Source of the DNA: a virus
IMG/VR virus record: IMGVR_UViG_3300022074_000069
Span: 1-51,281 of that record
Direction: 5' to 3' (one strand)
DNA: 51,281 nucleotides
Shown: in pieces, positions 1-51,281 of the stretch
How the letters are laid out: each line of letters begins with the position of its first letter
How positions within the stretch are numbered: position 1 is the stretch's first letter
Notes under the pieces: generated by a model
The model's database searches: none
The model's input: only the letters and a program-made list of their open reading frames with translations
What the model was told of the DNA's origin: nothing
Program-made: the position numbers and the translations under genes

Positions 1-23
1 ATCTCTGACCAAAAGAAACTCCC

Positions 24-107
24 ATGAACAAAGAAGCTATACTCACACACTTCTTTATGTTTATATTCGGTTGTGTGATGATGTATATGATGGTGAGCTA
101 TCTATGA
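24..107 (+). CDS. Tiny hydrophobic peptide (27 aa), possible membrane protein
   Basis: This short reading frame opens at ATG 24 and ends in TGA at 105-107, overlapping the next gene by the ATGA arrangement seen repeatedly in this window. The 27-residue product is almost entirely hydrophobic (Phe, Met, Ile, Val, Tyr) after a short MNKEA start, so it could be one membrane helix. The upstream bases show only a weak purine stretch as ribosome binding site. I do not recognise a family. The overlap with a plausible downstream gene is the main support, and it may simply be a leader frame. Confidence 0.35.
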   Translation: MNKEAILTHFFMFIFGCVMMYMMVSYL

Positions 108-292
108 TACCACACGACTTTGAAGATAACCGCCCACCAAAAGAACCCAGATTGACAAACATGGATTACCTTGTTATACTGGGAGTAAGTTTCTCAGTAA
201 GTACTTCGTTTATGGTGGGAGATTGGTTAACACTATTCATTGCGAGTTGGGCGTGGTCAGCATATGAACGTGCAAGAATTAAACAACAATAA
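104..292 (+). CDS. Small hypothetical membrane protein (62 aa)
   Basis: The frame can be opened from a TTG at 71, but ATG 104 overlaps the upstream stop (ATGA) and gives a cleaner protein, so I start there. The product has a hydrophilic, proline-rich N-terminus, then two hydrophobic stretches at about residues 20-39 and 41-59, and a short basic tail (ERARIKQQ). That suggests a hairpin of two membrane helices. No family is recognised. It lies in a run of tightly packed small genes on the plus strand, likely co-transcribed from outside the window. Confidence 0.5.
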   Translation: MIPHDFEDNRPPKEPRLTNMDYLVILGVSFSVSTSFMVGDWLTLFIASWAWSAYERARIKQQ

Positions 293-302
293 GGAGAATA
301 TT

Positions 303-431
303 ATGTGGCATAGAATTATTGATATAGGTAATTTGGAAAGAAAGTACGGAGAGGGAACTAAGTTTGATTTAGACTATGGTAAACTCGCAATACTTTTTCT
401 TTGCATATATATTGCAATAAAGGTATCTTAA
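303..431 (+). CDS. Small hypothetical protein with C-terminal membrane segment (42 aa)
   Basis: An AAGGAG ribosome binding site at about 291-296 sits correctly before ATG 303, so I prefer this start over an upstream ATG at 240 that lies inside the previous gene. The product begins MWHRIIDIGN, is charged in the middle, and ends in a hydrophobic stretch (LAILFLCIYIAI, about residues 28-39). It is probably a single-pass membrane peptide. No homologue is recognised. It sits between another small membrane protein and the MazG-like gene. Confidence 0.5.
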   Translation: MWHRIIDIGNLERKYGEGTKFDLDYGKLAILFLCIYIAIKVS

Positions 432-484
432 AAGTGACTGAAGATTTGTTTAGACACTTGAGAGTACATACAAGGAAAAAAGAA

Positions 485-841
485 ATGAGTGAAATGAAAC
501 AACTAGACCCACGACAACAATTACTTGTCATACTGATGGAAGAGTGTGGCGAGTTAATTCAAGAGTGTTCTAAGAGTTTGCGAAAGGGTGAACTGTTTGA
601 TAGGGATAAGTTCAAGGATGAAGTCGGTGATGTCTATGCAATGATTAATCTTCTACACGAATGGGATGTAATCTCATGGGATGAGGTAGAGGAACGAGAA
701 AGAGAAAAACGCAGAAAACTTTCCAAATGGTCTGACCTAATTGGAGAGAGTGAAACAGAACTCTATAAGAAAGAGTTTCATACGGAAGAAGAATACATAG
801 AACAATTCGGTGGTTGGAGAGGAAGTGTTACTGGAAAATGA
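485..841 (+). CDS. mazG: MazG-like nucleotide pyrophosphohydrolase (118 aa)
   Basis: The protein carries the all-alpha NTP pyrophosphatase signature: EECGELIQE at about residues 18-26 and DEVGDVYAMINLL at about residues 48-60. These match the EExxE and ExxD metal-binding pattern of MazG-type enzymes, which hydrolyse nucleoside triphosphates to monophosphates and pyrophosphate. Phage MazG proteins have been proposed to tune host nucleotide or alarmone pools. The start at 485 follows a purine-rich AAGGAA site; the frame is open further upstream to 401, with a GTG at 434, but the family fold begins near 485. The acidic, charged C-terminus (from residue 80) lies outside the catalytic core. The next gene overlaps by 4 nt. 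Confidence 0.8.
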   Translation: MSEMKQLDPRQQLLVILMEECGELIQECSKSLRKGELFDRDKFKDEVGDVYAMINLLHEWDVISWDEVEEREREKRRKLSKWSDLIGESETELYKKEFHTEEEYIEQFGGWRGSVTGK

Positions 842-1206
842 TAAAGAAAAGAAAAATGACGGAAGAGCAACGGCAAAAAGCCGCGAATCGTCTCAAAGAG
901 GCTCGAGAGAAGAGATTACGAGATAATCCACCTAAGTATGCACATATACATAAAGATGTTCTTGCGAAACCAGACGAACACCCTCTGAGTCGTAAAAATG
1001 TTGTGAACTGGATTAAAACCCAAAAATCCCTTTTGTCTTCTGAGAAAGGGAATGTGAGAAGAAATGTGAAAGGTGCGTTAGCAAAAATGTGGTCGCACCA
1101 AGGGTACATAAGACATTGCGAGTATTACCTAAAACATGGTGATTGGATAGATGACTGCTACGGAGAGTACCAAGAAAAAAGAGTCCGATGGACAACCAGA
1201 GCCTGA
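838..1206 (+). CDS. Basic hypothetical protein, possible nucleic-acid binder (122 aa)
   Basis: ATG 838 overlaps the MazG stop by the ATGA arrangement and is preferred to an ATG at 814. The N-terminal 40 residues are very rich in Lys, Arg and Glu and predicted helical (for example RKMTEEQRQKAANRLKEA), resembling a basic coiled coil. A second part contains HPLSRKNVVNWIKTQKSLL and several Trp/Tyr residues near the C-terminus. The charge suggests binding to nucleic acid, but no catalytic motif is visible and I do not recognise the family. It is probably translated together with the upstream hydrolase. Confidence 0.65.
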   Translation: MIKKRKMTEEQRQKAANRLKEAREKRLRDNPPKYAHIHKDVLAKPDEHPLSRKNVVNWIKTQKSLLSSEKGNVRRNVKGALAKMWSHQGYIRHCEYYLKHGDWIDDCYGEYQEKRVRWTTRA

Positions 1207-1251
1207 ACGTCAAGAGGACGGCAGTAATGGTGCAGATTATCGTGGGTTAAG

Positions 1252-1548
1252 ATGTCAAGAACAGAAGAACAACTTCAACAAAGTAAAAAGTGGGTTAAAT
1301 CCATCACTCCCAAAGGAGATATAAGTTGGTATATCAAATGGATTGCATCTGTCTTTATTATATTCGGAATGATGATGACTTCTCTGGACGTTTCATTCTT
1401 TCCAATTAATTTATACTTTCACCTAATTGGAGTCTCTGGATGGTTTGTCGTAGGATTTCTATGGCACGATAGGTCACTCATTGTGGTCAATGCAATCGCA
1501 ATGGTTATTTTCTCTATGGGCATTTTAAAACATTTTAGTGGTGTGTAA
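1252..1548 (+). CDS. Three-helix membrane protein, DUF6552-like (98 aa)
   Basis: The product has a soluble N-terminus of about 25 residues with the stretch VKSITPKGDISWYIKW, followed by three hydrophobic segments at about residues 29-48, 54-72 and 75-93. This pattern recalls a short membrane protein common in marine T4-like phages (the DUF6552 type, from memory). Its role is unknown; an inner-membrane location is expected. The stop codon TAA at 1546-1548 directly abuts the first base of the tRNA gene, so message and tRNA must be separated by processing if they share a transcript. Confidence 0.7.
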   Translation: MSRTEEQLQQSKKWVKSITPKGDISWYIKWIASVFIIFGMMMTSLDVSFFPINLYFHLIGVSGWFVVGFLWHDRSLIVVNAIAMVIFSMGILKHFSGV

Positions 1549-1625
1549 CTTCTCGTAGCTCAACTGGAAAGAGCATCTGTCTTCTAAACAGAAGGTTACA
1601 AGTTCGAATCTTGTCGAGAAGACCA
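1549..1625 (+). tRNA. tRNA-Arg (anticodon TCT), CCA encoded
   Basis: A full cloverleaf can be drawn. The acceptor stem CTTCTCG at 1549-1555 pairs perfectly with CGAGAAG at 1615-1621, with discriminator A1622 and encoded CCA at 1623-1625. The D stem is GCTC/GAGC, the anticodon stem is TCTGT/ACAGA with loop CTTCTAA, and the T arm is ACAAG-TTCGAAT-CTTGT. The anticodon TCT at 1583-1585 reads AGA, the arginine codon these genes use most. The tRNA starts at the base after the preceding stop codon. Such tRNAs are generally taken to support late protein synthesis. Confidence 0.97.
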
Positions 1626-1631
1626 CCTCGC

Positions 1632-1639
1632 ACTAAATA
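1632..1639 (+). promoter_or_regulatory. Late promoter box ACTAAATA
   Basis: The box matches the T4 late consensus TATAAATA at its last six bases (TAAATA at 1634-1639). The start codon of the next gene begins at 1645, six bases after the last A. By analogy to T4 that is where transcription would begin, so the message is probably leaderless. Confidence 0.65.
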
Positions 1640-1644
1640 TATTA

Positions 1645-2016
1645 ATGCACTTAGTTCTCATAACATTACTGTTATTTGTTACTCCTTCGTATGGAGAACA
1701 GAAACAACCCAAGAACATCTTTCAATGTTTTACTTGTTTTCTTCCAAAGATATCGGATTGGTCTATTGAACAACAATATCGAAAAGGAATGAGAGAAGAC
1801 CCATACGACAGACGAAAGACTACAACGTGTCGTTTGAGTAAAAGAGTGAAAACAAAAAGTGGACAACAAGTCTGTATCTATCGTGGTGCAAATAATACCT
1901 ATACCCTACAAGTTGAAGCAAATTGTCCGAAACAATTTATTTGTCGCTATAACCCAGGCCAAGAAGAACCAAACATTGACGCAGTAATCGACTCACTTAA
2001 CAAGAGTATGAAATGA
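1645..2016 (+). CDS. Secreted six-cysteine hypothetical protein (123 aa)
   Basis: The first 18 residues form a classical signal peptide: a hydrophobic core LVLITLLLF and a likely cleavage site after PSYG. The mature part contains eight cysteines, in pairs and singles (QCFTCF, TTC, VC, NC, IC), although only the last five recur in the relatives I recall, so disulfides in the periplasm are likely. A block CIYRGANNTYTL followed by CPKQFICRYNPGQ resembles small exported proteins I recall from marine T4-like phages; no function is known. A late box abuts the start codon and no ribosome binding site is present. The 3' end overlaps the convergent glutaredoxin gene by 24 nt. Confidence 0.72.
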   Translation: MHLVLITLLLFVTPSYGEQKQPKNIFQCFTCFLPKISDWSIEQQYRKGMREDPYDRRKTTTCRLSKRVKTKSGQQVCIYRGANNTYTLQVEANCPKQFICRYNPGQEEPNIDAVIDSLNKSMK

Positions 2017-2232
2017 TTCTACTAGTTCTTTGAGTTGGTCGTACCCACCAATATGTAATTCGTTTTCATCATAGATAATCGGAAAGGTTTTATAACCTTG
2101 TCTGCGTAACCAATCCATTTCTGTCTGGTCGGTTACAAGTTTTTCCTCAAAAGGAATATCGTATTTGTTTAATAACATTTTTGCTCTTGTGCAAAAGACA
2201 CAAGCTTGTCTTGATAATATTTTAAATCGCAA
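1993..2232 (-). CDS. grx: Glutaredoxin (79 aa)
   Basis: The product has the glutaredoxin/thioredoxin fold signature: an N-terminal strand (FKILSR), the redox motif CVFC, a helix (TRAKMLLNKY), the TFPIIY segment with the cis-proline, and the C-terminal GGYDQLKELV. It would reduce disulfides using glutathione, for example for ribonucleotide reductase, or act in Fe-S transfer. I start at TTG 2232 because a GGAG site lies six bases upstream and the fold begins there. An alternative ATG at 2265 would add 11 residues encoded inside the upstream HesB gene. The pair forms a reverse-strand operon with an 11-nt overlap. Confidence 0.85.
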   Translation of the reverse strand: MRFKILSRQACVFCTRAKMLLNKYDIPFEEKLVTDQTEMDWLRRQGYKTFPIIYDENELHIGGYDQLKELVESFHTLVK

Positions 2233-2527
2233 AACTTTCTCCACATCCACATTGAGCCTTTGCATTAGGATTAATTACCTTTAAATAAGACCCACCAAAT
2301 TCTCTGACATAATCAACAGTACAACCAAGGATAAACATTTCTGCAATCTTATCGACAATCAGTATATCATCTATCAGTATACCATCTTTTTCTTCGTCAA
2401 TCAAATCCCATTTGTATTGAAAACCAGAGCACCCACCCCCTAAAACTGAAAGGTATGCGAATCGTTTCCTCTCTGATTCGGTAGTTTTCGTTAAATATTC
2501 CTTTGCACTATTAGTTAATGTTAACAT
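2222..2527 (-). CDS. HesB/IscA-like Fe-S cluster carrier (101 aa)
   Basis: The protein shows the A-type carrier signature: GGGCSGFQY at about residues 31-39 with the first cluster-binding cysteine, and CGCGESF near the C-terminus with the other two. The length is typical of the family. These proteins hold and deliver iron-sulfur clusters; in marine phages the role is unproven, although a supply for viral or host Fe-S enzymes is often suggested. It is followed by a glutaredoxin on the same strand, and glutaredoxins are known partners of A-type carriers. A late-type box lies four bases before the ATG and there is no ribosome binding site. Confidence 0.88.
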   Translation of the reverse strand: MLTLTNSAKEYLTKTTESERKRFAYLSVLGGGCSGFQYKWDLIDEEKDGILIDDILIVDKIAEMFILGCTVDYVREFGGSYLKVINPNAKAQCGCGESFAI

Positions 2528-2531
2528 CTTA

Positions 2532-2539
2532 TATTTATT
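2532..2539 (-). promoter_or_regulatory. Reverse-strand late promoter box AATAAATA
   Basis: Read on the minus strand, this is AATAAATA followed by TAAG and then the ATG of the HesB gene. The expected start point falls within one base of the initiation codon. It is the only promoter candidate I see for the HesB-glutaredoxin pair. Confidence 0.5.
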
Positions 2540-2596
2540 TCCCCTAAGTCATTGATATATAAGGATTCTTTTTTTACTTTTTTTGTTGTTTTTTAC

Positions 2597-2625
2597 TTGA
2601 CAATGTTATCAGAACATAGTATAGT
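2597..2625 (+). promoter_or_regulatory. Sigma70-type early promoter with palindromic spacer (copy 1)
   Basis: The -35 box TTGACA (2597-2602) and -10 box TATAGT (2620-2625) are separated by exactly 17 bases. The spacer holds ATGTTAT-C-AGAACAT (2603-2617), an inverted repeat with one mismatch. It drives the gene at 2658. A second copy, differing at two of 29 positions, lies at 3362. Confidence 0.9.
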
Positions 2626-2657
2626 ATATATGTAATCAAGAGAAAGGAACTAAAAAC

Positions 2658-3080
2658 ATGGCATTTATTTCAGCAGAAGATGTAAAACACATTCGAAACG
2701 AACTCAAGAAAGAGTTGCCCCAATACAAATTTTCGGTTGTTCGTGACCATCATTCAAGTGTGTCTATTTCGTTGATGAAAGGCCCTGCCTTCAAAGACTT
2801 CGAATACTTTGACCGATATGCACATGAAACAAAAACTGGTACTTTGAATGAAGGTCATCATCAAATCAATCAGTTTCACCTTGAGAATTTCTACGGAAAA
2901 GAAAATGCAGAAATCTTAGACAAGATTCATGTTATCGCAAAAACTGCTCCTGCTAAGAAAGGTGGAAAAGTTTGGTACAACAATTCAGATATCATGACCG
3001 ACTATTTTGATATTGCATACTATGTGCATATTAATGTTGGTAAATGGGATAAACAATATGAAATAGTGGAGGCCGCATAA
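2658..3080 (+). CDS. Hypothetical early protein, LPD29-like (140 aa)
   Basis: The start has a good ribosome binding site (AGAAAGGAAC) and lies about 30 bases after an early promoter. The N-terminal pattern, with IRNELKKELPQYKFSVV followed by SVSISLMKGP, resembles the polyvalent-protein domain LPD29 found in phage and conjugative proteins, a match made from memory and therefore weak. The C-terminal half is rich in Tyr, Asp and Lys, with no catalytic motif I can name. It probably acts soon after infection. The stop overlaps the next start (TAATG). Confidence 0.65.
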   Translation: MAFISAEDVKHIRNELKKELPQYKFSVVRDHHSSVSISLMKGPAFKDFEYFDRYAHETKTGTLNEGHHQINQFHLENFYGKENAEILDKIHVIAKTAPAKKGGKVWYNNSDIMTDYFDIAYYVHINVGKWDKQYEIVEAA

Positions 3081-3358
3081 TGAAAAAATTACACGCAATG
3101 ATGTTTGGAGTAGATAACGTAGAAAAAATTACAAATATACTAGTTGATTTTATTGCATACGTTGATTCATTCTATAATGAAAAGAATGGTATCTATCCTA
3201 TCAAGGGTTTAACTAATTCTATGATTATCAACGCTACTCAAAAGTATATTACTTCTCAAACAAAAGATTATACTTGGGGTGGTGGTGACTCCGTAGATAG
3301 AGAACGAGTTTGTAGGATAATTCTTGCAGATAATAAATCTTTACTAAATCCATATTAA
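3080..3358 (+). CDS. Hypothetical early protein (92 aa)
   Basis: The gene starts within the stop of the previous one (TAATG), so the two are translationally coupled under the promoter at 2597. The product is a soluble, mostly helical protein with a GVDNVEKITNILVDFIAYVD segment near the N-terminus and a glycine-rich WGGGDSVDRERV turn near residue 70. I see no motif assigning a function. A second early promoter starts just after its stop codon, so the following genes can be expressed separately. Confidence 0.6.
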   Translation: MKKLHAMMFGVDNVEKITNILVDFIAYVDSFYNEKNGIYPIKGLTNSMIINATQKYITSQTKDYTWGGGDSVDRERVCRIILADNKSLLNPY

Positions 3359-3361
3359 TAC

Positions 3362-3390
3362 TTGACAATGTTCTCAGAACATGGTATAGT
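3362..3390 (+). promoter_or_regulatory. Sigma70-type early promoter with perfect palindromic spacer (copy 2)
   Basis: TTGACA (3362-3367) and TATAGT (3385-3390) flank a 17-base spacer containing ATGTTCT-C-AGAACAT (3368-3382), a perfect 7-bp inverted repeat around one base. Its position between the two boxes suits an operator. It drives the genes from 3421. Confidence 0.92.
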
Positions 3391-3420
3391 GATTCGTAAC
3401 AATAAAGAAAGAGAGAGAAT

Positions 3421-3624
3421 ATGACAAATACATTTTTCGCAACATCAATTGAACATCTTGTGACTACCAAAGATGGAGACACATTCATTGTGAGTTCTAA
3501 TTTTGCTGGTAGTGAGGGTGACACTGCAAAAGAGTCAGAAGCAAATGCAATCGCTGGTTATGAGAAAGCTGGTCACACTGCTGATGAACTGATGTCTATC
3601 ACCACAGTTGAGTTGGATGCATAA
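3421..3624 (+). CDS. Hypothetical early protein (67 aa)
   Basis: A ribosome binding site (AAAGAGAGAG) precedes the ATG, which lies about 30 bases after the palindrome-bearing promoter. The product is short, acidic and soluble, with a strand-rich start (FFATSIEHLVTTKDGDTFIV) and an alanine- and glutamate-rich helix in the second half. It has the look of the tiny early takeover proteins of T4-like phages, but that is inference from promoter and size alone. The stop overlaps the start of the next small gene. Confidence 0.6.
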   Translation: MTNTFFATSIEHLVTTKDGDTFIVSSNFAGSEGDTAKESEANAIAGYEKAGHTADELMSITTVELDA

Positions 3625-3779
3625 TGAATTCTTGGTTTGGTGAAATAATCGGATACATCTTTATTGCTGTATTCGCATTTGGTTGGATGGACACATTGTG
3701 GATATTCGGTGTAGAAAACTCCAAGGAATATACTTGGTGGTTTTTGATTCAACAACTAGGAGAATATTTTAATGCCTAG
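3624..3779 (+). CDS. Small tryptophan-rich membrane protein (51 aa)
   Basis: This frame begins with ATG overlapping the previous stop (TAATG) and ends with TAG at 3777-3779, overlapping the next gene by 8 nt. Being linked on both sides supports translation. The product has a hydrophobic segment at about residues 8-28 (IIGYIFIAVFAFGWMDTLWIF) and aromatic residues in a second stretch (YTWWFLI), consistent with an inner-membrane protein. No family is recognised. Confidence 0.6.
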   Translation: MNSWFGEIIGYIFIAVFAFGWMDTLWIFGVENSKEYTWWFLIQQLGEYFNA

Positions 3780-4041
3780 AATATGGGAACAAAATGAAAA
3801 TATGTTAATACCATATTATCTGATGTTCTCATATCTTTATTATGAAAAGAATATTTCTCTAATTGATGATGCAGAGTTTGATGGAATGTGTAAGACACTA
3901 TTAGAAAAATTAGATACTCTTACACATATGCACAAACATTTAGTAACAAAAGAATCCTTGACAGCAGGAACTGGATATGATATAAAGTACACAAATCTAA
4001 TTAGAGATTGTGCAATGAAATTAAAGGAGATTTGGAAATAA
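3772..4041 (+). CDS. Conserved hypothetical, resembles N-terminal Ia domain of NAD-dependent DNA ligase (89 aa)
   Basis: The segment LIPYYLMFSYLYYEKNISLIDDAEF is reminiscent of the helical Ia domain of bacterial DNA ligase, where a Tyr-Tyr pair and a (S/D)DAEYD motif contact the nicotinamide half of NAD. Short stand-alone proteins of this type, with a following HKHLVT segment, are recalled from marine T4-like phages. There is no adenylation domain, so it is not a ligase by itself. It ends the early gene run; a strong promoter and terminator follow. Confidence 0.65.
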   Translation: MPRIWEQNENMLIPYYLMFSYLYYEKNISLIDDAEFDGMCKTLLEKLDTLTHMHKHLVTKESLTAGTGYDIKYTNLIRDCAMKLKEIWK

Positions 4042-4047
4042 ATTTTC

Positions 4048-4076
4048 TTGACAAATAAAACGAATCAGTATATACT
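4048..4076 (+). promoter_or_regulatory. Strong sigma70-type promoter of a small RNA
   Basis: TTGACA (4048-4053), a 17-base spacer and TATACT (4071-4076) give a near-consensus promoter. Unlike the two upstream promoters it has no palindrome in the spacer. No start codon with a ribosome binding site follows before the terminator at 4132-4160. Confidence 0.9.
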
Positions 4077-4082
4077 ATAAGT

Positions 4083-4160
4083 ATAGTCAAGAGTGGGTGT
4101 CCGAAACTTGGTAATGATAAAACGAGGACTCAAGAGGAAACTTCGGTTTCCTCTTTTTTT
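4083..4160 (+). ncRNA. Predicted small noncoding RNA of about 78 nt
   Basis: Transcription from the promoter at 4048 should begin near A4083 or A4085 and end at the U-run closing at 4160. The body is not an evident reading frame: the only ATG (4114) lacks a ribosome binding site and is followed at once by a stop (ATGATAA holds TGA and TAA). A weak stem can be drawn between GTCC (4099-4102) and GGAC (4126-4129), extendable by two pairs across a bulge. The 3' half is the terminator hairpin. I do not recognise an RNA family. It could be a trans-acting RNA or simply the short product of an insulator between early and late genes. Confidence 0.7.
4132..4160 (+). terminator. Rho-independent terminator
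   Basis: The stem AAGAGGAAAC (4132-4141) pairs perfectly with GTTTCCTCTT (4146-4155) around a TTCG tetraloop and is followed by a T run to 4160. The 10-bp stem with a c(UUCG)g loop is about as strong as such signals get. It closes the early region and shields the late baseplate genes. Confidence 0.95.
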
Positions 4161-4168
4161 ATGTGCGA

Positions 4169-4176
4169 ACTAAATA
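4169..4176 (+). promoter_or_regulatory. Late promoter box ACTAAATA
   Basis: It lies just after the terminator. The last A is at 4176, and the ATG of the gp5-like gene starts six bases later at 4182, the spacing expected for transcription to start on the initiation codon. Confidence 0.7.
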
Positions 4177-4181
4177 TATTC

Positions 4182-6665
4182 ATGATGAATTACTTTCAAG
4201 GACAAGACGGATTCGTATGGTTCACAGGCGTTGTTGAGGACAGAAATGACCCAACAAAACTTGGTCGTGTACGAGTACGTTGTGTCGGTTACCACACAGA
4301 AGATAAAACAAAAATACCTACGGAAGATTTACCTTGGGCGTGGGTATTACAAACAGTTCACACACCATCAATGAATGGTATGGGTCATACTCCAGGCTTC
4401 CTTGTTGAAGGAACATGGGTAGTAGGTTTCTTTCGTGACCCAGAAATGTTACAAGAACCAATTATACTTGGTTCATTGCCTGGTGTTCCAGAAAATTTAG
4501 GTGACCCAAACAAAGGTTTCCATGACCCCAATCGCAGAAACAATGACCCAACTAAAGAGGGATATAATACTTCTGTTTATCCAAGAGAAACTGGACAACC
4601 AGATACAAATCGTCTTGCAAGAAACTTTGATTTAGACCAAACAGTTGTCGCATCTAAAAAAGCAAAAATAATAAAAAACATAGAAAAGGCGGATGGTGAA
4701 CAATATAACGAACCCTTAACATCTTACAACGCATTATATCCAAAAAACCATGTTTTTGAATCTGAGTCTGGACACATCATAGAATATGATGACTCACCAA
4801 GACATCAAAGAGTTCATCACTACCATGCGTCTGGAACATTTAATGAGATTGCAGCTAGTGGGGATAAGATTGAAAAAGTTGTGGGTGATAATTATCAACT
4901 AGTAAATGGTAGTAGTTTTACTTTTGTTAACGGACATTTGAATATAACAACAGAGGGAACTCTAAACATCAAGTGTCGTAAACTTAATTTAGAGGTATCA
5001 GAGGATTTTACGGAAGAGGTTGAACAAAATAAATCAACTCTTATAAAAGGTAATAAAACAGTTGATGTAACTGGTGAAGTATTTGAAACATTTAATTCGT
5101 CATACACACAAAGTATTCATGGTGATATAGATTTACGTTATGGTAAAGAAGATGGTAAGTTTTCAGAACATATCAAATCTGATATTACACGAAACTATAG
5201 TGCAAAGGTACAAGAATTCCTAAAAGAAACATATGAACAAAACATTACAGAGTCATCTACTATTCGTGTTGGTACAACTCTTGATATTGACACAGCAGCT
5301 TTTGATGTTGATGCTTCCTCAGTCGCATCCATAACTTCTGCAACCACAACGATTAATGGTTCAACTGCATCTAATATAAGAGGTACAACTGTAAGTGTTA
5401 ATGGTACTACTGTGGATATTGATGCAAGTAATTTTACGTTAGATGCACCAGAATCCTCTACTAATGTTGCACCTACATCACTTGGAGCAGCTGGACATGG
5501 TACAAGTCCAAGTATAGTATCGCCTGGTTCTGCTTCTGTTACTGACCCAACAGAAGTCACAGAAACAGATTTGATTGAAGTTCTAGAACCAATAATTGCT
5601 ATTTCAGAACCTAAGTCTGGAACAGTTGGTGGTGACCAAGATGATGAAGATGCAGAACCACCCAGAGGTAATGGTTCTGGTTCAGTTGGTACTGGAGGAA
5701 GAGTATCACCTCAAAAAACTAGAGCAGAAGGCGCAGTTACAACTGGAGCAAGTCAGCCTGGAAATGGTGGTCAATTACTTGCAGCCCAAAACCCCCCAGG
5801 CAATTGTAAAAGAAAAACTCTTGGTCAAGTATCTGAAAGATGGGAATCAAATGGTGACCCATCTGCAACAAATGATAGTGCAGCTGCAGATGACTTAGGT
5901 GGTTGGTCATATGGACTATATCAAATTGCAACAAAGAATGAAGCGATGAAACCTTTCCTTACATTTTGTTCGGTAAAAGAAAACGGATTTTCTGATATTC
6001 ATGATGAGTTACAAGCAGCTGGTGGTTTTTCTTCAGCCTTGCGAGGTGCTGGTGGTGGTTTTTATAATAAGTGGAAAGAACTTGCAAAAAGAGATAAAGA
6101 AAGATTCAAACAATGTCAACATGATTATATTCAAACTGTATATTACGATAGAGCAGTTGCAAAGTTTTTTGAATTTTCTGGGATTGATATTTGTGATGGA
6201 ACTCATAGTGATGGTATACAAGATGCAATCTGGAGTACAGCAGTTCAGCATGGTGCAAATACAAGCACTATAATTGATGCATTTAAAGCAACTGGAAAAG
6301 ATAAAGACACAGTTACAGATGAAGACCTTATTAATGCGATTTATGACCAAAGAGGTAGAGAAAATAAAGAAGCAGTCTTTGTTAAGAAAAGTAGTAAGAG
6401 TAAATGGTGGGGATTTCAGAACTATATACCGACAGAGGGTGGTAGACAAGGTGGAAAAGTTTTAATTTATAATAGTAAAGGAAAAGTTACTGGAACAACA
6501 CCACAACTTCATCGTTTTAGAAGTAGTTCTGGTAGAATACAAAAAGGTGTGAGAAACAGATATGTAGGTGAAAGAGCATCATGTCTTGCACTCAATAATA
6601 ATACACGTTTTAATGTAGGTTATGTTGAACCAACCGGCGGTAGCGGTGGAGGTCAAGTAGTATAA
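4182..6665 (+). CDS. gp5: Baseplate central spike / tail lysozyme, gp5-like (827 aa)
   Basis: The protein has the gp5/VgrG layout. An N-terminal OB-fold (about residues 8-105; FVWFTGVVEDRNDPTKLGRV and WAWVLQT) is followed by a beta-helix region with repeated short strands (about 200-440) and a Gly/Pro/Ser linker. A C-terminal domain (about 540-790) carries ESNGDPSATN and GGWSYGLYQIA, resembling VgrG3-type or chitosanase-like peptidoglycan hydrolases. E555 is the best catalytic candidate. In T4 the lysozyme lies between OB-fold and helix, so here it is moved to the tip side. The frame is open from ATG 4161, but the late box lies between 4161 and 4182, so I start at 4182 (a second ATG follows at 4185). 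Confidence 0.88.
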   Translation: MMNYFQGQDGFVWFTGVVEDRNDPTKLGRVRVRCVGYHTEDKTKIPTEDLPWAWVLQTVHTPSMNGMGHTPGFLVEGTWVVGFFRDPEMLQEPIILGSLPGVPENLGDPNKGFHDPNRRNNDPTKEGYNTSVYPRETGQPDTNRLARNFDLDQTVVASKKAKIIKNIEKADGEQYNEPLTSYNALYPKNHVFESESGHIIEYDDSPRHQRVHHYHASGTFNEIAASGDKIEKVVGDNYQLVNGSSFTFVNGHLNITTEGTLNIKCRKLNLEVSEDFTEEVEQNKSTLIKGNKTVDVTGEVFETFNSSYTQSIHGDIDLRYGKEDGKFSEHIKSDITRNYSAKVQEFLKETYEQNITESSTIRVGTTLDIDTAAFDVDASSVASITSATTTINGSTASNIRGTTVSVNGTTVDIDASNFTLDAPESSTNVAPTSLGAAGHGTSPSIVSPGSASVTDPTEVTETDLIEVLEPIIAISEPKSGTVGGDQDDEDAEPPRGNGSGSVGTGGRVSPQKTRAEGAVTTGASQPGNGGQLLAAQNPPGNCKRKTLGQVSERWESNGDPSATNDSAAADDLGGWSYGLYQIATKNEAMKPFLTFCSVKENGFSDIHDELQAAGGFSSALRGAGGGFYNKWKELAKRDKERFKQCQHDYIQTVYYDRAVAKFFEFSGIDICDGTHSDGIQDAIWSTAVQHGANTSTIIDAFKATGKDKDTVTDEDLINAIYDQRGRENKEAVFVKKSSKSKWWGFQNYIPTEGGRQGGKVLIYNSKGKVTGTTPQLHRFRSSSGRIQKGVRNRYVGERASCLALNNNTRFNVGYVEPTGGSGGGQVV

Positions 6666-6668
6666 ATA
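6661..6668 (+). promoter_or_regulatory. Late promoter box TATAAATA
   Basis: A perfect T4 late consensus overlaps the stop codon of the gp5-like gene. It lies 17 bases before ATG 6685, with an AGAGAGG ribosome binding site between. Confidence 0.85.
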
Positions 6669-6684
6669 AACAGAGAGGTATAAC

Positions 6685-7125
6685 ATGGCAGTACAACCAG
6701 CATATAGAGATGCAGAAAGAACAAATGACTCTCCTCGTTCTAGTCGTATCTACAAGGATTTAAATCTTAACTTTGGTATTCATCCAGTTACCAAACAAAT
6801 TAATACTTTAACAGATGCAGCTGCAGTAAAAAGAAGTGTGCGTAATTTGGTGCAATATGGAATATATGAAAAACCCTTTCATCCAGAAATAGGTTCTGGT
6901 GTTCGGAATATGTTGTTTGAACCTATGACACCTTTTGTTGCAAATAATTTAGTTAAACAAATAGAAGAAGTTATTACAAACCACGAACCAAGAGCATTAA
7001 TTGCTGGTGTGGAATGTATTCCAAGGTTTGATAACAATCAATATGAGGTTATTGTTGAGTTCTATATTCAGAACGCACCAGCAGAACTTGTTGATTTATC
7101 ATTCACGTTAGAGAGATTACGATAA
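6685..7125 (+). CDS. gp25: Baseplate wedge subunit, gp25-like (146 aa)
   Basis: The sequence matches the gp25/GPW family of baseplate proteins: FGIHPVTKQINTLTDAAAVKRSVRNLV, then the conserved EIGSGVRNMLFEP block around residues 73-85 and a C-terminal beta strand ending LSFTLERLR. Family members start wedge assembly around the hub and pack against gp6 and the sheath. Length is normal for marine T4-like phages. The gene follows gp5 and overlaps gp6 by one base (TAATG), the expected cluster. Confidence 0.93.
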   Translation: MAVQPAYRDAERTNDSPRSSRIYKDLNLNFGIHPVTKQINTLTDAAAVKRSVRNLVQYGIYEKPFHPEIGSGVRNMLFEPMTPFVANNLVKQIEEVITNHEPRALIAGVECIPRFDNNQYEVIVEFYIQNAPAELVDLSFTLERLR

Positions 7126-9083
7126 TGGCAACTACAGATAAAAGATTAGACGTAACAGATTTAGATTTTGATGGAATCAAAGATAATCTAAAAACCTTTA
7201 TGCGAAATCAATCAGACTTTACTGATTATGATTTTGAAGGTTCTGGTATAAGTGCATTGTTAGATGTACTTGCATATAATACACATTACCTTGCAATGAA
7301 TATGAACATGGTTGCAAACGAATCATTTCTAGATACTGCATCTGTTCGTTCCTCTGTAGTTTCTCATGCAAAGACATTAGGTTATATTCCAAATTCTGCA
7401 AGAGCTTCAGTTGCAAATGTCAGAGTGACTCTTAACAATCCTACTTCAATCAATACAGCAATTATTCCATTAGGAACAGTCTTTACAACACAAATAGACG
7501 ATGTTAATTATCAATTTGTTACTGTATCAGAACATACTGCAAATAAAGTAAATGGAGTTATTACTTTTGATAATATTCCAATACATGAAGGAACATATAT
7601 TACAAATCGTTATACTGTAGATAATAGTAATGTTGACCAAAAGTTTATACTAAATGATAATCGTGCAGACACCACGACACTTACAGTAGATGTATTTGAT
7701 ACTACATCATCAACAGACTCTACAACATTTACACTTGCAACAGATACTACACAAACCAACTCAACATCTAATGTTTATTTTTTACAAGAAAGTGTGGATG
7801 GTAAGTTTGAAATCTATTTTGGTGATGGTGTTATAGGTAAAGCATTATCTGATGGTAATGTTGTTAGAATGAGATATGTTATTACAAACAAAGCTAAAGC
7901 AAATGGTGCAAATGCTTTTTCAACTACTGCAACTATATCAACTATAACTGATATTACAACTGCAACAGTTTCAAATGCATCTGGTGGAGCAGAACCAGAA
8001 AGTATTGAGTCAATTAAATTCAATGCACCATTAGACTTTGCTGCTCAAGGTCGTGCAGTTACAATAAACGACTTCAAAACTATTGTACCTAAAGTGTATG
8101 CAAATACAAAATCAGTTCAAGTATATGGTGGTGAAGATAATGACGTTCCAGTATACGGCCGAGTTTACATATCTATAGTACCAACATCTGGAACGATTAC
8201 TGCATCTGCAAAAAATCAAATTGTATCCGATTTAAAAAACACTTATACAATCGCATCTATTACTCCAGTAATTGTTGACCCACAGTATACTAAACTTAGA
8301 TTGAATGTAACATTTACATATAACTCTAAAAACACTACAAAGACAAAAGAAACACTCGTATCGAATGTTAACACCACAATTAGTAATTTTAATACTAATT
8401 CTTTATCTCAATTTGATGGTGCGTTTAGACACTCCCAGTTTACAAAACTTATCGACAATACTGATAATGCAATTACATCCAACATTACAACTGTAAAGTT
8501 AAGTAAAGATTTTACCCCAACATTACTTACTGCAACAAAATATATAATTCCATTTAATAACGCATTACATAATCCACACGCTGGTCACAATAAAGAACTT
8601 GGTGGTATATTAGAGTCAACTGGTTTCTTTATCGTTGGTGACAATAACGAAATGTTTTTAAATGATGATGGTGACGGAAATGCAAGAATGTATTATATTT
8701 CTGATGGTACAACTAAAACATATAAGAATAATACAGCAGGAACAATTGATTACACAACTGGTGAAATAGTTCTTACCTCTTTAAATATTGAGTCTATATC
8801 AAATGTTGATGGTGCAGCCTCAACTCAAATTAGATTAATTGTCACTCCAGAATCAAATGATGTCATTGCAGTTAGAAATCAAGTTTTAGAAATAGACACA
8901 ACCAATTTATCTGTATCTGCAAACGTAGATACACTTGCAACTGGAAGTGCAAGTGCTGGTGTTGGTGTGACAACTGCAAGTGCTTATACTGGTGCAAGTT
9001 CTACATCATCATCCACATCAACCAGTTCAACAAGTTCTAGTTCTTCAAGTTCAAGTTCATCAAGTAGCTCTAGTGGATATTAA
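7125..9083 (+). CDS. gp6: Baseplate wedge subunit, gp6-like, with poly-serine tail (652 aa)
   Basis: The N-terminal part (DFDGIKDNLKTFMRNQ, then GSGISALLDVLAYNTHYLAMNMNMVANE) is the hallmark of gp6/gpJ-type wedge proteins, and the middle contains the conserved RAVTINDFKTIVPKVY block near residue 305. Two gp6 copies per wedge form the inner baseplate ring in T4. The last 45 residues are odd: a Ser/Thr-only run ending SSSGY, encoded by mixed AGT/TCA/TCT codons and therefore not a simple nucleotide slip. The stop is three bases before the next start. Confidence 0.92.
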   Translation: MATTDKRLDVTDLDFDGIKDNLKTFMRNQSDFTDYDFEGSGISALLDVLAYNTHYLAMNMNMVANESFLDTASVRSSVVSHAKTLGYIPNSARASVANVRVTLNNPTSINTAIIPLGTVFTTQIDDVNYQFVTVSEHTANKVNGVITFDNIPIHEGTYITNRYTVDNSNVDQKFILNDNRADTTTLTVDVFDTTSSTDSTTFTLATDTTQTNSTSNVYFLQESVDGKFEIYFGDGVIGKALSDGNVVRMRYVITNKAKANGANAFSTTATISTITDITTATVSNASGGAEPESIESIKFNAPLDFAAQGRAVTINDFKTIVPKVYANTKSVQVYGGEDNDVPVYGRVYISIVPTSGTITASAKNQIVSDLKNTYTIASITPVIVDPQYTKLRLNVTFTYNSKNTTKTKETLVSNVNTTISNFNTNSLSQFDGAFRHSQFTKLIDNTDNAITSNITTVKLSKDFTPTLLTATKYIIPFNNALHNPHAGHNKELGGILESTGFFIVGDNNEMFLNDDGDGNARMYYISDGTTKTYKNNTAGTIDYTTGEIVLTSLNIESISNVDGAASTQIRLIVTPESNDVIAVRNQVLEIDTTNLSVSANVDTLATGSASAGVGVTTASAYTGASSTSSSTSTSSTSSSSSSSSSSSSSSGY

Positions 9084-9085
9084 AA

Positions 9086-11980
9086 ATGTTAGATGGTGGT
9101 AATGTACTAAACAATAAAGTTTCTACACACATACAGACACAACTGCCTGAATTTATTCAAGCAGACCATCCACTATTTTCACAATTTGTAAAAGCGTATT
9201 ATCAATTCATGGAAAGTGCAGAAATCACTTTCAGTGAAACTAATAACTATGTTAGACAAGAAACTCAGTCAGTAAATTTTCTTTTAGATGAAAATGATGA
9301 CCAAATAGTTCTTGAAGACTCAGAGTCTAAGTTTACTGTGGGAGAAATCTTAACTGGACAAACCTCTGGTGCGACTGCAACTATTCTTGTTGATGACGTA
9401 GACAATAATAAAAGATTATTTGTAACATCTCAAAATCAGTTTATATTAGGAGAAAATGTTTCTGGTAATATCTCCAATTCTTCTGGTACTATTCTAACAT
9501 ATAGACCAAACCCAGTTTCATCTATTCAACAACTTCTTAATCATACAAATGTTGACTCAACTATATTTCAATTTCTAGATAATTTTAGAGATGCATTTCT
9601 AGAGGGGGTTGTAGATAATCTTGCAGACGGAGTTGACAAAAGAAAACTTATTAAAAATATTCGTGACCTCTATATTTCTAAAGGAACAAAGAAAGGACAT
9701 GAATTATTTTTTAGATTACTTCTAAATGAAGAGGCTGTTATTGAATATCCAACAGACCAAATGTTGCGTGTGTCCGATGGTAAATGGACTGTTAAAAATA
9801 TAATGAGAGCACAACCAGTTAATGGTAGCACATCTGAATTAATAGGTCAAACAATAACTGGTCAAACATCTAGTGCAACTGCAATCATAGTTTCTTCTGT
9901 TTCATTTAGAGAAGCAAATAAAGATGTTCTAGAAATAGAATTAGACCCATCAACTATAACTGGTACGTTTCAAGAAGGAGAAACTGTAGTTGGAGTTTCT
10001 ACTGTATCTGACCAAACAGTTTCATTTCTAACATATGGTATTTTAACTGGTTTATCTGTTTCTAATAATGGTGCGTACTATACTGCTGACCAGACTGTTA
10101 ATCTTTCTACAACTGGTAGTGAAACAGCGACTGCAAAAGTCCAGACTGTATCAAGGGGTATAGTTGATGAAATTGTTATTGATGATGCTGGACAAAATTA
10201 TAAAGTTGGAGATAACCTAACTTTAGATAATTCAAATACAGATGGAACTGGTGCAGCTGCTCAAGTCTCTGTTGTTGGTGGTGGTGTCGCACCAGAAAGT
10301 GGAAGTATTACAGAATATGGTATGGAAGAAGATGACCATATCACACTTGAACCTACAAGTCAAGCATTTTATTCAGATACTTATGAGGGTGTAAAGATTG
10401 TTATGGAAACAGGTACATTTGCAAATCTTAGTGTTGCATCCGAAGCTGGTGAAATTACAGATGTAAGGATGGTTGCAAAAGGTGCTGGTTATTCAAAACT
10501 TCCAGTGGTAACTGGTATTACAACTGCAAATGGTAGTGGTGCAAAATTACTTGCAGCTTCTAATTCTGGAATAGGTGGTGTTGAGTCTTTTGGAGTTACT
10601 AATCAAGGTATTGATTATACTTCTGTACCAACTATAATACCTTTTAGACACGCAATCATAAAAGATATTACTGGAACTTTTGTTGTTGGTGATACACTTA
10701 CTATACCAGAAGGAATATCTTTAGAGGATAATTCTGGTGATATAGATTTAGAAACTGCAACTGGAACTGGTTTACTTTTGACAGAGGAAACATTGAGTGG
10801 TAGTGTTACTGCGTTTGATTCTTCAAGGCAATTAATTTCTATTAATACAACTGCAAATCTTGAAAAGAATAATACAATTGCAGTTGGTGGTTCTAAATCT
10901 GGAACAATTGCAAATATATCAACAGCATCTGGAACTGCACAAGTAGGTCAGATTGCAATTACAGATGGTAACTTTATTACCTCTGATGGTCAAGTATCAG
11001 AGGTTAATACAAGAATTCAAGATAGTTTTTATTATCAAGACTATTCCTATGTTGTTCGTGTAGGTGAGTCTATTAATACTTGGAGAGACTCAATTAAGTC
11101 TACAGTTCATCCTGCTGGTTGGGCAGTCTTTGGACAAGTTGATGTTGTGGGTCGTGCAAATGCAAGGATAACTCCACAAACTGTAGAGTCATTTACACCA
11201 GAACTTGCATCCGAACTAAAAGGTATATTCACAACTGTATTTGGTCGTAGACTTGGAACACTTGATGATAGTACTGCACTCAAGGCCTCACCACAAGTTG
11301 GTTCAGATAATTTAACAAGTTTTCCAAATACTAATCGTGATTTGACATTAGAAAGAATAAACACTATATTTGTTGGTTCTGCAAGAACAACAGATAAAAG
11401 TCATGGACACACGTTAGACTCTTTACCAAAGTATGCATTTGGTATTGGTGGAACTACGACAGAATCAATACCAAATTATCCAAGTTTGATAAGAACACAG
11501 AGTTTAGATGGTATCAATGACCAATCATTTACTATAGGACAATTTGCAAATTTTCGTATAAATGAAGTTTCAGATAGTAATGGTAACATACCTCTAGAAG
11601 CATTTAAAACTAAAATAAATGTTCCACCGCCTGGGGAGATACAAATCTCTGGAACTGCAAGAGCAAACGCATTTGACAACAACTTTATTACATTTGATAG
11701 TAGTACAGAAACATTTGACGAGTCTGTTCTGACTACAAACTTTAGTAGCACATCATTAAAGTTTGATAGTTCGTCTGTTAAGTTTGATGGTGCTGGTGGT
11801 ATATCAGTTCCAAGGGATACTTCTGGACAGTACAATGTAGATTTAAGTGATACAACAACATCATTTGACAGTAGTATAAATAAGTTTGATGCTTCACATA
11901 ATCCACTGGTATTAGAGAGATTCAGTTCATTGAACTTTAAATTTGATAATACTAATAAAACTTTTGATATAGGTGCGTAA
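9086..11980 (+). CDS. Large baseplate/virion structural protein in gp7 position (964 aa)
   Basis: This lies directly between gp6 and the next late unit, where marine T4-like phages encode a large wedge protein. The N-terminus (LPEFIQADHPLFSQFVKAYYQFM) and the helical block around residues 160-215 (FRDAFLEGVVDNL, KNIRDLYISKGTKKGHELFFRLLL) are typical of that family. The middle is built of repeated beta units of the kind VGEILTGQTSGATATI. The C-terminal 110 residues carry four FD-x5-FD repeats. Assignment as the functional gp7 equivalent rests on position; I cannot show homology to T4 gp7. Confidence 0.8.
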   Translation: MLDGGNVLNNKVSTHIQTQLPEFIQADHPLFSQFVKAYYQFMESAEITFSETNNYVRQETQSVNFLLDENDDQIVLEDSESKFTVGEILTGQTSGATATILVDDVDNNKRLFVTSQNQFILGENVSGNISNSSGTILTYRPNPVSSIQQLLNHTNVDSTIFQFLDNFRDAFLEGVVDNLADGVDKRKLIKNIRDLYISKGTKKGHELFFRLLLNEEAVIEYPTDQMLRVSDGKWTVKNIMRAQPVNGSTSELIGQTITGQTSSATAIIVSSVSFREANKDVLEIELDPSTITGTFQEGETVVGVSTVSDQTVSFLTYGILTGLSVSNNGAYYTADQTVNLSTTGSETATAKVQTVSRGIVDEIVIDDAGQNYKVGDNLTLDNSNTDGTGAAAQVSVVGGGVAPESGSITEYGMEEDDHITLEPTSQAFYSDTYEGVKIVMETGTFANLSVASEAGEITDVRMVAKGAGYSKLPVVTGITTANGSGAKLLAASNSGIGGVESFGVTNQGIDYTSVPTIIPFRHAIIKDITGTFVVGDTLTIPEGISLEDNSGDIDLETATGTGLLLTEETLSGSVTAFDSSRQLISINTTANLEKNNTIAVGGSKSGTIANISTASGTAQVGQIAITDGNFITSDGQVSEVNTRIQDSFYYQDYSYVVRVGESINTWRDSIKSTVHPAGWAVFGQVDVVGRANARITPQTVESFTPELASELKGIFTTVFGRRLGTLDDSTALKASPQVGSDNLTSFPNTNRDLTLERINTIFVGSARTTDKSHGHTLDSLPKYAFGIGGTTTESIPNYPSLIRTQSLDGINDQSFTIGQFANFRINEVSDSNGNIPLEAFKTKINVPPPGEIQISGTARANAFDNNFITFDSSTETFDESVLTTNFSSTSLKFDSSSVKFDGAGGISVPRDTSGQYNVDLSDTTTSFDSSINKFDASHNPLVLERFSSLNFKFDNTNKTFDIGA

Positions 11981-11984
11981 CCTA

Positions 11985-11992
11985 CATAAATA
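11985..11992 (+). promoter_or_regulatory. Late promoter box CATAAATA
   Basis: It lies 30 bases before ATG 12023, with an AATAGGAGAT ribosome binding site between. It opens the first fibre island. Confidence 0.75.
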
Positions 11993-12022
11993 AATGAAAG
12001 AATCTAATAGGAGATAACTAAC

Positions 12023-13051
12023 ATGGCATATCAAGCACTTGGTCTTGGTTCTTCAGCAAATGATGGTACTGGTGATGACCTCAGAACTGGTGGAGACAAG
12101 ATTAACGACAACTTTGTAGAAATATATACCAAACTTGGTAATGGTTCTGCACTATCCAATCTTACTTTTCCAACTGGAACTGATACTATTGTAGGAAGAG
12201 CAACGACTGATACTCTTACTAACAAAACATTAACAACACCAACTATCGCATCTATTACAAATGGTGGAACTGTAACAATTCCTTCTGGTGCAGATACACT
12301 TGTTGCAAGAACATCTACGGATACTCTTACAAATAAAACTTTAACATCAGCAGTTCTAACCACACCAAGGATTGCAGACGCTGGTTTTATTGCAGATGCA
12401 AATGGTAACGAACAAGTAATTTTTCAAACAACTACAAGTGCAGTAAACGAAATTGAAATCACTAACGCAGCTACTGGTGGTTCTGCTGTCGCAGCCACAT
12501 CAACTGCACCTATTATTGGTGCATCTGGTGAAACAAATGTTGACCTCGCATTACTTCCAAAGGGAACTGGTCATGTTACAATTCGTTCAACTGGTGGTTC
12601 AAATAACCAAGGTGCAGTTAAATTAAACTGCGAAAACAATACTCATGGTCAAACTCTAATGGGTCAACCACACTCTGCGAGTGATAGTGGTTTCTTTATG
12701 TTACCTCTAGATGGTGGTTCTGCAAGAGCAACTCCAAACGTATTGTTGAGTGGTGCAAAAACTATTGCAACTGTTCAAGCACTTTCTGGTGCTGGTGCAG
12801 TATCACTGAATACATTACATACACAGTTGACAACAACTGGTGCTCAAGCACAAACACTTGCAAATGGTGTAAACGGACAAGTTAAAATAATCACAATGGT
12901 TGCAGATGGTGGTGATGGTACTCTAACCCCAGCAACTTTTGCAAATGGTTCAACTATTACATTCAATGATGTTGGTGATAGTGTATTGTTAATTTATAAC
13001 ACAACTGGTGGTTGGGCTCTAGTTTCAAATACTGGATGTACTATTGCATAA
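12023..13051 (+). CDS. Tail-fibre-like structural protein (342 aa)
   Basis: The N-terminus (ANDGTGDDLRTGGDKINDNF) is a recurrent attachment module of phage fibre proteins. It is followed by two copies of TDTLTNKTLT with intervening ADTLVART, a common fibre-shaft repeat. The C-terminal half is beta-rich, with LLPKGTGHVTIRS and a final LLIYNTTGGWALVSNTGCTIA. It is likely a short fibre or decoration subunit forming a trimer. The following gene is a second fibre protein separated by 10 bases. The receptor or exact position in the virion cannot be read from sequence. Confidence 0.75.
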   Translation: MAYQALGLGSSANDGTGDDLRTGGDKINDNFVEIYTKLGNGSALSNLTFPTGTDTIVGRATTDTLTNKTLTTPTIASITNGGTVTIPSGADTLVARTSTDTLTNKTLTSAVLTTPRIADAGFIADANGNEQVIFQTTTSAVNEIEITNAATGGSAVAATSTAPIIGASGETNVDLALLPKGTGHVTIRSTGGSNNQGAVKLNCENNTHGQTLMGQPHSASDSGFFMLPLDGGSARATPNVLLSGAKTIATVQALSGAGAVSLNTLHTQLTTTGAQAQTLANGVNGQVKIITMVADGGDGTLTPATFANGSTITFNDVGDSVLLIYNTTGGWALVSNTGCTIA

Positions 13052-13061
13052 GGAGTAATCA

Positions 13062-13913
13062 ATGGCTATTGATACATTAGGAGCAAACGCTCTTGCAAGT
13101 AACTCTGTAACAACTACAAAGATAGCGAATGATGCTGTAACTGGTGCAAAAATTCCTGATGATGCAGTTGTTGCCGCTGATATTGCAGATGGTTCTGTTA
13201 CTACTGCAAAACTTGCTGCTGATGCAGTTACAGATGCAAAACTTGCTGATAATGCTGTTGTAACTGCAAATATTACAAATGCAAATATTACACAACCTAA
13301 AATTGCAAAGTCCATGCAAGGATGGGAACTTATTGAAAACAAAGTTTCTGCGACTGCTGGTGACCTTAATCAGTCAACTGGTAATATTGAGTTCAGAAAT
13401 TGTTTTTCTGTAAATTATCTTTATTACAAATTGGTTATTGGATATTATTCTCCAGCTGCTACCAATAACAATGCAATTAGTTTTCAGTGGATGTATTCTA
13501 CAAATACTCATGCAAATGCATCACACTATCATTGGGTAGTAGATAGATTACGTTCTGACTCAACCAGTTTAGATAGAACTACATCCAGTGGCAATACTCA
13601 TTGCAGATTATGGAGTCAAATATATTCTAATCTTGCAGGCGGTATACATGGTGAAGTAAATATATGGAATCATCATGCACCAGTGTTGGGAGGAACTAGC
13701 ACAGATAGAGGTTCAAATTACAGACCTTGGATGCAATCAGATTTAGTTGGATACGAACCATCTGATGATTGTTTTACAAGAACCTTGGCTCATGGAAGAT
13801 ATGACTCATCTCAAGCAGATGATTTTTTTACTGGTTTTGTGATTAGCACTGCATCTGGAAATTGTATGGCTGGAACACATATGAGTTTGTTTGGATATAG
13901 AAACCCAGTTTAA
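13062..13913 (+). CDS. Tail-fibre-like protein with repeat shaft and head domain (283 aa)
   Basis: The first 80 residues are repeats of the type DAVTGAKIPDDAVVAADIAD, about ten residues each, a typical trimeric fibre shaft. The C-terminal head begins GWELIENKVSA and contains IEFRNCFSVNYLYYKLVIG, GGIHGEVNIWN and a final MSLFGYRNPV. The same head type recurs in the gene at 31920, where the shaft is replaced by another adaptor, so this is modular. A probable small chaperone gene follows. It is likely a host-recognition fibre. Confidence 0.75.
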   Translation: MAIDTLGANALASNSVTTTKIANDAVTGAKIPDDAVVAADIADGSVTTAKLAADAVTDAKLADNAVVTANITNANITQPKIAKSMQGWELIENKVSATAGDLNQSTGNIEFRNCFSVNYLYYKLVIGYYSPAATNNNAISFQWMYSTNTHANASHYHWVVDRLRSDSTSLDRTTSSGNTHCRLWSQIYSNLAGGIHGEVNIWNHHAPVLGGTSTDRGSNYRPWMQSDLVGYEPSDDCFTRTLAHGRYDSSQADDFFTGFVISTASGNCMAGTHMSLFGYRNPV

Positions 13914-13923
13914 GGAAATAAAA

Positions 13924-14118
13924 ATGGTAAGTGAAACAACTAAATTAGAAAACGCAAAATATTATACAGAACCCAATACAAAAATTAAATATATTGTTGT
14001 GGATGTTGATGGTGAAACTCGTCATGTATCATGTGATGGTACAACAGTGGGTGACAAACTATTAGACGAAATCAATAAAAGAATAAAAGCGAAATCATTA
14101 ACAGTTAAAGATGCATAA
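13924..14118 (+). CDS. Small fibre-chaperone-like protein (64 aa)
   Basis: I start at ATG 13924, which has an AAGGAA site upstream, rather than at 13891 inside the previous gene. The product is a short soluble protein with a strand pair (KIKYIVVDVDGETRHVS), a middle GDKLLDEINKRI helix and the ending LTVKDA. The protein at 28797 has the same plan and ending (TIKDAE). Both follow a fibre gene, as small assembly chaperones do. The role is inferred from position and size only. Confidence 0.65.
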   Translation: MVSETTKLENAKYYTEPNTKIKYIVVDVDGETRHVSCDGTTVGDKLLDEINKRIKAKSLTVKDA

Positions 14119-14124
14119 TAAATA
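14117..14124 (+). promoter_or_regulatory. Late promoter box AATAAATA
   Basis: It overlaps the end of the preceding small gene and lies 18 bases before the gp8-like start at 14143, with a TAGGAA site between. Confidence 0.7.
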
Positions 14125-14142
14125 AGATTATAGGAAAAAATA

Positions 14143-15633
14143 ATGGCAGCGATAATCACAGAAAAATTTAGACAATCAAACGCAGATGCATTTTCTGCTG
14201 ACATTGCGTCTAGTAAATACTATATGTTCGTAGGTAAATCACAACCTTGGACTTCAGAGGGTGCAACTTCAGATAGTGCGCCTCCAACACCAGTAGATAG
14301 TGTTGCACCAGAGTCATATTATTGGGATGATATGTTAGCTGCAAAACTAATCTCTTCTAAATCATTTGTTATACCTCGCAGAGATTGGTCAGCGACATCT
14401 GCATTTGATATGTATAGACATGATATTGGTGGAACAAGTACTGGTAATTATAGTAATACAAAAACTACAAGTTCAAGTGGTGCAACAAATCTGTATGACT
14501 CAACTTTTTATTTCAAAACATCTACGCATAATGTTTATAAAGTTCTTTATAATGGTGACCATTTACAAACTGGTGCTGGTAATATAGGTGGTACTGAACC
14601 CACTAACACAGGAAACGCACCTTTTTTCTCTGGTGATTATCTTTTAAAATATATGTACACTATGTCAACTTCAGATGTTGTTAATTACTTGACAACTGAC
14701 TTTATGCCTGTTATAGTAAATGCAAACTCAGCTGCAAATAGAGGTGTGTTTGTATTCATGGTGACATCTGGTGGTTCTGGTTATCCAAACGGAACATATT
14801 ACACTAAACTTAGAGGTGATGGTTCTGGTGCTATTGCAAAGTTAATTGTATCTGGTACTTCAATACAAGTGTTTGGGGATACTACATCAAAGATGCAAAC
14901 AGAAGGAACTGGATATTCGTTTGCAAACTTCGATATTGCTGGTACAAACATATACACAGATGCAAGTGCATCAACATTAATATCTGGAGGAACATTAACC
15001 TCTTGGAATAGTGCAACCGCCGGTACAATTAAAGCAATTATTGACCCTGCTGGTGGTCATGGTGCTGATGACATAGAAGAATTGGGTGGACATTTTGTAA
15101 TGTTACAAACAAAGTTTGAACCAACTGATGCAGATGCAGTGCAAGTAAATGATTTTAGACGAGTTGGTATTGTTAAAAATCCAACCGACTCTGCAACAAA
15201 TTCAACTGCGTCACTTTCAACTGCAAGAACTACTAGTGCAATAATAATGGCATCTGGTGGTTCTGGAACATATCAAGCTGATGAAAAGATTACTCAAGCA
15301 TCTACTGGTGCTCAAGGTAGAGTTGTGGAATGGGATGCAACAAATAGAATATTATATTATGTACAAGAAGTATATTCAACATATGGATTGGATGCGTCTG
15401 GTAATCTAACTTTATTTTCTGGTGCAAACGCTGTAACTGGTGCAACTTCTGGTGCAGCTTTTACTCCATCAACTGGAACATCTGCTACAACTAACGGAGT
15501 TGTATTTGCAGCTGGATATGCAGTTCCAGAACTTTCAAGGGATACTGGTGAGATTATCTATGTAGAAAACAGACGAGCGATATCAAGAGCCTCAGACCAA
15601 ACAGAGGATATTAAAGTAGTAGTGGAATTCTAA
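14143..15633 (+). CDS. gp8: Baseplate wedge subunit, gp8-like (496 aa)
   Basis: The start AAIITEKFRQSNADAF and the strand SKYYMFVGKSQPW are characteristic of gp8 wedge proteins in marine T4-like phages, as is the block around residues 65-95 (YYWDDMLAAKLI, VIPRRDW). In T4 a gp8 dimer sits in each wedge with gp7 and gp10. The C-terminal part contains a repeat of the TGAQGRVVEWDATNRILYY type, shared with other virion proteins here, and ends in a conserved GEIIYVENRRAISR. It is a single late unit with the giant gene that follows three bases later. Confidence 0.82.
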   Translation: MAAIITEKFRQSNADAFSADIASSKYYMFVGKSQPWTSEGATSDSAPPTPVDSVAPESYYWDDMLAAKLISSKSFVIPRRDWSATSAFDMYRHDIGGTSTGNYSNTKTTSSSGATNLYDSTFYFKTSTHNVYKVLYNGDHLQTGAGNIGGTEPTNTGNAPFFSGDYLLKYMYTMSTSDVVNYLTTDFMPVIVNANSAANRGVFVFMVTSGGSGYPNGTYYTKLRGDGSGAIAKLIVSGTSIQVFGDTTSKMQTEGTGYSFANFDIAGTNIYTDASASTLISGGTLTSWNSATAGTIKAIIDPAGGHGADDIEELGGHFVMLQTKFEPTDADAVQVNDFRRVGIVKNPTDSATNSTASLSTARTTSAIIMASGGSGTYQADEKITQASTGAQGRVVEWDATNRILYYVQEVYSTYGLDASGNLTLFSGANAVTGATSGAAFTPSTGTSATTNGVVFAAGYAVPELSRDTGEIIYVENRRAISRASDQTEDIKVVVEF

Positions 15634-15636
15634 ACA

Positions 15637-18600
15637 ATGCAAAAAACTGATTTAAACGTATCACCATATTATGATGACTTTGACCCATCGGATAACTTTC
15701 ATAGAGTTCTCTTTAGACCAGGCTTCGCTGTTCAAGCAAGAGAATTAACGACACTTCAATCAATCATGCAAAATCAGATTGAAAGGAATGGAAGACATTT
15801 CTTTAAAGAAGGGTCTATGATTATCCCAGGCCAGATTACGTTTACTACACAATACTATGCAGTAAAACTCCAATCAACTTTTGAATCTGCTTCAATTGCC
15901 GATTATCTTTCATCTTATGTTGGTTCAATTATCACTGGTAGTATTTCTGGTATTACTGCAAGAGTTATAGGGGTTGCAGATGCTACCACTACCGACTCAC
16001 CAACACTTTTTGTAAAATACCTATCAACTGCAACACTTACTGCATCTTCAACTGCAACTACTGGTGAATCAACCGCTAATGTTACATCAACTTTTGTAAA
16101 TGGAGAAAGTCTTGCAGCTGATAAAGTAATCAGTGCAAAATCCGCTGGTGATAATTCTGCAATTATGTTGACTTCAAGTGCAACAAATATTGGTTCGTCA
16201 GCTGCTATTGAAGAAGGTATATATTTTGTTCGTGGTCAATTTGTTCGTGTGCCTGCACAAAGAATTGTTCTTGACAAATATAGTAATACGCCATCTTATC
16301 GTGTAGGTCTAACTGTTGCAGAAGAATTAATAACACCAGAGTCAGACACATCACTATTAGATAATGCAACTGGTTCTTCTAATGTAAATGCAAAAGGTGC
16401 TCATAGACTTAAACTATCATTAACTCTTGATAAACTAGATTTAGGTTCTGCTGCTGATGAGAATTTTATTGAACTTCTTAGAATTAATCAAGGTCTTGTA
16501 GAAAAACTTATTAATAAAACTGATTATAATATTTTTCAAGAAAATCTTGCAAGAAGAACTTTTGATGAATCTGGTAATTATTCTGTAAAAACATTTAATG
16601 TTGATGTCAAAGAGTCTTTGGACGATGGTACAAATGATGGTGTATATGCATCTAATCAAGTAACGGATACTGGTGCATCACCATCTGAAGCACTTGCATC
16701 TGTACAGATTGACCCAGGCAAAGCATATGTGCGTGGTTATGAGATTGAAACTGTAACACCTACTTTCTTAGATTTAGAAAAACCAAGAACTGCTGAAGAG
16801 TTTGACTCTGCAATAACAAATATAGAAGTTGGTAATTTTACAAAAGTTACAAACGTGTTTGGTTCTCCAGACCTATCACCATTTATATCTGGTGAAGTTC
16901 CACTACCACATAGAGAATTACAATTACACAGTGCTCAAAAAGCAACTGCAAACTCTTCTTCTACGCCTGGTTCTCAAATCGGACTTGCAAGAGCTCGTGG
17001 GTTTGAACACTCATCTGGTAATACTGCACTAGACGATTTAACAAGTAATGCAGATAGAACTGCTGAATTTAATCTTTATCTTTTTGACATTCGTATGTTC
17101 ACAACTATTCAACTTAGTGCAAACTTTGGTGGAAGTCAAGGAGTAACACAAGGTGCAAAGGTAACTGGAGCAAATTCTGGTGCGACTGGATTTATTCATG
17201 CTGGTACAAATAATTTAATTGATTTGATTACAGTTGCTGGTAGTTTTAATGTGGGTGAAAAACTTATTTCAACTGCACAAACAGTTTCTAATAATGCAAG
17301 TCAATTTATAGAAGACGGAAGTAATAACGACCTTACAGTTGCATCTATCACATCTAGAAGTTTTGAAGACGCAAAATCTGTATTCATGGACGCAAATAGT
17401 TCTGCACCAAACTTTGTTGCTGACCTAGTTTTAGGTAATACACTTACACTTGGTGGTAATGTTTCTATGAATGGTTCAAATGCAAATGTTACTGGATTTA
17501 ACACTACCTTTACTCTCGATTTAAAAGTTGGTGATATTGTAACTGTGTCTGGTGCTGGTGCTGGTGGTGCAGATTTAACTGCTAAAGTAAACACAATAAC
17601 AAGTAATACTGCAATAGTTCTTGGAAGTAACTCTGCAACTGCTGTTACTACAGTACCAATGGTAAGAAAAAGAAGTAAACTAAACGACCAAGAAAAGAAT
17701 GTTCTTCTTCGTAAATTACGAAAGAAAACAATTAAAACACTAAAGACTGATACTAATAGTGGAGCTGCACAAACAACAGTAACATTTAGAAAACAGTTTG
17801 TTGTAACAACAACCTCATCTGGAGAGATTGTTCTAACTGGGGGTGCAAACGAAACTTTTGCAGCTAGTTCAAATACCGATTATATAATTCAAATTATAAC
17901 TGCTGGTACTGCAATCGGTGGTAGTTCAAATACAGCAGTCGCTGGTGACCTTGTAAGTCTTACAGCTGCAACAACTCCTGCTCAAACTTTTGTTGTATCT
18001 GGAAATCAGTTAACAATTACAAATGCAGAAGTTTTAGGTAATGGTGCAAAGGTAAAAGTTATTGCGACTTTGACTAAAACAGTTGCAGTAGAAAAGGCAA
18101 AAACAAATCAACCATGTCAATTGGTTCTTGTAGATGCAAATTCTGGTGCTGGTGCTGAATATGGTACTGCATCTCAACATAAAGAAATATCTCTTGGTCG
18201 TGCTGATTTCTATAAACTATATGCAGTTCTTGACTCAGAAGATGCAAGTACAAATCCAGAACTACCTAAATTTACAATCACTGGTTTGTCTGGTACATTT
18301 ACAAAAGGTGAAACAATTACTGGTGCATCAAGTGGATGTAGTGCAAAGATTATTAACACAACTAACCCAATTACATTTATTATTATTAATGGTAAAGAGT
18401 TTACTACTGGTGAAAGAATTAATGGTGCATCCTCTTCTGCGTTTGCAACATTGGGAACATTTACTGCTGGTTCTAAGAACATCACAGATAGATTTACTTT
18501 AGATACTGGACAAAGAGATAATTTTTACGATATTTCTAGAATTGTTAGAAAAGCAGGAAAACCAATACCAGTAGGAAAATTGGTTGTTGTTGCAAATTAT

Positions 18601-21600
18601 TTTGCACATGGTACAGGCCCCTTCTTTACAGTTGACTCATATTCTGGTATTGACTATAAAGATATTCCAACTTATACTGCAACAAGAGTTGACCCAGAGG
18701 TTAGAGAACCATCTGGTGAATTTGACCTAAGAGACACAGTTGATTTTAGACCAAGAGTTGCAGACGCAACTGTGGACTCTTCACCAACAATTACTGGAAC
18801 TAGTGCAATTCAAGTTACCTCAAAGTCTTTTGATTTTAGTTCAAGAGCATTTGAAGGAACTGGTGCGTCTACTATTCTTACACCAAAAGATAATTCAACA
18901 TTTCAATATGATTTTGAATTTTTTCTTGGTAGAAAAGATTTACTTTACTTAACAGAAAGAGGTGTTCTTCAACTAGTTAAAGGTGAACCAGCAGAAGACC
19001 CAACTCTTCCAAAAGAATTAGAAAAGGCGATGTTACTTGCACAGATATCACTACCACCATATGTTTTGAATATTGATGATATCACATTTGTAAAAGCTAA
19101 AAATAAAAGATATACCATGAAAGACATTGGTTCTATTGAAAGAAGATTGAGTCAAATCGAATATTATACTGCACTTAATCTTTTGGAAAAAGATGCAAAG
19201 TCATTTCAAATACAAGATGAAAATGGACTTGACAGATTTAAATCTGGTTTTGTGGTAGATAATTTTTCTGGTCACTCTGTGGGTGATGTTCAAAATGAAG
19301 ATTATAGAAATGCTATAGACTATGAATTTAAAATGTTACGTCCAAAGTTTTTTATGAAAGGTATAGGTTTACTAGAAGAGAATACTTTAGATACACAAAG
19401 AACTACTGATGGTTATCAAAAAACTGGAGATGTAATTACATTACCATATACAGATGTTGTCTCTATTCAACAACAGTATGCATCAAGAGTTGAAAATCTA
19501 AACCCAGTTCTTACATTTACTTGGAATGGTATTTGTACACTTGCACCCTCTGGTGATGAGTGGTTTGAAGTTAATAGACTTCCAGCACTTATTATAAATG
19601 TAGAGGGTAATTTTGACCAATTAGTTGCACAAGTTGGAAACGCATTAGGAACTGTTTGGAATTCATGGCAAACACAGTGGTCTGGTACTTCTACAACTTC
19701 TGATATTGTAAGTCAAACCAATAGAAGTACTAATAATGGTTTTGGAACTATAGCTACTTTTCGTGATACAGTTACAAGAGTAACTACAACCACTACTCAA
19801 CAACAAAATAGAACTGGTATTAATACTGAAGTTGTCGCACAGATTGACAAAGAGTCTATAGGTGATAGATTGCGTTCAACTGCAATGATACCATTTATGA
19901 GAACAAAAAATATAACATTTACTGGACAAGGTTTAAAACCAAATACAAGAGTGTATCCATTCTTTGACAAAACAGATGTAACACTGTTTGTAACTCCAGC
20001 TGGAGGTGCTGTTGGTGGTAATCTCATTACAGATGGTAATGGAGAAGTAAGTGGAGTATTTGTTATTCCAGACCCAAATGTTGCTGGTAATCCAAAATTT
20101 AAAACTGGTGACAGAATTTTTAGACTTACATCATCAGCAACTAATGTTGCACAACCAGAGCCTGCTACATTTGCACAAGCGACATTTTCATCTACTGGTA
20201 TTTTAAGAACTATACAAGAAGAAATTATCGCAACAAGAAATGGAAGAATTGAAGTTTCTTCTGTATCTGAAAATAGAACTATATCAAGTAGTACTTCATC
20301 ACAATCAACTAGAAGTGACCTCATTTCTACTCAAAGAGAAGATGAGAATGAAGAAGAGTCAGATAATGAAGAAGCAGATTGGGGTGGTTGGAGTGACCCT
20401 CTCGCTCAAACATTTAGGTCAAGTAGAGTTGGTGGTGAAATGGTCACCAAGATTGATGCGTTTTTCCAAAGAAAAGATAAAGATATTCCAGTTCTCTGTC
20501 AAATACGAGAAGTTAAAAATGGTTTTCCAACAATTAAACAATTACCTTTCGCTGGGAAATATTTAAGTCCTTATATGAAAGGGTTAGTTAAAATGTCCGC
20601 TGGGGGAACAACTGTCACTGGAAGTGGAACAGACTTTTTAACTGGAACACACAACCTTAAAGTTGGTGATACGATTACGATTCAAGGTCTTGGTAGTCAA
20701 ACATCTGGTGTTGCAGTAGATACAAATAATTACGATACATCAGCTCTTGTTGCAAAGGTTACTGCGATTAATTCAGAAACAGAACTCGTAGTTGATACAG
20801 CCGCAACTAGTGGAACTAGTAATTTTGATAAAAAGATTAGTAATATTAATTTATCAAATGACGCTTCGACACCAACTACATTTAGATTTGATGCACCAAT
20901 TTACATTAAAGAAGAAACTGATTATGCTCTTGTTTTACATACACCATGCGAAACATATTTTGCATGGATTTCTAGAATGGGTGAACTTGATATTGGTGGA
21001 ACAAGAATGATTTCAAAACAACCACACTTAGGTGTATTGTTTAAATCTCAAAATAACTCAACATGGTCTGCATATGAATATGAAGATTTGAAATTTACTA
21101 TTTACAAAGCACTATTTACAAGAGGTGCAGTTGGAACAGTTACATTTAATAATGATGTAGTTCCAAATCAAACACTTAGTAATGACCCAGTAAGAACAAT
21201 CAGTGGTCAAACTTTTGTACAAATGACACATCCAAATCATCATATGTATTCAACAAACAATAATGTTACAATAAGTGGTGTATCCTCTGGTATTACTACA
21301 ACACTTAGTGCAGCTATTACTGGAACTGGAACTGGTGCAAGTAATGATATTACTATAACTGCAAATACCGAATTTGTTGCTGATACTGGTGGAACAAATA
21401 TTACAATTAAAATAGATGATGAAATTATTGTTGGTACTGTTCAATCATCAACAGTTATACGTCCGACCACTAGAGGTGCAGACGGAACAACAGCAGCAAC
21501 TCATAGTAATGGTGCAACTGTAGAATTGTATCAATTAAATGGTATTCCTCTTGACCAAATTAATAAAACTCATACTGCACTTGCAAACGTATTGGTAGAT

Positions 21601-22452
21601 AGTTATACAGTATCTACAACTACAGCTGCAAACGCAACATCAAATCAAGGTGGTTCAGCAGTCGTAGCAACTGAAAATGCAATGTTAGATGGTGGTCAAA
21701 CACTACTCCCAGTAGTTCAATTTCCAACGACTGAAGTTTCTTCTACAGTAAGAAGTACAAGTGCAACTTCACCAAATGGGTCTGAAACATCATTTAATTT
21801 ACAAGGTACTTCTTTTGCACAACCAATTACTTTGGGAGAGAACTTTTTCTTTGAGAAACCAAGAATGGTTGCAAGTCCTATTAATGAAACAAATGAATTA
21901 AGTGGTTCAAAATCATTATTTGTTGATGTTACTCTAAGAACTAGTAATGAACATCTATCTCCAATCATTGACTTAGATAGAAAATCAATAGTTGCGTTTT
22001 CAAATAGATTGAATAAAATTGATAGTGCAACTGATATGGGTGCAACTGCATTGCAAGGTGATTATGTTTCATCTGACCAACCATCTGGTGATAGTAATGA
22101 AGCAATTTACATTACTAGAAGGTCAGCACTAGAAACTCCTGCTAGTGGTTTGAAAGTTATTCTTGATGCAAGACGATTTGCAAGTGCTAACATTAAAGTC
22201 ATGTATAAAATACTTCGTTCAGATGACTCTTCTGATTTTGATGAAATAGGATATCAGTTCTTTAATACTACTGGTACTACTGACACAGTTGTAAATGCAT
22301 CACTTTCTCAAGATGACTTTAAAGAACATCAATATACTGCAAATAATCTAGATGAATTTATTGCCTTTTCGATTAAGATTGTTATGCAAGGAACTAATAG
22401 TTCTGAACCACCACTAATAAAGGACTTGCGAGCAATCGCACTTGCAACGTAA
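15637..22452 (+). CDS. Giant DUF4815-family structural protein (2271 aa)
   Basis: The N-terminus (PYYDDFDP, then FHRVLFRPGFAVQARELTTL and GSMIIPGQI) is the DUF4815 signature of very large marine phage virion proteins. From about residue 1580 a second conserved region follows (WGGWSDPLAQTF, VPVLCQIR-type strand, NGFPTIKQ), then near residues 1750-1840 FRFDAPIYIKEETDYALVLHT-type and PHLGVLFKSQNNSTW blocks. Between them are several small beta inserts of the TGSGTDFLTG...KVGDTITI type. An acidic stretch (DENEEESDNEEAD) directly precedes WGGWSDP. It sits where gp9/gp10 would be, so it probably links baseplate and fibres; that is inference. Confidence 0.85.
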   Translation: MQKTDLNVSPYYDDFDPSDNFHRVLFRPGFAVQARELTTLQSIMQNQIERNGRHFFKEGSMIIPGQITFTTQYYAVKLQSTFESASIADYLSSYVGSIITGSISGITARVIGVADATTTDSPTLFVKYLSTATLTASSTATTGESTANVTSTFVNGESLAADKVISAKSAGDNSAIMLTSSATNIGSSAAIEEGIYFVRGQFVRVPAQRIVLDKYSNTPSYRVGLTVAEELITPESDTSLLDNATGSSNVNAKGAHRLKLSLTLDKLDLGSAADENFIELLRINQGLVEKLINKTDYNIFQENLARRTFDESGNYSVKTFNVDVKESLDDGTNDGVYASNQVTDTGASPSEALASVQIDPGKAYVRGYEIETVTPTFLDLEKPRTAEEFDSAITNIEVGNFTKVTNVFGSPDLSPFISGEVPLPHRELQLHSAQKATANSSSTPGSQIGLARARGFEHSSGNTALDDLTSNADRTAEFNLYLFDIRMFTTIQLSANFGGSQGVTQGAKVTGANSGATGFIHAGTNNLIDLITVAGSFNVGEKLISTAQTVSNNASQFIEDGSNNDLTVASITSRSFEDAKSVFMDANSSAPNFVADLVLGNTLTLGGNVSMNGSNANVTGFNTTFTLDLKVGDIVTVSGAGAGGADLTAKVNTITSNTAIVLGSNSATAVTTVPMVRKRSKLNDQEKNVLLRKLRKKTIKTLKTDTNSGAAQTTVTFRKQFVVTTTSSGEIVLTGGANETFAASSNTDYIIQIITAGTAIGGSSNTAVAGDLVSLTAATTPAQTFVVSGNQLTITNAEVLGNGAKVKVIATLTKTVAVEKAKTNQPCQLVLVDANSGAGAEYGTASQHKEISLGRADFYKLYAVLDSEDASTNPELPKFTITGLSGTFTKGETITGASSGCSAKIINTTNPITFIIINGKEFTTGERINGASSSAFATLGTFTAGSKNITDRFTLDTGQRDNFYDISRIVRKAGKPIPVGKLVVVANYFAHGTGPFFTVDSYSGIDYKDIPTYTATRVDPEVREPSGEFDLRDTVDFRPRVADATVDSSPTITGTSAIQVTSKSFDFSSRAFEGTGASTILTPKDNSTFQYDFEFFLGRKDLLYLTERGVLQLVKGEPAEDPTLPKELEKAMLLAQISLPPYVLNIDDITFVKAKNKRYTMKDIGSIERRLSQIEYYTALNLLEKDAKSFQIQDENGLDRFKSGFVVDNFSGHSVGDVQNEDYRNAIDYEFKMLRPKFFMKGIGLLEENTLDTQRTTDGYQKTGDVITLPYTDVVSIQQQYASRVENLNPVLTFTWNGICTLAPSGDEWFEVNRLPALIINVEGNFDQLVAQVGNALGTVWNSWQTQWSGTSTTSDIVSQTNRSTNNGFGTIATFRDTVTRVTTTTTQQQNRTGINTEVVAQIDKESIGDRLRSTAMIPFMRTKNITFTGQGLKPNTRVYPFFDKTDVTLFVTPAGGAVGGNLITDGNGEVSGVFVIPDPNVAGNPKFKTGDRIFRLTSSATNVAQPEPATFAQATFSSTGILRTIQEEIIATRNGRIEVSSVSENRTISSSTSSQSTRSDLISTQREDENEEESDNEEADWGGWSDPLAQTFRSSRVGGEMVTKIDAFFQRKDKDIPVLCQIREVKNGFPTIKQLPFAGKYLSPYMKGLVKMSAGGTTVTGSGTDFLTGTHNLKVGDTITIQGLGSQTSGVAVDTNNYDTSALVAKVTAINSETELVVDTAATSGTSNFDKKISNINLSNDASTPTTFRFDAPIYIKEETDYALVLHTPCETYFAWISRMGELDIGGTRMISKQPHLGVLFKSQNNSTWSAYEYEDLKFTIYKALFTRGAVGTVTFNNDVVPNQTLSNDPVRTISGQTFVQMTHPNHHMYSTNNNVTISGVSSGITTTLSAAITGTGTGASNDITITANTEFVADTGGTNITIKIDDEIIVGTVQSSTVIRPTTRGADGTTAATHSNGATVELYQLNGIPLDQINKTHTALANVLVDSYTVSTTTAANATSNQGGSAVVATENAMLDGGQTLLPVVQFPTTEVSSTVRSTSATSPNGSETSFNLQGTSFAQPITLGENFFFEKPRMVASPINETNELSGSKSLFVDVTLRTSNEHLSPIIDLDRKSIVAFSNRLNKIDSATDMGATALQGDYVSSDQPSGDSNEAIYITRRSALETPASGLKVILDARRFASANIKVMYKILRSDDSSDFDEIGYQFFNTTGTTDTVVNASLSQDDFKEHQYTANNLDEFIAFSIKIVMQGTNSSEPPLIKDLRAIALAT

Positions 22453-22685
22453 TGACAGAGTTTAAACAAATAGAAGGTGAACAAGACTTAGTAAAAGATA
22501 TGCACTCTAAGACAGTCATAAATACAAATAAGAACGCATATCTAGCTGCAGTGCAAAGAAAAAAAGTTTTACTTGCACAGAAAGACGAATTAAGGGATGC
22601 AACAAGAGAGATAAATATATTAAAATCAGAAATGCATGAGATTAAAAATTTACTCGTAAAATTGGTAGAAAAAGATGGCAGATAG
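22452..22685 (+). CDS. Small coiled-coil protein (77 aa)
   Basis: The start overlaps the giant gene's stop by one base (TAATG), and the end overlaps the next gene by 11 nt, so it is embedded in the late structural operon. The product is highly charged and helical: the stretch from residue 30 to 75 (RKKVLLAQKDELRDATREI and following) has a heptad-like pattern and would form a coiled coil. It could be a fibre or baseplate linker or an assembly factor. No family function is known to me. Confidence 0.7.
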   Translation: MTEFKQIEGEQDLVKDMHSKTVINTNKNAYLAAVQRKKVLLAQKDELRDATREINILKSEMHEIKNLLVKLVEKDGR

Positions 22686-23118
22686 AAACGTAACAGCTAG
22701 TAATACTTTCGAACAGTTTAGAGTTGAGTTTAATGAACTCGCAACAGACGTTGGTGATATTACGAGTATTACTGGTGCGTCTGGTATTATTGCATCTGCA
22801 ACTGATGTTGTGGAGGCTGTCACACTACTAAATACTGCTGTTAATATATCAGATTTAGATGGTGCTGGAGATAGTGGAACATTCGCAGTTGATTTAGATA
22901 CACAATCATTAACTATCGCTGGAACTACAAACGAAATTGAAACGTCTGCAAGTGGACAAACACTTACTATTGGATTACCAAACAATGTTACTATTTCTGG
23001 TAACGCAACAATTAGTGGTAATATAACAAATGGTTCTGTGAACTTGACATTTCCTACAGTTGGAGGTGCAATCTCTACTGAAGGATTCTCAATCGCATTA
23101 GCAACTGCTTTAGGATAA
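22675..23118 (+). CDS. Short fibre-like protein ending in SIALATALG motif (147 aa)
   Basis: The N-terminus (ASNTFEQFRVEFNELATDVGDI) is helical, matching a recurrent attachment segment of phage fibre proteins; the remainder is beta-rich shaft sequence with NVTISGNATISGNITNGSV repeats. The last eleven residues, GFSIALATALG, recur almost unchanged at the end of the 482-residue protein at 35579 and in shortened form at the end of the protein at 25495. A shared C-terminal tag suggests docking to a common partner. It is the first fibre gene of the large island. Confidence 0.75.
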   Translation: MADRNVTASNTFEQFRVEFNELATDVGDITSITGASGIIASATDVVEAVTLLNTAVNISDLDGAGDSGTFAVDLDTQSLTIAGTTNEIETSASGQTLTIGLPNNVTISGNATISGNITNGSVNLTFPTVGGAISTEGFSIALATALG

Positions 23119-23128
23119 GGAAACAAAT

Positions 23129-23737
23129 ATGGCAAATAACTTTAAAAACGCTTTTGCATCAATCGTAACTGCTGGAGAGTTTTACCAATCAACTGGTAGT
23201 GCTACAGATAATGCGACAGGCCCACAGTTGGTATATGACTCAGTAGTATCTGGAACTGGTGTTAACTCAATTCTTGTGGAATTAGATGCAGCTAACACAG
23301 GAACATCTGGAATTACATTGACCACATTTATTCAAGACAATGGTGCAATTGGAGGGTCAGTCACAAGTATTGTATCTTCAAGTGATGTTGCAACTGTGAC
23401 AACTGGTTCTGCACATGGACTAAGTGTAGGAATGTATGTTCATGTTACTGGTTCAACAACTGCATTTGTGAATGGAATTTACAAAGTTGCATCTGTACCA
23501 AGTACAACAACATTCACATACGCACAAAATTCTGGTGCCTCAAATGCAACAGCGGCAGGAACAAAAGTAATTCATAAAGCATATCATATCGTTAAGGACG
23601 TATCAGTACCAGCAAACTCAACACTTAAAATTATATCTGGACAGAAATTAGTTTTAAATGCTAATGACAAAGTTTATGCATATGCAAGTGCTGCTACTTG
23701 TGATATAATCGCTGGTGTTCTACAAGATGTATCGTAA
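23129..23737 (+). CDS. Virion protein with inserted beta module (202 aa)
   Basis: This is a paralogue of the protein at 26111. Both start MAN(N/T)FKNA and share the end block (V/I)PAN(S/T)TL followed by GQK(L/Y)VL and a final strand. The copy here carries an extra segment at about residues 78-147 with ATVTTGSAHGLSVGM, NGIYKVASV and TTTFTY, a small beta module widespread in phage tail proteins. The shared core is probably a jelly-roll-like decoration or fibre-collar subunit. It directly follows a gene whose product ends in ATALG, as does its paralogue. Confidence 0.7.
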   Translation: MANNFKNAFASIVTAGEFYQSTGSATDNATGPQLVYDSVVSGTGVNSILVELDAANTGTSGITLTTFIQDNGAIGGSVTSIVSSSDVATVTTGSAHGLSVGMYVHVTGSTTAFVNGIYKVASVPSTTTFTYAQNSGASNATAAGTKVIHKAYHIVKDVSVPANSTLKIISGQKLVLNANDKVYAYASAATCDIIAGVLQDVS

Positions 23738-23754
23738 TATGGAGGTATCGTAAT

Positions 23755-24534
23755 ATGTCATACATTGGTGCTCAGATTGAAAATAGAATCAGTCCTGCTT
23801 TCATAAAGGAAGATTTTACTGGAGATGGTTCTGCAACAGTTTTTACTCTTACAAATGAAGTGCCTGGTGGTGCTTCACAAAATGTAATGGTGATGGTAAA
23901 CAATGTTGTTCAAGAGCCTGATGTTGCATATACAATTGCAGATGACTCAAGTTCAAAACCTACTAAACTCACATTTACTGGAACGCCTGCAAGTGGTGAT
24001 AGTATCTATGTAATTCATAGAGGTATTGGAACATTCATGCAGAAACCAGCCGCTGGTTCTGTGAGTACAAATGAATTATCTAATACTCTTAAAACATTTA
24101 CCACAGACACATTTACTGGAAATGGTTCTACGACTACATTTACTTTAACAGAAGTTCCAGCAAACTCTACACAAATCATGGTATTTGTTGATGGTATTTT
24201 ACAGAAGTCCTCTACAAACTATTCAGTCAATACGTCAACTGGAGTACTAACATTTACTTCTGCACCAGATAATAGTGCAGAGATTGAAGTGAAACATCTT
24301 GGTATCAGAACAACTGCAAGACGAGCAGTGTCGATGTTCCTAGATAACTTTACTGGTAATGGTTCTACCACTGCATTTACTTTAAGTAACAGTGCATCTG
24401 TCAATGATGTGTTTGTTTTTTATAATGGTGTTGCAATGAAACCAACAACGGACTATGGAATATCTGGTGCAACTCTGACGTTTACATTTACACCAGTAAA
24501 TAATTCCCAGATAATGGCGAGGTATTTCGTATAA
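23755..24534 (+). CDS. Fibre-like protein of three tandem beta repeats (259 aa)
   Basis: Three copies of an approximately 80-residue repeat are visible, each opening with F(T/-)G(D/N)GS(T/A)T.FTL and containing a MV.VN.V.Q-type strand and a LTFT.(A/T)P strand. They start near residues 21, 118 and 202. The repeat is common in phage tail fibres and appears twice in the protein at 25495 and once in those at 26456 and 28999. The protein has no separate head, so it may be a spacer or collar piece. It overlaps the next gene by one base. Confidence 0.75.
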   Translation: MSYIGAQIENRISPAFIKEDFTGDGSATVFTLTNEVPGGASQNVMVMVNNVVQEPDVAYTIADDSSSKPTKLTFTGTPASGDSIYVIHRGIGTFMQKPAAGSVSTNELSNTLKTFTTDTFTGNGSTTTFTLTEVPANSTQIMVFVDGILQKSSTNYSVNTSTGVLTFTSAPDNSAEIEVKHLGIRTTARRAVSMFLDNFTGNGSTTAFTLSNSASVNDVFVFYNGVAMKPTTDYGISGATLTFTFTPVNNSQIMARYFV

Positions 24535-25265
24535 TGGCTAGTAACGCAAAAAATTTAGCAGAATATTTAAATAACGAAACAACATCTGCAACAGCAGACA
24601 TTGCAGATAGTTCAATTACAGCCGCAAAACTTGCTTCAAACGCAGTAACAACTGCAAAGATTGCTGATGATGGAGTAACAACTGCAAAGATTGCTGATGA
24701 TGGAGTAACTTCTGCAAAACTAGATACTAATATTGCAGTCGCTGGTACATTAGGTGTTACTGGTGCAACTACTCTTTCATCAACACTTGCAAGTGGAGCA
24801 ATCACCTCAACTGGTGCAGTTCAAGGAACACAGTTCAATGTGGGTGGACTAAAGGTTTTAGAAACATCAACATTCGATTATGGTAATGATACCAACAAAT
24901 CTGTGAATACAGCTTATGACTATACTCATACACTAGCAGCAGGAACGTGGATTCCTTTTCTTAAATTTTATGCCGCTTTTTTTGAAAATCATGGTAATTC
25001 TAATTCTACTGGAGTTTATTATCCGTTTACATATTTGGGAAGTTCAGCTGGGGGTGAACAGTATGGATATCACTATACTGTTGTTCCTAAGTGGGGAAAC
25101 GCATCAAATTCTTATAGCGATATATCTCATAGTCAAATTCCACCATTTACATTAAGTTCATCCTCTACAATTTATGTTAGATGGTATTGCATAGAATATG
25201 GAACAAGTAGTAATTATTGGGTTAGAAATGGTACTAATAAAATTATTTTTTTGAGGATAGGATAA
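24534..25265 (+). CDS. Tail-fibre-like protein with AKIADDGV repeats (243 aa)
   Basis: The N-terminal 90 residues consist of fibre-shaft repeats (AKLASNAVTTAKIADDGV and following), including a 30-bp DNA tandem duplication at 24651-24710. Residues 100-243 form a distinct head rich in Tyr, Phe, Trp and Ser, with KFYAAFFENHGNS and a final KIIFLRIG strand. I do not recognise the head. It is followed directly by a small chaperone-like gene, which points to a fibre needing assisted trimerisation. Confidence 0.73.
   Translation: MASNAKNLAEYLNNETTSATADIADSSITAAKLASNAVTTAKIADDGVTTAKIADDGVTSAKLDTNIAVAGTLGVTGATTLSSTLASGAITSTGAVQGTQFNVGGLKVLETSTFDYGNDTNKSVNTAYDYTHTLAAGTWIPFLKFYAAFFENHGNSNSTGVYYPFTYLGSSAGGEQYGYHYTVVPKWGNASNSYSDISHSQIPPFTLSSSSTIYVRWYCIEYGTSSNYWVRNGTNKIIFLRIG
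24651..24710 (+). repeat. 30-bp tandem duplication in fibre shaft
   Basis: Two consecutive 30-base units, 24651-24680 and 24681-24710, are identical except for the last base. They encode the decapeptide TAKIADDGVT twice, adding exactly one shaft repeat without changing frame. Confidence 0.95.
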
Positions 25266-25465
25266 TGGGTTCAATGGAAGATTTAATAAAACCAGTTTCA
25301 AAAGATAATATGAAAGCATCACCAGATATGATACTCAAAAAAGAATATCCAGATGCTAATTATCGTTTTGAAAATGATGTTCTTGTATGGGAAGATACAA
25401 AAATTACAAAACCAACAGATGAGTGGATTGCAAATAAAATCAAAGAACACGATGCATCTTTATAA
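25265..25465 (+). CDS. Small tail-fibre chaperone-like protein (66 aa)
   Basis: The start overlaps the previous fibre gene (TAATG). The sequence contains EYPDANYRFENDVLVWEDTK followed by KPTDEWIANKI. That matches the pattern of small phage proteins next to fibre genes that have YP-(D/G)-A, a Leu-x-Trp-x-Asp strand and a Pro-Thr before a helix. The length is in the usual range. By analogy it helps fold or trimerise the fibre upstream. It belongs to a different small-protein family from those at 27370 and 28797. Confidence 0.65.
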   Translation: MGSMEDLIKPVSKDNMKASPDMILKKEYPDANYRFENDVLVWEDTKITKPTDEWIANKIKEHDASL

Positions 25466-25470
25466 GACTT

Positions 25471-25478
25471 AATAAATA
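25471..25478 (+). promoter_or_regulatory. Late promoter box AATAAATA
   Basis: It lies 16 bases before ATG 25495, with an AAAGGAT site between. It gives the second half of the large fibre island its own start. Confidence 0.65.
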
Positions 25479-25494
25479 TATCAAAGGATAAACA

Positions 25495-26103
25495 ATGTCA
25501 TCATATATAGGTACAGAACCCACATTTGGAAATTATGACAAACAGTTAATTACTGGTGATGGTTCTACTGCGACTTTTACTTTGGATTTTCCAGTCGCAC
25601 AGGCTGGTCAATTACTTGTATCTATGGATGGTATTGTACAAGAACCAGACTTTGCATTTAACATATCATTATCAACTGGAACTCCTCAAATAACTTTTGC
25701 ATCTGCACCAGCGAATGGTGCAAGAATCTTTGTGGTGTTCTTAGGACGTTCAAGTGTTGCAATGGTGTCTGCACAAGCATCACCACACACAGATGAATTC
25801 AATGGAGATGGGTCTACGACTGCATTTACCTTAACAAGAGTTCCTTCTGCTGGTAATAAAGATAACTTCATAGTTTTTATTAATAATGTTTATCAAAGAT
25901 ATGGTTCAAGTTATGCATACACAGTGAACGGAACAACAATCACATTTACTTCTGCACCACCTAGTGGAACAAACAATATTCAAGTGACTCAATTATCACA
26001 ACAAAACACACTAAATAGTGTTGCAGATGGTGCTATCACACAGGCGAAACTTTCGTTTGACCCTGCTGATGACGCAACTGCATTAGCAATCGCTTTAGGA
26101 TAA
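25495..26103 (+). CDS. Fibre-like protein of two beta repeats ending in ALAIALG (202 aa)
   Basis: Two repeats of the GDGSTATFTL / GDGSTTAFTL type begin near residues 22 and 104, each with a SMDGIVQEPDF- or FINNVYQRY-type strand and an ITF.SAP strand. The C-terminal portion (VADGAITQAKLSFDPADDATALAIALG) includes one shaft unit and an end tag like that of the protein at 22675. The order end-tag gene followed by a MAN.FKNA gene is repeated from 22675-23129, indicating a duplicated block. Confidence 0.74.
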   Translation: MSSYIGTEPTFGNYDKQLITGDGSTATFTLDFPVAQAGQLLVSMDGIVQEPDFAFNISLSTGTPQITFASAPANGARIFVVFLGRSSVAMVSAQASPHTDEFNGDGSTTAFTLTRVPSAGNKDNFIVFINNVYQRYGSSYAYTVNGTTITFTSAPPSGTNNIQVTQLSQQNTLNSVADGAITQAKLSFDPADDATALAIALG

Positions 26104-26110
26104 TAGAAAT

Positions 26111-26446
26111 ATGGCAAACACATTTAAAAACGCATCACTCGCTTCAGTCAATCATTCTGCATTTGCAACTTTATACACTTGTCCATCAGCGACAACTGCA
26201 ATTATTTTAGGACTTGCGATTACAAATAAGACAGATAACTCTGTAACTGCAAGTGTTCAGTTCACTGATACATCTGACAGTAGTGCAACAAGACTACTAC
26301 TCAATGAAGTAACAATACCAGCAAATACAACACTGGAAGTTCTTGCTGGTCAGAAATATGTTTTAGAGGCAACTGACATACTGAAAGTTCAAGCAAGTGC
26401 GGCTTCATCACTTGACGCAGTTCTTGGTTTAATGCAGATTACATAG
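26111..26446 (+). CDS. Small virion protein, paralogue of the 23129 product (111 aa)
   Basis: The protein begins MANTFKNASLASV and contains the strand TTAIILGLAITNKTDNSVTASVQF-type region (residues 28-51), then IPANTTLEVLAGQKYVLEATD and a final AVLGLMQIT. This is the core of the protein at 23129 without its inserted module. Similar short proteins are frequent in phage tails as decoration or adhesion units, with a predicted all-beta fold. The start is eight bases after the preceding stop, with only a weak ribosome binding site. Confidence 0.7.
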   Translation: MANTFKNASLASVNHSAFATLYTCPSATTAIILGLAITNKTDNSVTASVQFTDTSDSSATRLLLNEVTIPANTTLEVLAGQKYVLEATDILKVQASAASSLDAVLGLMQIT

Positions 26447-26455
26447 GAGTAAGGT

Positions 26456-27370
26456 ATGCCGTTTTTAGGAACTACACCAACTCAAGGATTTGTAAGTTCG
26501 TTTCCAAAACAGTCGTTTACACCAAATGGGTCTACGACTGTATTTACATTAACGAACCCAGTTGCATCTGCAAATGACCTTGAGGTATTTGTGGGTAACG
26601 TAAGACAAGAACCTACCACAGCATATACCGCTGCTGGTACAACTCTAACCATGTCAGAGGCGCCTGACACTGGTTTAAACTTCTATATCATTAATAAAAG
26701 TTTCGCACAAGTTACAACAACTCCACCAGCAAATTCTATTTCTACAGATAAGATTCTTAATAGTGCAGTTACAGATGCAAAGATAGGTGGTATGGCTGCA
26801 TCAAAACTTACTGGTGCAATGCCTGCTCTTGATGGTTCTGCATTAACTGGTAGTGTAGGAAATGTGGTACAAGTTGCAGAAGCATCTGGGGGTGGAACTG
26901 GAACACAAGCTTTCAATGGTTGTTTTACGTCAACCTATAAGTTTTATCTAGTACTTGCAAGTGTCAGTCTAGATGCTACAGCAGAGTGTAATATAAGACT
27001 TCAAGACAGTTCCAATAACCAAAGGTCTAGTGGACTTTATTATTATGCAACCATGAGGAACTCTCAAAGTAATGGTTCTAATGCTCATGACCAAACTGGT
27101 TCATGGGGTGATGATAAATTTTCAATAAAAAGAGATATTCTTGCAAACAATCCTCATGCATCATATCGAATATGGGTATTTAATCCTACGGACACAAGTA
27201 TAAAAACACATATGCAAATGGATTTTCATTGTCAAGCAAGTGGTACTATGAACCAAACAAAAGGAAGTTGTACTTATGACTCAGCTACAAATGATGCTGG
27301 AATAAGATTTTATGCTGAATCTGGTAATATCAAAACGACATCACAATTTAAAATATTTGGATTTAAATAA
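26456..27370 (+). CDS. Tail-fibre-like protein, repeat plus head (304 aa)
   Basis: The start MPFLGTTPTQGF resembles that of the fibre at 28999 (MPFIGTQPEVGG). It is followed by one FTPNGSTTVFTL repeat and one shaft unit (NSAVTDAKIGGMAASKLTGA). The C-terminal head from about residue 145 contains AFNGCFTSTYKFYLVLA and ends with IKTTSQFKIFGFK, a variant of the FGYR/YGLR ending shared by other heads here. It is followed by a PF16778-type chaperone gene with a one-base overlap. It is likely a receptor-binding fibre. Confidence 0.75.
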   Translation: MPFLGTTPTQGFVSSFPKQSFTPNGSTTVFTLTNPVASANDLEVFVGNVRQEPTTAYTAAGTTLTMSEAPDTGLNFYIINKSFAQVTTTPPANSISTDKILNSAVTDAKIGGMAASKLTGAMPALDGSALTGSVGNVVQVAEASGGGTGTQAFNGCFTSTYKFYLVLASVSLDATAECNIRLQDSSNNQRSSGLYYYATMRNSQSNGSNAHDQTGSWGDDKFSIKRDILANNPHASYRIWVFNPTDTSIKTHMQMDFHCQASGTMNQTKGSCTYDSATNDAGIRFYAESGNIKTTSQFKIFGFK

Positions 27371-27690
27371 TGGTAGAAGATAAAAAATTTGTATGGTCAA
27401 AAGAAAACCCAAAGGGTGTATATGAGGATTATACAGAGGAAGAAAAAAAACAAAGAGAAAAAGACAAATCGAATATGTTGTCTGAATCTGACAAGGCAAT
27501 GTTATCTCTTAGAGAATTAAGAAATATAAAACTTACAGAATCAGATTGGGTTGTCATCAAAGAAAAAGAAGAGGGTGGTTCGGTTTCTAATTTTGCAGAT
27601 TGGAAGAAGTATCGTCAAGAACTTCGTGATATAACTAAAACATATAAGACACTTGACACAGTTAAGTGGCCTACTGCACCTTCGGAGTAA
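27370..27690 (+). CDS. Phage tail assembly chaperone-like protein (106 aa)
   Basis: The C-terminal half fits the Phage_tail_APC pattern (PF16778, from memory): RELRNIKLTESDWVV, then WKKYRQELRDITKTYKTLD and the ending VKWPTAP. The N-terminal 45 residues are charged and disordered. At least four relatives occur in this window (29924, 40968, 41792 and more distantly 43789), most directly after a fibre gene. Such proteins are thought to assist fibre folding. The product is soluble and has no catalytic motif. Confidence 0.8.
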   Translation: MVEDKKFVWSKENPKGVYEDYTEEEKKQREKDKSNMLSESDKAMLSLRELRNIKLTESDWVVIKEKEEGGSVSNFADWKKYRQELRDITKTYKTLDTVKWPTAPSE

Positions 27691-27694
27691 ACAT

Positions 27695-28786
27695 ATGCCA
27701 TTAAGTAAAATACAAGATATAGGAAATCAAGTTGTTCCAAACTTAGGCCCTAATAGGAATGTCATCATTAATGGTGCTATGAATGTAGCTCAGAGAGGAA
27801 CGTCAGAAACAGGCATTGGAGCATCTAGTGGTCACTTTACTTGTGACAGATGGAAGATAACAACAGGCAATACAGCAGGACGTTTGACTATGACGCAAGA
27901 CAGTTCTGGCCCTAGTGGATTTGCTAATAGTATAAAACTAGATTGCACTACAGCAGATACATCAATAGCTGCAGACGAACTAACAATTTTAGGACAGTCT
28001 ATTGAAGGACAAAATTTACAGAAGTTTGCAAAAGGAACATCTGATGCAAAAGCGTTTGCAGTAAGTTTTTATGTCAAAGGAAATGCTAGTGCTACATATG
28101 TTGCTGAACTATACGACCATGACAATACAAGAAATATAACACAAGCATTTAGTGTAACAACAGATTGGACGAGAGTGTCTTTAGTATTTCCTGCTGATAC
28201 GACAGGCACTTTGGATGACGATAATGCAATAAGTTTAACATTCCAAATATGGATTCATGCTGGGTCAACTTACTCTGGTGGTTCATTTTCTAATAATACT
28301 TGGGGAAGTGTAACACAGGCAAATAGGTATGCTGGAAGTAGAACATCATTCTTTGACAGTACATCAAGAACCTTTTTTATCACAGGCGTCCAGTTAGAAC
28401 CAATATCAGTTACAGAATTTGAACACCTCTCATTTGCAGAAGACCTTGAACTTTGTAAACGATATTATCAACAAGTAACAGTGGGCGAAAATGATGGCCC
28501 AATAGCTCTTGGTACTGCTTACAATTCTTCTCAACTTTCTGTTCCCATACCACTACATCCAGAAATGAGAGCAACTCCTACAGTAGAGATGGCAACTGGT
28601 TCAAACTATTACAGATTTACATCTAATGCTTCAAATACCAACTTTAATAGTATTGCTCTCGACATAGCAACTAAAAAGACAGCCATAGTATTTAAAGGAA
28701 GTTTATCTGGTATGACTGGTGGAAACGCCGGATATTTATATACAAAAAGTACAAGTGCTAAAATTGCATTTAGTGCTGAATTGTAG
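27695..28786 (+). CDS. Tail-fibre receptor-binding-like protein (363 aa)
   Basis: I start at ATG 27695, five bases after the preceding stop; a start at 27653 lies inside that gene. The sequence follows a widespread phage tip-protein pattern: NRNVIINGAMNVAQRGT, a CDRWKI strand, a jelly-roll-like middle (FAVSFYVKGNASATYVAEL, TDWTRVSLVF), VQLEPISVTEFEHL, and ELCKRYYQQV. This domain resembles carbohydrate-binding modules. The final 90 residues are a separate beta domain. It is followed by a 59-residue chaperone-like gene. Confidence 0.8.
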   Translation: MPLSKIQDIGNQVVPNLGPNRNVIINGAMNVAQRGTSETGIGASSGHFTCDRWKITTGNTAGRLTMTQDSSGPSGFANSIKLDCTTADTSIAADELTILGQSIEGQNLQKFAKGTSDAKAFAVSFYVKGNASATYVAELYDHDNTRNITQAFSVTTDWTRVSLVFPADTTGTLDDDNAISLTFQIWIHAGSTYSGGSFSNNTWGSVTQANRYAGSRTSFFDSTSRTFFITGVQLEPISVTEFEHLSFAEDLELCKRYYQQVTVGENDGPIALGTAYNSSQLSVPIPLHPEMRATPTVEMATGSNYYRFTSNASNTNFNSIALDIATKKTAIVFKGSLSGMTGGNAGYLYTKSTSAKIAFSAEL

Positions 28787-28796
28787 GAGTTAAGTT

Positions 28797-28976
28797 ATGA
28801 TAGATAAAGTAACAAAACATAAAAGTATAACCACAGGCGAGGTAAATAGTTATGAAGTTACATACGTTGACTCTAATATCATAAGATATATACCATTAGA
28901 CCCAGATAATACAGATTATCAACATATTCTTGAGTGGGAAAAGATTGATGGTAACACAATCAAAGATGCAGAATAA
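28797..28976 (+). CDS. Small fibre-chaperone-like protein (59 aa)
   Basis: This short frame has a TAGGAGTTA site before ATG 28797. The product contains YIPLDPDNTDYQHILEW and ends GNTIKDAE, a pattern seen in short proteins next to phage fibre genes, where a D-N-x-D-Y motif and a Trp-containing helix are typical. The protein at 13924 is a diverged relative with the same ending. It follows the 27695 fibre by 10 bases and is the likely assembly partner for it. Confidence 0.7.
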   Translation: MIDKVTKHKSITTGEVNSYEVTYVDSNIIRYIPLDPDNTDYQHILEWEKIDGNTIKDAE

Positions 28977-28979
28977 ATA
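28972..28979 (+). promoter_or_regulatory. Late promoter box AATAAATA
   Basis: It overlaps the stop codon of the 59-residue gene and lies 19 bases before ATG 28999, with an AAAGGAAAA site between. Confidence 0.65.
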
Positions 28980-28998
28980 TGATAAAGGAAAATAGATA

Positions 28999-29919
28999 AT
29001 GCCGTTTATAGGAACACAACCAGAAGTAGGTGGATATTCAGTTCTAGATGCTCTGACAGCATCTGCGACTGCAAGTTATACACTACAATTAAATAGTGCA
29101 AACTTTGTACCAGCATCTGCAAACCAACTTTTAGTTTCATTGAATGGTGTCATTCAGAAGCCTGGTTCTTCATTCACTGTATCTGGTAGTACTCTAACTT
29201 TTTCAAGTGCATTAACTTCTTCAGATAGTATTGATTTTATCATTGCAATGGGTGAACCTCTTTTAGTTGGAACACCAAGTGATGGAACAGTAACAGATGC
29301 AAAAATTACTTCAATGTCTGCATCAAAACTTACTGGTGCATTACCAGCAATTGATGGTGCATCATTAACTGGTGCTGGTGGTATGCAACTTCTTCTAGAC
29401 CAATCTTTTGGTTCTACTGTTGGTGCTAGTTCTGTAACATCATATGACATTAGTAGTACATATATTAATTCAACGTATGACTCATATTTTTTAGAGGGTT
29501 ACTTTAGACCAAGTTCTGATAACAAATATTTGTATATGAGAGTTATGGTAGGTGGTAGTGTACAAACTGGAAATATATATGCTAATGAGTCACAGATTAT
29601 CGGTGGTGCATATTCATCTGGTGGGGAAAATAATAATACTACTGGTCAAATCGCTTTTCAAACATCTGGTTCTGGAAATGCAGAAGGTGAAGGTATAAGT
29701 ATTAATATTTTTATGAGTAATATTAACAGTACAATTGCACCATTTACTATGACTGGTATGAATGCTTATGCTAATACATCTGCAAATATGGTTTCAACAG
29801 TCAACTCTGGTTCATTACTAGTTGCTAATAGAGCTGATATTGTAAATGGTTTAAGTTTTTTAATGCACTCTGGTAATATTCATGGTGGGAATGTTAGACT
29901 GTATGGATTAAGGACATAA
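28999..29919 (+). CDS. Tail-fibre-like protein, repeat plus head (306 aa)
   Basis: The layout matches the protein at 26456: MPFIGTQPEVGG start, one diverged beta repeat with LLVSLNGVIQKPGSSF, one shaft unit (GTVTDAKITSMSASKLTGA) and a head from about residue 130. The head differs in sequence (LLLDQSFGSTVGASSVTSYD, RVMVGGSVQTGN) but ends GNIHGGNVRLYGLRT, the same final strand type. So the N-terminal part is shared and the head has been exchanged or has diverged. An APC-type chaperone gene follows after four bases. Confidence 0.75.
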   Translation: MPFIGTQPEVGGYSVLDALTASATASYTLQLNSANFVPASANQLLVSLNGVIQKPGSSFTVSGSTLTFSSALTSSDSIDFIIAMGEPLLVGTPSDGTVTDAKITSMSASKLTGALPAIDGASLTGAGGMQLLLDQSFGSTVGASSVTSYDISSTYINSTYDSYFLEGYFRPSSDNKYLYMRVMVGGSVQTGNIYANESQIIGGAYSSGGENNNTTGQIAFQTSGSGNAEGEGISINIFMSNINSTIAPFTMTGMNAYANTSANMVSTVNSGSLLVANRADIVNGLSFLMHSGNIHGGNVRLYGLRT

Positions 29920-29923
29920 CAAA

Positions 29924-30202
29924 ATGGCAAATGAATATAAACTAGTTGATGGAAAAAGAGTTCAACTAACTGATGAAGAACAAAAAGAATATGAATCTAG
30001 AGGTTTTTCTGATGCACAAGAATTAGCTATGTTGCGTAGACAAAGAGATGCATTACTTGTAGAATCAGATTGGACACAGAATAGAGATGTTACTCTCTCA
30101 AATGATGCAGATTGGAAAACATATAGACAAGCACTTCGTGATATCACAAAAACATACAAAACACTTGATACAGTCAAGTGGCCTACGGAGCCAACATCAT
30201 GA
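29924..30202 (+). CDS. Phage tail assembly chaperone-like protein (92 aa)
   Basis: The second half (LRRQRDALLVESDWT, WKTYRQALRDITKTYKTLD and VKWPTEP) closely matches the protein at 27370, including at the DNA level near the 3' end. The N-terminal part is different (YKLVDGKRVQLTDEEQKEYE), as expected if only the C-terminal domain is the conserved functional part. It follows its fibre gene directly and overlaps the next gene by the ATGA arrangement. Confidence 0.8.
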   Translation: MANEYKLVDGKRVQLTDEEQKEYESRGFSDAQELAMLRRQRDALLVESDWTQNRDVTLSNDADWKTYRQALRDITKTYKTLDTVKWPTEPTS

Positions 30203-30702
30203 GTTTAATTAAAATACAATCAGAAAGTTTAAATTTAGCAGATACATTTGCTTTTACTGGAACTGTAACTGGAACTGTAGCAGGGTCAGATGCGTTTTGT
30301 GCTCATGGAAATGCTGATTCTTGGGCATCAGCAGGTGCTGGTACAATTGTTTGGTTTCCAAATGATTCAAGTGGTGATAATTTTGATACTGGAAATCGTT
30401 TTGACACATCAACTTACAAATACACTGCAAGAGCAAATGGTGTTTATTTATTTTGGTATAGTATATATACAGCAGATTCAGATACTTCTAATGGATTCGG
30501 TTTTTTAAAAAATTCTACAAAAGTTAATATGACATATAATTCCACTAATTATTTTACTTATGACGAAACAGCTGATGACAAAATACAAAATGGTAAAATT
30601 ATTATTCCTCTATCAGCTAATGATACTATGGCAGTTATTACTGTAATTCAATCAGATTATTATAGAGGACATAGTTCATTTGGAGGTTGCCGATTGGCAT
30701 AG
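30199..30702 (+). CDS. C1q-like fibre head protein (167 aa)
   Basis: I start at ATG 30199, overlapping the previous stop (ATGA); an ATG at 30178 lies in the previous gene. After a short adaptor (MSLIKIQSESLNLAD), residues 30-167 fit a C1q/TNF-like jelly roll: FDTSTYKYTARANGVYLFWYSIY-type strand pair, an IIPLSANDTMAVI strand and a final GHSSFGGCRLA. Such domains form compact trimers and serve as receptor-binding tips in many phages. A small chaperone-like gene follows. Confidence 0.72.
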   Translation: MSLIKIQSESLNLADTFAFTGTVTGTVAGSDAFCAHGNADSWASAGAGTIVWFPNDSSGDNFDTGNRFDTSTYKYTARANGVYLFWYSIYTADSDTSNGFGFLKNSTKVNMTYNSTNYFTYDETADDKIQNGKIIIPLSANDTMAVITVIQSDYYRGHSSFGGCRLA

Positions 30703-30711
30703 GAAAATCTT

Positions 30712-30987
30712 ATGAAATATTTACAATTAAAAACATGGCAAGATTCACATAGTTCAGTTTGGAGAGAAATTGTTTCTCGTTTTGGACAATCAGATTATGA
30801 TGATGAAACAAAAAGAACTAAGCATATGGCTACTTTAAAAGCAGAATGGGAAGCTGCAAAATATCAAAGAGATAGAGCAGTAGAATATCCATCTATAGTA
30901 GACCAATTAGATGATTTATATCACAATGGTATTGATGGTTGGAAAAAAACTATCAAGGTAGTCAAAGATAAACATCCAAAAACGTAG
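30712..30987 (+). CDS. Small fibre-associated protein (91 aa)
   Basis: The N-terminal part (YLQLKTWQDSHSSVWREIVS) is not recognised. The second half, AKYQRDRAVEYPSIVDQLDDLYH followed by GWKKTIKVVKDKHPK, matches a short conserved protein type that often accompanies tail fibre genes in marine and lambdoid phages. It contains the characteristic YPS-x4-QLD-x2-YH motif. It is therefore a fourth kind of small chaperone-like protein in this window, following the C1q-like head at 30199 by 10 bases. Confidence 0.72.
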   Translation: MKYLQLKTWQDSHSSVWREIVSRFGQSDYDDETKRTKHMATLKAEWEAAKYQRDRAVEYPSIVDQLDDLYHNGIDGWKKTIKVVKDKHPKT

Positions 30988-30995
30988 ACTAAATA
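30988..30995 (+). promoter_or_regulatory. Late promoter box ACTAAATA
   Basis: It starts right after the preceding stop codon and lies 17 bases before ATG 31013, with a CGGAGAA site between. Confidence 0.65.
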
Positions 30996-31012
30996 GTTTC
31001 GGAGAACAATAG

Positions 31013-31417
31013 ATGGCACTTTCAAAGATTACAACAAAAGGTATCCTAGACGGAACAATTGCAACAGCAGACCTTGCTGATAATGCAGTGAATTCTGCAA
31101 AGATTGGTGCTGATGTAATTGTTGCAGATGACGTTGCGAATAATGCTATTACAACTGCACAAATCGCTGATGACGCAGTGACAGCCGCAAAGATTGCTGA
31201 TGCAGTTGCGTTGGGTGCTGGTTACTATATTGCAAAAGATGGTTCTATAAATGGTAACGCATCTGGTAGAGATAATCTATTTCGTGTAAACTTAAACGCA
31301 ACAACTGGTAACGTAACAATCGCAGCCAATAATAACGCATCTACTACAGGCCCGTTGACAATCGGTAACGGAACAACTCTTACCATCACATCCACTGGAA
31401 GGTTAGCAATCATATGA
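31013..31417 (+). CDS. Short fibre adaptor protein with shaft repeats (134 aa)
   Basis: The first 70 residues are shaft repeats (ATADLADNAVNSAKIG, DDAVTAAKIAD). The last 50 residues form a conserved module, LFRVNLNATTGNVTIA followed by GPLTIGNGTTLTITSTGRLAII. Related modules end the proteins at 39555 and 42587, and in all three cases the next gene starts within about 11 bases or overlaps and encodes a fibre with an MSTL-type N-terminus. These paired genes look like repeated adaptor/head units. Confidence 0.72.
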   Translation: MALSKITTKGILDGTIATADLADNAVNSAKIGADVIVADDVANNAITTAQIADDAVTAAKIADAVALGAGYYIAKDGSINGNASGRDNLFRVNLNATTGNVTIAANNNASTTGPLTIGNGTTLTITSTGRLAII

Positions 31418-31923
31418 GTACATTATCAGTAGACACTATTCAAGGACAAACTGCAGCTACAAAAGTTAAGTTGCCTGCTGGTTCTGTTTTACAAACATTA
31501 TCATCTACTAAATTAACTGCACAAGGTACTAATACTGGTTCTTATGTAGATGTTACTGGTTTGTCTGTTGCGATAACACCTTTTTTTAGTAGTAGTAAAA
31601 TACTAATAACTTGTCATGTATATGCATCATATAATGATGCTGGTATGTTAAGATTGATGAGGGATTCAACTAGAATACCTAATAACACAGAAGGAAGTGC
31701 AGATATTAAACGAGGTTTTGCAATGGTAAGACATGGAGCATCTAATGAAGGGAATATGTATAGTTTTACACACCTAGATAATCCAGCAACAACAAGTGCA
31801 ACAACTTATAAAGTGATGGCTTGTAGAGAGGGTGGAAGTGGAACAATGGAAATTAATAGAAGGTATGTTAACACTGATTATTCTTTATGTTCTTCAATAA
31901 CAGTTCAAGAGGTATCACAATGA
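31414..31923 (+). CDS. Fibre head protein, SSKIL type (169 aa)
   Basis: The N-terminal adaptor STLSVDTIQGQTAATKVKLP is shared with the protein at 39877. The head has the pattern AITPFFSSSKILITCHV, RLMRDSTRI, FTHLDNPATTSATTYKV and a final SSITVQEVSQ. The protein at 39877 has the same elements in order, so the two are full-length paralogues. The head type is frequent in marine phage structural clusters and probably binds a surface ligand. It overlaps both neighbours by four bases (ATGA). Confidence 0.74.
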   Translation: MSTLSVDTIQGQTAATKVKLPAGSVLQTLSSTKLTAQGTNTGSYVDVTGLSVAITPFFSSSKILITCHVYASYNDAGMLRLMRDSTRIPNNTEGSADIKRGFAMVRHGASNEGNMYSFTHLDNPATTSATTYKVMACREGGSGTMEINRRYVNTDYSLCSSITVQEVSQ

Positions 31924-32672
31924 GTACTTTAATCACAACAACCGCCCAGATTGGTACAATAAAAGATGCTGGTGGTAATAATACTGCGATGACCATAAAC
32001 AATTCTGGTAATATAGCTATGCCTGGTACTTTAACTCCAACTGGCGGAATAGTTCATGGTGGTTACGAACTTATAGAAGCAAAAATGAGTACAGCACATA
32101 ATCAATTAGCAAGTGGGAGTGTTATTGAATTTAGAAATGTATTTTCTTCTAATTATATTGCGTACAAAGTAATAGTCGGTTGGTACTTACACGCTGGTGA
32201 TTCTGGAGAAAACGTAGAATTGCGTTTTATGACAGGAACTAATACTCAACAAACTGCATCACAGTATAGATACAGTATAAACAGGTATGGTGATACCGAC
32301 ACTAACACTGTTACCAAAGCTAGTGGACAAACAAAGGGAGTTGCTTTCACTACAATAGGTGGTGAAACAAATGGGGCTAATGGTGGGTGTCATGGAGAGT
32401 TCAATATAATAAATATAGGAAATACAACTTTAGGTGGAGCAAGTACGCAAAGATATTATAGTAATGATGCAACAGATGTGTATGCACCTATAATATATGG
32501 TTCAATGATAGGGTTTTCACAAGCTGGTTCAGAATACGAAAGGCAAGACTTTTTTATTCGATTCAATACGGCTCAAAACCCTTACACTAATACTGGGTTT
32601 TGTTTCTTAACTCCCTCTTCTGGTGAAGCAAAAGGAACGCATATAGCAGTTTACGGATTGAGGAGTGCGTAA
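31920..32672 (+). CDS. Fibre head protein related to 13062 head (250 aa)
   Basis: I start at ATG 31920, which overlaps the previous stop. After an N-terminal adaptor (MSTLITTTAQIGTIKDAGG and a NTAMTINNSGNI strand) the head starts GGYELIEAKMS and contains VIEFRNVFSSNYIAYKVIVGW, GCHGEFNIIN and a final IAVYGLRSA. The fibre at 13062, about 18 kb upstream, has the same head on a different shaft (IEFRNCFSVNYLYYKLVIG). This shows head swapping between islands. No chaperone gene follows; another fibre gene starts in the stop codon. Confidence 0.74.
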   Translation: MSTLITTTAQIGTIKDAGGNNTAMTINNSGNIAMPGTLTPTGGIVHGGYELIEAKMSTAHNQLASGSVIEFRNVFSSNYIAYKVIVGWYLHAGDSGENVELRFMTGTNTQQTASQYRYSINRYGDTDTNTVTKASGQTKGVAFTTIGGETNGANGGCHGEFNIINIGNTTLGGASTQRYYSNDATDVYAPIIYGSMIGFSQAGSEYERQDFFIRFNTAQNPYTNTGFCFLTPSSGEAKGTHIAVYGLRSA

Positions 32673-33196
32673 TGAGTACATTAAAAGTCGGAACAATTCA
32701 AGACCACGCAAATTCAACCACTGCAATGACAATTGATAATGCTGGTAGAGTTTTAACTCCAGCAAGACCTATGTTTGATGTTGCAAAAAGTAGTGCTCAA
32801 ACTATAGCTAGTGCTACAGTAACAAAAATAACTTGGGATACAGAAAATTATGATATAGGTGGTAATTTCGCAAGTGATAAATTCACTGCTCCGATAGCTG
32901 GAAAATATCATATGAACGCTTTAGTAACTATGTCTACAATAATTGCTGGTGCTGGTATCGGTTTAATATGGTATAAAAATGGTTCAGTGTTCAGAAATGG
33001 TCATCATCAATCTACAGAAATAAATATTACTTTTGCATTACAAGCTAGTGGTGTATTTGATTTAAGTGCATCTGATTATTTGGAACTTTTTATTTTTCAA
33101 GGAAGTGGTAGTTCTGAAACTATAGGTACTGCAAATAATGTTGGGTCGGTAACTGCTGCTGGTAGTAACTACTGGAGTGGATATCTAATCGGATAA
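32672..33196 (+). CDS. C1q-like fibre head protein (174 aa)
   Basis: The adaptor STLKVGTIQDHANSTTAMT is followed at about residue 33 by a C1q-like domain. This has YDIGGNFASDKFTAPIAGKY (FTAP at 71-74), an LALQASGVFDL-type strand and the ending NYWSGYLIG. The same head type, with FTAP-x2-GKY and an ending -GYL(L/I)G, is found at 45025. The domain should trimerise and form a compact knob. No dedicated chaperone gene follows; a late box does. Confidence 0.75.
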   Translation: MSTLKVGTIQDHANSTTAMTIDNAGRVLTPARPMFDVAKSSAQTIASATVTKITWDTENYDIGGNFASDKFTAPIAGKYHMNALVTMSTIIAGAGIGLIWYKNGSVFRNGHHQSTEINITFALQASGVFDLSASDYLELFIFQGSGSSETIGTANNVGSVTAAGSNYWSGYLIG

Positions 33197-33213
33197 CTCT
33201 AACACACTTTCCT

Positions 33214-33221
33214 TATAAATA
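33214..33221 (+). promoter_or_regulatory. Late promoter box TATAAATA
   Basis: A perfect consensus lies 20 bases before ATG 33242, with AAGGAGA between. It is flanked by short complementary arms (see findings). Confidence 0.85.
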
Positions 33222-33241
33222 CTAAAAAGGAGACTGTGTGA

Positions 33242-33574
33242 ATGTCAAGTATATCAAATATATTTATAGACCAAGGTGCAACTTTTACTACCACAGTTAC
33301 AGTATCAGACGCAAATGGGGATGCAGTGAATCTATCTGGATATTCAGTAGCTGCACAAATTAGAAAATCATTTTTGTCATCTTCTGCAACCGCTTTTACA
33401 GCGAGTATTTCAAATGCATCTGCTGGTGAAATTACTATTTCACTCACTGACTCCCAAACAACATCTTTAGAAGCTGGACGTTATGTTTATGATGTTCTTA
33501 TAACTGCATCTGGTGGAACAAAGACAAGAGTTGTTGAAGGTCAAGTCACAGTCAATCCAAGTGTAACGAGGTAA
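33242..33574 (+). CDS. Ig-like structural protein (110 aa)
   Basis: The sequence fits a single Ig-like beta sandwich of the type found in phage fibre and baseplate proteins (BppU N-terminal-like). It opens with IFIDQGATFTTTVTV, then VNLSGYSVAAQIRKS, an EITISLTDSQTTSLEAGRY strand pair and YDVLITASGG. In marine T4-like phages a protein of this kind lies next to the long fibre genes. It is probably a connector subunit. It starts a late unit with the three genes that follow. Confidence 0.75.
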   Translation: MSSISNIFIDQGATFTTTVTVSDANGDAVNLSGYSVAAQIRKSFLSSSATAFTASISNASAGEITISLTDSQTTSLEAGRYVYDVLITASGGTKTRVVEGQVTVNPSVTR

Positions 33575-33578
33575 AAAA

Positions 33579-33860
33579 ATGTCAATAAGTGGAAGTGTCT
33601 CAAGCGTTTCTCAAATAAAAGGTTCGATATCTCAAGGTAATGAATTAGTTGTAACCAGAGTTGCAGTGCCTGGCCCACAAGGCCCTCAAGGTGCATCTGG
33701 TTCTTCAGAAAATAGAATATTAGTAGCCGCAGACGTTGATGCAACTGGTGTTGCAGATGGAGCTCTATTACAGTTTCGTGCAAGTGACCAAAAATTTGTT
33801 GCAAGGAATCAACTAGACACATCTTCTGGAACACTAGTTTTCAATGGTGGTAATTTTTAA
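33579..33860 (+). CDS. Short collagen-like linker protein (93 aa)
   Basis: Around residues 29-43 the protein has AVPGPQGPQGASGSS, a short Gly-x-y collagen-like stretch that would form a triple helix. On its N-terminal side is a strand-rich attachment segment (SSVSQIKGSISQGNELVV). The C-terminus (ALLQFRASDQKFVARNQLD, then TLVFNGGNF) resembles the sequence found before heads in phage fibres. It is likely a trimeric connector between the Ig-like protein and the long fibre at 33872. Confidence 0.72.
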   Translation: MSISGSVSSVSQIKGSISQGNELVVTRVAVPGPQGPQGASGSSENRILVAADVDATGVADGALLQFRASDQKFVARNQLDTSSGTLVFNGGNF

Positions 33861-33871
33861 GGAATAAGTAA

Positions 33872-35554
33872 ATGGCAACAACAATTCAAATTAAAAGGTC
33901 TACTGGTACTTCAGCACCATCATCACTTGCTGCTGGTGAACTTGGAGTAACTTTTGGTACTGGTACTCAATCAAATTTAGGTGATAGACTTTTCATTGGT
34001 GATGGTTCAAATGTTGATGTTATCGGAGGTAAGTTTTTCTCTGATATGTTAGACCATGTTCAAGGTACTTTGACTGCTTCAAGTGCATTAACTGTAGATG
34101 GTAATAAAGCAGTAGATGACTTAATTGTAGGTAATAATGCAACAACTGGTGGTTCGATAGAATTAAAAGAGGGTACAAACAATGGTACTCATCATGTCCA
34201 ATTAAAATCACCAAACTCTCTTAGTGGTAATCTTGCACTAACACTGCCTGGGTCTGATGGTAACTCTGGAGAAGTTCTTAAAACAAATGGTTCTGGAACT
34301 TTATCTTTTGGTACTCTCGCACTTTCAGATGCAACTGGTAACCTCGCTTTATCTGCACTAGAAATAGATGGTGGAACAGATATTGGTGAAGACCTTGTAG
34401 ACGCAGACTTGATGATTGTAGATAATGGTGCTGGTGGAACAAATAGAAAATCAGAATTAACACGAATTAAAAAGTATATTTTCTCAGCTTTATCTGGAGA
34501 TGCAACTGCATCAAACTCTGGTGCATTAACAATTGCAAATGGTTCAGTAGAAAATGCAATGTTAGCAGGGTCAATTGCAAATGCAAAACTTACAAACAGT
34601 GCAGTAACAGTCGGTTCAACTTCTATCTCTTTGGGTGCAAGTGCAACTGCAATCGCTGGTGTTACAGAATTAACAGTTGACAATTTGAATGTAAATGGTA
34701 ATACTATTGCAACAACAAATACAAATGGTAACTTAGTATTAGACCCAAATGGTACTGGAACAGTTGATGTATCTAGTGCAAGAGTTACAAGTGTTGCAAC
34801 ACCAACTGGTGGAACTGATGCAGCTAACAAAAACTATGTTGATGCACAACTTCAAGGACTAGATGTTAAACAATCAGTAAGAGTTGCTACAACTGCAAAC
34901 GGAACTCTATCATCTGCATTTGCAAATAACTCTACAGTTGATGGTGTTACTCTTGCAACTAACGATAGAATACTTATCAAAAATCAGTCAACTGGTTCGG
35001 AGAATGGTATCTATACAGTAAACGCAAGTGGTGCTCCGACTCGTGCAACAGATTTTGATGCAGACTCAGAAGTTACTGGTGGTGCATTTTTCTTTGCAGA
35101 AGAAGGTACAGTAAACGCAGATAATGGTTTTGTTCTTACAAATGATGGTGCAATTACTGTAGGAACAACTGCACTAACATTTACACAATTTTCTGGTGCT
35201 GGTCAAGTTATCGCTGGTTCTGCACTTACAAAATCTGGTAACACAATTAATGTTGCAGTAGATAACTCTTCAATAGAAATTAATTCAGACGCATTAAGAG
35301 TAAAAGCATCTGGTATCACAAATGCAATGTTAGCAGGGTCAATTGACCTTACTGCAAAAGTAACTGGTGCATTACCAGTTGGAAATGGTGGTACTGGTTT
35401 AACATCAATCGCAAAGGGTTCTGTCCTAGTTGCAAACTCCGCTAATACACTAAGTGCATTAGATGGTGGTGGTTCAAATGATGGTATTTTGACTTATACT
35501 GCATCAAGTGATACACTCGCATTTGCAACTGCTGTGGATGGTGGAACATTTTAA
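33872..35554 (+). CDS. Long tail-fibre-like protein (560 aa)
   Basis: The N-terminal module (TIQIKRSTGTSAPSSLAAGELGV-type, residues 4-26, then GDRLFIGDG) is a standard fibre attachment domain. The centre contains TLPGSDGNSGEVLKTNG, KSELTRIKKYIFSALSGD and repeated LAGSIANAKLTNSAVTV shaft units. Residues 310-440 hold a VNAKNYVDAQLQGLDVKQSVR-like block and NDRILIKNQST, common in large phage fibres. It ends with SDTLAFATAVDGGTF and no chaperone follows. It is one of the largest fibres in the island and probably a conserved core fibre. Confidence 0.78.
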   Translation: MATTIQIKRSTGTSAPSSLAAGELGVTFGTGTQSNLGDRLFIGDGSNVDVIGGKFFSDMLDHVQGTLTASSALTVDGNKAVDDLIVGNNATTGGSIELKEGTNNGTHHVQLKSPNSLSGNLALTLPGSDGNSGEVLKTNGSGTLSFGTLALSDATGNLALSALEIDGGTDIGEDLVDADLMIVDNGAGGTNRKSELTRIKKYIFSALSGDATASNSGALTIANGSVENAMLAGSIANAKLTNSAVTVGSTSISLGASATAIAGVTELTVDNLNVNGNTIATTNTNGNLVLDPNGTGTVDVSSARVTSVATPTGGTDAANKNYVDAQLQGLDVKQSVRVATTANGTLSSAFANNSTVDGVTLATNDRILIKNQSTGSENGIYTVNASGAPTRATDFDADSEVTGGAFFFAEEGTVNADNGFVLTNDGAITVGTTALTFTQFSGAGQVIAGSALTKSGNTINVAVDNSSIEINSDALRVKASGITNAMLAGSIDLTAKVTGALPVGNGGTGLTSIAKGSVLVANSANTLSALDGGGSNDGILTYTASSDTLAFATAVDGGTF

Positions 35555-35578
35555 TTGATTGTCTAGGGAGATTGCCTA

Positions 35579-37027
35579 ATGGCTACATCAATAAAACTAA
35601 AACACAGTAACACGCAAGCAACTATTCCTACAACGTCAGACTTAATCGCTGGGGAAGTTGCACTTAATACTGTTGATAAAAAGTTTTATGTTCGTAATGG
35701 TTCTAGTTCTGTAGTAACACTTGTAAATCATTATGCAACAGACTTTGATGTTAATGTTGTAACATTTAAAGTTACTGTTGCAACATCTACTTCTGCACAC
35801 CCATATCATGGTACTGGTTCTAGTAACAAGTATAAAATTAATGGTGTATTCTCTCCTTACCTAAAACTCATTCCAAGAATTACATATCGTTTTGACCAAA
35901 GTGATTCAAGTAACTCTGGTCATCCACTACTTTTTTATCTTGATGCTGGAAAAGCAGCTGGATATTCTACTGGTGTTACAGTTGTAAATGGTTCAAGTGG
36001 GCCAGGCAGTGCTGGTGCATACACCCAAATTGTTGTTTCTGATTCTACTCCACAAGTTTTACATTACCAATGTTCTTCACACGCAAACATGGGTTGGGCA
36101 TTAACAACCAGTACAAGAAACCTAACTGGGTTTGATACAGATGATTTATCAGAAGGTTCTAGTAATCTTTATCATACAACTGCAAGAGTAAACTCTGCAA
36201 TTGATAGTAGAGTTACAAATACCTTTATAAACAATTTAAGTGGAGTTGTTGCAGATACAACGACTGCACTCGCAAGTGCAAGAAACATTGGTGGGGTATC
36301 ATTTGATGGTACTGCTGATATAAACTTGCCTGGGGTTAATGCATCTGGTAACCAAGATACTTCTGGTAATGCTGCTACTGCTACTGCACTAGAAAATGCA
36401 AGAACAATTCATGGTGTTAGTTTTGATGGTACTGCAAACATTGACTTATCTGAAGTAATTCAAGATACAGTCGGTGCAATGTTCTCTAGTAATACTGAAA
36501 CAAATATAACTGCAACATATCAAGATAGTGATGGAACAATAGACCTTGTTGTTTCTGCATCTGGTATTGCAAGTGTAGCCGCAGACTCAACTCCCCAACT
36601 TGGAGGAAACTTGGATGTTAACGGCAACTCAATAGTATCTGCATCAAATGGTAATATATCAATTACACCAAATGGTTCTGGTTCTGTTATTATTGATGGT
36701 CTTTCTCACCCACAAGCAGATGGTAATGCTGGACAAGTTTTAAAAACAGATGGTAGTGGTCAACTTGCATTTGCATCTGTTAGTTCACTTGCTGGTGCTG
36801 GTATACAAAATATATCAGATGATAGCTCTCCTCAACTTGGAGCTAACCTAGATGTAGTTACTCATAGTATTGTATCTACTTCTAATAGGGATATTAATAT
36901 AACACCCAATGGTTCTGGTAAGGTTGTTGTGGGAACAAATGGTATTCAGTTTGGAGATGGAAGTATTCAAACTGCTGCTGGTGCAACTACTGGTTTTTCA
37001 ATTGCGATGGCGACGGCATTAGGATAA
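35579..37027 (+). CDS. Long tail-fibre-like protein with cupredoxin-like domain (482 aa)
   Basis: The N-terminal module (SIKLKHSNTQATIPTTSDLIAGE) is an attachment domain like that of the preceding fibre. Residues 64-175 look like a cupredoxin: RITYRFDQSDSSNSGHPLLF supplies H115, and YQCSSHANMGW supplies C165, H168 and M171 in the Cys-x2-His-x2-Met spacing of type-1 copper sites such as amicyanin. Then come shaft repeats (ARNIGGVSFDGTADINLPG, ARTIHGVSFDGTANIDL) and two DDSSPQLGANLDV-type units. It ends GFSIAMATALG, the tag also seen at 22675. Confidence 0.78.
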   Translation: MATSIKLKHSNTQATIPTTSDLIAGEVALNTVDKKFYVRNGSSSVVTLVNHYATDFDVNVVTFKVTVATSTSAHPYHGTGSSNKYKINGVFSPYLKLIPRITYRFDQSDSSNSGHPLLFYLDAGKAAGYSTGVTVVNGSSGPGSAGAYTQIVVSDSTPQVLHYQCSSHANMGWALTTSTRNLTGFDTDDLSEGSSNLYHTTARVNSAIDSRVTNTFINNLSGVVADTTTALASARNIGGVSFDGTADINLPGVNASGNQDTSGNAATATALENARTIHGVSFDGTANIDLSEVIQDTVGAMFSSNTETNITATYQDSDGTIDLVVSASGIASVAADSTPQLGGNLDVNGNSIVSASNGNISITPNGSGSVIIDGLSHPQADGNAGQVLKTDGSGQLAFASVSSLAGAGIQNISDDSSPQLGANLDVVTHSIVSTSNRDINITPNGSGKVVVGTNGIQFGDGSIQTAAGATTGFSIAMATALG

Positions 37028-37033
37028 TAAATA
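37026..37033 (+). promoter_or_regulatory. Late promoter box AATAAATA
   Basis: It overlaps the end of the fibre gene and lies 17 bases before the gp13-like start at 37051, with a GAGGGAA site between. It restarts the core morphogenesis genes. Confidence 0.7.
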
Positions 37034-37050
37034 GATAAGAGGGAAAAATT

Positions 37051-37866
37051 ATGGCAACACCAAATACAAAAGCAGCTTTAAAAGAACATTGTCTTCGCAG
37101 CCTGGGTAAGCCTGTTATCGAAATAAATGTTGATGATGACCAAATAGATGATAGAATAGATGACGCACTACAATACTTTGCACAATATCATTATGATGGT
37201 ATTGAGAGAATGTATCTTAAACATGAGATTACACAAGCAGAAATAGACAGAGCAAAAACTAATGCATCTGCAACTGCAACTGATACAGTAGATAATAGTA
37301 TCACTGCAACTTGGAAAGAAGGAAATAACTTTATACCAGTTCCAGATTCAGTTCTTGCAGTTGTTAAGATTTTTGACTTTTCAGATAAACATTCATTAAA
37401 TATGTTTGATGTTCGTTATCAGTTACGACTAAATGACTTATATGATTTTAGTAGTGAATCAGTTATTCACTATGAAATGACTATGAGACATTTAGATTTT
37501 CTAGACCATATACTTGTTGGAGAAAAACCAATAAGATTTAATCAACATCAAAATAGATTGTATATAGATATGGATTGGGGTCATGATATTGTTGCTGGTG
37601 ATTTTATTATAATTGAATGTTATCGTAAATTAGACCCAGCGACATACACAGATGTTTTCAATGACATATATTTAAAAAGATATACAACTGCACTTATTAA
37701 ACGACAATGGGGTGCGAACCTTTCAAAGTTTGAAGGAGTACAAATGTTAGGTGGTGTCACACTAAATGGTGCAAAAATATTTGAAGAAGCACAACAAGAT
37801 ATTGAAAAGTTAGAGGAACAAATACAACTCGCATACGAACTACCACCCAACTATATGATAGGATAA
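37051..37866 (+). CDS. gp13: Neck protein, gp13-like (271 aa)
   Basis: Recognised by the pattern of T4-like neck proteins: an N-terminal ALKEHCLRSLGKPVIEINVD, the acidic DDDQIDDRIDDALQYFAQYHYDG-type stretch (residues 28-50), FIPVPDSVLAVVKIF, and the C-terminal GDFIIIECYRKLDP and KRQWGANLSKFEGVQMLGG. In T4, gp13 and gp14 complete and close the head before tail joining. Length and order (13-14-15) match marine relatives. It begins a short three-gene core unit flanked by fibre islands. Confidence 0.88.
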   Translation: MATPNTKAALKEHCLRSLGKPVIEINVDDDQIDDRIDDALQYFAQYHYDGIERMYLKHEITQAEIDRAKTNASATATDTVDNSITATWKEGNNFIPVPDSVLAVVKIFDFSDKHSLNMFDVRYQLRLNDLYDFSSESVIHYEMTMRHLDFLDHILVGEKPIRFNQHQNRLYIDMDWGHDIVAGDFIIIECYRKLDPATYTDVFNDIYLKRYTTALIKRQWGANLSKFEGVQMLGGVTLNGAKIFEEAQQDIEKLEEQIQLAYELPPNYMIG

Positions 37867-37870
37867 TTTG

Positions 37871-38707
37871 ATGCCCACAAACGTATATTTTGACACTGGA
37901 ACTAAACCAGAACAAACTCTCTATGAAGATTTAATGATAGAGCAGTTGAAGATATATGGTCAAGATGTATTTTATATTCCCAGAACATTAGTTAAAGAAG
38001 ATAGTCTATTTGGAGAGGACACACTCTCTAAATTTGGTGACGCATATCTAATCGAAATGTATTTTGAAAATGTAGAAGGGTATGAAGGTGAAAAAGAAAT
38101 CATGTCTAAGTTTGGTTTACAGATGAACGAGGATGTTACCTTTGTAGTTGCAAGAAGAAGATTTGAACAATTAGTATCTCATGATTCTAATTTAATTGTT
38201 AAGACAAGACCAAATGAAGGTGACTTGGTTTACTTTCCAAAAGTAAAAAAGATATTTGAGATTACTTTTGTAGACCATGATGACCCATTCTATCAAGTAC
38301 ACAACCTACCAGCATTTAAACTCAAGTGCAAAACCTTTGAATACTCAAGTGAAGACCTTGATACTGGTATCTCAGAGATTGATGCAATTGAAACAGACAA
38401 CTCGCTTGATATGTTATCATTTCAATTTACAATGGAACAAGCAACCTCTACAACATATAACGAGGGTTTACAACTTGAAGATGGTGGTAATATAGACTTA
38501 GAAACTGCGGCTGGTTCTGGACTTCTTATTGGTGAGAACGAAACTGGTGGTGACAATGTAGTCCTAGAAACTGGTGACTATATAATACAAGAGGCATTTG
38601 TTGTCGATACAATTGACGAAAATGCAATGAACGACTTCTTTGAAACACAAGATGATAATATCATTGATTTTACGGAGTCAAATCCGTTTGGTGATATAGG
38701 ACAATAA
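37871..38707 (+). CDS. gp14: Neck protein, gp14-like (278 aa)
   Basis: I use ATG 37871; the TTG three bases earlier in the same frame is less likely. The product has TNVYFDTGTKPEQTLYEDLM at its N-terminus, then VFYIPRTL and FGDAYLIEMYFENVEGYEG. The C-terminal RTRPNEGDLVYFPKVKKIFEI-type region (residues 117-137) is also found in gp14 relatives. The C-terminal third is acidic and includes a repeat of LEDGGNIDLETAAGSGLLIGE, a phrase also seen in the gp7-position protein. Gene order supports the call. Confidence 0.87.
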   Translation: MPTNVYFDTGTKPEQTLYEDLMIEQLKIYGQDVFYIPRTLVKEDSLFGEDTLSKFGDAYLIEMYFENVEGYEGEKEIMSKFGLQMNEDVTFVVARRRFEQLVSHDSNLIVKTRPNEGDLVYFPKVKKIFEITFVDHDDPFYQVHNLPAFKLKCKTFEYSSEDLDTGISEIDAIETDNSLDMLSFQFTMEQATSTTYNEGLQLEDGGNIDLETAAGSGLLIGENETGGDNVVLETGDYIIQEAFVVDTIDENAMNDFFETQDDNIIDFTESNPFGDIGQ

Positions 38708-38721
38708 TAGGATAATATAAT

Positions 38722-39534
38722 ATGTTAGGACAACAATTTTACCATGAAACTATGCGAAAGGTGGTTGTCGCCTTTGGTACTATTTTCAATAATATTAATA
38801 TCGTGAGAAAAAATAGTTCTGGTGGGGTAATACAAAGTATGAAAGTTCCTCTTGCATACGGCCCTAAACAAAAGTTTTTAACCAGACTACGAGAAGACCC
38901 AAATCTAAACAAAAAGGTTGCGTTGACTTTACCTAGAGTTGGTTTTGAGATTTCTGGTATTTCATATGACTCTTCACGAAAACTAAACTCAATACAAAAA
39001 ATTAAAAAAACAAATAATTCAGAAGAGGGTAAAACTATTTCATCACAGTTTATGCCTGTACCATACAACTTAGATTTTGAACTAGTGGTGATGGCAAAAA
39101 GTTCTGATGATGCATTGCAAATTGTAGAACAAATTCTTCCATTCTTCCAACCAGATTATACAATTACACTAAATGACAATACTGCAATGGGAACAACAAG
39201 AGATGTTCCAATTGTACTAAATAATGTTGCATATGAAGATTCGTATGATGGTGACTTTAACGAAAGAAGAGTAATAACATATACTCTCACATTTACTGCA
39301 AAGTTTTATCTATACGGCCCAGTTGTTGACCAGAAAGTTATCAAACAAGTGCAAGTTGACCAATACACAGATATGCCTGTCAACGCACCTAAAAGGGAAC
39401 AGAGGTACACAGTTACACCCAATCCCATCACAGCAGATGCAGATGATAACTTCGGATTTAATGAAACATCTTCCTTCTTTGAAGATGCAAAGAATTTTGA
39501 TGAAACATCTGGTACGGATACTGAAGACGCATAA
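38722..39534 (+). CDS. gp15: Proximal tail sheath stabiliser, gp15-like (270 aa)
   Basis: The sequence opens MLGQQFYHETMRKVVVAF, then FNNINI, VPLAYGPKQKFLTRL and LPRVGFEISGISYDSSRKL. These are the conserved elements of T4 gp15-type proteins, which cap the tail tube and sheath and provide the joining surface for the head. The mid-region contains MPVPYNLDFELVVMAKSSDD and QPDYTITLNDN. The C-terminus is acidic and poorly conserved. It ends the 13-14-15 unit; a late box overlaps its stop. Confidence 0.92.
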   Translation: MLGQQFYHETMRKVVVAFGTIFNNINIVRKNSSGGVIQSMKVPLAYGPKQKFLTRLREDPNLNKKVALTLPRVGFEISGISYDSSRKLNSIQKIKKTNNSEEGKTISSQFMPVPYNLDFELVVMAKSSDDALQIVEQILPFFQPDYTITLNDNTAMGTTRDVPIVLNNVAYEDSYDGDFNERRVITYTLTFTAKFYLYGPVVDQKVIKQVQVDQYTDMPVNAPKREQRYTVTPNPITADADDNFGFNETSSFFEDAKNFDETSGTDTEDA

Positions 39535-39537
39535 ATA
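39530..39537 (+). promoter_or_regulatory. Late promoter box CATAAATA
   Basis: It overlaps the gp15 stop codon and lies 17 bases before ATG 39555, with an AAAGGAAT site between. It opens the third fibre island. Confidence 0.75.
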
Positions 39538-39554
39538 ACATAAAGGAATAAGAC

Positions 39555-39866
39555 ATGGCAATCAGAAAAGTAATTTCTCGTTCTATTGAAGACGCTACAA
39601 TCGCAGCTGCTGATATTGCAAATACCACAATTACTGCTGGTAAGTTAGTGCAAGGTGCTGGTGGTGTTGGATTTTTCCAAGGAGAAAATGGTGCAAGAGG
39701 TGACAGTTCTTCTGGGAAGGGTGATATTTTCAGAGTTCATGAAACAACACTCAATACTAGTGTGACTATTGCATCTGGTGATAATGCACTTGCAGCTGGG
39801 CCTTTGACTGTATCCACATCTGGAACTGTAAACCTTACAGTCAACGGAAATCTTACGATTGTATAG
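39555..39866 (+). CDS. Short fibre adaptor protein (103 aa)
   Basis: The start (AIRKVISRSIEDATIAAADIA) is one shaft-like segment. The rest is the module FRVHETTLNTSVTIASGDNA followed by LAAGPLTVSTSGTVNLTVNGNLTIV-type strands. This module is closest to that of the protein at 42587 (IIRVHENELNTSVAI) and more distant from that at 31013. Such short proteins in marine phages form parts of trimeric fibres, and the paired gene follows after 10 bases. Confidence 0.72.
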   Translation: MAIRKVISRSIEDATIAAADIANTTITAGKLVQGAGGVGFFQGENGARGDSSSGKGDIFRVHETTLNTSVTIASGDNALAAGPLTVSTSGTVNLTVNGNLTIV

Positions 39867-39876
39867 GGGATAAGAG

Positions 39877-40389
39877 ATGGGTTCAACATTAACAGTAGAT
39901 AATATCGTAGGTGCAACCACAGCCGCAAATGTAAAGTTGCCTGCTGGTTGCATATTGCAAACTGTCTCAGAAACAATTAACACACAGTCAAATATTTCAA
40001 TAACTGGAGGTACATATGCTGACACAGGAATTACAGCAACTATAACTCCAAAGTTTAGCACAAGTAAAATATTGGTAAGTTTTGTCATTGGTGGAACTGG
40101 TGCAAATTCAACTGGAGATACTATTTTTAGACTAGTACGAGGAAGTACCAATATCGCTCAAGGTGCATCTGGAACTTATGTTGGAACAATAGCGACTAGA
40201 AACTTAAACGCTGAATTAACTTGCACTCCTTGTTTTACACACTTAGATAATCCTTCAACTACTTCTGCAACCACTTATAAGGTTCAAGGTACAATTCCAA
40301 GCAATTCAACTTTAGCAATCAATAGAAGACAAGCAGACAATGCTTTTGGAACAGCATCAAATATAACCCTCATGGAGATTGCACAATGA
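39877..40389 (+). CDS. Fibre head protein, SSKIL type, paralogue of 31414 (170 aa)
   Basis: The adaptor (GSTLTVDNIVGATTAANVKLP) and head elements (TITPKFSTSKILVSFVIGG, FRLVRGSTNIA, FTHLDNPSTTSATTYKV and the ending SNITLMEIAQ) align in order with the protein at 31414. Loop regions between strands differ most, as expected for a ligand-binding surface. The gene overlaps the next one by the ATGA arrangement. It is one half of an adaptor/head pair with 39555. Confidence 0.75.
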   Translation: MGSTLTVDNIVGATTAANVKLPAGCILQTVSETINTQSNISITGGTYADTGITATITPKFSTSKILVSFVIGGTGANSTGDTIFRLVRGSTNIAQGASGTYVGTIATRNLNAELTCTPCFTHLDNPSTTSATTYKVQGTIPSNSTLAINRRQADNAFGTASNITLMEIAQ

Positions 40390-40955
40390 GTACTTTATTT
40401 GTAAATAATCTACAAGGTGCATCTAACACCACCACTACTTTTAAAACAAATGGTGGTACTGATGCAATGACTATTAATACTTCTGGAATAATCACATCTC
40501 CACTAAAACCAGCATTTTTTGCATATAATGACGAGAATAATTGGCGTGAACAAACACACAATGACTATACAATTCCTATGGTATTGCCTGATGTATTAAC
40601 AAATATTGGTAATTGTTATAATACTTCAACTTATATTTTTACTGCTCCAGTAGCTGGAACATATCAGTTCTATGCAAGTGCTTACACACACAATAATGGT
40701 GGAGTAAGATATATGACAATTTGGACTGGTGCAAATACTGGTTCTATGAATAAAGACTCTATGGGTGTAGAGGATAATACTGGTATTGGAACTTCTGGTT
40801 CACGACAAGTTTGGACTAGTCTGACAAAAAATTTAAATGCAAATGACGTTGTAAAAGCGTGTGTTTTTCATTCAGCAGATACAGCAAACAGTTATTACAA
40901 TGGAAGTGGCTCTGCAATATATACACACTTTTCTGGTTCGTTGATAAATGGATAA
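40386..40955 (+). CDS. C1q-like fibre head protein (189 aa)
   Basis: The adaptor (STLFVNNLQGASNTTTTFK, then GTDAMTINTSG) is followed by a C1q-like domain from about residue 40. This has AFFAYNDENNW, CYNTSTYIFTAPVAGTYQFY (FTAP at 85-88), LTKNLNANDVVKACVF and the ending YTHFSGSLING. C1q-like tips usually trimerise and bind glycans or proteins. It is followed by an APC-type chaperone gene at 40968, forming a complete head plus chaperone pair. Confidence 0.77.
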   Translation: MSTLFVNNLQGASNTTTTFKTNGGTDAMTINTSGIITSPLKPAFFAYNDENNWREQTHNDYTIPMVLPDVLTNIGNCYNTSTYIFTAPVAGTYQFYASAYTHNNGGVRYMTIWTGANTGSMNKDSMGVEDNTGIGTSGSRQVWTSLTKNLNANDVVKACVFHSADTANSYYNGSGSAIYTHFSGSLING

Positions 40956-40967
40956 TAGGATAGTACT

Positions 40968-41192
40968 ATGACAAAAGAAATGTTAGCATTAAGAGATTAT
41001 AGAAATGGATTACTTTTTCAATCAGATTGGACTGTAATGCCTGATAGTCCATTATCTGATAGTAAAAAAACAGAGTGGAAAACCTATAGACAAGCACTGA
41101 GGGATATCACAAAAACAGCATCACCAAAATGTTTAGATGATTCTCCTCATCTTGATATATCATCTGTAACTTTTCCAAAAGAACCATCATAA
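40968..41192 (+). CDS. Phage tail assembly chaperone-like protein (74 aa)
   Basis: A compact member of the APC-type family: LALRDYRNGLLFQSDWTV, then WKTYRQALRDITKTASPKC and the ending VTFPKEPS. It lacks the long N-terminal extensions of the proteins at 27370 and 41792, showing that the SDW-YRQALRD core is the conserved part. It directly follows the C1q-like head gene by 12 bases. Its C-terminal part contains an extra short insertion (CLDDSPHLDI). Confidence 0.77.
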   Translation: MTKEMLALRDYRNGLLFQSDWTVMPDSPLSDSKKTEWKTYRQALRDITKTASPKCLDDSPHLDISSVTFPKEPS

Positions 41193-41209
41193 TCGGTAAG
41201 GAATAGAAT

Positions 41210-41740
41210 ATGGCATCAACACTTAAAGTAAATACTATACAAAACGCTGCTGGAAGCAACACAATTTCAGATGGTTCACCTAGCATTGATTTGTGGAGAT
41301 TAAGTGCAAACTTCAGTAATAATGCAACCATTACTGGTTGGGAAAGACCAGATGAAACATCTGCTACTAACGCATCTCATGTAAATGGTTTAACAGAGAG
41401 CAGTGGAGTATTTACTTTTCCTTCTACTGGATATTTTCTTATTCAATTATGTGCTCAAGTTGAAGCTGCTAGTAATGCAGATGGTACAATCGGAGTGCAA
41501 ATAGAAACGTCTGTTGATGGTGGTAGTAGCTTTACACTAGCAGGCTTTTCATCCTCTGGTGATACTGATACTGGTAATAGTAATGGTTCAAACACACAAA
41601 TTATGTTTAAAGTAACAGATACGTCACAAGCAAGAATTAGGTTTGTTGCGTCTTCTTTGTCAGCTGGAACATTTGTTCATGGAAGTTCTACTTTCAATCT
41701 AACTAACTTCTCGTCTGTTAAAGTTGCACCAATACAATAG
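41210..41740 (+). CDS. Fibre head protein with C1q-like jelly roll (176 aa)
   Basis: The N-terminal adaptor ASTLKVNTIQNAAGSNTIS is followed by a beta-rich head. This includes LWRLSANFSNNATITGWERP, GVFTFPSTGYFLIQLCAQV (a strand pair similar to the C1q FTAP-GxY region), IQIMFKVTD-type strands and the ending FSSVKVAPIQ. The fold is most like C1q/TNF knobs, although less certain than for 32672 and 40386. The next gene encodes the longest APC-type chaperone of the window after a late box. Confidence 0.7.
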   Translation: MASTLKVNTIQNAAGSNTISDGSPSIDLWRLSANFSNNATITGWERPDETSATNASHVNGLTESSGVFTFPSTGYFLIQLCAQVEAASNADGTIGVQIETSVDGGSSFTLAGFSSSGDTDTGNSNGSNTQIMFKVTDTSQARIRFVASSLSAGTFVHGSSTFNLTNFSSVKVAPIQ

Positions 41741-41754
41741 GATAAAAATAGAGT

Positions 41755-41762
41755 TATAAATA
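41755..41762 (+). promoter_or_regulatory. Late promoter box TATAAATA
   Basis: A perfect consensus, 29 bases before ATG 41792, with AATAGGAGAAA between. It drives the conserved chaperone and small terminase genes. Confidence 0.85.
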
Positions 41763-41791
41763 TAGAAAAGAATTAAATAGGAGAAACTAAA

Positions 41792-42205
41792 ATGGCAACA
41801 GTTTCAGAAGCATTAAATGAACTGTCAATTACAGAGTGGGTCTTGCGTGGAGAACCTAAAACTGAAGAAGAGTTCAAGTCAATGTTCAGAAAGGTTACTG
41901 GAGCAACTGCTGATAATACTGCAATCGAATCTGCTGACACTTCAAAGTGGGGTGTAACTTGGAAACAAGTATCAGACAAGATGACAGCGATTGATGCAGC
42001 TGCACCTATGAAAGAACTTCGTAGACAGAGAGATGCAAAACTCGCTGAAACAGATTGGACTGCTAATTCTGATGTAACCATGGCAGATAATATGAAAACC
42101 TATCGTCAAGCACTTCGTGACTTACCAGCACACAAAGATGGTAAAGACGCAACACTGAAGGATGGGGTTTTGGAAAATGTCAAATGGCCTCTGAAACCAG
42201 CGTAA
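41792..42205 (+). CDS. Conserved tail assembly chaperone-like protein (137 aa)
   Basis: The N-terminal region (EALNELSITEWVLRGEPKTE, EFKSMFRKVTGA, SKWGVTWKQVSDKM) is highly typical of a protein found in most marine T4-like phages. The C-terminal APC-type domain follows (LRRQRDAKLAETDWTANSD, MKTYRQALRDLP and VKWPLKP). It may therefore be the ancestral copy from which the shorter chaperones here derive. The gp16 gene starts inside its last 22 nt in another frame, a strong form of coupling. Confidence 0.82.
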   Translation: MATVSEALNELSITEWVLRGEPKTEEEFKSMFRKVTGATADNTAIESADTSKWGVTWKQVSDKMTAIDAAAPMKELRRQRDAKLAETDWTANSDVTMADNMKTYRQALRDLPAHKDGKDATLKDGVLENVKWPLKPA

Positions 42206-42585
42206 ACGTACTTGATAATGTATTAGGGATAACTGATGTTGTTGAAACATCAACCTCAAATGTAACTTTACCAGAGGTCAAAGTTCCAAAAGAGGTAGAT
42301 AATGATTATGAGTACCAACGTAGAAATTTCTATCAGTTGGTTGAAAGAGGACAAGATGCAATAGATGGAATACTTGAACTTGCAAAAGAAAGTGAAACAC
42401 CACGTTCATATGAAGTTGCTGGTAATCTAATTAAACAAGTTGCAGATGTCACAGAAAAACTAGGTGAGTTACAATTGAAGATGCAGAAGTTGAAAGAAGT
42501 ACCAAGTAACGCACCAAAGAATGTAACAAACGCATTATTCGTAGGGTCTACGTCAGAACTACAAAAGATGTTAAAGGGAAAATAA
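42184..42585 (+). CDS. gp16: Small terminase subunit, gp16-like (133 aa)
   Basis: The start LDNVLGITDVV and the central DNDYEYQRRNFYQLVERGQDAIDGILELAKES-type stretch (residues 38-69) are typical of T4 gp16 relatives, followed by a coiled-coil segment (VADVTEKLGELQLKMQKLKE) and the ending LFVGSTSELQKMLKGK. The protein forms a ring that binds packaging-site DNA and regulates the large terminase. In T4 genes 16 and 17 are adjacent; here they are separated by about 3.5 kb of fibre genes. Confidence 0.85.
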   Translation: MASETSVNVLDNVLGITDVVETSTSNVTLPEVKVPKEVDNDYEYQRRNFYQLVERGQDAIDGILELAKESETPRSYEVAGNLIKQVADVTEKLGELQLKMQKLKEVPSNAPKNVTNALFVGSTSELQKMLKGK

Positions 42586-42586
42586 A

Positions 42587-42919
42587 ATGAGTACATTAAC
42601 AACTTTAGGAAACGCAGCTATACAAGGTGCAAGTACAACTCTCGCAAACGCAGACGTAAACAAAGCCGCTGGTGGTGATACACTTATTGTTTTTGATACC
42701 TCTGCATCTGCACTTAAAAGAGTGAGTGCATCTGGTCTAGGTGGTGGTAAGTTTCTTGGAGAAGGTGCTGGTGGTGCTGGAGATATTATTCGTGTGCATG
42801 AAAACGAACTAAACACAAGTGTTGCAATTGATTCAAATAATAATGGACTTGCAGCTGGGCCGTTGACAATTGCAAGTGGAGTAACACTTACAATCAATGG
42901 TGAACTTTCGGTGGTATAG
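42587..42919 (+). CDS. Short fibre adaptor protein (110 aa)
   Basis: The N-terminus (STLTTLGNAAIQGASTTLAN) is an attachment segment, followed by ADVNKAAGGDTLIVFDTSAS and then the RVHE-type module (IIRVHENELNTSVAIDSNN and GPLTIASGVTLTINGELSVV). The same module ends the proteins at 39555 and 31013, and each is followed at once by a fibre with the MS(T/K)-type start. The gene begins one base after the gp16 stop, so this island may be an insertion into an old 16-17 junction. Confidence 0.72.
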   Translation: MSTLTTLGNAAIQGASTTLANADVNKAAGGDTLIVFDTSASALKRVSASGLGGGKFLGEGAGGAGDIIRVHENELNTSVAIDSNNNGLAAGPLTIASGVTLTINGELSVV

Positions 42920-42921
42920 AC

Positions 42922-43779
42922 ATGAGTAAAATTACAGTCACAACAATAGCAGGACAAACATCTGGTTCAGATGCAAACACAGTCAAGATTGAGTCTGGTG
43001 ATACTCTTGCAGTTCAAACAAATGCAACTGTTGGTGGAACACTTGGTGTTACTGGTAATACAACGATGGGTGGTACAGCTGCAATAACTGGTAATACAAC
43101 TATTACTGGTGACCTTACAGTGGATACTAATACCTTAAAGGTTGATGCAACTAACAATAGGGTTATGATAGGAACGACCACTGAAGGTTCTCAGCATGCT
43201 GACAACCTTACTATAGCAGACAGTGGCAATATTGGTATGACACTTAGGTCAACTGATAGTTCGGAGACTGCTATTTATTTTTCAGATGCAACTTCTGGTG
43301 CTGGAGAATATGCAGGCTTTATTAACTATAAACACACAGATGACTCATTTAGAATTGGTGCTAGTTCAGTAGATTCTTTTAGAGTTCAAAATTCCGTTAC
43401 TGGTTCTGGTTACACAGCAGACACTGGTACACAAATTATGTCTCATCCTATTACTGCAATCAGAGCAAGTGGTATGAGTAGAACAGATAGTTATTATGAC
43501 TTTACAGTTGATACAAATGGGGGTCTTTATATTATTTGTGGTTTTAGTCATGACCAATCTCCCTTGTCATATGGTGAATTTGCAAACTTTCAAGTAGGTC
43601 ATAACGCAACATACGTCACAGTCAATACTTCTGAGTCATATGGTGGGAATGGTTCAATAGGAATTAGTAAACCAAGTAACAATGTGCTACGAGTAACATT
43701 TAATAAGAATGAAAGTAGTGGTTCTGGGTCATATCCAACAATAGAGTTTGTCGCAGTATTTGGTGCAAATCCGTTTTAG
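42922..43779 (+). CDS. Tail-fibre-like protein (285 aa)
   Basis: The adaptor SKITVTTIAGQTSGSDANTV is followed by shaft repeats (GGTLGVTGNTTMGGTAAITG and on), a LKVDATNNRVMIGTT segment typical of phage fibres, and a KHTDDSFRIGASSVDSFRVQ block. The last 130 residues form a head with DSYYDFTVDTNGGLYIICG and the ending IEFVAVFGANPF. I do not recognise the head family. A short chaperone-like gene follows after nine bases. Confidence 0.73.
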   Translation: MSKITVTTIAGQTSGSDANTVKIESGDTLAVQTNATVGGTLGVTGNTTMGGTAAITGNTTITGDLTVDTNTLKVDATNNRVMIGTTTEGSQHADNLTIADSGNIGMTLRSTDSSETAIYFSDATSGAGEYAGFINYKHTDDSFRIGASSVDSFRVQNSVTGSGYTADTGTQIMSHPITAIRASGMSRTDSYYDFTVDTNGGLYIICGFSHDQSPLSYGEFANFQVGHNATYVTVNTSESYGGNGSIGISKPSNNVLRVTFNKNESSGSGSYPTIEFVAVFGANPF

Positions 43780-43788
43780 GAGTGAATA

Positions 43789-44058
43789 ATGACAGTAAGT
43801 ATTTCAGAAACAGATAAAGAAAAACAAAAAGATGTTAAAGTAGAAGATGTCATATGGGCATATCGTCAGAACAGAAATCTTTTATTGGATGCAACAGATA
43901 AATATATGACAACTGATTATCCAATAAGTGATGAAAAAAAGAAAGAAGTTTCAGAATATAGACAAAAACTACGAGATTGTCCAAAAACATTTACTGTTGA
44001 GTTTGATGAATACCATCAGTTGGTTCAAACATTCCCAACAAAACCATCATGGGTATAA
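43789..44058 (+). CDS. Divergent chaperone-like protein (89 aa)
   Basis: The layout of the APC family is recognisable but diverged: YRQNRNLLLDATDKYMTTD in place of the SDW motif (the Trp is replaced), then VSEYRQKLRDCPKTF and the ending FPTKPSW. Its position right after a fibre gene supports the same role. The N-terminal 20 residues are charged (SETDKEKQKDVKVEDV). If the SDW tryptophan is a client contact, this copy may have specialised for the unusual head at 42922. Confidence 0.68.
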   Translation: MTVSISETDKEKQKDVKVEDVIWAYRQNRNLLLDATDKYMTTDYPISDEKKKEVSEYRQKLRDCPKTFTVEFDEYHQLVQTFPTKPSWV

Positions 44059-44071
44059 TAGGAAAAGATAA

Positions 44072-45025
44072 ATGTCATCAAAAATAAAAGTAGATACTAT
44101 TGAGACAGTTGCTGGTTCTGGTAACATAACATTAAGTAATGCATTAGTTGCTAATAGTGGTGTATCAATAGACAACATAACAATAGATGGAACAGAGATA
44201 GATTTGTCCAGTGGTGATTTAACATTAGATGTAGCAGGTGAAATTGTTTTTGATGCTGATGGAGGTAATTTCTTCTTTAATGATGGTGGCACATCTATCG
44301 GTAGATTAAGAAATGTATCAAGTGATTTTGTAATAAGTTCTGAAGTTTCAGATAAAGATTTAATATTTAAAGGTAATGATGGTGGTTCTGTTATAGAAGC
44401 AATGCGTATAGATATATCGGCAGGCGGTAACGTGGGAATTGGAACTGCTTCGCCTAGTCAAAAACTTCATGTAGAAGGTGCTGGTAATCATTTTATACTT
44501 TTAAATAATAGTTCCACAAATGATGGTTTTTACTTCAAAGCAGGAACTGGTGAGTCTGCTATACAGACTAATGGGGGTTCTCATACCTTAAAATTCTATA
44601 CTAGTGGTAATGAACGTATGTCTATAGATGATGCTGGACGATTTAGAGTTCCTAATGTTTACAGTTCTACCACTGGTTCTGGTGCAAATATAAATGTAGC
44701 AAGTGATGGTAGAATGGAAAGGTCAACATCTTCTTTACGTTATAAAAATACTATTAAAGATGCGACACATGGACTAGCTGATTTACTAAAACTAAGGTCA
44801 GTAACCTACAAAGGTAATAATGATGGTGATATTGTTTTTGGTGGATTAATTGCAGAGGAAGTGCATGATGCTGGATTAACAGAGTTCGTACAATATGATG
44901 ATGATAATAAACCAGATGCACTTGCATATGGAAACATGGTTGCTCTATGCGTTAAAGCTATACAAGAATTATCTGCAAAGAATGATGCACTTGAAACTAA
45001 AGTCAAAGCGTTGGAGAGTAAATAA
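44072..45025 (+). CDS. Tail fibre with S74-type intramolecular chaperone (317 aa)
   Basis: The adaptor SSKIKVDTIETVAGSGNITL is followed by beta-rich shaft with GNVGIGTASPSQKLHVEG (residues 119-136), a motif common just before fibre tips. The C-terminal 100 residues form a peptidase S74 / endosialidase-type chaperone: STSSLRYKNTI with S220 and K225 as the likely catalytic dyad, FGGLIAEEVHDAG, LAYGNMVALCVKAIQEL, and a final coiled coil. Such domains trimerise the fibre and then cut themselves off. No separate chaperone gene follows. Confidence 0.85.
   Translation: MSSKIKVDTIETVAGSGNITLSNALVANSGVSIDNITIDGTEIDLSSGDLTLDVAGEIVFDADGGNFFFNDGGTSIGRLRNVSSDFVISSEVSDKDLIFKGNDGGSVIEAMRIDISAGGNVGIGTASPSQKLHVEGAGNHFILLNNSSTNDGFYFKAGTGESAIQTNGGSHTLKFYTSGNERMSIDDAGRFRVPNVYSSTTGSGANINVASDGRMERSTSSLRYKNTIKDATHGLADLLKLRSVTYKGNNDGDIVFGGLIAEEVHDAGLTEFVQYDDDNKPDALAYGNMVALCVKAIQELSAKNDALETKVKALESK
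44112..44160 (+). repeat. 49-bp exact direct repeat, copy 1
   Basis: The 49 bases here recur without change at 45062-45110. The copy lies in the 5' part of the S74 fibre gene and encodes the adaptor core ending NALVANSG. Confidence 0.95.
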
Positions 45026-45741
45026 TGTCAACAATAAAAGTAGATACAATATCAACAAGAACTGGTTCTGGTAACATAACATTAAGTAATGCATTAGTTG
45101 CTAATAGTGGAGTCACATTAGGTGGAACAACGCCAACACTTACAATTGGTGATGCTGGTGCAGAAGATTCTAAGATTATATTTGATGGTAATGCACAGGA
45201 CTTTCACATAGGGCTAGATGATAGTGCTGATGACTTAGTTATTGGTAAAGGTTCTGCACTAGGTACAACAACGCATATGTCTTTTGACGAGAATGGACAA
45301 GTTACTAAACCACTGCAATGTTTTTTTCACGCTACACCTAGTTCAAAACAGTCAGATATTAGTGCAGGCGGTAGTAATGTTGATGTAGCATTTGGAACAG
45401 AAGTATTTGATGTTGGAGGTAACTTTGCATCTAGTGTATTTACTGCGCCTGTTGATGGTAAATATTTTTTATATGTCCAGTTAAGATTAGATAATGTGGA
45501 TACTGCTGCTGCCTATTATAACGTACAAATATTAACATCAAATAGAGAATATAGATGGTTAGAACACTTCAATACAGATGGTGGAGACTATAATTACTTT
45601 TGTCCACAAGTAACTGCGATTGCAGATATGGAAGCAGGAGATACTGCTAAAGTTCAAATTCTTCAAAATGGTGGTTCTGCTCAAACAGATGTTGATAACG
45701 ACTCAAACAGAACTATGTTTAAAGGATACCTATTAGGTTAA
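45025..45741 (+). CDS. C1q-like fibre head protein (238 aa)
   Basis: The first 30 residues share the adaptor of the preceding fibre (STIKVDTIS, then GSGNITLSNALVANSG), with exact DNA identity over 49 bases. Next comes IIFDGNAQDFHIGLDDSADD and LVIGKGSALGTTTHMSFDEN, a conserved pre-head segment of marine phage fibres. The C-terminal C1q-like head has FDVGGNFASSVFTAPVDGKY (FTAP at 139-142) and ends MFKGYLLG, close to the head at 32672. No APC-type gene follows directly. Confidence 0.77.
   Translation: MSTIKVDTISTRTGSGNITLSNALVANSGVTLGGTTPTLTIGDAGAEDSKIIFDGNAQDFHIGLDDSADDLVIGKGSALGTTTHMSFDENGQVTKPLQCFFHATPSSKQSDISAGGSNVDVAFGTEVFDVGGNFASSVFTAPVDGKYFLYVQLRLDNVDTAAAYYNVQILTSNREYRWLEHFNTDGGDYNYFCPQVTAIADMEAGDTAKVQILQNGGSAQTDVDNDSNRTMFKGYLLG
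45062..45110 (+). repeat. 49-bp exact direct repeat, copy 2
   Basis: Identical to 44112-44160, about 950 bases away and in the same reading frame relative to the gene start. Recombination between the copies would fuse the first fibre's adaptor to the second fibre's head. Confidence 0.95.
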
Positions 45742-45780
45742 TATGCCAATGCGAAATAACATATCTTAAAGGAGGTAACA

Positions 45781-46083
45781 ATGGCAAATCACACAAAAAC
45801 AGTAACACTAACAGACTTACAACAACAAATACTATCTAACGACTTGTATACAGATACAGACAACAAAGGTCTTGATGAGTGGATACAAAATGCAGTAGAT
45901 GGTAAAATAAACAACTGTTGGAAGAGGATGCAACGAGAGTGGACAGATAGGTTAATGAACGACAGTTCTTTTACTGACCCAATTCCATCTAATCAAGCAG
46001 ATTTTGTAAAACTTATCCTTGCAAGGAGTGACTACAAGAATCGTAAAGCAAGAGATGATGAAAGCAATAAAAGACCTTCATAA
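45781..46083 (+). CDS. Small conserved helical protein next to terminase (100 aa)
   Basis: A very strong ribosome binding site (AAAGGAGGT) precedes the ATG. The product has VTLTDLQQQILSNDLY, DEWIQNAVDGKINNCWKRM and LARSDYKNRKARDDES, a pattern I recall from short proteins near fibre or structural genes in many phages, of unknown role. It is mostly helical and charged. It could be a chaperone for the C1q-like head upstream or an independent virion protein. It does not resemble gp16, whose relative lies at 42184. Confidence 0.65.
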   Translation: MANHTKTVTLTDLQQQILSNDLYTDTDNKGLDEWIQNAVDGKINNCWKRMQREWTDRLMNDSSFTDPIPSNQADFVKLILARSDYKNRKARDDESNKRPS

Positions 46084-46086
46084 ATA
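46079..46086 (+). promoter_or_regulatory. Late promoter box CATAAATA
   Basis: The last A at 46086 lies six bases before A46092 of the terminase start codon, the spacing expected for transcription to begin on the ATG. No ribosome binding site is present between box and start. Confidence 0.75.
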
Positions 46087-46091
46087 TCTGA

Positions 46092-47738
46092 ATGACAGAT
46101 ATTAATCATTACCTTGGTAATCCACTCCTAAAGAAAGCAAATGTTTCGGTAGAGTGGACAAAAGACCAAATTCTTGAATACCAAAAGTGTATGCAAGACC
46201 CTCTGTATTTTTGTCAGAAATATATTAAGATTGTATCTCTGGATGAGGGTCTTGTACCTTTTGATGTATACCCATTCCAAAAAGAAATACTAGGAACGAT
46301 ACATAATAATCGTTTTACTATCTGTAAACTTCCCAGACAATCTGGTAAGACAACCACAATTATATCTTATATCTTACATTATGTCCTATTCAACGAACAG
46401 ATGAGAGTAGCGATACTTGCAAACAAAGCTGCAACTGCAAGAGATATTCTTTCACGATTACAACTTGCATATGAAAATCTACCAAAGTGGATGCAACAAG
46501 GAGTAATGTCATGGAATAAAGGTTCTCTCGATTTAGAGAATGGTTCTCGTATCGTTGCATCTTCTACATCTTCAAGTGCAGTTCGTGGTGGTTCTTACAA
46601 CATGATATTCTTGGATGAGTTTGCGTTTGTTCCACATAATGTTGCAGAGGACTTTTTTAGTTCTGTGTATCCTACAATTTCATCTGGTAAAAATACAAAG
46701 GTTGTGATAGTATCAACACCAAACGGAATGAATCTATTTTATAAATTGTGGTCTGATGCAGAGAATGGACGTAACTCTTATAATCCAATAGAAGTCCACT
46801 GGAGTGAGATTCCAGGCAGGGATGAAAAATGGAAAGTAGAAACAATTTCAAATACATCACAAGAACAATTTAATCGTGAATTTGAGTGTGAATTCTTAGG
46901 GTCTATTAATACTCTCATCCATCCAACTAAAATTAAGTCAATGGTATTTGATGAACCTATACAAACAAATGCTGGTCTAGACTTATACAAGAAACCAGAA
47001 AGTAATAGAACATACACTATTGTGTGTGATGTTGCAAGAGGAACAGAACAAGACTATTCTGCATTTCTTATATTTGATGTATCGGAAGTTCCCTATCGTA
47101 TTGTTGCGAAATATCGTAATAACGAAATTAAACCTTTACTATTTCCAAACGTAATTCATGACGTTGCAAAAGCATATAATAACGCATATGTAATGATTGA
47201 AGTAAATGATATTGGTGAACAAGTTGCGACTGCATTGCAGTATGACTTAGAGTATGATAATCTTGTTATGGCTTCAATGAGAGGTCGTGCTGGTCAGATA
47301 CTTGGTTCTGGGTTCTCTGGGGGTAAAGTACAGTTAGGTGTAAGAACAACTAAAGCAGTAAAGATGTTGGGGTGTTCTAATCTAAAACAACTTATAGAAA
47401 CAGAAAAACTAATTATAAATGATATTCAATTAATCCAAGAATTTTCTACTTTTGTTAAACATGGTCAGTCGTTTCAAGCAGAAGAAGGACACACAGATGA
47501 CCTTGCAATGTGTTGTGTATTATTTGCATGGATGACAAACCAGACATATTTCAAAGAACTTACAAATGTAGATATACGAGAAAGAATGTTCTTAGAACAA
47601 CAAGACCAATTAGAACAAGATATGGCTCCATTTGGTTTTATGGATAATGGTATTGATGACCCACTTGGAGAAACAGTTATAGATGAATATGGTACAAGAT
47701 GGAGTCCAGTAGTAAGAGATTATGACTCAAGTTGGTAG
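46092..47738 (+). CDS. gp17: Large terminase subunit, gp17-like (548 aa)
   Basis: All elements of a packaging motor are visible. Walker A is PRQSGKTT at residues 81-88 and Walker B is MIFLDEFAFV with D175-E176, followed by the VVIVSTPNG coupling motif. The RNase H-like nuclease domain has acidic residues D313 (VCDVARG), E370 (MIEVND) and D469/D470 (HTDDLAM). The length fits marine T4-like phages and is shorter than T4 gp17. It translocates DNA into the prohead and cuts it at the end. The message is predicted to be leaderless, and the 3' end overlaps a DUF1289 gene by 17 nt. Confidence 0.97.
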   Translation: MTDINHYLGNPLLKKANVSVEWTKDQILEYQKCMQDPLYFCQKYIKIVSLDEGLVPFDVYPFQKEILGTIHNNRFTICKLPRQSGKTTTIISYILHYVLFNEQMRVAILANKAATARDILSRLQLAYENLPKWMQQGVMSWNKGSLDLENGSRIVASSTSSSAVRGGSYNMIFLDEFAFVPHNVAEDFFSSVYPTISSGKNTKVVIVSTPNGMNLFYKLWSDAENGRNSYNPIEVHWSEIPGRDEKWKVETISNTSQEQFNREFECEFLGSINTLIHPTKIKSMVFDEPIQTNAGLDLYKKPESNRTYTIVCDVARGTEQDYSAFLIFDVSEVPYRIVAKYRNNEIKPLLFPNVIHDVAKAYNNAYVMIEVNDIGEQVATALQYDLEYDNLVMASMRGRAGQILGSGFSGGKVQLGVRTTKAVKMLGCSNLKQLIETEKLIINDIQLIQEFSTFVKHGQSFQAEEGHTDDLAMCCVLFAWMTNQTYFKELTNVDIRERMFLEQQDQLEQDMAPFGFMDNGIDDPLGETVIDEYGTRWSPVVRDYDSSW

Positions 47739-47895
47739 TCCATGTCTAAAAATATGCACACTAGAAGATGGTATGTGCATAGGATGTTTTAGAACTCAGG
47801 ACGAAATCAGGGAATGGATAATTTACACAGACGAACAAAAAAGAGTAGTATTAGAGAAACTAGAAGAACGCAAAATACTACATAATATCAATTAA
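47722..47895 (+). CDS. DUF1289-family Cys-rich protein (57 aa)
   Basis: The frame starts at ATG 47722 inside the terminase gene and ends at TAA 47893-47895. The product matches the DUF1289 pattern closely: SPCLKICTLEDGMCIGCFRT, then DEIREWIIYTDEQKR. The four cysteines C8, C12, C19 and C22 would bind zinc or an iron-sulfur cluster. The family is widespread in proteobacteria with no proven function. Its last 18 nt overlap the convergent HNH-like gene. At 57 residues it is easily missed by length cut-offs. Confidence 0.85.
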   Translation: MTQVGSPCLKICTLEDGMCIGCFRTQDEIREWIIYTDEQKRVVLEKLEERKILHNIN

Positions 47896-48174
47896 ATCAT
47901 TTTGGTATTTAATAAAACAGTTAGAACAAACTATCTTAGAGTTTTCTATTAGTTCGACAACTTCTTGTCTGGACTGTTCATTTAGTCCTAATCTCTTAGA
48001 TTTATATCGAATTAGTTTATCATGGGGGTAAAATTTAAGACACATAGTTTCACTTTCATTACAACAAACACATGATTTGTTAGCTAGGTATTCATTTACC
48101 CAGATAATTCTCTTATTGTAATGTCTTTTAGAAACTTCTTTGATAGTTTTCTTATATCTGTTATAAAAACTCAT
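47878..48174 (-). CDS. Divergent HNH-endonuclease-like protein (98 aa)
   Basis: The frame is open to 48291, but a perfect TATAAATA box lies at 48180-48187 and the ATG at 48174 has the leaderless spacing, so I start there. The product has a basic N-terminus (YKKTIKEVSKRHYNKR), a CVCC knuckle (C35, C38), LKFYPHDK and a second knuckle CSNC (C83, C86). This resembles stand-alone HNH homing nucleases with two CxxC pairs. The usual FHH and C-H-x3-H residues are replaced (FYP, CFIKYQ), so activity is doubtful. It sits between terminase and sheath on the opposite strand. Confidence 0.7.
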   Translation of the reverse strand: MSFYNRYKKTIKEVSKRHYNKRIIWVNEYLANKSCVCCNESETMCLKFYPHDKLIRYKSKRLGLNEQSRQEVVELIENSKIVCSNCFIKYQNDLIDIM

Positions 48175-48179
48175 GCACT

Positions 48180-48187
48180 TATTTATA
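48180..48187 (-). promoter_or_regulatory. Reverse-strand late promoter box TATAAATA
   Basis: On the minus strand the perfect consensus is followed by AGTGC and then ATG 48174. This is exactly the five-base gap seen at 1639, 4176 and 46086. Confidence 0.75.
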
Positions 48188-48229
48188 GATTCTAGTGCAT
48201 ATAAAAATCGGTTTTGGAAACTTAAATTT

Positions 48230-48237
48230 ACTAAATA
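48230..48237 (+). promoter_or_regulatory. Late promoter box ACTAAATA
   Basis: It lies 42 bases before the sheath start at 48280, with an AATAAGGAGAAA ribosome binding site between. This gives a short normal leader for the most abundant tail protein. Confidence 0.75.
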
Positions 48238-48279
48238 TAACCGAATGAATAACTTTGACATAGAATAAGGAGAAAAAAT

Positions 48280-50301
48280 ATGCCTTTTCAAGTATCGCCT
48301 GGGGTTCTTGTCAGAGAGGTTGACTTAACTAATGTAGTTCCTGCTGTATCAACATCAATTGGTGCAGTTGCTGGTGCCTTTGAAAAAGGGCCAGTAGGTG
48401 AGATTACAGCAGTTTCTTCAGAAGAAGAACTAGTCAGACTCTTTGGTAAACCTAATGGAAGTAACTTTGAGACATTCTTTACTGCTTCTAACTTTCTTCA
48501 ATACGGAAACGCATTGAGGGTTGTAAGAGCACAAAGTGCTGTCTTAAATGCTATGAGTGGTGGTTCTGGTCTTTTGATTAAGTCCGACACTCATTATCAA
48601 GACAATTATGCAGCCGGTGAAGCATCCTCTGGAGAATGGGGTGCAAGAACTGCTGGAACACATGGAAATAGTTTAGGTGTGTCAATGTGTATAGGTACAC
48701 TTGCATACGAGGAAAACTTAGGTTCATCTAACCAAACAGTTGGTGAAGACGCTGTAGGTGCAACAGTAATTAAAGTTGATGCTGGAACTGCATTTAATGT
48801 TGGGGATATAATTTCTTTCTCATCTGCTGATGCATCTTCTAATTCTGCACTTTTCACCCATATCGCTGGTGATGAAGGTAATGAATACGAAATTACTGCG
48901 ATTGCAACACATGACCTAACAATCAGATTAAAAGACAACCCAAATGGTGGTGGTGTAAAAGCTGTCATTCCAGACAATACGTTTATTCGTAGACGTTGGG
49001 CGTTTTATGATTTATTTGATAGTGCGCCTGGAACATCAACATATGCAACTGGTAAAGGTTTCACAGACGATGAAATGCACATTGTAGTATTTGATACAAC
49101 TGGACTTATCTCTGGTTTTAGAAAAGATACTGCTGGTGAAAGAACAAACGCTGTTCTGGAAACATATTCATTTGTATCAAAAGCATTTGGTGCTAAAACT
49201 GCACAAGGTGGAACTAACTACTACCCAGATGTGATTTTTAAACAATCACAGTTTGTATATTGGTTAGACCATAGTTCAGTACTTGGTGCTGGTGGTGGAA
49301 AGATTGCAGCTGGTACAGCTGGAACTTCTGGTGATGCATATGCAGTTGGAACTGGTACTACTGGTGAAATTCCTTTCACACTTGCTGGTGGAACGGATGA
49401 TTACGCAGTCACAGTTGGTGAACTGGATAGTGCATACAATGAGTTTGCAGATGCAGAAACAGTTGATGTAAACCTTATCATGGGTGGTACATCTCCTGCT
49501 GGTGCAGATGGAACTCAACACGCAACAAATCTAATTGACCTTGCAGAGAAGAGAAAAGACGTTGTAGTCTTTATCTCACCAAGACGAGCAGACGTTGTGA
49601 ACATTGCAAACTCTACAGCACAAGCTGCAAATATCAAGGGTTTCTTTGACGGACTTGCAAGTTCATCATATGCAGTGTTTGACAGTGGATATAAGTTCAT
49701 GTTTGACAAGTTCAATGACGTATTCAGATTTGTTCCACTAAATGGTGATATCGCTGGTCTTTGTGCAAATACAGACCAAGTTGCAGACCCATTTTTCTCG
49801 CCTGGTGGTTTTAACAGAGGACAAATTCGTGGTGCAGTTAAACTTGCGTTTAACCCAAATAAAGCACAAAGAGATATTCTATATCCAGCACGAATTAATC
49901 CAGTTGTTACCTTCCCAGGCCAAGGTACAATCCTATTCGGTGATAAGACTGCACTCGCAAAACCAAGTGCGTTTGACAGAATCAACGTAAGACGATTGTT
50001 TATCTTACTAGAGAAAGCGATTGCAACTGCCTCTAAATTTCAACTCTTTGAATTCAATGATGAATTTACAAGAGCACAATTTAGAAATCTTGTAGAACCT
50101 TTCTTGAGGGATATTCAAGGTAGACGAGGTATTACAGATTTTAGTGTGGTCGCTGACGGAACTAACAATACTGGAGAAGTAATTGACCGAAACGAGTTTG
50201 TTGCAGACATCTTCATCAAACCAGCAAGGTCTATCAACTTCATCCAACTTAACTTTGTCGCAGTGAGAACTGGTGTCGCATTTTCAGAGATTGGGGGGTA
50301 A
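48280..50301 (+). CDS. gp18: Tail sheath protein, gp18-like (673 aa)
   Basis: The start FQVSPGVLVREVDLTNVVPAV and the following TSIGAVAGAFEKGPV are the hallmark of contractile sheath proteins. So is the C-terminal block with RINPVVTFPGQGTILFGDKT, FDRINVRRLFILLEKAIA and FELNDEFTR-like FEFNDEFTRAQF. The N- and C-terminal parts form the inner contractile core, while the middle (about residues 100-400) is a variable surface region rich in Gly/Ala/Ser. Sheath subunits stack as hexameric rings around the tube and contract on infection. Strong ribosome binding site TAAGGAG. Confidence 0.97.
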   Translation: MPFQVSPGVLVREVDLTNVVPAVSTSIGAVAGAFEKGPVGEITAVSSEEELVRLFGKPNGSNFETFFTASNFLQYGNALRVVRAQSAVLNAMSGGSGLLIKSDTHYQDNYAAGEASSGEWGARTAGTHGNSLGVSMCIGTLAYEENLGSSNQTVGEDAVGATVIKVDAGTAFNVGDIISFSSADASSNSALFTHIAGDEGNEYEITAIATHDLTIRLKDNPNGGGVKAVIPDNTFIRRRWAFYDLFDSAPGTSTYATGKGFTDDEMHIVVFDTTGLISGFRKDTAGERTNAVLETYSFVSKAFGAKTAQGGTNYYPDVIFKQSQFVYWLDHSSVLGAGGGKIAAGTAGTSGDAYAVGTGTTGEIPFTLAGGTDDYAVTVGELDSAYNEFADAETVDVNLIMGGTSPAGADGTQHATNLIDLAEKRKDVVVFISPRRADVVNIANSTAQAANIKGFFDGLASSSYAVFDSGYKFMFDKFNDVFRFVPLNGDIAGLCANTDQVADPFFSPGGFNRGQIRGAVKLAFNPNKAQRDILYPARINPVVTFPGQGTILFGDKTALAKPSAFDRINVRRLFILLEKAIATASKFQLFEFNDEFTRAQFRNLVEPFLRDIQGRRGITDFSVVADGTNNTGEVIDRNEFVADIFIKPARSINFIQLNFVAVRTGVAFSEIGG

Positions 50302-50305
50302 TTAG

Positions 50306-50836
50306 ATGGCTACTATAGATGAATTTAAAGCAAACCTAATCGGTGGTGGTGCAAGACCAAACCAATTTAGAGTAACTTTCAACACGCCTGGTGCTATTGC
50401 AACTGGACTTGATGTTAGAAAATCTTCTTTCTTAATCAAAGCAGCTCAGTTGCCTGGACAAGAATTGGGTGAAATATCAATTCCATTCAGAGGACGTAAT
50501 CTCTATATCGCTGGTGACAGAGAATTTGCAACATGGGATACAACTGTAATTAACGATACAGACTTCATGGTGCGAAATGGTATTGAAAGATGGTTGAACG
50601 CAATTAATGATACTGCAACAAATACTGGACTAACAAATGTTGCAGACTATACTGCTGACTTAGTGGTTGAACAACTTGATAGAGATGATACAGTTCTTAA
50701 ATCATATATCTTGAGAAGTTGTTTCCCACAATCAACAGCTGCGATTGACCTAAGTTATGAAACTGTTAATGCGATTGAAGAGTTCACAGTAACTTGGAGA
50801 TACACACACTTTGAAGCATCAGCGGTTAACTTCTAA
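50306..50836 (+). CDS. gp19: Tail tube protein, gp19-like (176 aa)
   Basis: The sequence has FKANLIGGGARPNQFRVTF, then KAAQLPGQELGEISIPFRG and FATWDTTVINDTDF, followed by the C-terminal ETVNAIEEFTVTWRYTHFE. This is the conserved plan of gp19 tube proteins, whose hexamers form the inner tail channel. The length fits the family. It follows the sheath gene by four bases, the universal order for these phages, so both are expressed together from the late box at 48230. Confidence 0.95.
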   Translation: MATIDEFKANLIGGGARPNQFRVTFNTPGAIATGLDVRKSSFLIKAAQLPGQELGEISIPFRGRNLYIAGDREFATWDTTVINDTDFMVRNGIERWLNAINDTATNTGLTNVADYTADLVVEQLDRDDTVLKSYILRSCFPQSTAAIDLSYETVNAIEEFTVTWRYTHFEASAVNF

Positions 50837-50843
50837 TAATCCT

Positions 50844-50851
50844 ACTAAATA
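50844..50851 (+). promoter_or_regulatory. Late promoter box ACTAAATA
   Basis: It lies 23 bases before the portal start at 50874, with an AATAGGAG ribosome binding site between. The box is at the centre of a perfect inverted repeat CTACTA-AA-TAGTAG (50842-50855). Confidence 0.7.
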
Positions 50852-50873
50852 GTAGAAACAAATAGGAGTTATT

Positions 50874-51281
50874 ATGGCTGAACTTTTCGGTTTCACCATC
50901 ACTCGTAAAAAAGAGCAGGGGGCGTCTTTCACGCTCCCTACTCCAGATGATGGTGCAGAAGATATTGCAACAGGCGGTTTCTTTTCTTCAGTGTATGATA
51001 TTGAAGGAAAAGATAAAACCCAGTTTGACCTCATTAAACGATACCGACATATTGCACAACAACCAGAATGTGATAGTGCGATTGAAGATATTGTTAGTGA
51101 AGGAATCGCATCTAATGAATTTGACACACCAGTGTCATTAGTATTGGATGGATTAGACCATTCCACAAATGTTAAAAAAAGAATACGAGAAGAATTTGAT
51201 AGAGTTCTTCAACTACTCATGTTTCAAGAAAAAGGACATGATATATTCAGACGTTGGTATGTTGATGGTAGACTTTACTAT
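50874..51281 (+). CDS. gp20: Portal protein, gp20-like, N-terminal part (136 codons, cut by window end)
   Basis: The frame begins at ATG 50874 after an AATAGGAG site and stays open to the last base of the window. The product starts MAELFGFTITRKKE and contains DKTQFDLIKRYRHIAQQPE, CDSAIEDIVSEGIA and FQEKGHDIFRRWYVDGRLYY. These are characteristic of the gp20 portal family, in which EC(D/N)SAI(E/D)-D-IV and the RRWYVDGRLYY helix-strand are strongly conserved. The portal is the dodecameric gate at one head vertex that receives the terminase and later the neck. The order 18-19-20 is as in T4. Confidence 0.95.
   Translation, partial: MAELFGFTITRKKEQGASFTLPTPDDGAEDIATGGFFSSVYDIEGKDKTQFDLIKRYRHIAQQPECDSAIEDIVSEGIASNEFDTPVSLVLDGLDHSTNVKKRIREEFDRVLQLLMFQEKGHDIFRRWYVDGRLYY

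Follow-up and report, generated by a model that had tools for sequence, protein, structure and literature searches.

In a group of T4-like marine phages, the late box TAAATA stands exactly five bases before the ATG of a set of genes, an arrangement noted N5 below. The box, its spacing, their conservation, an initiator-like base pattern, the lack of an SD sequence and the presence of gp55 homologues in relatives are directly observed. We read the N5 boxes as T4-type late promoters with position +1 at the A of the ATG, which would create a class of leaderless late mRNAs beside an SD-led class, and we give this reading a probability of about 0.88. The actual 5' ends and the translation route are inferred, the accessible material containing no transcript 5'-end data for these phages. 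The DNA analysed (the window) is a 51-kb fragment of 51,281 nucleotides from a T4-like marine phage and constitutes its whole record. Its terminase shares 80% identity with its counterpart in Methylophilales phage Melnitz and 65-67% with those of Pelagibacter phages Mosig and HTVC008M.

In the mechanism that we propose, host RNA polymerase carrying the phage late sigma factor gp55 would read the TAAATA boxes located five bases before ATG, and transcription would begin at the A of that ATG or at most some 3 nt away from it. Because roughly one turn of the helix separates the T4 late box from the start site downstream of it (PMC2988020), the N5 placement predicts +1 at the A of the ATG. The box would then occupy the position of the SD sequence, leaving late mRNAs without an SD leader. 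Translation would follow the leaderless route known from bacteria, probably by direct binding of 70S or initiator-tRNA-loaded ribosomes to the 5' AUG. The SD-led late messages would make up the other class, with their box 16-40 nt upstream.

Late boxes of the window

The four N5 sites listed by the sequence-only reading were all recovered, at 1634-1647, 4171-4184 and 46081-46094 on the plus strand and at 48172-48185 on the minus strand, as was the four-base spacing before HesB (2537-2525). The features concerned are these:

1634..1639 (+), late box CTAAATA; spacer TATTA, then ATG of the secreted-protein gene
1645..2016 (+), small predicted secreted protein, possible leaderless gene, unconfirmed
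2222..2527 (-), HesB/Fe-S_biosyn gene (Pfam PF01521)
2532..2537 (-), TAAATA four bases before the HesB ATG; doubtful member
4133..4160 (+), hairpin and T-run resembling an intrinsic terminator, just upstream of the gp5 late box (direct sequence reading)
4171..4176 (+), late box CTAAATA; spacer TATTC (N5), then ATG of the gp5-like gene
4182..6665 (+), gp5-like baseplate hub/tail lysozyme gene, predicted leaderless (PHROG 430, Pfam Gp5_OB)
46081..46086 (+), late box ATAAATA; spacer TCTGA, then ATG of the large terminase
46092..47738 (+), large terminase, gp17-like (PHROG 2, Pfam Terminase_6N/6C)
47878..48174 (-), 98-aa gene with a CxxC...CxNC motif, predicted leaderless
48180..48185 (-), late box (TATAAATA, core TAAATA); spacer AGTGC, then ATG of the 98-aa gene
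48232..48237 (+), late box 42 nt upstream of tail sheath gp18, AGGAG present; example of the SD-led class

Taken alone, the window is weak evidence and no proof. TAAATA is not over-represented in it (61 occurrences vs 71.5 expected). Its N5 matches number five, for a shuffle mean of 1.56 (some 1.6 expected), and at least five were reached in 3 of 100 shuffles; this 3% is mildly unusual and leaves room for chance in an AT-rich genome. The earlier argument that exact repetition of the spacing speaks against chance was therefore weak within the window, and it is the relatives that bore it out: permuted hexamers, other spacings, the reversed pattern and an N6 double pattern all remain at background. 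Chance is refuted by these comparative data and keeps only a negligible weight, and the relatives make the N5 class compelling as far as sequence comparison goes. The fifth match (47898-47911, minus strand) lies within the minus-strand gene, not at a gene start, and was dropped as intragenic and fortuitous. Two cases without any spacer (27364 and 45019) were set aside as well, the box there being a stop codon followed by ATAATG and not a promoter spacing. In HTVC008M and Melnitz, the gene starts as published fall on the N5 ATGs.

That none of the five genes has a ribosome binding site holds for the secreted-protein, gp5, terminase (terL) and 98-aa genes, where the longest anti-SD match found is only 3-4 nt long and misplaced; for HesB it is open to doubt, as an AGGGG stands 13 nt ahead of the ATG. 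The existence of other late genes with a box farther upstream and an SD was confirmed: the window has about a dozen, with 12-57 bases between box and ATG, mostly followed by an AGGA/AGGAG-type sequence.

Individual genes among relatives

When the spacing was compared among relatives, the 98-aa and gp5 genes kept N5, the picture was mixed for terL, and the relatives of the secreted-protein and HesB genes did not follow. Judged from the sequence evidence, support is strong for the first two and moderate for TerL, while HesB is doubtful, the secreted protein having no informative close relative.

For the 98-aa gene, the box and the exact five-base spacing are kept in 44 of 44 distinct upstream sequences, a set that includes Melnitz and reaches relatives with as little as about 50% identity in the protein. 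The spacer bases vary freely among them; the box has the form TATAAATA in 41 of them and CATAAATA in the other 3. The gene stands by itself, opposed in direction to its neighbours. Its previous label as 'HNH-like' could not be upheld, as no HNH family or fold match was obtained: the protein has no PHROG or Pfam match above cut-off and no PDB sequence or fold match, and an HNH fold was rejected after a structural model (pLDDT 78) remained without a match, leaving just the CxxC...CxNC pattern. As a separate observation, a TTTTTATATG block (CATATAAAAA on the plus strand), nearly invariant in the 44 relatives, is located some 20 nt upstream of the box, in the window at about -33 to -24 from the start at 48174 (roughly 48198-48207). 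Possibly it serves tail sheath gp18 as a late-type box in the divergent direction.

The gp5 gene has N5 in eight cases out of eight, namely the window and each of the seven relatives whose upstream DNA could be read. The spacers differ (TATTC, TACGC, AGTTT, ATCAC, ATCGC, ACTCT), and in one relative (L088) the spacing is kept though the DNA farther upstream is unrelated. Homologues begin at the N5 ATG (4182) despite an in-frame ATG located 21 nt upstream in the window (4161), and because of this alignment we take 4182, not 4161, as the true start of gp5. Automated calling would place it at 4161, with 7 extra codons overlapping the promoter. We further note a sigma70-like promoter, TTGACA-N17-TATACT, at 4048-4076, just before the hairpin upstream of gp5, which may drive a short RNA ending near 4160.

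Among 56 distinct terL upstreams, 22 have N5, 11 N8, 3 a box at 36 and 20 no box, and the upstream neighbour is often swapped among relatives. The N8 starts read TAAATA-NNNNN-GTT-ATG, that is, a 3-nt leader with a purine at base 6 after the box. The window's own spacers before terL and the secreted-protein gene have A as their last base instead of a pyrimidine, so that transcription of these two genes may start 1-2 nt earlier; the TerL message is predicted to be leaderless or to have a leader of 1-2 nt. It is with terL that another explanation finds its support. The genes might be translated from longer transcripts that begin at promoters farther upstream, through read-through and translational coupling, with the box either incidental or an A/U-rich ribosome site: in the window, the TAA of the terL box also ends the preceding ORF, and a box is often missing at terL. 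However, the minus-strand gene stands alone, gp5 lies behind a terminator-like hairpin, some divergent start codons are only 26 bp apart, and coupling gives no reason for an exact spacing or for the pyrimidine at -1 described below. We consider this explanation improbable and retain that of late promoters reaching the start codon.

The two remaining genes are less telling. No box was found near the start of the secreted-protein gene in ten relatives of 45-60% identity. The N4 arrangement of HesB recurs in one relative (L176), where, as in the window, the box lies between a displaced AGGGG/AGAGGA and the ATG, and seven others (L177-L182, L223) have the box about 20 nt upstream together with a well-placed AGGAG. 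Since its relatives are SD-led in this way, HesB is doubtful as a full member of the leaderless class; on such alignments it could have turned leaderless recently, or the arrangement could mean nothing.

Spacing classes, start marks and breadth

Spacing was counted in a pooled set made of the window, Melnitz, Mosig and HTVC008M, for ORFs of at least 80 aa, with k the number of bases between box and ATG. Twenty-four genes fall at k=5, against 0-4 at each of k=1-4 and 6-11 (none at 3, 6 and 7, four at 8), and a broad second mode begins at k=16. Permuted hexamers not overlapping the box gave 0-3 at k=5 in the same set; given a mean of 1.5, the Poisson probability of 24 is about 6e-21. All 24 start codons are ATG, with no GTG or TTG. 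This avoidance was dropped as proof of leaderlessness because it does not discriminate: a distant phage discussed below (G011) has three GTG, and SD-led genes favour ATG too. In HTVC008M, N5 genes encode phytanoyl-CoA dioxygenase, CsgF, a cyclase, the tape measure, gp2, gp4, a tube-associated baseplate protein, gp25, a fibre-type protein, an 85-aa protein and a tail-tube-like protein. The abundant gp18, gp19, gp20 and gp23 of this phage are SD-led, whereas gp2, gp4, gp25 and the tape measure are N5, which fits the idea that leaderless messages serve low-copy proteins. This is suggestive only, any role in copy number being inferred.

Two base preferences accompany the box. The base before the ATG is C or T in 148 of 148 distinct N5 genes from three families, where positions -2 to -5 have a pyrimidine in only 34-45%; in two distant phages, it is a pyrimidine in 28/33 and 33/33 N5 genes. 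Base 6 after the box, which is the A of the ATG in N5 genes, is a purine in the SD-led late genes of the window's clade (47/54, 87%), of cyanophages (30/34, 88%) and of T4 (19/26, 73%). The N8 starts of Mosig and HTVC008M also carry A or G there, with 3-nt leaders such as GTT or ATT. To be sure, the purine peak of SD-led genes in the window's clade is partly confounded by the purine-rich SD from base 8 on. Read as sequence patterns, the -1 pyrimidine and the base-6 purine are marks of promoter initiation, not of translation, and in SD-led genes the latter would mark the start point independently of the N5 genes, with no mapped 5' ends. The proposal that the box is placed so that transcription starts on the start codon finds support in all this, its 5' ends remaining inferred.

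The box might instead be the -10 element of a host sigma70 promoter, the genes being leaderless and yet of early or housekeeping type. TATAAA is close to TATAAT, and a -10 at a comparable distance from the start is common among bacterial leaderless genes. Against this, no positional signal of a -35 element appears upstream of 90 N5 genes (29/90 vs 21.5 +/- 4.1 shuffled), most recognisable N5 genes are virion or packaging genes, SD-led late genes use the same box, and gp55 is encoded; we hold a sigma70 origin to be very unlikely. For late promoters proper, gp55 homologues were found in Melnitz, Mosig, HTVC008M and four further phages (G014, G011, G008, G006). The window, a fragment, is not shown to encode gp55, and this evidence comes from its relatives.

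The arrangement extends well beyond the window. Homologues of gp2, the DNA end protector, have 53 distinct upstreams in IMG/VR, 41 with N5, 6 with N6, 3 with N7, 3 with N8 and none otherwise, and among 64 tail-tube-like homologues 56 have N5, 2 N7 and 6 no box, many having a terminator hairpin directly before them. The divergent gp2 and gp4 of HTVC008M have 26 bp between their start codons, CAT-GTTAC-TATTTATATCTAAATA-AGGAT-ATG. The general form with two back-to-back boxes, CAT-N5-TATTTA-N4-TAAATA-N5-ATG, is present in 82 IMG/VR contigs, of which 64 carry ORFs of at least 60 aa both ways (41 distinct sequences), against 14 contigs, 3 with ORFs both ways, for an N6/N6 control. By their sequence, these 26-bp pairs have no room for leaders. 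Two phages far from the window, with distant T4-type terminases and gp55-like proteins (G006, 517 kb, also with gp23; G011, 126 kb), contain 56 and 40 raw N5-ATG matches; the reversed pattern gives 3 and 4. After ORF filtering, 33 remain in G011 and 33 in a sampled 260 kb of G006, and only 10 of 144 long ORFs of G011 have an SD core.

A leaderless class beside an SD-led one passes every sequence test available, leaderless mRNA being without experimental proof. It is supported by a spacing kept while spacers change, by the bimodal spacing, by the -1 pyrimidine and base-6 purine, and by 26-bp pairs without room for leaders. As a side observation, ribosomal protein bS21 is often encoded by phages with the leaderless-type class (Melnitz, Mosig, HTVC008M, G014, G006, G009), in 3/3 complete ones vs 0/7 for T4, Syn9, KVP40, P-SSM2, S-PM2, P-SSM4 and S-H38. 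This protein, near the anti-SD, could bias initiation, but kinship among the three complete phages is left uncorrected in this correlation. A wider reading remains tentative, and we would not lean on it: a large share of aquatic T4-like phages, from those of SAR11/OM43 to a 517-kb jumbo phage, would run a leaderless late programme in which many virion genes begin at position +1 of their promoter, frequently from double promoters that span 26 bp and work in both directions, with the phage's own bS21 perhaps tuning ribosomes toward these messages and leaderlessness perhaps keeping low-copy virion parts low.

Late promoters and leaderless genes in known systems

T4 late transcription is a textbook system, with late messages that have SD leaders. 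Were a leaderless class to run through a whole clade, promoter position alone would decide the translation mode of a late gene. Start codons would be better annotated (gp5 being 7 codons shorter than the longest ORF), 5' ends could be predicted for uncultured phages, and a shift of ribosomes toward leaderless mRNAs by such phages would become testable. Leaderless mRNAs and T4 late promoters are known separately; their combination in T4-like phages appears new, as no report joining the two was found in the open-access literature, subscription papers being outside our scope. The Melnitz paper lists 15 late promoters, and 'leaderless' occurs in its text only within a reference title.

The late promoters of T4 itself (gp55/gp33/gp45-dependent, TATAAATA) share the box, the predicted start distance and the base-6 purine preference, and gp55 homologues exist in the window's relatives. 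T4 differs in that its box is mostly 12-30 nt before the ATG with an SD in between, and it has no credible N5 gene of at least 80 aa. The NATAAATA late promoters of cyanophages S-PM2 and Syn9 (PMC2984593) have the same motif in the same virus family, but with SD-led spacing. Raw N5 matches are at or near the reversed-pattern control in T4, KVP40, P-SSM2, S-PM2, P-SSM4, S-H38 and Syn9, so that N5 is not a general property of T4-type phages. With the same 80-aa threshold, Syn9, like T4, has no N5 gene and P-SSM4 and S-H38 have one or two. These rare exceptions are gp4 of S-H38 and the plastoquinol terminal oxidase (PTOX) gene of P-SSM4, the latter with TATAAATA-N5-ATG at 107303-107318, possibly a rare leaderless auxiliary gene in a cyanophage.

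Farther away, the late promoters of phiKZ (TATG, with G as the start point; PMC5312081) are likewise phage late promoters with a very short spacing to the start. They differ by their motif and by a phage-encoded multisubunit RNA polymerase, and AR9, of the same group, has leaders of 26-491 nt. Bacterial leaderless genes, for example in Mycobacterium (PMC3898074, PMC4633059), likewise have the promoter core in place of the SD region and +1 at the start codon. Unlike them, the class described here would rest on a phage late sigma promoter type and belong to the late virion programme.
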